Below are positions 1 to 38,969 of a stretch of DNA of 38,969 nucleotides, one piece after another; within the stretch, counting starts at the first letter, position 1; each line of letters begins with the position of its first letter. Origin of the DNA: Alphaproteobacteria bacterium (lineage in GTDB: Bacteria; Pseudomonadota; Alphaproteobacteria; Micropepsales; Micropepsaceae); NCBI GenBank assembly GCA_016792565.1, contig JAEUMK010000067.1, positions 1 through 38,969 on the forward strand, written 5' to 3'. Below the pieces are notes generated by a model that saw only the letters and a program-made list of their open reading frames with translations, was not told the origin of the DNA and ran no database searches. The position numbers and the translations under genes were made by a program.

Positions 1-108
1 TTTTTCATACTGAATCTGCCTCAGGCGTCAGGCGTTCGACTCGCCGCCAACTTGGACTGAAAAACTAGCTGAACTTACAAGAAACAATCACGCTCATACG
101 CGTCAACG

Positions 109-2676
<2,568 letters not shown>

Positions 2677-2696
2677 GGAACGAAGTATGAACGAAA

Positions 2697-2727
2697 GGGG
2701 CCGCGGGGAAAAGTCCCCACGGCCCCG
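2697..2727 (-). terminator. Hairpin terminator after lipoprotein gene
   Basis: Outer GGGGCCG/CGGCCCC arms, a C/A mismatch, then an inner GGGG/CCCC stem with a 6-nt loop. On the minus strand it lies just after the stop of the lipoprotein gene and before the uvrB start, and is followed by a weak T-rich stretch. It probably separates the two transcripts. Confidence 0.6.
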
Positions 2728-2755
2728 TTTCGAACGCCGATGAAGGCGGAGCGGC

Positions 2756-3082
2756 CTAGAGGCCGAGTTCCTTCTTCAGGTTGTCCATCACGACGCACAT
2801 ATAGCCGACCGGACGCTCGACGGCGTTCTCGCCGATGCCGGCCTTCATCTCGGCCTGCATCTTCTCGGCGGCCTTCTGGGCCTGCTCGGCGGTGATCTTG
2901 CCGGAAGCGCCGGCCTGCGCGATCTCGGCCGAAATCTTCTGGACGTAGTCGGAGGTCGAGGCGACGTCCTTGCAGACGGCATGGTCGGCGCCGGCGGTCG
3001 AGCCGCCGCCTTTGCCGCTGTCGCCGCAGGCCGCCAGGGCCAGCGCGCCGGCCGTCATCAGGGTGATGGTGAACAGTCTCAT
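2756..3082 (-). CDS. Small lipoprotein, paralogue A
   Basis: 108-residue protein with a lipoprotein signal (basic start, hydrophobic stretch, then LAAC; lipidated Cys at residue 19), so it is probably membrane-anchored. After a Gly/Ser linker the mature domain holds VCKD near residue 37, an Ala/Lys/Gln-rich segment and a C-terminal [14 protein letters not shown]. The CKD…Y-Q-K pattern and the late Cys before a K-K-rich end match the lipoprotein at 3810-4094, so the two are paralogues. ATG at 3082 is preceded by a strong GAGGAGG ribosome site about 12 nt upstream; the frame remains open further upstream but that part is shadow. I recognise no named family; function unknown. Confidence 0.85.
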
Positions 3083-3156
3083 GGGCAGGAATCCCTCCTC
3101 GGTTGACGGCGCCTTATCGCAGCTTGGCGCGCCGTTTGGGCTGCGGCATTCCGCCC

Positions 3157-3729
3157 TCAACCGGAGCGGGCAAGACGCTGCCTCAGGCTCGCCAGGATGA
3201 AGGTCAGCAGGACGCCGCCGAGGCTGACCGGGACGATGACGATCGACCACCAGAAGGCGGCGCCGGCGGCCTCGTAGGCCATGCCCATCTTGTGGCCCCA
3301 GACGATGCAGCCCGCCGCGCCGGCCTCGGTGATGCGGCAACCCTCCGGCATCGCCGAGAACACCGCCACGAAGGGCAGGATCAGGGCCGCGATGCAGCCC
3401 CAGCAGGCGGTCATGAAGCTCCATGTCACGGCGCGGCCGCGCGGCGCGAAACCGAAGGCGGCGGCGACGGCGGCGATGGCGACGAGGATGGCGAGGCCGG
3501 GTACGTCGAGGATGCGCTTCCATGCCCATTCCAGCGCGAAGGCGAGGGCGGCGCCGAGATCGAGGCCGCCGCAGGACGGGGCGTCCGGGGCGCAGCCCAT
3601 CAGCGCGCCCCAGCCGGCGATGGCGAGCGCCGCGAGGGCCGGGCCGACGATGCCGAGAACCGCGAGGCCGAGGACGATGCGCCAGGTCAGCCTCATGGCC
3701 GGTCTGGCCCGGGGAGCGGCGTCGGTCAT
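3157..3729 (-). CDS. Four-TM membrane protein, unknown function
   Basis: 190 residues with four likely membrane segments: about 17-45, 75-95, 103-125 and 155-182. Several Cys lie in the presumed periplasmic loops (GCAPDAPSCGG after the first segment and PEGC…GC before the last), suggesting disulfides. The last segment is followed by a basic tail (RQRLARSG). It lies between the two paralogous lipoproteins, all on the same strand, with a terminator upstream separating it from the 3810-4094 gene. ATG 3729 was chosen; a second ATG 11 codons later is possible. No named family recognised. Confidence 0.75.
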   Translation of the reverse strand: MTDAAPRARPAMRLTWRIVLGLAVLGIVGPALAALAIAGWGALMGCAPDAPSCGGLDLGAALAFALEWAWKRILDVPGLAILVAIAAVAAAFGFAPRGRAVTWSFMTACWGCIAALILPFVAVFSAMPEGCRITEAGAAGCIVWGHKMGMAYEAAGAAFWWSIVIVPVSLGGVLLTFILASLRQRLARSG

Positions 3730-3758
3730 GGCGGAACAATCCCTGAAGCGCCCGGCGA

Positions 3759-3785
3759 CAAAAAAAGCGGGGCCGAGGCCCCGCT
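3759..3785 (-). terminator. Rho-independent terminator
   Basis: Near-perfect AGCGGGGC/GCCCCGCT stem with a 4-nt loop, followed on the minus strand by seven T residues. It lies 25 nt after the stop of the lipoprotein gene at 3810-4094, a textbook intrinsic terminator for that gene. Confidence 0.92.
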
Positions 3786-3809
3786 TCTCCTTGTCCAGAC
3801 CCGAGCGGC

Positions 3810-4094
3810 CTAGATGCCGTACTTCTTCTTGATCTCGTCGACCTTCACGCAGATTCCGCCGTAGTCGCCTTCCTTGACGCCGTCCGGGATCTTCATCAGG
3901 TCGGCCTGGATCTCGCTGGCCTTCGACGGATCGACCTTGCCCGACGTGATCGCCGAGGTCATGTCGGTGGTGAACTTCTGCATGTAGGCCGTAGTCGTCG
4001 CCTGGTCCTTGCACGAGGCGTGCGACGAGCCGCCGCCGCAGGCCGCCAGGACCAGCGCGCCGGCGGCGAGCGCCGCGATACCGAGAATCTTCAT
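3810..4094 (-). CDS. Small lipoprotein, paralogue B
   Basis: 94-residue lipoprotein with signal MKILGIAALAAGALVLAAC (lipidated Cys 19), a Gly/Ser linker, SCKD near residue 28, YMQKF and a C-terminal ICVKVDEIKKKYGI. The order of conserved elements matches the lipoprotein at 2756-3082, implying an old local duplication. The two mature-domain cysteines could form a disulfide. The upstream ATG at 4130 is in frame, but ATG 4094 begins the signal peptide and has a GGGGAGA ribosome site. That site can pair with TCTCCCC just upstream. The gene ends in its own strong terminator. No named family recognised. Confidence 0.88.
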   Translation of the reverse strand: MKILGIAALAAGALVLAACGGGSSHASCKDQATTTAYMQKFTTDMTSAITSGKVDPSKASEIQADLMKIPDGVKEGDYGGICVKVDEIKKKYGI

Positions 4095-4100
4095 CTTTGG

Positions 4101-4123
4101 TCTCCCCTTGAGGTCCGGGGAGA
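4101..4123 (-). promoter_or_regulatory. Hairpin masking a ribosome binding site
   Basis: On the minus strand a TCTCCCC arm (4117-4123) can pair with GGGGAGA (4101-4107) across a 9-nt loop. The GGGGAGA arm is the apparent Shine-Dalgarno of the lipoprotein gene starting at 4094, so folding would sequester it. Seen in sequence; regulatory role is inferred. Confidence 0.4.
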
Positions 4124-4204
4124 CTGGCACGGCGGACGGGGGGGAGAGAAGCGATACGTCGCCGCACCGCCGCCTCCCGCCCGCGTCTCCCCCGAGACGG
4201 CGTC

Positions 4205-4765
4205 CTACTTGCGGACCACCTGGTAGCGCGTCAGCTCGATTCGGGCCGCCTCGAAGGACGGGTCGAGCTCGAGCGCCCGCTTCAGGTCGGCATAGGCGCC
4301 CTTGACGTCGCCCAGCGCCTCGCGGGCGACCGCGCGGTTATAGAGCGCGCGCTGCAGCTCCACGCCGGTGGCGAGCGGGATCGCCGCATCGATGGTGGTG
4401 CGGGCTTCCTCGTAGCGCGACAGCTCGATCAGCGCCGCGGCGCGGTTGACCGAGGCGGCGGTCATCGAGGGTTCGATCCTGAGGGCGTTGTCGGTGTCGG
4501 CCAGCGCCTCCTTGGCGTCGCCGCGGGTCACCAGCATGGCGCTGCGGTTGGTGAACGTCGCGGCGCGGTCGCGCGGCGACAGGGCGCCGTTCTCGAGCGC
4601 CTCGGTGCAGTCCTTGATCGCCAGATTGCTGGTTTCGCCGGCCTTGGCGGAGTTGTAGCAGGCCAGTTCCGGCCCGTTGCCGACCACCATGACCGCCGCA
4701 CTGGCGGACCCCAACGCCGCGAACGATGCCGCGGCCAGCGCCATACCGACTGACTTGAAATTCAT
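4205..4765 (-). CDS. Exported TPR-repeat protein
   Basis: 186 residues with a Sec-type signal peptide (about 1-23, ending in SASA), so probably periplasmic. At least three tetratricopeptide-like repeats follow between about residues 60 and 185; the last, with ALGDVKGAYADLKRALELDP, is a clear TPR consensus. A Cys pair (about 36 and 53) brackets the start of the mature protein. TPR scaffolds mediate protein interactions and no enzymatic residues are visible. ATG 4765 has a GGAGGG ribosome site. The gene is divergent from the CNNM-type gene at 4983 and lies upstream of the lipoprotein at 4094 on the same strand, 110 nt apart. Confidence 0.85.
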   Translation of the reverse strand: MNFKSVGMALAAASFAALGSASAAVMVVGNGPELACYNSAKAGETSNLAIKDCTEALENGALSPRDRAATFTNRSAMLVTRGDAKEALADTDNALRIEPSMTAASVNRAAALIELSRYEEARTTIDAAIPLATGVELQRALYNRAVAREALGDVKGAYADLKRALELDPSFEAARIELTRYQVVRK

Positions 4766-4982
4766 CGTGCCCTCCAACCCTGAAGCGCGATCCCACATCC
4801 GACGCCCTTGGCCCCGGCGCCTGTGCGCGCCCTGCAACCATGCTCCCGGCCGCCCCCCTGCGCACCTTGCGATTGCGTGAGGGCGGTAACAAGATCGGGA
4901 GGCGAGGCCGCGGCCCCTTGCCGGCGGCCTTGTTTCGGCGCTGGCGCTCGGGGCACCGGGCCGGATATAAGACCCGCCTTCC

Positions 4983-6266
4983 ATGCTGGCCCTCGAACTC
5001 ACCCTCGTCGCCGTCCTCATCGTTCTCAACGGCTTCTTCGCCATGTCCGAAATGGCGATCGTCTCGTCGCGGCGGATGCGGCTGGCCGCCATGGCCGAGC
5101 AGGGCCATCCGGGCGCCCGGGTCGCGCTGCAGCTGTTCGACGAACCGAGCCGGTTCCTGTCGGCGGTGCAGATCGGCATCACCCTTGTCGGCACCATCGC
5201 CGCAGCGGTCTCCGGCGCGACGCTGGCCGAACGGCTGGGCGGATCGCTCGACCGGATTTCCTGGATCGCGCCGAACGGCGAGACGGTGGCCTTCGTCCTG
5301 GTGGTCATCGCGATCACCTTCCTGTCGGTGATCTTCGGCGAGCTGGTGCCCAAGCGCATCGCGCTGGCCTTTCCCGAGATCATCGCCTCGCGGGTCGCCC
5401 GGCCGCTCAACCTGATCGCCAAGCTGGCGCGGCCGCTGGTCATGCTGATGCAGTGGACGAGCGCCACGACGCTGTGGCTGCTGCGCATCAAGGTGCCGAC
5501 CAGCCAGGGGGTCACCGAAGAGGAAGTGAAGACCGTGCTCGCCGAGGGCGCCGAAGCCGGGGCGATCGAGCACGAGGAGCGGCGCATGATGGTGGAGGTG
5601 CTGCGGCTCGCCGACCGCAGCGTCGAGAGCATCATGACGCCGCGCCGCGACATCTACTGGATCGATCTGGGCGACGGCGAAGCCAAGGTGCGCGACGAGA
5701 TCCGCGAATCGCCCTTCTCGCGCATCCTGGTCGGCCAGAACGGCAGCATCGACGAGCCGCTGGGCGTGGTGCTGAAGAAGACCCTGCTCGACGCGCTGCT
5801 GGCGGACAAGCCGTTCGACGTTCGCGCCGCGCTGACCCAGCCGATCTACGTGCCCGAATCGGCGACCGCGCTGAACCTGCTGCAGCTGTTCAAGTCGCAG
5901 CCGTCGCATCTGGCGGTGGTGGTGGACGAATACGGCTCGATCCAGGGCGTGGTGACGCCGCACGATCTTCTGTCGGCGATCGCCGGCGAACTGCAGGAAG
6001 AGCATTCGCCCTCGACGCCCTCGGTGATCGCGCGCGAGGACGGTTCCTATCTTGTCGACGGGCGCTGCGACCTGATCGAGCTGGAGGACGCGCTGGGCCT
6101 CAAGACCGACGACTCGATCGGCTTCCACACCGCCGCCGGCCTCGCGCTGCAGGCCTTCAAGCGGCTGCCGCGCGATGGCGAGGTGACCGAGTGGGAAGGA
6201 TGGCGCATCGAGGTCGTCGACATGGACGGCCCGCGCATCGACAAGCTGCTGTTCAAGAAGGACTGA
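4983..6266 (+). CDS. CNNM/HlyC-type CBS-domain membrane protein
   Basis: 427-residue inner-membrane protein of the DUF21–CBS–CorC/HlyC architecture (also called hemolysin-related or CNNM family, linked to divalent-cation transport). The DUF21 domain fills about residues 1-190 with membrane segments near 1-25, 60-85, 100-125 and 135-160; the motif FFAMSEMAIVSSRR is typical. A CBS pair follows (about 200-330, with SIMTPRRDIYWID and VVVDEYGSIQGVVTPHDLL), then the C-terminal transporter-associated domain (about 345-427). Length and order are normal. ATG 4983 opens directly on the first membrane helix. It is divergent from the TPR gene and convergent with the lipocalin gene (9 nt between stops). 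Actual substrate cannot be read from sequence. Confidence 0.93.
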   Translation: MLALELTLVAVLIVLNGFFAMSEMAIVSSRRMRLAAMAEQGHPGARVALQLFDEPSRFLSAVQIGITLVGTIAAAVSGATLAERLGGSLDRISWIAPNGETVAFVLVVIAITFLSVIFGELVPKRIALAFPEIIASRVARPLNLIAKLARPLVMLMQWTSATTLWLLRIKVPTSQGVTEEEVKTVLAEGAEAGAIEHEERRMMVEVLRLADRSVESIMTPRRDIYWIDLGDGEAKVRDEIRESPFSRILVGQNGSIDEPLGVVLKKTLLDALLADKPFDVRAALTQPIYVPESATALNLLQLFKSQPSHLAVVVDEYGSIQGVVTPHDLLSAIAGELQEEHSPSTPSVIAREDGSYLVDGRCDLIELEDALGLKTDDSIGFHTAAGLALQAFKRLPRDGEVTEWEGWRIEVVDMDGPRIDKLLFKKD

Positions 6267-6275
6267 GCCGGCGCG

Positions 6276-6824
6276 TCAGCCCGCCGGCCGCGCCGAAAAA
6301 TAGAGCTTCGCGGGATCGAAGCCGAGCGCCGCCGCGCGGGCGACGAGATCGGCGCGCAGCGCCTCGCCGATGGCCGCCTCGCGGGTGAGAATCCACAGAT
6401 ACTCGCGCTCCGGTTCGCTGACGATCGCCCAGGAATAGTCGTCGGCCAGCGCGACGATCCAGTAGTCGCCGAAGAACGGCCACTGGAACGACACCCTCAG
6501 CCTGGCCCGGGTCTGGGTATCGGCGACATAGGCGTAGCCCTCGGCCCGGTCCGTCACCTGGCCCGCCGCGTCGCGGCAGGTGTTGACGACCGAGATGTCG
6601 CCGTCCTCGTCGAGACCGTACTCGGCGGTGACGTTGAGGCACTCCGGTCCCTGGAACCAGTTCTCGTAGCGCGCCTGTTCGTGCCAGAGGCCGAGATAGC
6701 GCTGGAGATCGACCGCGGCGACCGTCTGGAGCGGCGGCGGTTCCTGGGCGGCGGCGGGCGCGAGCGCAAGGATCGCGGCGAGCAGGGCGGAGCGGACGAG
6801 GGCGGTGCCGGGTGGGGCGATCAT
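6276..6824 (-). CDS. blc: Lipocalin (Blc-like), exported
   Basis: 182-residue bacterial lipocalin. It has a signal peptide (about 1-26, cut after APAAAQ) rather than the lipobox of E. coli Blc, so it is probably soluble in the periplasm. The first conserved motif is YLGLWHEQARYENWFQ (G-x-W), followed by NTCRD, GDYWIVALADDYSWAIV and the late Arg-containing LWILTRE, all diagnostic of the Blc/apolipoprotein-D group. These proteins bind lysophospholipids or fatty acids and are tied to envelope stress. The PAN-like gene lies 75 nt upstream on the same strand and may be cotranscribed. Confidence 0.93.
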   Translation of the reverse strand: MIAPPGTALVRSALLAAILALAPAAAQEPPPLQTVAAVDLQRYLGLWHEQARYENWFQGPECLNVTAEYGLDEDGDISVVNTCRDAAGQVTDRAEGYAYVADTQTRARLRVSFQWPFFGDYWIVALADDYSWAIVSEPEREYLWILTREAAIGEALRADLVARAAALGFDPAKLYFSARPAG

Positions 6825-6899
6825 GGGGCTTCCTTCAACTGACCCATGATACGCGCCAGCCCGGCCTCGGGTTTCACCGGCCGGCTCAAACGCCCGGCT

Positions 6900-7577
6900 T
6901 CAGCGCTTCAGGCCGGTGACCGCATCGGGGTTGCGCAGCAGCTTGCCGGGCGAGGCCTTCAGCTCGCACATGACCTGAGGCTTGGGGGCGAGTTCGGCGT
7001 CGCTGCGCACCACGAAGGCGCGGCACTTGTCGTCGCCGGCGCAGGCCGTGGCGCAGCGCGTCAGGCCGCCGTCCCCCTTGGCGACATAGGTCCATGTCGC
7101 GTAGGCGTCGCCCGCCGCTTCGGCGCCCTGTTCCATCGCATACTGGCCCCAGAAGGCATCGGCGGACTGGCCGGCGGGATCGTAGGGCGGGGGCGGATTG
7201 CCGGAGGTGTCGGGCGTGCGCGGCACGACGGTCTCGTCCGGGTCGGGCGCCGGGCGCGAGCGGCCGATCTCGCCGGATATGGAATAATCGTCCCAGACCA
7301 GGGTGGGAACAGAATCGAGCAGGTCGCACTGCGAGGTGCGGTCGCCGCGCTCGGGCGTGCGGTAGTTCCAGGCCAGACAGCGCAGATCGCCCCGGCAGGC
7401 CTCGCGGCAGGCGGCGGGGTCGCCGGCCGGCACCTGGACGCTGCTGTAGGGCGCGCCGTCATAGCGCGTGCCGGGCGACATGCCCGAGCCGACGACTTCG
7501 TTGCCGACATAGGCGGCCAGCGCCGTGCCGGCCAGGACCGCAGCGGCCAGCGCCGCCGCAAACATCGATCGGGACAT
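6900..7577 (-). CDS. Exported PAN/apple-like Cys-rich protein
   Basis: 225 residues with a signal peptide (about 1-22). Two Cys-rich modules resemble PAN/apple domains: about 30-110 (CREACRGDLRCLAWNYR … CDLLD) and about 155-215 (RCATACAGDDKCRAFVV … CELK), joined by a Pro/Asp-rich linker. Spacing C-x3-C-x5-C-x-A-(W/F) followed by a distant Cys is typical of the PAN_4 type. Such domains bind proteins or carbohydrates and the disulfides need a periplasmic or extracellular site. ATG 7577 opens the signal peptide. It lies 75 nt upstream of the lipocalin gene on the same strand. Precise role unknown. Confidence 0.8.
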   Translation of the reverse strand: MSRSMFAAALAAAVLAGTALAAYVGNEVVGSGMSPGTRYDGAPYSSVQVPAGDPAACREACRGDLRCLAWNYRTPERGDRTSQCDLLDSVPTLVWDDYSISGEIGRSRPAPDPDETVVPRTPDTSGNPPPPYDPAGQSADAFWGQYAMEQGAEAAGDAYATWTYVAKGDGGLTRCATACAGDDKCRAFVVRSDAELAPKPQVMCELKASPGKLLRNPDAVTGLKR

Positions 7578-7930
7578 GCCTCACCTCTCCACGGCGCGCC
7601 GGGTCAGGCCCGGTCACGCATCCTTGGGGAAACAATGTGGCAAGCTCGTGGTTCCGGCAACCGCCCGGCTGTTCGGCCTTGGGCAGCGCGATGCCGCAGC
7701 CGCCCGCCAGGGCGGCAGAGAACCCGCCGGCCTTCCTGTCGACGCCGCCGGCCTCCCTGGCGCCTTGCCCATCGCGTGTCGTTCCGGGTCCGACCGACCC
7801 GGCGCTCCGGCCAACAGCAGCGGCGCGCCGCACAGGTGCAGTTGTTCAATGTTTAGGTGAACTATTTTTATGGTGTGCGGCGGCGGACCGAGTGCAAGGC
7901 TTGGCTTGTCCACGCCATCGAGTCGCCTGT
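7578..7930. other. Divergent intergenic region
   Basis: 353 bp between the divergent PAN-like and DUF486 genes. I see no credible gene: open frames here have shadow-like composition. The only distinct signal is an AT-rich pocket at about 7840-7872 containing GTTCA-N9-TGAAC. Confidence 0.6.
7844..7862. promoter_or_regulatory. Dyad GTTCA-N9-TGAAC, possible operator
   Basis: Five-base inverted arms spaced by 9 nt inside an AT-rich pocket, followed by TATTTTTA, which could serve as a -10 region for the DUF486 gene. Half-site spacing suits a dimeric repressor. Seen in sequence; function is a guess. Confidence 0.3.
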
Positions 7931-8272
7931 ATGCCCGTATCGATCCTGACCGTCGTGATGCTCGGCATTTCCAATGTCTTCATGACGTTCGCCTGGTACG
8001 GACACCTGAAGTTCAAGGATCAGGCGCTCTGGCTGGTGATCCTCGCCAGCTGGGGTATCGCCTTTGTCGAGTATTGCTTCGCGGTGCCCGCCAACCGATG
8101 GGGCTCGGAGGTCTATTCGGCGGCCGAACTGAAGGGCATCCAGGAGATCGTGACGCTGACGGTCTTCGCCGGTTTCGCCTGGGCCTATCTGGGCGAGAGC
8201 TTCAAGTGGAACCACGCGGTGGGCTTCGCGCTGCTGGTCCTGGCCGCCGTCTTCATCTTCTGGGATCGCTGA
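7931..8272 (+). CDS. DUF486 family small membrane protein
   Basis: 113 residues with four membrane segments (about 1-22, 32-50, 68-88 and 92-111). The opening VVMLGISNVFMTFAWYGHLKF, the segment SWGIAFVEYCFAVPANRWG and the C-terminal WNHAVGFALLVLAAVFIFWD are characteristic of DUF486 (DMT-like) proteins, which are full length at about 110-120 residues. ATG 7931 gives the family-typical start; its ribosome site is weak. The transported substrate, if any, is unknown for the family. It stands alone, followed 63 nt later by a glycosyltransferase on the same strand. Confidence 0.9.
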   Translation: MPVSILTVVMLGISNVFMTFAWYGHLKFKDQALWLVILASWGIAFVEYCFAVPANRWGSEVYSAAELKGIQEIVTLTVFAGFAWAYLGESFKWNHAVGFALLVLAAVFIFWDR

Positions 8273-8335
8273 GATGCCGCACGACGTCCCCGCCCGGAGC
8301 CCCAGCCTAACCGACGGAATCGGGAGGGCCCGACG

Positions 8336-12052
<3,717 letters not shown>

Positions 12053-12238
12053 CGCCCGCCAGCCTAGCGGTCGCGGGCCCGCGGCCCAAAGCGGGAGGCC
12101 GCGGCAGACTGTCTCACCGGCCGCGGCGCAGCCCGGGGGAGAGGGCAATCGCCCCCGCCTCCCCGCATTCGGGGATGGCGGCCGCGCCCGGACGGTGGCT
12201 AGTCGACAACAGGTCCGGGCCCGGCAGGCATGCCGCAT

Positions 12239-12282
12239 TGACGTGCGTCATGGTTTTCGACACGGAGCGGGCTCAATTGAGC
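12239..12282. promoter_or_regulatory. Dyads upstream of beta-propeller gene
   Basis: TGACG-N2-CGTCA (12239-12250) and a perfect 12-bp palindrome GCTCAATTGAGC (12271-12282) lie in the divergent region between the LuxR-type gene and the exported beta-propeller gene. The palindrome is 27 nt before the ATG at 12310. Either could be an operator; neither looks like a classical lux box. Confidence 0.35.
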
Positions 12283-12309
12283 ACGAAACCTCAGGAGGGA
12301 ACATCAGAC

Positions 12310-13365
12310 ATGCGTAAGCAGTTCATCGCGGGTCTCACCATGGCGTGCGCCGCCGCTGCCCTGGCGACGGCAGCCGCCAATACGCCCAAGAACGCGCTGG
12401 GCGCGATCGCGGTCTCGCCCGATGGCGCGACGCTGGTGGCGGCGGGCGACAACCGGGTCCTGTATGTGCTCGATCCGACGAGCCTCGAGGTCAAGCAGCG
12501 GGTCGCCATCGGCGTCAATCCGCACGAGGCCTATTTCAGCGCCGACGGCAAGACGCTGGCCATCCACGATACCGACGGCGCCGTCACGCTGTTCAACGCC
12601 GCCGACTGGAGCGTCAAGACCAAGAATGACGGCGGCGACGTCATGGTGGTCTCTGCAGCCGCCGACACCTACATCACGCTGTCCTATCCGCAGAGCAAGG
12701 ACGGCGCCTATGCGACGCCCTTCACGATCTATTCGCTGGCCGACGGCTCGAAGAAGGGCGAGGGCACGATCCCCGGACAGATCAAGTCGATCGTCGCGAC
12801 GCCCGACGGCACGGCCTATGCGGGCCTGACCGACCGGATCGAGGACGCCACGGAAACCAAGCAGAGCGCGCCCGCCGACCTCAAGGACCTCGCCAAGGAC
12901 GAGTTCGAGCTGAAGAACGACGGCTACACCGCCGAGCTCGTCGTCTTCGACGGGACCGGCAAGGAGATCAGCCGGACCAAGACCTGGTATGCGACCTACG
13001 ATTCGCTGAACGGCGCCTTCGACGGCACGACCGCCTATTTCCTCGGTTATTCGAACAAGAACCTGAAGATCGCGACCGATGGCACGGCCTCGCTGTTCAC
13101 GCTGGAGCCGAGCTATCTCTATGGCCTGGGCGTTTCGGGCGACGGCAAGACGGTGGCGGCCGGCTCGCTGCGCGACGGCACGCGCTACACGCTGGCCGAT
13201 GGCACGGCCGCGAACTACGAGCTGGACCGGCAGGAGGGCTGGCCGGAATATTTCGAGGGCTTCGGTTTCGCGCCGGACGGCTCGTTCTACGGCGGCACGA
13301 CGGCCTTCCGCCTTGCCCATATCGGCGCGGACGGCACGATCAAGACGGTGAAGCCGATCTACTGA
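12310..13365 (+). CDS. Exported beta-propeller protein
   Basis: 351 residues with a Sec signal peptide (about 1-23) and a mature part made of repeated beta-propeller blades of the WD40/YVTN type. Blades are visible from repeated SPDG, SADGK, SGDGK and APDGS turns each followed by beta strands such as LYVLDPTSLEV and VTLFNAADWSV. No catalytic motif is seen; these periplasmic propellers usually act as binding scaffolds. ATG 12310 was chosen because it opens the signal peptide and has AGGAGGG about 10 nt upstream; the frame extends upstream without coding character. It is divergent from the LuxR-type gene, which might control it. Confidence 0.82.
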   Translation: MRKQFIAGLTMACAAAALATAAANTPKNALGAIAVSPDGATLVAAGDNRVLYVLDPTSLEVKQRVAIGVNPHEAYFSADGKTLAIHDTDGAVTLFNAADWSVKTKNDGGDVMVVSAAADTYITLSYPQSKDGAYATPFTIYSLADGSKKGEGTIPGQIKSIVATPDGTAYAGLTDRIEDATETKQSAPADLKDLAKDEFELKNDGYTAELVVFDGTGKEISRTKTWYATYDSLNGAFDGTTAYFLGYSNKNLKIATDGTASLFTLEPSYLYGLGVSGDGKTVAAGSLRDGTRYTLADGTAANYELDRQEGWPEYFEGFGFAPDGSFYGGTTAFRLAHIGADGTIKTVKPIY

Positions 13366-13384
13366 TCGCCGGGCTCGTTCGGCC

Positions 13385-13802
13385 TCAATCGAGGCCGACG
13401 AGCTTCAGCGACTTGTCCTGGAGCGAGGCGCGCAGTTTCCGGCGCGCCTCGTTCTCTTTGCCCCTACGATCTCCATGCGCCCGCGCATCGGGATGGCGAT
13501 CTTCCCGCCGCCCTTGAAGCGACGGTTCTTGCGGTCGTGGGTCTGCGGACATTTAAGGCGCCGTGGTTGCCGAGATACCGGTTGACGACCTCGGGGACGA
13601 TCTTGCCCTTCACCGCCGCGCCGGGGAAATTGCAGGCGATGAGCTTGTCGACCGGCACGGCGTTCTCGTCGGCGATGGTGAGCCAGCTCGCCTTGTTGTC
13701 GGTGACGGTGTGCCAGCCCATGATCGTGTCGGCCCCAGCACGATAGGTCTTGGCCGCTTCGAGTTCCGCCCTGGACACCGGCGGCGGCTTTTCGAGCGCC
13801 AT
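13385..13802 (-). pseudogene. LysM-like-domain gene with two frameshifts
   Basis: Protein-like sequence runs through three frames. From M at 13802 the first frame gives a LysM-like stretch (ASWLTIADENAVPVDKLI, CNFP, VNRYLGNHG). Near 13547 it must shift to continue with KCPQTHDRKNRRFKGGGKI and IPMRGRMEIVG. Near 13467, in a run of four C (G on the coding strand), it must shift again to ENEARRKLRASLQDKSLKL and a TGA at 13385-13387. Each shift is explained by one missing base. Restored, the product would be about 139 residues. The order (NFP, VN-YL, C, D-KN--F, IP) is like LysM-like domains I recall from alphaproteobacterial proteins. Either a decaying gene or two sequence errors. Confidence 0.65.
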
Positions 13803-14053
13803 GCGCACTTCTGCTGCTCGCCAAGTCGCGGCGCAGGGTGCGACGGCCTTTGGGCAATGGTCGATCGGCGCGGTCCGGTGTTCGTTGCAGCGCAGCGACT
13901 CATTTGCTTGCAAGTCCGGCGAAACAGGCGTGCGATGGCCCCCTCGCGAAGGCCTCCACGCCGCTCTCGCGCGCGCCTTCGCCGGGATACCGGGCGCAGC
14001 CATGCTATGGCTCGGCCGCGCCCTCAACGCTCTGCAGCGAAGAGGAGACACGC
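13803..14053. other. Non-coding leader upstream of EF-G paralogue
   Basis: 251 bp between the LysM-like pseudogene and the EF-G-like gene, which are divergent. No gene, clear promoter or long dyad is evident; an AGAGGAGA ribosome site lies at 14041-14048 just before the ATG. Confidence 0.5.
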
Positions 14054-16123
14054 ATGAGCGATACCAACGCCCACGGATCGAAAACCGGCAGGCCAGACGG
14101 CGGCCCGCGCAACGCCGGGCCGCGCATGATCGCCATCGTCGGACCCTACGGGTCCGGCAAGACGACTCTTCTGGAAAGCCTGCTCCACATGAGCGGTGCG
14201 ACGACGCGCAAGGGATCGCTGACCGCCGGCAACACGGTCGGTGATTCCAGCGCCGAGGCGCGGGCCCGCCAGATGTCGACCGAACCCAACACCGCCGTGA
14301 CGACCTGGCTGGGCGATCAATACGCCTTCGTCGATTGCCCCGGCTCGATCGAATTCCTCAACGACACGCTGGCCGTCATCGCCGCCGCGGACGCCGCGGT
14401 CGTGGTCACCGAGCCCGATCCCGCCAAGGCGCAGATGCTGCAGCCTTTCCTGAAGGCGCTGGACGATGCCGGCGTGCCGCATCTGGTCTTCGTCAACAAG
14501 ATCGACAAGGCGCAAGGACAGATCCGCGACCTGCTGAGCGATCTGCAGCCGATGAGCGCGACGCCGCTGGTGCTGCGCCAGGTGCCGATCCGCGAGAACG
14601 GCGTCGTCACGGGCTATGTCGACCTGGCGCTGGAACGGGCGCATGTCTATCGCGAGCACGCGCCGTCGGAAGTCGTCGAGATGCCGGCCGGCATCGCCGA
14701 CCGCGAGCGCGAGGCGCGGTTCCAGATGCTGGAGAAGCTCGCCGACTATGACGATCACCTGATGGAGGAATTGCTGTCGGACATCGAGCCGCCGGCCGAC
14801 GAGATCTTCGCCGACCTGGCGCGCGAGCTGCGCGAGGGGCTGATCGTGCCGGTGCTGATCGGCAGCGCCGAACGCGACCACGGCGTGCGCCGGCTGCTGA
14901 AGACGCTGCGCCACGACACGCCGGCCGTGGCGGCGACGGCGGCCCGCCTGGGAGTCGTAGGGGGCGACGTCGCGCAGGTGATCCGCACCAGCCATTCGGG
15001 GCAGGGCAAGCTGTCGCTCGCCCGGGTGCTGTCGGGCAGCCTGAAGGACGGCGCGACGGTGTACAGCGCCGGGGGCGGCGAGGGCCGGATCGGCGGCATG
15101 TTCCATCCCTTCGGCGACAAGCTCGCCAAGGTCGCCGCCGCGGCGGCCGGCGACCTGGTGGCGCTGGGGCGGCTGGATGCGGTCCACACCGGCGACACGC
15201 TGTCGACCGCCAAGGGCGTCGCGGCGCTGAAGCGGCCGGCGGCGCCGGAGCCGGTCCATGCGCTGGCGATCGCCGTCGCCGACCGCAAGGACGAGGTGAA
15301 GCTGACCGCGGCGCTGGCCAAGCTCGCCGAGGAGGATCCCTCGCTGGCGGTCCGCCACGACGCCGAACTCCATGAACTGGTGCTGGCCGGGCAGGGCGAG
15401 ATCCACCTGAAGGTCGCGCTCGACCGGCTCGCCTCGAAATTCGGCCTGAAAGTGACTGCCAGGGCGCCGCGCGTGCCCTACCGCGAAACCATCCGGGGGA
15501 GGCTGACCCAGCATGCGCGGCACAAGAAGCAGTCGGGCGGGCATGGCCAGTTCGCCGACATCACGGTGGAGATCCGGCCGCTGCCGCGCGGCGAGGGCTT
15601 CGTCTTCGAGGACCGCGTCACCGGCGGCGCGGTGCCCCGGCAGTTCATCCCCTCGGTCGAGAAGGGGGTGCGCGAGGCGCTGGAGAAGGGAGCCTTCGGC
15701 TTCCCGGTGGTCGATGTCGCGGTCGCCCTGCTGGACGGCAAGTATCACGACGTCGATTCCTCGAACGAGGCCTTCATCATCGCCGGGCGGCTGGCGATCC
15801 ACGAGGCGCTGCCGAACTGCGCCCCGGTCCTGCTGGAACCGGTCATGGCGGTCGAGATCGCCGTGCCGTCCGCCGCCACCTCGGCGGTCAACGGCATGGT
15901 CTCGGGCCGGCGGGGGCATATTCTCGGCTTCGACGCGCGCGAGGGCTGGCCGGGCTGGGACGTCGTGAAGGCCCAGCTGCCGCAGTCGGAGCTGCAATCC
16001 CTGATCGTGGAGCTTCGTTCCGCAACCCAGGGCGTCGGCAGCTACACCGCCCGCTTCGACCATCTGGCCGAGCTGGTCGGGCGTCCGGCCGACGCGGCGC
16101 TGGCTCATGCCAGGGCGGCCTAG
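14054..16123 (+). CDS. EF-G-like translational GTPase paralogue
   Basis: 689 residues with the complete five-domain layout of elongation factor G. G1 is GPYGSGKT (30-37), G4 NKID (148-151) and G5-like GSAERDHG. Domain IV keeps HKKQSGGHGQF and the tip region DGKYHDVDSSNEAF; domain V keeps LRSATQGVGSYTARFDHL. It departs from true FusA in the switches: switch I has EPNTAVTT instead of RGITI, and G3 is DCPGS (94-98) instead of DTPGH, so the catalytic His is Ser 98. No rpsL, rpsG or tuf gene is nearby, so it is not the housekeeping str-operon copy. It is probably an EF-G-like factor with altered GTP hydrolysis. ATG 14054 has AGAGGAGA upstream. Confidence 0.93.
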   Translation: MSDTNAHGSKTGRPDGGPRNAGPRMIAIVGPYGSGKTTLLESLLHMSGATTRKGSLTAGNTVGDSSAEARARQMSTEPNTAVTTWLGDQYAFVDCPGSIEFLNDTLAVIAAADAAVVVTEPDPAKAQMLQPFLKALDDAGVPHLVFVNKIDKAQGQIRDLLSDLQPMSATPLVLRQVPIRENGVVTGYVDLALERAHVYREHAPSEVVEMPAGIADREREARFQMLEKLADYDDHLMEELLSDIEPPADEIFADLARELREGLIVPVLIGSAERDHGVRRLLKTLRHDTPAVAATAARLGVVGGDVAQVIRTSHSGQGKLSLARVLSGSLKDGATVYSAGGGEGRIGGMFHPFGDKLAKVAAAAAGDLVALGRLDAVHTGDTLSTAKGVAALKRPAAPEPVHALAIAVADRKDEVKLTAALAKLAEEDPSLAVRHDAELHELVLAGQGEIHLKVALDRLASKFGLKVTARAPRVPYRETIRGRLTQHARHKKQSGGHGQFADITVEIRPLPRGEGFVFEDRVTGGAVPRQFIPSVEKGVREALEKGAFGFPVVDVAVALLDGKYHDVDSSNEAFIIAGRLAIHEALPNCAPVLLEPVMAVEIAVPSAATSAVNGMVSGRRGHILGFDAREGWPGWDVVKAQLPQSELQSLIVELRSATQGVGSYTARFDHLAELVGRPADAALAHARAA

Positions 16124-16159
16124 AAGGCGGCGTAACAAAGGGTGAGGTGACGGCGCCGG

Positions 16160-16846
16160 GTGCGTTTCGTATCCGGCGCCATGGCTTCATCACCCTGCGA
16201 CCTCGTGATCTTCGACTGCGACGGCGTCCTCGTGGACAGCGAGGCGATCGCCAACGCGACGCTGGCCGCGGCGCTGTCCGAATGGGGGCTGGCGATCACC
16301 GGGGCCGAGGCCCGGGCCCGCTGGATCGGGCGGTCGATGAAGAGCGTCGGGATCGAACTGCGGGCGGAACTGGGCGACCGCCTGCCCGACGGGTGGCTTG
16401 AGGAGGTCGAGGCGCGCGACTTCGCGCTCTTCCGCGAGCGGCTGGAGGCGGTGCCGCATGTGCGCGGGGCCGTCGAGGCGGTGCAGGCGGCGGGGCTGGC
16501 GACCTGTGTGGCGTCGTCGGGCTCGCACGCCAAGATGGAGGTGACGCTGGGCGTCACCGGCCTCAGGCCTCTGTTCGAGGGGCGCGTCTTCTCCGCCCGC
16601 GAGGTGGCGCGGGGAAAGCCGCATCCGGATCTGTTCCTCTACGCGGCCGCCCGGATGGGCGTGCCGGCCGAGCGGGCGGTGGTGATCGAGGACAGTCCGG
16701 CCGGCGTCGCCGGGGCGGTCGCGGCCGGGATGCGGGTGCTCGGCTATGCCGGGGATGCGCTGACCGAGCGGGAGGCCCTGGCGGCGGCCGGCGCGGTCCT
16801 GTTCGACGACATGCGCGAGGTGCCGCGCCTGCTCGGGCTGGGGTGA
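16160..16846 (+). CDS. HAD superfamily (subfamily IA) phosphatase
   Basis: 228 residues. Motif I is FDCDGVLVDSE (nucleophile D19 and D21), motif II is the Ser in CVASSGS, motif III the Lys in ARGKPHPDLF and motif IV IEDSPAGV. The helical cap between motifs I and II makes it subfamily IA, akin to phosphoglycolate phosphatase, beta-phosphoglucomutase and sugar-phosphate phosphatases such as YieH; substrate is undetermined. The chosen start is GTG 16160 with GAGGTG about 10 nt upstream; ATG 16181 would give 221 residues and a family-typical N-terminus. It follows the EF-G-like gene by 36 nt on the same strand and may be cotranscribed. Confidence 0.92.
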   Translation: MRFVSGAMASSPCDLVIFDCDGVLVDSEAIANATLAAALSEWGLAITGAEARARWIGRSMKSVGIELRAELGDRLPDGWLEEVEARDFALFRERLEAVPHVRGAVEAVQAAGLATCVASSGSHAKMEVTLGVTGLRPLFEGRVFSAREVARGKPHPDLFLYAAARMGVPAERAVVIEDSPAGVAGAVAAGMRVLGYAGDALTEREALAAAGAVLFDDMREVPRLLGLG

Positions 16847-16851
16847 AAGAA

Positions 16852-16874
16852 CGGCCGGGCGCGAGGCCCGGCCG
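16852..16874 (+). terminator. Terminator-like hairpin after HAD gene
   Basis: Perfect 9-bp stem CGGCCGGGC/GCCCGGCCG with a 5-nt loop, beginning 6 nt after the HAD stop. There is no T-tract, so it could be a weak terminator or an mRNA 3' stabiliser. Confidence 0.55.
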
Positions 16875-17054
16875 AAGGTGGCTTGAGGGAGGCGCGGCCG
16901 TCCGGAAAACCTCCGGCCGGTCGCGAAACGCACCGCAGATCGTGCGGATCATTAATGCAAATGACATGCAGATGCACACATGATCCTCTGTATTGTCCAT
17001 TACAGGGGAAAGTGCAACCAGATTTGCGACTTGCTCGCAATAATTGAGATATCC

Positions 17055-17211
17055 GAATCGAGTCAGATGGTTGCGCGACGATCCTCAGGGATCGATTCGG
17101 GTGCTTCGGAGGTTGAGTCGGGATGCTGCGAAATTGAGTCCGGGCGCTGCGATCCCGATTCAGGTGCCGCCGGTCTGGCCCGGCGCGACGAAATCATGAG
17201 TCCGCAGAGTC
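17055..17211. promoter_or_regulatory. Cluster of eight GANTC sites
   Basis: GANTC pentamers start at 17055, 17060, 17094, 17115, 17136, 17157, 17198 and 17207. GANTC is the recognition site of CcrM-type adenine methyltransferases. Four copies are spaced exactly 21 bp (two helical turns) because they open each unit of a 21-bp repeat. The next interval is 41 bp, close to twice that. Sites are seen; any regulatory role is inferred. Confidence 0.7.
17094..17177. repeat. Four 21-bp degenerate tandem repeats
   Basis: Units 17094-17114, 17115-17135, 17136-17156 and 17157-17177. Each begins GA(T/G)TC followed by a G-rich GGTGCT- or GGATGCTGC-like segment. The second half diverges, while the leading GANTC is invariant. 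Not a CRISPR: no unique spacers separate the units. Confidence 0.75.
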
Positions 17212-17333
17212 GCATGGCGCCGCACGTTGTCACCCTGTGCCGGTTCGCGGCCGCCGGCCCGAACGCTGTTCGCGGGACAGGCCGCAAACGACCCGTCCGC
17301 CCGTCGGCTCGCGCCCCGACATCAGAACAGTGT

Positions 17334-18302
17334 TTATTCGGCGGCGGCCGCGGCGTGGTCGTGCCCGGCTACCGCGAGGAAGCGTTCGGCCTCGAGCGCC
17401 GCCATGCAGCCCATGCCGGCGGCGGTGACGGCCTGGCGGAACACCTTGTCGGTCACGTCGCCCGCCGCGAAGACGCCGGGGATCGCGGTGGCGGTCGAGT
17501 CCGGGGCCTTCAGAAGATAGCCCTCCTCGTCCATCGGGAGCTGGCCCTTGAAGATCTCGGTCGCCGGGACGTGGCCGATGGCGACGAAGAGGCCGTCGGC
17601 CGCCAGCGTGCCGGTCGCGCCGGTCTTGAGGTTCCGCAGAGTCACCCCGGTGACCGAGACCGGGTCGGCCGTGCCGGTGATGTCGACGACCGCGCTGTCC
17701 CAGACGACCGAGACCTTGGGGTTGGCGAGGAGACGCGCCTGGTTGGTCTTGTCGGCACGCAGGCTGTCGCGGCGGTGGACGAGGGTCACCTTCGAGGCGA
17801 AGTTGGTCAGGAACAGCGCCTCCTCGACGGCGGAGTTGCCGCCGCCGACGACCACGACCTCCTTGCCGCGATAGAAGAAGCCGTCGCAGGTCGCGCAGGC
17901 CGAGACGCCATGGCCCTGGAAATGCTGCTCGGCGGGCAGGCCCAGCCACTTGGCCTGGGCGCCGGTCGCGATCACCAGAGCGTCGCAGGTGTAGATCGCG
18001 CCGTCGTCGCCCCACAGCCGGAAGGGGCGGCGGGAGAGATCGACCTTCACCACCGTATCGTGGACGAACTCGGTGCCGACGTGGCGGGCCTGCGCCTCCA
18101 TCTGCTCCATCAGCCAGGGGCCCTGAACGGCCTCGGCGAAGCCGGGGAAGTTCTCCACCTCGGTGGTGATGGTGAGCTGTCCGCCGGGCTGCATGCCGTG
18201 GATCAGGAGCGGCTGGAGCATGGCGCGGGCGGCATAGATGGCCGCCGTGTAGCCGGCGGGGCCGGAGCCCAGAACGATGACTTTGGCGTGGCGTTCGGCC
18301 AT
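17334..18302 (-). CDS. trxB: Thioredoxin reductase
   Basis: 322-residue FAD- and NADPH-dependent flavoenzyme that reduces thioredoxin in the cytoplasm. FAD-binding GSGPAGYTAAIYAARA (from residue 12), the redox CATC pair at 136-139 (ACATCDGFFYR), NADPH-binding VVGGGNSAVEEA and the late FAD motif AAGDVTD are all intact; length is typical. The C-terminus ends in an Ala/His-rich run (DHAAAAAE). ATG 18302, stop TAA at 17334. It is divergent from lrp, a trxB–lrp pairing that I recall from Rhizobiales. Confidence 0.97.
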   Translation of the reverse strand: MAERHAKVIVLGSGPAGYTAAIYAARAMLQPLLIHGMQPGGQLTITTEVENFPGFAEAVQGPWLMEQMEAQARHVGTEFVHDTVVKVDLSRRPFRLWGDDGAIYTCDALVIATGAQAKWLGLPAEQHFQGHGVSACATCDGFFYRGKEVVVVGGGNSAVEEALFLTNFASKVTLVHRRDSLRADKTNQARLLANPKVSVVWDSAVVDITGTADPVSVTGVTLRNLKTGATGTLAADGLFVAIGHVPATEIFKGQLPMDEEGYLLKAPDSTATAIPGVFAAGDVTDKVFRQAVTAAGMGCMAALEAERFLAVAGHDHAAAAAE

Positions 18303-18389
18303 GGCCCGACTCCGCTGATGCTGATTGTCCTCTAGTTAGGCGGTCGGGTGCGGCCCCGCAATCGCACGGTCTTTTGCGGCAAATAGTTG

Positions 18390-18418
18390 CGGTCCGGCGA
18401 AATAATGTTGCCGGACCG
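18390..18418. promoter_or_regulatory. Inverted repeat between trxB and lrp
   Basis: Perfect 9-bp arms CGGTCCGGC and GCCGGACCG flank an 11-nt AT-rich centre (GAAATAATGTT). It lies 50 nt upstream of the lrp ATG at 18468 and 88 nt from the trxB start. Lrp-family regulators often bind their own divergent promoter, so an operator for Lrp autoregulation or trxB control is plausible; an mRNA hairpin in the lrp leader is the alternative. Confidence 0.5.
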
Positions 18419-18467
18419 GGTGCGATCGGGTTTAAGGCGTTTCGCGCAAGCGCCTTGGGGAATCGCG

Positions 18468-18944
18468 ATGCAACGCATCAAGCTGGACTCGATCGACCGC
18501 AAGATCCTGGCGGAACTGCAGGCCGACGGACGGATGACGAATGTGGAACTCGCCAAGCGGGTCCAGATCTCGCCGCCGCCCTGCCTGCGGCGGGTGCGGG
18601 CGCTGGAAGAGGCGGGCTTCATCAAGGGCTATCACGCCCAGCTCGACGCGAAGGCGCTGGGATTCGAGGTCGGGGTCTTCGTGATGGTCGGACTGTCGAG
18701 CCAGGCCGACACCGACCTCAAGGCGTTCGAGGAGCAGGCCCGCAAGTGGCCCATCGTGCGCGAGTGCTACATGCTGAACGGGCAGGACGACTACATCCTG
18801 CGCTGCGTGGCGCCCGACCTCTCGGCGTTCCAGACGTTCCTGACCGAGGAACTGACGAAGGCGAAGAACGTCGCCCATGTGAAGACCTCGCTGATCGTGC
18901 GGACCTCGAAGGACGAGCCGGGCGTGCCGGTGCCGATGCGCTGA
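18468..18944 (+). CDS. lrp: Lrp/AsnC family transcriptional regulator
   Basis: 158 residues. An N-terminal AsnC-type helix-turn-helix (about 6-65; DSIDRKILAELQADGRMTNV, then SPPPCLRRVRALEEAGFIKGY) precedes the RAM ligand-binding domain (about 72-150; GQDDYILRCVAPDLSAFQTF). These proteins form octamers that sense amino acids. The frame is open upstream, but ATG 18468 gives the canonical MQRIKLDSIDRKIL start. It is divergent from trxB, with a strong inverted repeat between them. Confidence 0.95.
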   Translation: MQRIKLDSIDRKILAELQADGRMTNVELAKRVQISPPPCLRRVRALEEAGFIKGYHAQLDAKALGFEVGVFVMVGLSSQADTDLKAFEEQARKWPIVRECYMLNGQDDYILRCVAPDLSAFQTFLTEELTKAKNVAHVKTSLIVRTSKDEPGVPVPMR

Positions 18945-19042
18945 CGCCGGCCGCCTGCTTTCGCAGCCCTTAACGTCAACGCGCGCATTCGACTCGCCTT
19001 CGCCAGTCTTTGTCAAAGCGGCCGCGCTAGGCTGCCCGCATC

Positions 19043-20446
19043 ATGACAGCGACAACGGTCCGCGCACGGCTGCAGAACTGGTATTGGCCGGCCGACGCCG
19101 CCTTGCGTCAGCGGCGCCTGGAACAGCTCAATCTGACCGTCGGCGGAACGCGCGGCACGCTGAAGCCGGCCTTCGTCAATGTCGCCGGCATCGCGGCGCT
19201 GGCCGCGCAATGGCATAGTCCGGTTCTGGTCGGCGTCTGGGCGGCGGTGGCGATCGCCATGATCCTCACCTCGCGCCTCGTCCTGCGCCCGATGGCGGCC
19301 AGGTTTGCGCGGCCCGAAACCTATGCGCGCTGCAATGCGCTGCATCTGGCGGGATCGACGGTGTTCGTGCTCGCCTTCGCGGCGGCCGGCCCGCTCTTCT
19401 GGGTCAGCGGCGAGCCGCTCAACCACGTCTTCCTGCTGCTGGTCCTGGTGGTTTCCGCAACGCTGGGGGTCGCCCAGACCGGCCCCCATCTGCCGCTCGG
19501 GATGACCGCGTATCTCTATCTGGTTCCGGCGATCGCCCTCTGCCTGGCCGAGGGGGGACTGACCTACTACGTTCTCGCGCTGCTGGGCGCTTCGGTCGGG
19601 CACATGATGTTCGCCGCGATGGTCCGCGCCGCTCACGCGACGGAGGCCCTGCTGGACCTGCGCGCCTCGGAGCGAAAGCTGCTCGCAACGCAGGAGGAGC
19701 TTGTCGTCCAGCTGCGCGCCGCGAACCGGGCGAAGGCCGAGTTCCTCGCCCACATGAGCCACGAACTGCGCACGCCGCTCAACGCGGTGATCGGCTTCTC
19801 CGACCTGATGCGGCTGGAGATGATGGGACCGATCGGAACGCCGGTCTATCTGGACTATCTCAACGACATCAACGCCAGCGGGGCGCATCTGCTGAAGGTC
19901 ATCAGCGAGATCCTCGACATGTCGAAGATCGAGGCCGGCAAGCTGGAACTGAAGGAAACCGAGAGCGACCTGCGCGACGCCTTCGCCGATGCGTTCGGCA
20001 TGCTGCGCCTCAGGGCCCGCGACGGCGGCGTCGTCCTGACGAACGCGATCTGCGAGGACCTGAGGGTCGTCGCCGACGACACCGCGCTGCGGCAGGTCGC
20101 CCTCAACGTGGTCATGAACGCGATCAAGTTCACGCCCGAGGGCGGGCGCGTCGAGGTTTCGGCGGCGATCGGTCCGGACGGCGGCATCGCGATCTGCGTC
20201 GCCGATACCGGCTGCGGGATCCGCGCCGAGGATATCGAGCGCGTGTTCGAGCCGTTCGGACAGGGCCGCCACGATATCGCGGCGAAGGAGCGCGGCACCG
20301 GGCTCGGCCTGCCGATCGTGCGCAGCCTGATGCGCGCGCATGGCGGCGACGCGCACCTGGAGAGCGCGCCGGGCCGGGGCACGACCGTCACGCTGACCCT
20401 GCCGAAAGAGCGCGTTCTGGCCGCACCGCAGGCGCAGGCGGCCTAG
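19043..20446 (+). CDS. Membrane sensor histidine kinase (orphan)
   Basis: 467 residues. The N-terminal sensor (about 40-195) has about six hydrophobic segments with short loops and no large periplasmic domain, so it probably senses through the membrane. A short coiled coil (about 200-232) leads to the H-box FLAHMSHELRTPLNAVIGFSD (phospho-His 240), N-box NVVMNAIKFTPEGG, G1 VADTGCGI, F-box FEPFGQG and G2 GTGLGLPIV. The HELRTPLNAVIGFS H-box resembles the alphaproteobacterial PleC/DivJ/PdhS group. There is no response regulator beside it. ATG 19043. Its TAG stop overlaps the stop of the MFS gene on the other strand. Confidence 0.93.
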   Translation: MTATTVRARLQNWYWPADAALRQRRLEQLNLTVGGTRGTLKPAFVNVAGIAALAAQWHSPVLVGVWAAVAIAMILTSRLVLRPMAARFARPETYARCNALHLAGSTVFVLAFAAAGPLFWVSGEPLNHVFLLLVLVVSATLGVAQTGPHLPLGMTAYLYLVPAIALCLAEGGLTYYVLALLGASVGHMMFAAMVRAAHATEALLDLRASERKLLATQEELVVQLRAANRAKAEFLAHMSHELRTPLNAVIGFSDLMRLEMMGPIGTPVYLDYLNDINASGAHLLKVISEILDMSKIEAGKLELKETESDLRDAFADAFGMLRLRARDGGVVLTNAICEDLRVVADDTALRQVALNVVMNAIKFTPEGGRVEVSAAIGPDGGIAICVADTGCGIRAEDIERVFEPFGQGRHDIAAKERGTGLGLPIVRSLMRAHGGDAHLESAPGRGTTVTLTLPKERVLAAPQAQAA

Positions 20447-21672
20447 CGGCCGCGCTGTCGCGTCGCCTGCCAGGCGACGCCCAGAGCCAGAACATTGAGA
20501 AGGGCGGCCACGACAAAGGCCGCACCGGGCACGCCGAACGAGGCGCCCGCACCCAGCGCCCAGGCGAAGACCTGGCTGAAGAGGATGGGGCCGATCATGC
20601 CGGCGATGCCGATGGCGCTGGACAGCGCGCCCTGGAGCTTGCCCTGGTCGTTGCCGCTGACCCGGCGGGTGATGAGCGCCTGCAAAGCCGGTCCCATGAT
20701 GCCGGCGAGCGACTGAAAGGCGATGCCGGCGAGAAAGACCCAGCCGTTCGGCGCGAAGGCATAGGTCAGCATGCCGGCGATCGAGAAGAGCAGGCCTATC
20801 CGCAGCGCCAGCGGCTCGCCGAAGAATCGCACGACATGGCGCACCAGCCCCATCTGCACGACGATGTTGCCGATGCCGATGGCGGCCAGCATCAGCCCGA
20901 CATCGCGTTCGGTCCAGCCGAAGCGGAACGAGGCGTAGAGCACCGAGGTGGTGGGGATCACCCAGAATGCGGTGTTCCAGATGATCGAGACGGCGGCCAG
21001 CCAGACGACCTCGCCGTGGGCGCGCAGGAAGCCGAGCGAGCCGAGCGGATTGGCCTTGGCGAGCACGAAGGCCGAGCGCCGCTCGGGCGGCAGGGATTCG
21101 GGCAGCACGAACCAGCCATAGGCGGCATTGAGCAGGCAGAGGCCCGCGGCGATCCAGAAGGGCAGGCGCGGATCGAACTCGCCGGCGATGCCGCCGAGCG
21201 CCGGGCCGAACACGAAGCCGAAGCCGAACGCGGCGCCGACAAGTCCGAACCTCTGGGCCCGCTTCTCGGGCGGCGTCACGTCGGCGATATAGGCGTTGGC
21301 GGTGGAGAAGCTGGCGGCCGTGATGCCCGAGATCAGCCGTCCGACGAAGAGCCACCAGAGGGTCGGGGCCAGCGCCATCAGGATGAAGTCGAGGCCGTGG
21401 CCGAACATCGAGATGAGCAGGACCGGGCGCCGGCCGAAGCGGTCGGAGAGGGCGCCCAGAACGGGCGAAAAGAAGAACTGGGCGGCGGCGAAGACGAGGC
21501 CGAAATAGCCGTAGAAGGCCGCCGCCGATGCCTGGTCCGCCTCGAACTCCAGGACCAGATGCGGCAGCACGGGGATGACGATGCCCATCGCCAGCACGTC
21601 GATCACGACGGTGATGAAGATGAAGACGACCGCCGCCTGACGGCGCGGAGGCTGGGCGGCGGGCGCGGTCAT
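20443..21672 (-). CDS. MFS transporter, TetA/DHA1-like
   Basis: 409-residue inner-membrane protein with 12 predicted membrane helices. Helix 1 carries an Asp ([16 protein letters not shown]), and loop 2-3 has the MFS motif [15 protein letters not shown] (73-86); motif-C-like [12 protein letters not shown] lies in helix 5. This pattern is that of the drug:H+ antiporter-1 class around tetracycline exporters, but many chromosomal members have other substrates. ATG 21672 was chosen, 7 nt after the stop of the glycosyltransferase; a start at 21711 would overlap that gene. Third gene of the probable greA–lpcC–MFS operon, so an envelope-related substrate is conceivable. Confidence 0.92.
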
Positions 21673-21679
21673 CGGCGGG

Positions 21680-22750
21680 TCAGGATCTCCAGACCTTCTC
21701 ATAGACGGCATTCATCGCCGCCGCCTCGTTGGCGAGCGTGTGCTCGGCGAGCGCCTTGGCGCGGCCGGCGCGGCCCATGGCGGCGGCCCGCGCGGGATCG
21801 GCCATCAGCGGCTCGATACCGGCGACGAGCGCGTCCAGATCGTCCGGCGGCACGATCGTTCCGGTCGCGCCCTCGGCGACCAGATAGGGCGCAGCGCCGG
21901 TGCGCGTCGCCACCACCGCCGCGCCGGAGGCCATCGCCTCGAGCGGCGTCAGGCCGAAGCCTTCGTTCCGCATCGGCGCGACGTAGAGGAGGATGCGGCG
22001 GAACCACAACGGAACCTCTCCCTGCGGCCGCTCGCCGAGCAGGGCGATGCGGTTCTCCATGCCCGCCTCGGCAATGCGGCGCTTGAGGGCGGCGACGAAG
22101 CCGGCCTCCTCCCAGGCCATCAGGCCGGTGACGACGGCGGTCCAGTCGGGATATTTCGGCAGCAGGCGGATCATCGCCTCGACGAAGAGATCGGTGCCCT
22201 TCTGGTGGCGGACCCGGCCGAAGACGCCGACGCCGTAGCGCCCGGGCAGGCCGCTTTCGGCCCAGGCGGCGTCGCGGTCGGGGGCGGGCTGGAACTTCTG
22301 CGGATCGACGCCGTGATGGACGATGTGGACCGGCACATCGACATCGACGAAGGCGGCCGAGTATTCCGACGGCGTGACGATGGCGTCCATCCGGCGCATC
22401 AGCCAGCGGGTGAGGCCGGTGCGTTTCCTCTGCGCCGCGCTGGTGAAGATGAGCTTCCACTTCTGGCGCAGCACATGGCGCAGGACGAGGCCGATGAGCA
22501 TCTCGTCGTTGCGCCGCGCGTGCCAGATGCGGTGGGTCAGCCCGCCGGGCGGCCGCGACCAGCCGCGGGTCAGCAACTGGAGCACGCCGATGCGCGGCAC
22601 CTCGGGCGGCAGATAGGGGCCGGCGCTGGCGATGGCGAGCGACTTCGCCTGCTCGGGCACCACCGCAACGATCGACGCGGTGCCGCCCGAATAGCGGTAG
22701 TGCAGGCTGGGCGCGACGGCCGCGATCCGGCGCAGGTCGGCTTTGCTCAT
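21680..22750 (-). CDS. lpcC: LpcC/LpsB-like LPS-core glycosyltransferase
   Basis: 356-residue GT4 enzyme. Signature stretches are LIFTSAAQRKRTGLTRWLM, VHHGVDPQKFQP, GVFGRVRHQKGTDLFVEA and RNEGFGLTPLEAMASG (E-x7-E). The FTSAAQR and HGVD patterns match rhizobial LpcC/LpsB, which transfer mannose to the Kdo of the LPS inner core from GDP-mannose. Context agrees: from memory, lpsB lies next to greA in Sinorhizobium. greA is 19 nt upstream on the same strand and an MFS gene starts 7 nt downstream. The naming rests on motif and neighbour recall, so sugar specificity is likely but unproven. Confidence 0.82.
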   Translation of the reverse strand: MSKADLRRIAAVAPSLHYRYSGGTASIVAVVPEQAKSLAIASAGPYLPPEVPRIGVLQLLTRGWSRPPGGLTHRIWHARRNDEMLIGLVLRHVLRQKWKLIFTSAAQRKRTGLTRWLMRRMDAIVTPSEYSAAFVDVDVPVHIVHHGVDPQKFQPAPDRDAAWAESGLPGRYGVGVFGRVRHQKGTDLFVEAMIRLLPKYPDWTAVVTGLMAWEEAGFVAALKRRIAEAGMENRIALLGERPQGEVPLWFRRILLYVAPMRNEGFGLTPLEAMASGAAVVATRTGAAPYLVAEGATGTIVPPDDLDALVAGIEPLMADPARAAAMGRAGRAKALAEHTLANEAAAMNAVYEKVWRS

Positions 22751-22769
22751 GGCGCCGGGCGCCCGAACG

Positions 22770-23243
22770 TCAGACGAACTTGACCTTCAGGATCGCGTAG
22801 CTCTTGGCGCCGCCGGGCGCGGCAACCTCGACGCTGTCGCCGACCGTCTTGCCGATGAGGGCGCGGGCGAGCGGCGAGGAAATGGAGATGCGCTTCTGCT
22901 TCAGGTCGGCCTCCAGGTCGCCGACGATCTGATAGGTCGCTTCCTTGTCGGTGTCCTCGTCGACGACGGTGACCGTCGCGCCGAACTTGACGACCTTGCC
23001 GGTGAACTTCGAGGGGTCGATCACCTGGGCGCGGGCGACCATGTCCTCAAGCTCCATGATGCGGCCCTCGATGAAGCCCTGACGCTCCTTGGCGGCGTGA
23101 TACTCGGCGTTCTCGGAGAGGTCGCCATGGGCGCGCGCCTCGGCGATCGCGCGGATCACGGCCGGGCGCTCGACATGCTTCAGATTGCGGATCTCGTCCT
23201 CGAGCTTGACGTAGCCCGGGCCGGTCATCGGAACCTTTTCCAT
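22770..23243 (-). CDS. greA: Transcription elongation factor GreA
   Basis: 157 residues, the normal length. The N-terminal coiled coil (about 1-75) carries the tip with [16 protein letters not shown], whose acidic residues enter the RNA polymerase secondary channel to trigger transcript cleavage; the C-terminal FKBP-like domain ends with [21 protein letters not shown] 23243 is preferred: AGGAG lies 6 nt upstream, whereas a TTG two codons earlier would abut the ribosome site. It leads an operon with the LpcC-like glycosyltransferase and MFS gene. Confidence 0.97.
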
Positions 23244-23837
23244 ACTCAACTCCTCAGCAAAACCGATCTCCCCGGGCAGACCTCAGCGGAGCGTCAAAAC
23301 CGCCCTCGCGCGCGGCACGGGGCCTCGCGACGGACGGCTTCTTCTCCTGAAATCAAGGTCGGCGGGTGGAGCCTTCGGCCTTCCCTGCCGGACGGAAAAC
23401 CCATCCGGCGCAATAGGAAACGGTAGTCGCGGCGGGCCCGGACTTCAAGAGTCTTGCGCAACTGCAGCATAAGTCTTTGATCCGGCGATGTTTTATTTCG
23501 TCGGACTGGCGCCGCGACCGGATCAAGGGCGCACAGGCGGCGGCCGGTTCAATGCCGCGCCGCCGGGCCAACACGGCGGAAAAGCGGCCGCATGGCCGGG
23601 CATTGAACCTGGCCCATCGAATTGAACGCCGGAATTCGCGGGGTTCCGGAATTGAACGTCGCGCCGCTGCGCGGCAGTGCCCGAGCGGCGCGGCCGGAGT
23701 CGAGCAGGCCATGGCTCCGATCCTCCCTGTCCTTCGCGGGGAAGATGGACAGGAATAGGAATATTGTCAAGATCCGATCCCCTGCGCCGTTCCGGCTTCT
23801 CCTCCGCCTCGGGCGGGGAAGAAGCCGGGGGCCGGCT
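23244..23837. other. Gene-free region between carB and greA
   Basis: 594 bp between same-strand genes, containing the greA promoter region and the carB terminator. No convincing gene is seen; open frames here look like shadows. Four copies of the heptamer ATTGAAC (one inverted) lie at 23547-23657. A moderately AT-rich stretch at about 23450-23505 is the likeliest promoter zone for greA. Confidence 0.6.
23546..23658. promoter_or_regulatory. Recurring ATTGAAC heptamers
   Basis: GGTTCAATG (23546-23554) is an exact inverse of CATTGAACC (23601-23609). GAATTGAACG recurs at 23619-23628 and 23649-23658, exactly 30 bp apart, with CCGGAA-N9-TTCCGG between (23629-23649). The group lies between carB and greA. 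It could be an operator array for greA or repeat debris. Confidence 0.4.

Positions 23838-23839
<2 letters not shown>
23821..23839 (-). terminator. Hairpin overlapping carB stop
   Basis: Perfect 8-bp stem GAAGCCGG/CCGGCTTC with a 3-nt loop. Its first arm on the minus strand includes the last two bases of the carB TGA codon (23838-23840). A pyrimidine run (CTTCTTCC) follows. Likely the carB terminator. Confidence 0.6.
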
Positions 23840-27098
<3,259 letters not shown>

Positions 27099-27241
27099 GG
27101 GGCAAATCCTCGCGCGCGCAAGACGGGCCGCGCCGCCTGAGCGCTGCTCGTGAAGTCCGGAATATGGGTTAAGCGGACCGTCTAGAGCGCCGGACGCAAC
27201 CGTGCAAGCGCCGCGTTGCAGTGCGGGACCGATTCAACGGT

Positions 27242-27466
27242 TCAGCCGGTCTTCTCGACCCGGTGCATGCCGAACTTGCCGCAGGCCGGGCACTTGAAGC
27301 GGGTCAGCGGCCGGCCGGCCGCCTTGTAGCGAATGCCGCCCAGGTCCCAGACCGAGGTACCGGCGCCGCAATGGGGGCAGGTGGCGATCCACTTGCGCGA
27401 ATCGGCCTCGACCCGCGCCTTCATGGCGGGCGACATGAACCACATGATGAAACTGCGGATTCCCAT
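27242..27466 (-). CDS. Small zinc-ribbon protein
   Basis: 74 residues. An N-terminal amphipathic or membrane-like stretch (MGIRSFIMWFMSPAMKAR) is followed by a two-knuckle zinc ribbon, CPHCG (about 30-34) and CPACG (about 59-63), separated by about 24 residues, and a basic tail. ATG 27466 has a strong GAGGAGAGG ribosome site, which supports it as a real gene. No named family beyond a generic zinc ribbon. It stands between carB and a composite palindromic repeat on the same strand as its neighbours. Confidence 0.82.
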   Translation of the reverse strand: MGIRSFIMWFMSPAMKARVEADSRKWIATCPHCGAGTSVWDLGGIRYKAAGRPLTRFKCPACGKFGMHRVEKTG

Positions 27467-27540
27467 GGCCCTCTCCTCGCCCCCAGGCCGGGGAGCGTAG
27501 CGCGGGGCACCGGCCGGGTCCTGCGGCAGATTCGCGGCCT

Positions 27541-27642
27541 GGAGCCCCTTTCTTTCCGATGGAATCGGAACGGGGCTCCAGGTTCTTGACTGAGCATCAT
27601 CTTATCGAAGAACCGGCATCCACGTCTTCGGATGATGCTCTA
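27541..27642. repeat. Composite palindromic repeat element
   Basis: Two hairpins joined by a short linker. The first (27593-27639) has arms AGCATCATC/GATGATGCT and an inner CGAAGA/TCTTCG stem. The second (27541-27579) has arms GGAGCCCC/GGGGCTCC and an inner TTCCGAT/ATCGGAA stem. Read on the minus strand it starts TAGAGCATCATCCGAAGA and has GATGATGCTCA before the linker. This closely resembles the mosaic TAGAGCATGATC…GATCATGCTC repeats I recall as abundant between genes in Rhizobiales and relatives. Its leading TAG is the stop codon of the DUF5694 gene. It may also act as that gene's terminator. Confidence 0.8.
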
Positions 27643-28431
27643 GCGCGGGAGGAACTCCAGGGGATCGACCAGCTCGAAGCCGGGGGTTTCCGACACGCAC
27701 TGGCGCAGCAGGAAGGCGTGACCGGCCCCGAACAGCACGACGATCCGGTCGCCGGGCCGGGCGAGCTGAATCAGCCGGGCGCAGGTTTCGAGGTTGCGCT
27801 TCTGCCAGGCGGCGAGAAGCGCGACGCCGGGCTGCTCGGCGCCGCCGCCGATCCTCAGCAACGTGCGGTAGAAGCCGTGATCGGCGGCGAGGCGGCCGGG
27901 GTCGTTCAGGTGGGCGAGGAGGGCGCCGATGGACTGCGTATCGACGACCTGCTGGGTGGCGGCGACGGCCGATTCCAGAGATGCCATGGCGGCGTCGATG
28001 ATCGGGGTCTGCCCGTGCGCCTGGGCATAGGCGATGACGGGATCGAACGGGAAGTCGCCCTCGACGTCGATGCCGTGGACGCGGTCGACGCCTGCGGTCC
28101 TGGCCAGCCGGAAACCGATCTGGACGACTTCGTTGCGGGACGGTTCCAGCGTGCCCGCTAGGTATTGCGGGTACCGCTCGGCGACCGTCTCGGACGGCCA
28201 CTCCAGCGCGACGGCTGTGGGCGCGAAGCGGGCGAGGGCCGCATCGACTTCAGCCAGCTCGGCCTGGCGCTTCTCTGCGAACACGTCGTCGACGGCGACA
28301 TTGAGCGCGTCGAGATTGGTGTTGGAGAGGTGGACCGTGCCGAGAACGATCACGCGGACCGGCTCGTCCGCCCGCGCCGCGCCCGCCGCCAGAAGCGCCA
28401 GCAGCGCCCCCGCCAATGCCCCGATTTTCAT
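27640..28431 (-). CDS. Exported DUF5694 (TraB/GumN-like) protein
   Basis: 263 residues with a signal peptide (about 1-22, cut after AARA). The mature part opens with VRVIVLGTVHLSNTNLD, then has AVALEWPSE, a QIGFRLAR stretch, GIDVEGDFPFD and near the C-terminus VVLFGAGHAFLLRQ. The G-T-x-H, central Glu and GAGH elements are those of the TraB/GumN/Tiki superfamily, whose members include putative metal-dependent proteases; activity in DUF5694 is not established to my knowledge. Its stop codon is supplied by the palindromic repeat, so the last residues (EFLPR) may be set by repeat insertion. ATG 28431. Confidence 0.85.
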   Translation of the reverse strand: MKIGALAGALLALLAAGAARADEPVRVIVLGTVHLSNTNLDALNVAVDDVFAEKRQAELAEVDAALARFAPTAVALEWPSETVAERYPQYLAGTLEPSRNEVVQIGFRLARTAGVDRVHGIDVEGDFPFDPVIAYAQAHGQTPIIDAAMASLESAVAATQQVVDTQSIGALLAHLNDPGRLAADHGFYRTLLRIGGGAEQPGVALLAAWQKRNLETCARLIQLARPGDRIVVLFGAGHAFLLRQCVSETPGFELVDPLEFLPR

Positions 28432-28508
28432 GACCCGCCCCCTGGCCGTTGCGGAGGCAGGCTAGGCGGCGAAAGGAGCGCCCGCTGTAGCGGCCGCACA
28501 CTTCGCGG

Positions 28509-28919
28509 CTATTTCCTGACGACGATCGTCTCCCAGCCGTCGTAGGCGACGCCGAGCTTGTCGGCGGTGACGCAGACCTTGATCGCCAGGAGGTCGAAGG
28601 TCGCCGGGACCATGGTGGCGTTGGTCGCGCCGACGATCGCCTGGCCGTTGTCGGTCGGCTCGGTCATCACGAAGCCGTTCTCGGTGAGCGTCGCGCCGAG
28701 CTTCAGGATCTTCTCGGGCTCGCCATAGAAGAAGAAGCTGGTGGGGCGCATGCGCTCGGCGATGTCGCCGGCCTTGGTCAGCTGGGCGTAGGTTTCGGCG
28801 TTCTTGGCGGCGATGGTCGCCTCGGAACAGTCATTGGATCCGGCGAGCGCGGCAGGCGCCGCCAGAAGCGAGGCCAGCATCAAGCACGGGGCGGCGGTGA
28901 GCGACAGGGTAAGGCGCAC
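28509..28919 (-). CDS. Exported RraB-like domain protein
   Basis: 136 residues from GTG 28919. The start gives a good signal peptide (VRLTLSLTAAPCLMLASLL…ALA, translated with Met first); an ATG at 28880 would remove its basic N-region. The mature part, with FFFYGEPEKILKLGATLTENGF and a C-terminal YDGWETIVV, matches the RraB (RNase E inhibitor B) fold, where YDGWE is the hallmark. Two Cys (DCSEAT and KVCVT) could pair. RraB is cytoplasmic, so an exported version should do something else. It is divergent from the TonB receptor gene, with the DUF5694 gene downstream on the same strand (77 nt). Confidence 0.75.
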   Translation of the reverse strand: MRLTLSLTAAPCLMLASLLAAPAALAGSNDCSEATIAAKNAETYAQLTKAGDIAERMRPTSFFFYGEPEKILKLGATLTENGFVMTEPTDNGQAIVGATNATMVPATFDLLAIKVCVTADKLGVAYDGWETIVVRK

Positions 28920-28974
28920 GGTCAGCGGGTCTCTCGCTAGTGTGATCGCAATGACAGTAATGTGATGGCGCCAA

Positions 28975-29014
28975 TCGGCAAGGGGCAATGCAACTCGGCA
29001 AGGGGCAATGCAAC
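28975..29014. repeat. Exact 20-bp tandem duplication
   Basis: TCGGCAAGGGGCAATGCAAC occurs twice head-to-tail (28975-28994 and 28995-29014) with no mismatches, upstream of the TonB-receptor gene and 56 nt from the divergent RraB-like start. The identity implies a recent duplication or selection for two identical binding sites. Confidence 0.85.
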
Positions 29015-29093
29015 AAAGGGCTTTCAAACGCCCGCCAGGTTCGCGCGCGCGACGCACCGGTCGCCCGGCAGGTGCGAGGCGGCAAGCGTCGAG

Positions 29094-29121
29094 CGCCGGC
29101 AACTAAGTCAAGTTGCCGGCG
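29094..29121. promoter_or_regulatory. 11-bp inverted repeat upstream of TonB receptor
   Basis: Arms CGCCGGCAACT and AGTTGCCGGCG match perfectly around the 6-nt centre AAGTCA. The dyad lies 166 nt before the receptor ATG. It could be an operator or a transcription attenuator; there is no T-tract on either side. Confidence 0.5.
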
Positions 29122-29287
29122 GCGCCGGGATGCGTCCGCCAGCAAACCAATATCGAATCAGATGTGTTGCGATTGTGCACCGCACACGCGCGGAAACATG
29201 TCGGCGCGGGCGAGTTGAGCAGTGTTGAATTGACACAATGCCTCTGCGTCGTAGCTTCCGGGCAGACTTACGCTAGGGGCAATTCAC

Positions 29288-32200
29288 ATGCAGCGGATTA
29301 ACGCAGGGATTCTGCAGACGACGGCTATTGGCGCGGTTCTGGCGCTTGGACTTTGGGCTTCGCCGGCCGGCTTGGCCCAGGAAGCACCGGCGCCGGCACC
29401 CACGCCGGCGCCCGAAGCCGAGGCGACCGAGACGGCCGAGAGCGAGGAAACGATCGTCGTCACCGGCTCGCGCCTGAAGGTTCCCGACTATGACCGCTCG
29501 GGTCCGGTCTCGTCGGTGACGGGCGCCCAGATCCAGCAGGCGGGCGTCGTCAACCTGACCGACTTCCTGCAGGAGGTCCCGGCCCTGGTGAACTCGTTCG
29601 ATTCCGAGGATTCGGCCGACACGGGCGGCCAGGCCCAGGCCGGCCTCAACCTGCTCAACCTGCGCAATCTGGGCGAAGACCGCACGCTGGTGCTGGTCGA
29701 CGGCCGCCGCCACGTCGCCGGCTCGCCCGGTTCGCAGGCGGTCGACATCAACATGATCCCGCTCGCGCTGATCGAGCGCATCGAGGTGCTGACGGGCGGC
29801 GCCTCGGCGATCTACGGCGCCGACGGCGTGTCGGGCGTCGTCAACTTCGTGATGAAGCGCGACTTCGAGGGCGCGGCGGGCCGCGTCCAGATCGGCGGCT
29901 CGGAGCAGGGCGGCGCCGACAGCGCGGTCGCCAGCATGACGGTCGGCGCCAATTTCGACGACGACAAGGGCAACATCACGCTCTCGGCCGAGGTCGCCCG
30001 CACCACCGCGGTGACCAGCGCCGACCGCGACTTCTCGTTCCCGGGCCGCCGCCTCAACCTGGCGCGCAATCCCAACGACATTCCGGACGATCCGAACGTC
30101 TACGACCGGGTGCTGCTGTCCGACCTGCGCTACATCGACACCGCGCCGGGCGGCGCGGTCTACACCTCCGCCTTCGCCGGCCCGACGATCTCCGGCGTCA
30201 GCTTCCGCGGCGACGGCCAGCCCTGGACGGACGGCATCTCCAACGGCGGCTTCACGATGATCGGCGGCGACGGTACGCTGCTCGACGCCTTCGTGGACGA
30301 GCTGCTGCCTGAGGAAGACCGCGACCTGTTCGCGATGACGGCGCGCTACGAATTCGACAAGGCCTTCGAGGTCTTCGCCGAAGCCAAGTACGCCCAGACC
30401 CGCACCAGCTTCACGGCGCAGCCGACCTTCGACTACGGCATCGCCGTGCCGCTCGACAACGCCTACATCCCGCAGGCGATCGTCGACGATGCGCTGCAGA
30501 ACATCATCGACGGCGTCGGCCTCGACAATTTCGGGCTCGGCGACTACGTCCTCGTCGGCCGCGACAATATCGACCTCGGCGCGACGGGCCGCGATATCCA
30601 GCGCGAGACCTATCGCACCGTGCTGGGCGCGCGCGGCGACCTGACCGACTGGCTGAGCTACGAGCTGTCCTATGTCTGGGGCCAGACGGAGGAGATCAGC
30701 ACCTATCGCAACAACCGCATCAACGAGCGCTGGTTCGCGGCGATCGACGCGGTGGTCGATCCGGGCACCGGCGACATCGTCTGCCGCAGCGACCTCGACC
30801 CCGGCGCGATCCCGCTGGGCGACGTGATCGGCACGGCCGGCTTCGACGGCTCGACCTGGGGCACGACCTTCACGCCGGGGCCGAACAGCGGCTGCGTTCC
30901 GATCAACATCTTCGGCGAAAACGTCTCGCCGGAAGGCGCGGCGTGGATCAACACGACCTCGACCGGGCGTTCGGTCATCGAGCAGAACGTCGTCACCGGC
31001 TATATGAGCGCCGTCTCGACGCCGTGGTTCGAATTGCCGGGCGGCCCGATCTCGATGGCCGCCGGCTTCGAGTACCGCGACGAGTCGAGCAAATCGTTCG
31101 CCTCGCCGATCGAATTGCTCGGCACCGATCTCGGCTACGACGTCAGCTGGGGCGGCCAGGGCTCGAACACGATCGGCTCGTTCGACGTGACCGAAGGCTT
31201 CGTCGAGGCCTCGATCCCGCTGCTGGCCGAAATGCCGTTCGCCGAGGAACTGACCTTCGACGGCGCCTATCGCTGGTCCGACTACTCGACCGCCGGTTCG
31301 GTCGAGGCGTGGAAGGCCGGCGTGAAATGGCGTCCCGACAACAATGTGATGCTGCGCGGCACGATCGCCACCTCGGTGCGCGCGCCCAACATCTCGGAAC
31401 TGTTCCTGCCGCAGACGCAGACCTTCGCGCTGCTCACCGATCCGTGCGACGACGACGAGATCGGCCTTAACGCGCTGCGCACCGCGAACTGCATCGCGGA
31501 CGGCGTGCCGCCCGGCTACAACGACACCTCGTCGTCGGCGGCCGAAGGGCGGATCGGCGGCAATCCGGATCTTCTGACGGAGACGGCCGACACCTATACG
31601 TTCGGCATCGTGCTGACGCCGGAGTTCATTCCCGGCCTCAATATCGCGGTCGACTACTACAATATCGAGCTGAGCGACGCGATCCAGTTCTTCACCGCGC
31701 AGACCATCTTCGACAAGTGCTACGACCTGCCGCGGCCGAACCAGTTCTGCGGCCTGATCCAGCGCGATCCGGGGACGTTCCGCATCGACTCGTTCCAGCA
31801 GTTCGCGCTCAACGTCGCCAAGTACGAAACCTCGGGCGTCGACTTCTCGGTGCGCTACCGCCTCGATCCGGCGGATCTGGGGGTCGAGGAGGATATCGGC
31901 ATCTTCAATTTCGCGATCGCCGGCAACCGCCTCTACAACCTGACCTTCACCGAGCTGTCGGACGCCGAGCCGGACGAGGATGCGGGCGAACCCGGCGCGC
32001 CGAAGTGGCAGGTCGTGTTCGACGTAACCTGGGTCTACGAGGACTGGTCGGTGAACTACGGCTTCTCGTATTTCAGCAAGACGCAGCGCGTCGATCCGGC
32101 GGCCATCGACCTGAACCCGGACTACTCGGACCCGCGCTTCTTCAAGTACGACGAGCGCTTCACGCACGACATCCAGGTCGCCTACCGGCTCAACGAGAAC

Positions 32201-32341
32201 GTCGAGATCTATGGCGGCGTCAACAACTTCACGAACCAGGAGCCCGATCCCGGCTCGCTGGACCAGCCGGTCAGCCCGCGCGGCCGCTACTACTATCTGG
32301 GCGTGTCGGTCGACTTCGACTCGCTGGGCGTCGATCTCTAG
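29288..32341 (+). CDS. TonB-dependent outer-membrane receptor
   Basis: 1017 residues. A signal peptide (about 1-31, ending GLAQ) is followed by an Ala/Pro/Glu/Thr-rich linker and a TonB-box-like ETIVVTGSRL (about 54-63). The plug domain covers about 65-195, with RTLVLVDGRR and INMIPLALIERIEVLTGGASAIYGADGVSGVVNFVMKR-type elements. The rest is a long beta-barrel with late TonB-dep_Rec signatures (KAGVKWRPDNNVMLRGTIAT, SVRAPNISELF and GGVNNFTNQEPD). The final strand ends in DSLGVDL rather than the usual terminal Phe. The type resembles large receptors of Caulobacterales and sphingomonads for glycans or other non-siderophore substrates. No hydrolase, exbB or tonB gene is adjacent, so the ligand is unknown. 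Ends in a strong terminator. Confidence 0.95.
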   Translation: MQRINAGILQTTAIGAVLALGLWASPAGLAQEAPAPAPTPAPEAEATETAESEETIVVTGSRLKVPDYDRSGPVSSVTGAQIQQAGVVNLTDFLQEVPALVNSFDSEDSADTGGQAQAGLNLLNLRNLGEDRTLVLVDGRRHVAGSPGSQAVDINMIPLALIERIEVLTGGASAIYGADGVSGVVNFVMKRDFEGAAGRVQIGGSEQGGADSAVASMTVGANFDDDKGNITLSAEVARTTAVTSADRDFSFPGRRLNLARNPNDIPDDPNVYDRVLLSDLRYIDTAPGGAVYTSAFAGPTISGVSFRGDGQPWTDGISNGGFTMIGGDGTLLDAFVDELLPEEDRDLFAMTARYEFDKAFEVFAEAKYAQTRTSFTAQPTFDYGIAVPLDNAYIPQAIVDDALQNIIDGVGLDNFGLGDYVLVGRDNIDLGATGRDIQRETYRTVLGARGDLTDWLSYELSYVWGQTEEISTYRNNRINERWFAAIDAVVDPGTGDIVCRSDLDPGAIPLGDVIGTAGFDGSTWGTTFTPGPNSGCVPINIFGENVSPEGAAWINTTSTGRSVIEQNVVTGYMSAVSTPWFELPGGPISMAAGFEYRDESSKSFASPIELLGTDLGYDVSWGGQGSNTIGSFDVTEGFVEASIPLLAEMPFAEELTFDGAYRWSDYSTAGSVEAWKAGVKWRPDNNVMLRGTIATSVRAPNISELFLPQTQTFALLTDPCDDDEIGLNALRTANCIADGVPPGYNDTSSSAAEGRIGGNPDLLTETADTYTFGIVLTPEFIPGLNIAVDYYNIELSDAIQFFTAQTIFDKCYDLPRPNQFCGLIQRDPGTFRIDSFQQFALNVAKYETSGVDFSVRYRLDPADLGVEEDIGIFNFAIAGNRLYNLTFTELSDAEPDEDAGEPGAPKWQVVFDVTWVYEDWSVNYGFSYFSKTQRVDPAAIDLNPDYSDPRFFKYDERFTHDIQVAYRLNENVEIYGGVNNFTNQEPDPGSLDQPVSPRGRYYYLGVSVDFDSLGVDL

Positions 32342-32370
32342 ACGCTGCGACCAGACAGGAGACGGCGGAG

Positions 32371-32397
32371 GGGCGGCCGCGAGGCCGCCCTTCTTCT
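32371..32397 (+). terminator. Rho-independent terminator of receptor gene
   Basis: Perfect 8-bp stem GGGCGGCC/GGCCGCCC with a 4-nt loop, followed by TTCTTCT. It begins 30 nt after the receptor stop codon. Confidence 0.85.
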
Positions 32398-32443
32398 CTG
32401 GCGGCGAGTCGCCTATGCCCGCCCGCACCGTGAGGGAGATCCC

Positions 32444-32758
32444 ATGTCGATCGCCGACCGCCTGCCGGGCATGACCCTGCCCGAACTCACCCGCCTCGCC
32501 GCCAATGCGCGGCGGCTGGCGGACGGCGCGCCGGGCCGGCAGCAGGATGAGGCGCGCGACCTGCTGCCGCTGCTGGAGGCCGAGATCGCGGCGCGGCGCG
32601 AGGGCAGGAAGCGGGCCGTCGACAAGGCGCCGAAGGAGAGCGTTCCGAAGGCGGCGAAGGTGCGGCCGCCGCGCGCTCCCAAGCCGCCCAAGACGGAGTC
32701 GGAGAAGGCCGACGCCCTGCTCGCCGGAATCGCCGAGGCGCTGGCCCGGCGCCCCTAG
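32444..32758 (+). CDS. Small basic protein, unknown function
   Basis: 104 residues. The N-terminal half (about 1-58) looks like a helical domain (PGMTLPELTRLAANARRLAD, then LLPLLEAEIAARREG). The middle is Lys/Pro/Ala-rich and basic (about 60-87, VPKAAKVRPPRAPKPPK), and a C-terminal helix follows (EKADALLAGIAEALARR). No signal peptide. The basic linker could bind nucleic acid, but that is a guess. ATG 32444 has GAGGGAG 4-10 nt upstream. Its TAG stop overlaps that of carA on the other strand in the tetranucleotide CTAG. Confidence 0.75.
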   Translation: MSIADRLPGMTLPELTRLAANARRLADGAPGRQQDEARDLLPLLEAEIAARREGRKRAVDKAPKESVPKAAKVRPPRAPKPPKTESEKADALLAGIAEALARRP

Positions 32759-33954
32759 CCCCGGTGCTGCTCCATCAGCGCGGCGAAGCGCTGGAAGAGG
32801 TAGTGGCTGTCGTGGGGGCCGGGCGAGGCTTCGGGGTGATACTGCACGCCGAAGACCGGCTTGTCGGTCCAGGCGATGCCGCAATTGGAGCCGTCGAAGA
32901 GCGAGACATGGCTCTCCCTGACGTTGGCGGGGAGGCTCGCCGCGTCGACCGTGAAGCCGTGGTTCATCGAGGTGATCTCGACCTTGCCGGTCGCCACGTC
33001 CTTCACCGGATGATTGGCCCCATGATGGCCCTGCGCCATCTTCTTGGTGCGGCCGCCCGCCGCGAGGGCGAGCATCTGGTGGCCGAGGCAGATGCCGAAG
33101 ACGGGCTTGCCCGCCTCGATGAGGGCGCGAATCGCCGGCACGGCGTAGGCGCCCGTCGCCGCCGGATCGCCGGGACCGTTGGAGAGGAAGATGCCGTCGG
33201 GCCGGTGGCTCAGGATGTCGTCGGCCGAGGCGTCGGCCGGGACCACCACCAGGTCCGCGCCGATGCCGGCAAGCTCGCGCAGGATGTTCGACTTGATGCC
33301 GAAATCCATGGCGACGACCTTGAAGCGCGGCGCGCCCTCGCGCGTGCCGGTGCCCTTGTCCCAGGCCCAGGGAGTTTCGGTCCAGCCATAGGACTGCCGG
33401 GTCGTCACCTCCTTCGCCAGATCGAGGCCTTCCAGGCCCGACCAGGCCCGCGCCCGGGCGGCGAGGGCGTCGATGTCGAAGCGGCCCTCGGGATCGTGCG
33501 CGATGACGCCGTTCGGCATGCCGTTCTCGCGGATCAGCCGGGCGAGGCGGCGCGTGTCGATGCCGGAGAGCCCGACGATGCCGCGCGCCTTGAGCCAGTC
33601 GGCGAGGTGCTGGACGTTGCGGTAGCTGGAGGGTTCGGTGACGTCCGCCTTGACGACGAGGCCGCGCACCGCCGGGGTCCTGGCTTCCAGGTCCTCCGGG
33701 TTGGTGCCGACATTGCCGATATGCGGGAAGGTGAAGCAGACGATCTGCCCCGCATAGGAGGGGTCGGTCAGGATCTCCTGATAGCCGGTCATCGCGGTGT
33801 TGAAGCAGACCTCGGCGACCGCCTCGCCGGTCGCGCCGAAGCCATGGCCGAAGAAGGCCTTGCCGTCGGCCAGCACCAGCACGCCGGTCGGGCGGCCGCG
33901 CGAAAAAGCGGCCCCCGCTGCGGCGGCGGGCGTTGGGCCAAGGGCGTCGGTCAT
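32755..33954 (-). CDS. carA: Carbamoyl-phosphate synthase small chain
   Basis: 399-residue glutaminase subunit that feeds ammonia to CarB. The N-terminal CPSase_sm_chain domain (about 20-165; FGATGEAVAEVCFNTAMTGYQEILTDPSY) precedes the class I glutamine amidotransferase domain (about 212-395). Catalytic Cys 289 lies in PVFGICLGHQML, with His 373 and Glu 375 in VQYHPEASPGP. ATG 33954 with GGAG 8 nt upstream is preferred to a longer frame starting at 34104, whose extra residues are not protein-like. Divergent from yqeY; carB is on the same strand but far downstream. Confidence 0.97.
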   Translation of the reverse strand: MTDALGPTPAAAAGAAFSRGRPTGVLVLADGKAFFGHGFGATGEAVAEVCFNTAMTGYQEILTDPSYAGQIVCFTFPHIGNVGTNPEDLEARTPAVRGLVVKADVTEPSSYRNVQHLADWLKARGIVGLSGIDTRRLARLIRENGMPNGVIAHDPEGRFDIDALAARARAWSGLEGLDLAKEVTTRQSYGWTETPWAWDKGTGTREGAPRFKVVAMDFGIKSNILRELAGIGADLVVVPADASADDILSHRPDGIFLSNGPGDPAATGAYAVPAIRALIEAGKPVFGICLGHQMLALAAGGRTKKMAQGHHGANHPVKDVATGKVEITSMNHGFTVDAASLPANVRESHVSLFDGSNCGIAWTDKPVFGVQYHPEASPGPHDSHYLFQRFAALMEQHRG

Positions 33955-34362
33955 GGTCGCATCTCCGGCCGCGCGCGGGCGCGGCGGCGGGCCGTGCTGC
34001 GGGCTGACTCTCGTCGGAATTTCCGGGTGTCTAGGGCCGGGGGACGGGGGCGTCAAGGATTCGCGCGGGACGAAACGATGTTTCGCGACTGTGGCGGAAT
34101 GCATCTTCGTTTTGCACCGGGGGCCGGGAGGGGAGGGGGATGGCGGCCATGGGGGCGATGCGCGCGCAAGCCCGGGCCGGATATAGGAATAAAAGCAGCG
34201 CCCTTCAAGGCGCTTGCGGCGCGGGAAGGCGTGGATGGTCCGCCTGCGCGGGCCATGACAGCGAGGGATGGGGTGGGGCGGAGCGCGGGGGCGGAGCGTG
34301 GGTGAATTTCGCGGGGCGGCGTGCTAGGCAGTCCGTTCGCATTTCAAGAAACGAGAGTTCCC
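33955..34362. other. Divergent region carA / yqeY
   Basis: 408 bp with no convincing gene. It should hold promoters for carA (leftward) and the yqeY–dnaG–rpoD unit (rightward). A TATAGGAAT stretch near 34182 is -10-like; a small dyad AGCGCC/GGCGCT lies at 34197-34214. No riboswitch-like structure or arginine/pyrimidine operator could be recognised by eye. Confidence 0.5.
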
Positions 34363-34818
34363 ATGCGTCAGCAATTCAACGACGCCATGAAAGCGGCCAT
34401 GAAGGCGGGCGACAAGGCCCGGCTCGGCACGATCCGGCTGATCATCGCGGCGATCAAGGACCGCGACATCGTCGCCCGCGGCGAGGGCAAGGAAACGGCG
34501 ACCGACGAGGAGCTTCTGCAATTGCTGCAGAAGATGGCCAAGCAGCGCGCCGATTCGATCACCGCCTTCGAGGCGGCGGGCCGCCAGGACCTGGTCGACA
34601 AGGAAGCCGCCGAGAAGGTCATCATCGAGAGCTTCCTGCCGCAGCAGATGGGCGCCGAGGAGACGCGCGCGGCGATCGCCGCGGTCATCGCCGAAACCGG
34701 GGCGGCCGGCATGAAGGACATGGGCAAGGTGATGGGCGCGCTGAAGGCGAAGTTCGCGGGCACCATGGACTTCGCCAAGGCGAACGGGGTGGTGAAGGAG
34801 CTGCTGACGGCAGGCTGA
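34363..34818 (+). CDS. GatB/YqeY domain protein
   Basis: 151 residues, the usual length of stand-alone YqeY proteins. Recognisable segments are LGTIRLIIAAIKDRDI near the start, ATDEELLQLLQKMAKQRADSI, IIESFLPQQM and the C-terminal GKVMGALKAKFAG followed by the hydrophobic VVKELL. The all-helical domain is shared with the tail of the GatB amidotransferase subunit and is thought to bind tRNA; the role of the free form is uncertain. ATG 34363 has GAGAG upstream. dnaG begins 10 nt after its stop, so it is probably cotranscribed with dnaG and rpoD, as in many bacteria. Confidence 0.93.
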   Translation: MRQQFNDAMKAAMKAGDKARLGTIRLIIAAIKDRDIVARGEGKETATDEELLQLLQKMAKQRADSITAFEAAGRQDLVDKEAAEKVIIESFLPQQMGAEETRAAIAAVIAETGAAGMKDMGKVMGALKAKFAGTMDFAKANGVVKELLTAG

Positions 34819-34828
34819 GGGGCGGCGC

Positions 34829-36766
34829 GTGGCGTTCGACGAGGGCTTCCTGGACGAGCTGAAATCGCGCGTGCGCGTGGCCGAAGTGGTCGGGCGGCGG
34901 GTCAAGCTCGTGCGCAAGGGCCGCGAGTTCATGGGCCTGTGCCCGTTCCACTCGGAGAAGTCGCCCTCGTTCAGCGTCAACGAGCAGAAGGGCTTCTATC
35001 ACTGCTTCGGCTGCGGCGCGCACGGCGACGCGATCAAGTTCGTCTGCGAGACCGAGGGGCTGAACTTCCGCGAGGCGGTGGAACGGCTGGCCGGCGAGGT
35101 GGGGCTGGCGCTGCCGGAAGAATCGCCCTTCCAGCGCGAGCGCGAGGAGCGCCGCCGCACGCTCTATGACGTGGTGGCGCTGGCGCAGGGCTTCTTCCGC
35201 GAGCGCCTCTCGGGACCGGGCGGCGCGGCGGCGCGGGCCTATGTCGCCAAGCGCGAGCTGGACGCCCGCACGGTCGATCGCTTCGGCCTCGGCCTCGCGC
35301 CCGAGGGGCGCACGACGCTGATCCAGCACCTGACCCAGAAAGGGGTTCCGCTGGCGGAAATCGTCGAGGCGGGCCTCGCCGTCGTGCCGGAGGGGCAGAG
35401 CGAGCCGATCGACTTCTTCCGCAACCGGCTGACCATCCCCATCGGCGATTCGCGCGGCCGCATCATCGCCTTCGGGGCGCGGACGCTGCTGCCCGACGGC
35501 AAGCCGAAATACATCAACTCCGGCGAGACGCCGCTCTTCCACAAGGGCCGCACGCTCTACAATCTCGACCGGGCGCGCAAACCGGCGCACGACGCCCAGT
35601 CGATCCTGGTCGCCGAGGGCTATCTCGACGTCATCGCGCTGGCCAAGGCGGGGATCGAGAACGCCGTCGCGCCGCTGGGCACGGCGCTGACCGAGGACCA
35701 GATCGCGCTGCTGTGGCGGGTCGCGCCCGAGCCGGTGCTCTGCTTCGACGGCGATGCGGCCGGCCAGCGGGCCGCCTACCGGGCGATCGACCGGGCGCTG
35801 CCCCTGCTGAAGCCGGGCCAGTCGCTGCGCTTCGCCTTCCTGCCGGAGGGGCTCGACCCCGACGATCTCATCAGGCGCGACGGGGCGGCGGCGATGCACG
35901 CGGTGCTGAAGGCGGCGCGGCCGTTGATCGAGGTCTTCTGGGAGCGCGAGCGGGACCAGGCCGACATCTCGACGCCCGAGCGGCGGGCGGCGTTGCAGCA
36001 CCGGATCGAGGCGGCGGCCGACAGCATCGCCGACGCCACCGTGCGCGACCACTACAAGCGCGAGCTGAAGGACCGGTTGTGGGGTCTGTTCCGCCCGCAG
36101 CGCCCGGTGCGGCCCGGCGGGACCGGCATTCCGTTGCGTCAGCTCGGGGCGTTCGTGCCGCCCAAACCGTCGCTGCGGCGCCCCCAGGCCCTGATCGGAC
36201 GCGGCCGGCGCGGACCGGACCAGCCGGTCTACGGGCAGAATCCGCCCAGCCTGAGGGCCAGCGCCGCCGCCAAGGGGGCGCAGCGCCAGGCCCCCTCGCG
36301 GACCGAGGCCGAGGTCGCCTTCCTGCTGGTCCGCTATCCCGGCGTCGCGCTGCAGGACTACGAGGCGGTGGAGGAAATCGCCTTCGCCGCCCCCCAGCTG
36401 GAGCGGCTGCGCCGCGAGGTCCTTCACTTCGCGGTAGAGAATCCCGTGCTTGATGAATCGGTCCTGAAAGACCACTTATGCGCTCAGGGATTGGCCGAAA
36501 CCCTCTCCGCACTGGAAAAACGGGACTCACTTGCGCTAGATCGGGCGGCAGCGGCAGGTCTGTCGCCTGACGAGGTCTTGCTCAGGTGGCGGGAGGCGGT
36601 GGCATCCCAGCAACGGATTCAGGCTTTGCGACCGGCGGCGCGCCGGGCGCGGGCCGATTGGGCCAGGGACCAGAGCGAGGGCGCGCGGCGCTCTCTGGAC
36701 GAGGCCGAGGCGGCGCTGGCGCGCAGCTTCGAGGCGGCATCCGGCGAAGGCGACGCCGACTTATAG
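34829..36766 (+). CDS. dnaG: DNA primase
   Basis: 645-residue primase that makes RNA primers at replication forks. The N-terminal zinc domain uses Cys 38, His 41, Cys 59 and Cys 62 ([12 protein letters not shown] … [11 protein letters not shown]). The catalytic core (about 115-340) includes the Toprim motifs [11 protein letters not shown] (about 258) and [11 protein letters not shown] (about 306). The C-terminal region (about 430-645) is the diverged helicase-binding part. Length is typical for the class. Start GTG 34829 with GAGGGG upstream. It lies between yqeY and rpoD. Confidence 0.97.
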
Positions 36767-36809
36767 AGACAGGCCCCGCCGCGAGGCGACCGGCAGGAAT
36801 GGCGAGACG

Positions 36810-38969
36810 ATGACGAGCAAGAAGTCCGAAGCGAAGAAGACCCCGGTCAAGGCCGCCACCAAGGCGAAGGCCGCCCCGGCGGCCGCGCCGGCCGCCAAGG
36901 CCAAGGCGGCGCCCGCCGAGGCCAAGAGCAAGCCCTCGCCGGCCGACGCGCAGAAGCTCGCCGCCGCGGCCGCCGCGCTCGCCGCGCAGCGCAAGCCCGC
37001 CAAGGCCGCCGCGAAGCCTGCAGGCAAGGCCGCCAAGACCGCCGGCCAGCCCGCCGAGGGCGAGGCCGCCGACAAGGACGCGCCGCTGCTCGACCTGTCG
37101 GACGCCGCCGTCAAGCGGATGATCGCCAAGGCCAAGACGCGCGGCTACGTCACCTATGAGGAGCTGAACAAGGTCCTGCCATCCGAACAGGTCTCGTCCG
37201 AGCAGATCGAGGACACGATGTCGATGCTCAACGAGATGGGCATCAACGTCACCGAGGCCGACGAGCAGGACGAGAAGGACGAGAAGGAGGAGGGCGGCGC
37301 CCTCGTCGTCACCGAGGAGAAGACCACCGAGGTGATGGACCGCACCGACGATCCGGTGCGCATGTATCTGCGCGAGATGGGCAGCGTCGAGCTGCTCAGC
37401 CGCGAGGGCGAAATCGCCATCGCCAAGCGCATCGAGGCCGGCCGCGAGACGATGATCGCCAGCCTCTGCGAGAGCCCGTTGACCTTCGAGGCGCTGATGC
37501 AGTGGCGCGACGAGCTGATCGAGGGCCGCATCCTGCTGCGCGACATCATCGATCTCGACGCGACCTATGGCGGCACCGGCCCCGACGGATCGGCCGTGCC
37601 GGCCGCCAACGGCGAAGGCGCGCCCATGCCGCCGCCCGGCCCGCGCCCCGTGCCGCCGCCGCGTCCCGCCCCGGCGCCGCGCCCCGAACTGCGCGTCGTC
37701 GCGGGCACCGACGGCGAAGGCGGCGACGGCGCCGCCGCGCCGGCCGCCGAAGAGGATTTCGACGACGACGAGAACAACGTCTCGCTGGCGATGATGGAAT
37801 CGGCGCTGAAGCCGCAAATCCTGGAAAAGCTGGACGTCATCTACAACACCTACAAGAAGCTCGGCCGCCTGCAGGACGCGCAGGTCGAGGCGCAGCTCGC
37901 CAAGGACGATCTGTCGTCCGGCCAGGAGCGGCGCTTCAAGAAATTCCGCCAGGAGGTCGTCGACCTCGTGAAGGGCGTGCGGTTCAACAACAACCGCATC
38001 GAGCAGCTCGTCGGCAAGATGTACGAGATCAACCGCCAGCTGACCTCGCTGGAGGGCAAGCTGCTGCGCCTCGCCGAGAGCCATGGCGTGGCGCGCTCGT
38101 CGTTCCTGAAGGAGTATTTCGGCAACGAGATGGACCCGGAATGGGCGCGCCGCGTCGGCCGCCTGACGGGCGCCGGCTGGAAGGATTTCGCGCTCGACGA
38201 AAAGGACCGCATCAAGGAAGTGCGTTCCGAGATCCAGGCGCTGGCGGTGCAGATGCGCCAGCCCGTCTCGGAGTTCCGCAAGATCGTGCTGACCGTCCAG
38301 AAGGGCGAGCGCGAGGCGCGTCAGGCGAAGAAGGAGATGGTGGAGGCGAACCTCCGCCTCGTCATCTCGATCGCCAAGAAATACACCAATCGCGGCCTGC
38401 AGTTCCTGGACCTGATCCAGGAAGGCAATATCGGCCTGATGAAGGCGGTCGATAAGTTCGAATACCGCCGCGGCTACAAGTTCTCGACCTATGCGACGTG
38501 GTGGATCCGCCAGGCGATCACCCGCTCGATCGCCGACCAGGCGCGCACCATCCGTATTCCGGTGCACATGATCGAGACGATCAACAAACTGGTCCGCACC
38601 TCGCGCCAGATGCTGCACGAGATCGGCCGCGAGCCGACCCCGGAAGAGCTGGCCGAGAAGCTCGCCATGCCGCTGGAGAAGGTCCGCAAGGTCCTCAAGA
38701 TCGCGAAGGAGCCGATCTCCCTCGAAACGCCGATTGGCGACGAGGAAGATTCACACCTCGGCGATTTCATCCCGGACAACAACGCGATCCTGCCCATCGA
38801 CGCGGCGATCCAGTCGAACCTGCGCGAGACCACCACGCGCGTGCTCGCCTCGCTCACCCCGCGTGAGGAACGCGTGCTGCGCATGCGCTTCGGCATCGGC
38901 ATGAACACCGACCACACGCTGGAAGAGGTCGGCCAGCAGTTCTCGGTCACCCGCGAACGCATCCGCCAG
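36810..38969 (+). CDS. rpoD: Primary sigma factor RpoD (3' end missing)
   Basis: 720 codons are visible; the window ends inside region 4.2 at TRERIRQ, about 15-20 residues short of a normal C-terminus. Residues 1 to about 92 form an Ala/Lys/Pro-rich, H1-like extension. Region 1.1 (about 93-148; [27 protein letters not shown]), region 1.2 (about 174-204) and a long non-conserved insert with a Pro-rich stretch (about 265-300) follow. Regions 2.1-2.4 (about 511-600; [17 protein letters not shown]) and regions 3 and 4 complete it. ATG 36810, 43 nt after dnaG. This is the housekeeping sigma-70; truncation is only the window edge. Confidence 0.97.

Follow-up and report, generated by a model that had tools for sequence, protein, structure and literature searches.

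What could be the purpose of a dense and regularly spaced group of recognition sites of the CcrM type (GANTC) that lies between the ends of two genes and not at the start of one? This question arises from contig C114 of a 3.07-Mb alphaproteobacterial genome (G000), which in its full length of 38,969 bp is the window analyzed here. As a preliminary description of this DNA had stated, the sites fall into a 487-bp gap between two gene 3′ ends, which is confirmed by the stops of a HAD gene (16846) and of the convergent trxB gene (17334). The gap and its surroundings contain the following features:

16160..16846, plus strand: gene for a HAD-family hydrolase (context)
16842..17000, minus strand: small-RNA candidate of about 150 nt with a 5′ hairpin, a covarying hairpin, CCUCCCUCAAGC and the terminator GGCCGGGCCUCGCGCCCGGCC-GUUCUUU
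16986..17017, minus strand: possible small-RNA promoter (TTGCRC, 16-17 bp, weak -10), read from the alignment only
17024..17040: palindrome TTGCGACTTGCTCGCAA, between the small-RNA candidate and the array
17055..17211, plus strand: GANTC array with sites at the relative positions 0, 5, 39, 60, 81, 102, 143, and 152
17055..17119, plus strand: left core module GANTCGANTC-N29-GANTC-N16-GANTC, which includes TTGCGC-N17-GATTCG
17094..17161, plus strand: 21-bp phased run GATTC, GAGTC, GAGTC, GATTC at 17094, 17115, 17136, and 17157
17198..17211, plus strand: right module GAGTC-N4-GAGTC, to which relatives usually add N2-TTG and which also occurs upstream of ccrM
17334..18302, minus strand: trxB, thioredoxin-disulfide reductase (TIGR01292, 402 bits; context)

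The GANTC Array in the Window and in the Genome

Eight GANTC sites, at 17055, 17060, 17094, 17115, 17136, 17157, 17198, and 17207, are located within 157 bp, whereas the background outside the array is about one site per 500-770 bp, so that the dense cluster of the preliminary description is real. The Poisson probability for at least eight GANTC in a given 157 bp is approximately 9e-10, and a chance origin of the cluster density is excluded. Since GANTC is depleted in the window, with 79 sites in total vs. 201 expected from dinucleotide shuffles, the cluster is even more conspicuous. Four of the sites are exactly 21 bp apart and had been described as facing the same side of the helix. The phasing is limited to these four, and the outer pairs, spaced by 5 bp (first) and 9 bp (last), do not all share that face. 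In the right module of G000 the TTG is degenerate (gcATGG). Right of the array a GAACRNTGTT-like motif is present (17261-17271), which is also found in relatives including G012, there beside different genes. The palindrome TTGCGACTTGCTCGCAA is roughly conserved in three relatives and missing in G012. Elsewhere in the window, at 28975-29014, lies a perfect 20-bp tandem duplication (TCGGCAAGGGGCAATGCAAC).

The genome-wide standing of the array was assessed by pattern searches and by an 800-kb sample of the complete genome of the relative SO-S41 (G011). GANTC has a background frequency of one in 769 bp in this sample. Its two densest clusters, one of which is upstream of ccrM, have seven sites in 160 bp; the array has eight. 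A scan of G000 for three GANTC in short distance gave 27 matches, among which the longest overlapping chains are the array and the region upstream of ccrM. No second real copy of the 221-bp array region is present in its own genome, where only short and mostly chance matches were obtained. A repeat family was therefore rejected, and the many equal clusters that such a simple family would produce were not found in the genome. A similarity search against plasmids gave no informative matches.

Several other GANTC groups were observed. SO-S41 has a stretch that partly resembles the left half of the array (G011:C1:2952337-2952487, at 2952394; sites 0, 5, and 39) upstream of a phosphate-selective porin gene. 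It was detected in SO-S41 only and not in the other species. A further match in this genome, at 2675069, is located within a coding gene and was treated as chance. GANTC triplets adjoin parS-like sites in SO-S41 (G011:C1:208102-211312; parS-like sites at 209 kb) and in G000 (C64:4143-6850; parS-like sites at C64:4583-4642), and hence lie near the likely origin region. Moreover, triplets of similar sequence are shared by both species (G000:C105:17544 and G011:C1:3224834; G000:C10:2734 and G011:C1:2735855), which hints at a GANTC code that is conserved more widely within the genus.

Conservation of Sites and Spacing among Congeneric Species

Three congeners, G011, G013, and G014, have an orthologous gap. 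Together with G000 they share the site spacing 0, 5, 39, and 60 and, at the end, two sites spaced by 9 bp. The site at 81 is kept in all of these but G013, in which one 21-bp site is lost and the last pair is out of phase; this counts against the explanation preferred below. Within an ungapped block of 65 bp the GA and TC columns are invariant in all four species (16 of 16), compared with none of the four N columns and 12 of the 45 others (Fisher P 1.5e-7). Identity between species is 60-67% over the 100 bp in and around this block, and GANTC alone was found among the XYNZW patterns repeatedly fixed in the block. The exact four-site pattern of the left core occurs once per genome in these four species and is missing from the remaining 92 of the 96 family genomes, and a reversed control pattern had 0 matches. 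The sites and their spacing are thus retained, whereas N and most of the flanking DNA have diverged, as would be expected if the CcrM recognition sequence and not a longer fixed sequence were maintained. Hence, the sites do not drift freely among relatives, and the idea of a CcrM-type array under selection is strengthened by the presence of ccrM and gcrA. Selection appears to preserve the methylation marks themselves, as judged from the alignments.

The array is not a general property of the trxB neighborhood, which was rejected because GANTC clusters are absent at trxB loci of other genera: none lies downstream of the trxB gene at 26 loci from the family's other genera, nor at 74 further alphaproteobacterial loci. 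Conversely, a fifth species, G012, in which trxB was not matched at the applied threshold, carries a recognizable array in another gene context (C50:10709-10940; sites 0, 9, 39, 60, 122, and 131). It again lies between converging genes: on the OmpW side a plus-strand gene ends, and on the other side a gene for a DALR-domain protein, read as glyS-like, has its 3′ end. The number of 21-bp units varies (two in G012, three in G014) with the spacing kept. The G012 array is one unit shorter than that of G014, and the distance from 60 to 122 is 62 bp like that from 81 to 143 in G014; the indel thus followed the 21-bp unit. The model of the neighboring small RNA reaches at best 4.9 bits beside the G012 array vs. 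142-146 bits in the other four species. As different genes and no small RNA flank it there, the array is independent of its neighbors. We infer that the element moved rather than arising twice.

Other identities of the array were considered as well. The 21-bp units of G000 translate as [DE]SG with synonymous changes; protein-coding heptad repeats were nevertheless rejected, since every reading frame across the array is interrupted in at least one of the five species. A structured RNA was rejected since the folding z-scores are unremarkable except in G013 and no consistent structure is apparent, and no known RNA family matched at the gathering threshold. In SO-S41, with a chromosome of 4.443 Mb, the origin region was placed by the parS-like sites at 209 kb; the sampled GC skew is too noisy to place the origin. 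The array is at 1.806 Mb, about 72% of the way from the origin region to the opposite point, which is a geometric point and not a located terminus. With parS 1.6 Mb away in this strain, a replication origin was rejected. Overall, the array looks like an autonomous DNA element that is neither coding, nor a folded RNA, nor at the origin.

CcrM, GcrA and the Region Upstream of ccrM

The absence of ccrM would have refuted the preliminary interpretation, but the genome encodes a CcrM ortholog. It matches NF050803 with 630 bits over positions 2-350 of 350, below the cut-off of 830 of this narrow model, and has a RAMA domain in addition. GcrA (PF07750) is encoded in all five congeners. The region upstream of ccrM contains 10-13 GANTC in conserved phase in G000, G011, G013, and G014, and only seven GANTC in G012. 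In G000 it lies at about 4650-4940 of the locus L203 (contig C111), it was also seen in the loci L101, L099, and L100, and conserved TTAA elements are present. The array resembles this region of the same genus in its conserved phasing and in the shared modules GATTCGTGAATC and GANTC-N4-GANTC-SSTTG. However, the region upstream of ccrM leads into a gene and has the TTAA elements, whereas the array has no gene start. The motif GANTC-N4-GANTC-N2-TTG is almost exclusive to the ccrM upstream region and the array in G000, G011, G013, and G014. It occurs in G000 twice upstream of ccrM and once within a coding region (C59), it reads TTA in the array of G013, and in G012 it is present in a dispersed repeat, too.

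The array sites are mostly oriented one way. On the plus strand their N is G in 18, A in 9, T in 9, and C in 1 case, counted over related sequences that are not independent per species; across GANTC in SO-S41 at large, G (200) and C (190) are found. Of the 37 sites, 31 have C or T directly before them and 27 have G or T as N, again in related sequences. GcrA of Caulobacter is reported to act at YGAKTCK, but the motif is disputed between species, as GcrA of Brevundimonas showed almost no preference for an extended motif (PMC7987155). Furthermore, ctrA P1 is protected by GcrA when the plus strand is methylated, but not when the minus strand alone is (PMC3667746). The one-way orientation of the array sites would fit a strand-selective reader, which is suggestive but not proof.

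A Small-RNA Candidate beside the Array

It had been assumed that promoters are not needed in this gap. This is unsafe, as a minus-strand small-RNA candidate with a possible promoter occupies its left part, although this promoter was missed by the sigma-70 scan. The candidate carries an anti-Shine-Dalgarno-like CCUCCCUC and a strong terminator, and both CCUCCCUCAAGC and the terminator are conserved. In the second hairpin the sequence varies and the pairing is mostly kept, with two-sided changes in 12 of the 29 predicted pairs of the whole structure. Confident matches are confined to four genomes (G000, G011, G013, and G014). In all four species the Rfam family SorX (RF02784) is matched over the full length of the model with 24.3-36.8 bits, below the gathering score of 46.6; apart from this sub-threshold score, the candidate differs in being separate from the array. 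An unannotated small RNA had also been proposed as a role of the array itself. A candidate indeed shares the gap, but it is a separate neighbor, without which the array occurs in G012. It deserves a study of its own.

Possible Functions of the Array

We consider it the leading possibility, at a probability of about 0.4, that the array is a methylation-dependent platform for GcrA (or another m6A reader) that is linked to the ccrM circuit and would act there in titration or timing, with a putative binder and effect. The array sites would be methylated by CcrM late in the cycle and become hemimethylated upon passage of the fork. A methylation-dependent protein, most likely GcrA, would then bind several phased sites together. 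Upon replication of the locus and its later remethylation, the array may thereby alter the amount of reader that is free to bind promoters, the one of ccrM among them. Of all steps in this chain titration has the least support, yet a titration or timing role is favored as the array sits between gene ends and not at a gene start. Against the platform counts that the best-studied role of GcrA is at promoters together with sigma-70 and not at arrays. It also counts against it that intergenic DNA of Alphaproteobacteria is enriched in GANTC in any case (PMC3973325), and that Brevundimonas GcrA hardly prefers an extended motif. A more specific form, in which the phased and uniformly oriented array is a chromosomal sensor, seems quite unlikely. 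Here a methyl reader that distinguishes the strands, either GcrA or a hypothetical analog of SeqA, would bind on one hemimethylated sister only, or only after remethylation, and its titration would feed back on ccrM.

The platform has parallels in known systems. The GcrA/CcrM promoters of Caulobacter and Brevundimonas (ctrA P1, mipZ, podJ) also have GANTC methylated by CcrM (presumed for the array), an encoded GcrA, and oriented sites with some resemblance to YGAKTCK. However, they have one to few GANTC at a gene start, whereas the array has 8-10 phased sites between gene ends. The SeqA-binding GATC clusters of E. coli are likewise clustered, helically phased adenine-methylation sites that are hemimethylated after the fork, as would be the case here, but belong to a system of Dam/GATC and SeqA instead of GANTC. 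The datA locus of E. coli titrates DnaA and binds DnaA and IHF. The array is comparable in that it is short and non-coding, lies away from the origin, and would sequester a cell-cycle regulator by binding it; it differs in the proteins bound at datA, and titration by GANTC sites is only hypothesized.

A rather unlikely alternative, although one with several points in its favor, is that the array is a multi-site GcrA/CcrM-dependent promoter, from which an unannotated plus-strand transcript starts and enters the 3′ end of the convergent gene. In the left module of all five species a promoter-like spacing TTGNNN-N17-GANTCG is kept (TTACGA in G013), and the right module resembles a unit upstream of ccrM, GAGTCttttGAGTCggTTGACC-N17-GGTTAA. 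However, an E. coli-type sigma-70 promoter was found in none of the five gaps by a scan that covers alphaproteobacterial promoters poorly. A good plus-strand terminator is located at the right end of the array in SO-S41, but it is not conserved, being absent from G000, G014, and G012 and weak in G013. Moreover, the last site is only about 30 bp away from trxB in G014, and neither a conserved ORF nor a conserved RNA fold exists. It is quite improbable, too, that the array controls the minus-strand small RNA from upstream and makes it cell-cycle regulated. The candidate and its likely promoter adjoin the array in four species, but in G012 the array stands without the small RNA, and most of it lies 60-220 bp upstream of the putative start.

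The location between convergent genes in both gene contexts would agree with a nucleoid-organizing or sister-chromosome marking site, at which a SeqA-like protein binds the phased hemimethylated sites behind the fork. We give this only a slim chance, as there is a single site per genome, in SO-S41 neither at the origin nor at the opposite point, and to our knowledge no SeqA-type reader of hemimethylated GANTC has been described. Finally, the array could be functionless and its sites explained by a degenerate tandem repeat or by shared ancestry. The 21-bp units do resemble an old tandem duplication, and five species only are available for comparison. Nevertheless, this is very improbable: all GA and TC positions of the four sites are kept in a block that has otherwise diverged to the identities given above.

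Meaning for GANTC Methylation in Alphaproteobacteria

The regulatory role of GANTC methylation in Alphaproteobacteria is known mostly via promoters. A conserved single-copy array that has no gene start and shares modules with the control region of ccrM would make the methylation state itself the selected output. If the array were indeed a chromosomal sensor, the replication of one locus would time the methylation cycle. Since SO-S41, a relative with a complete genome, carries the array, it can be tested, and it would offer a concrete site to find out if the marks set by CcrM act as a timer for the cell-cycle machinery or titrate it.
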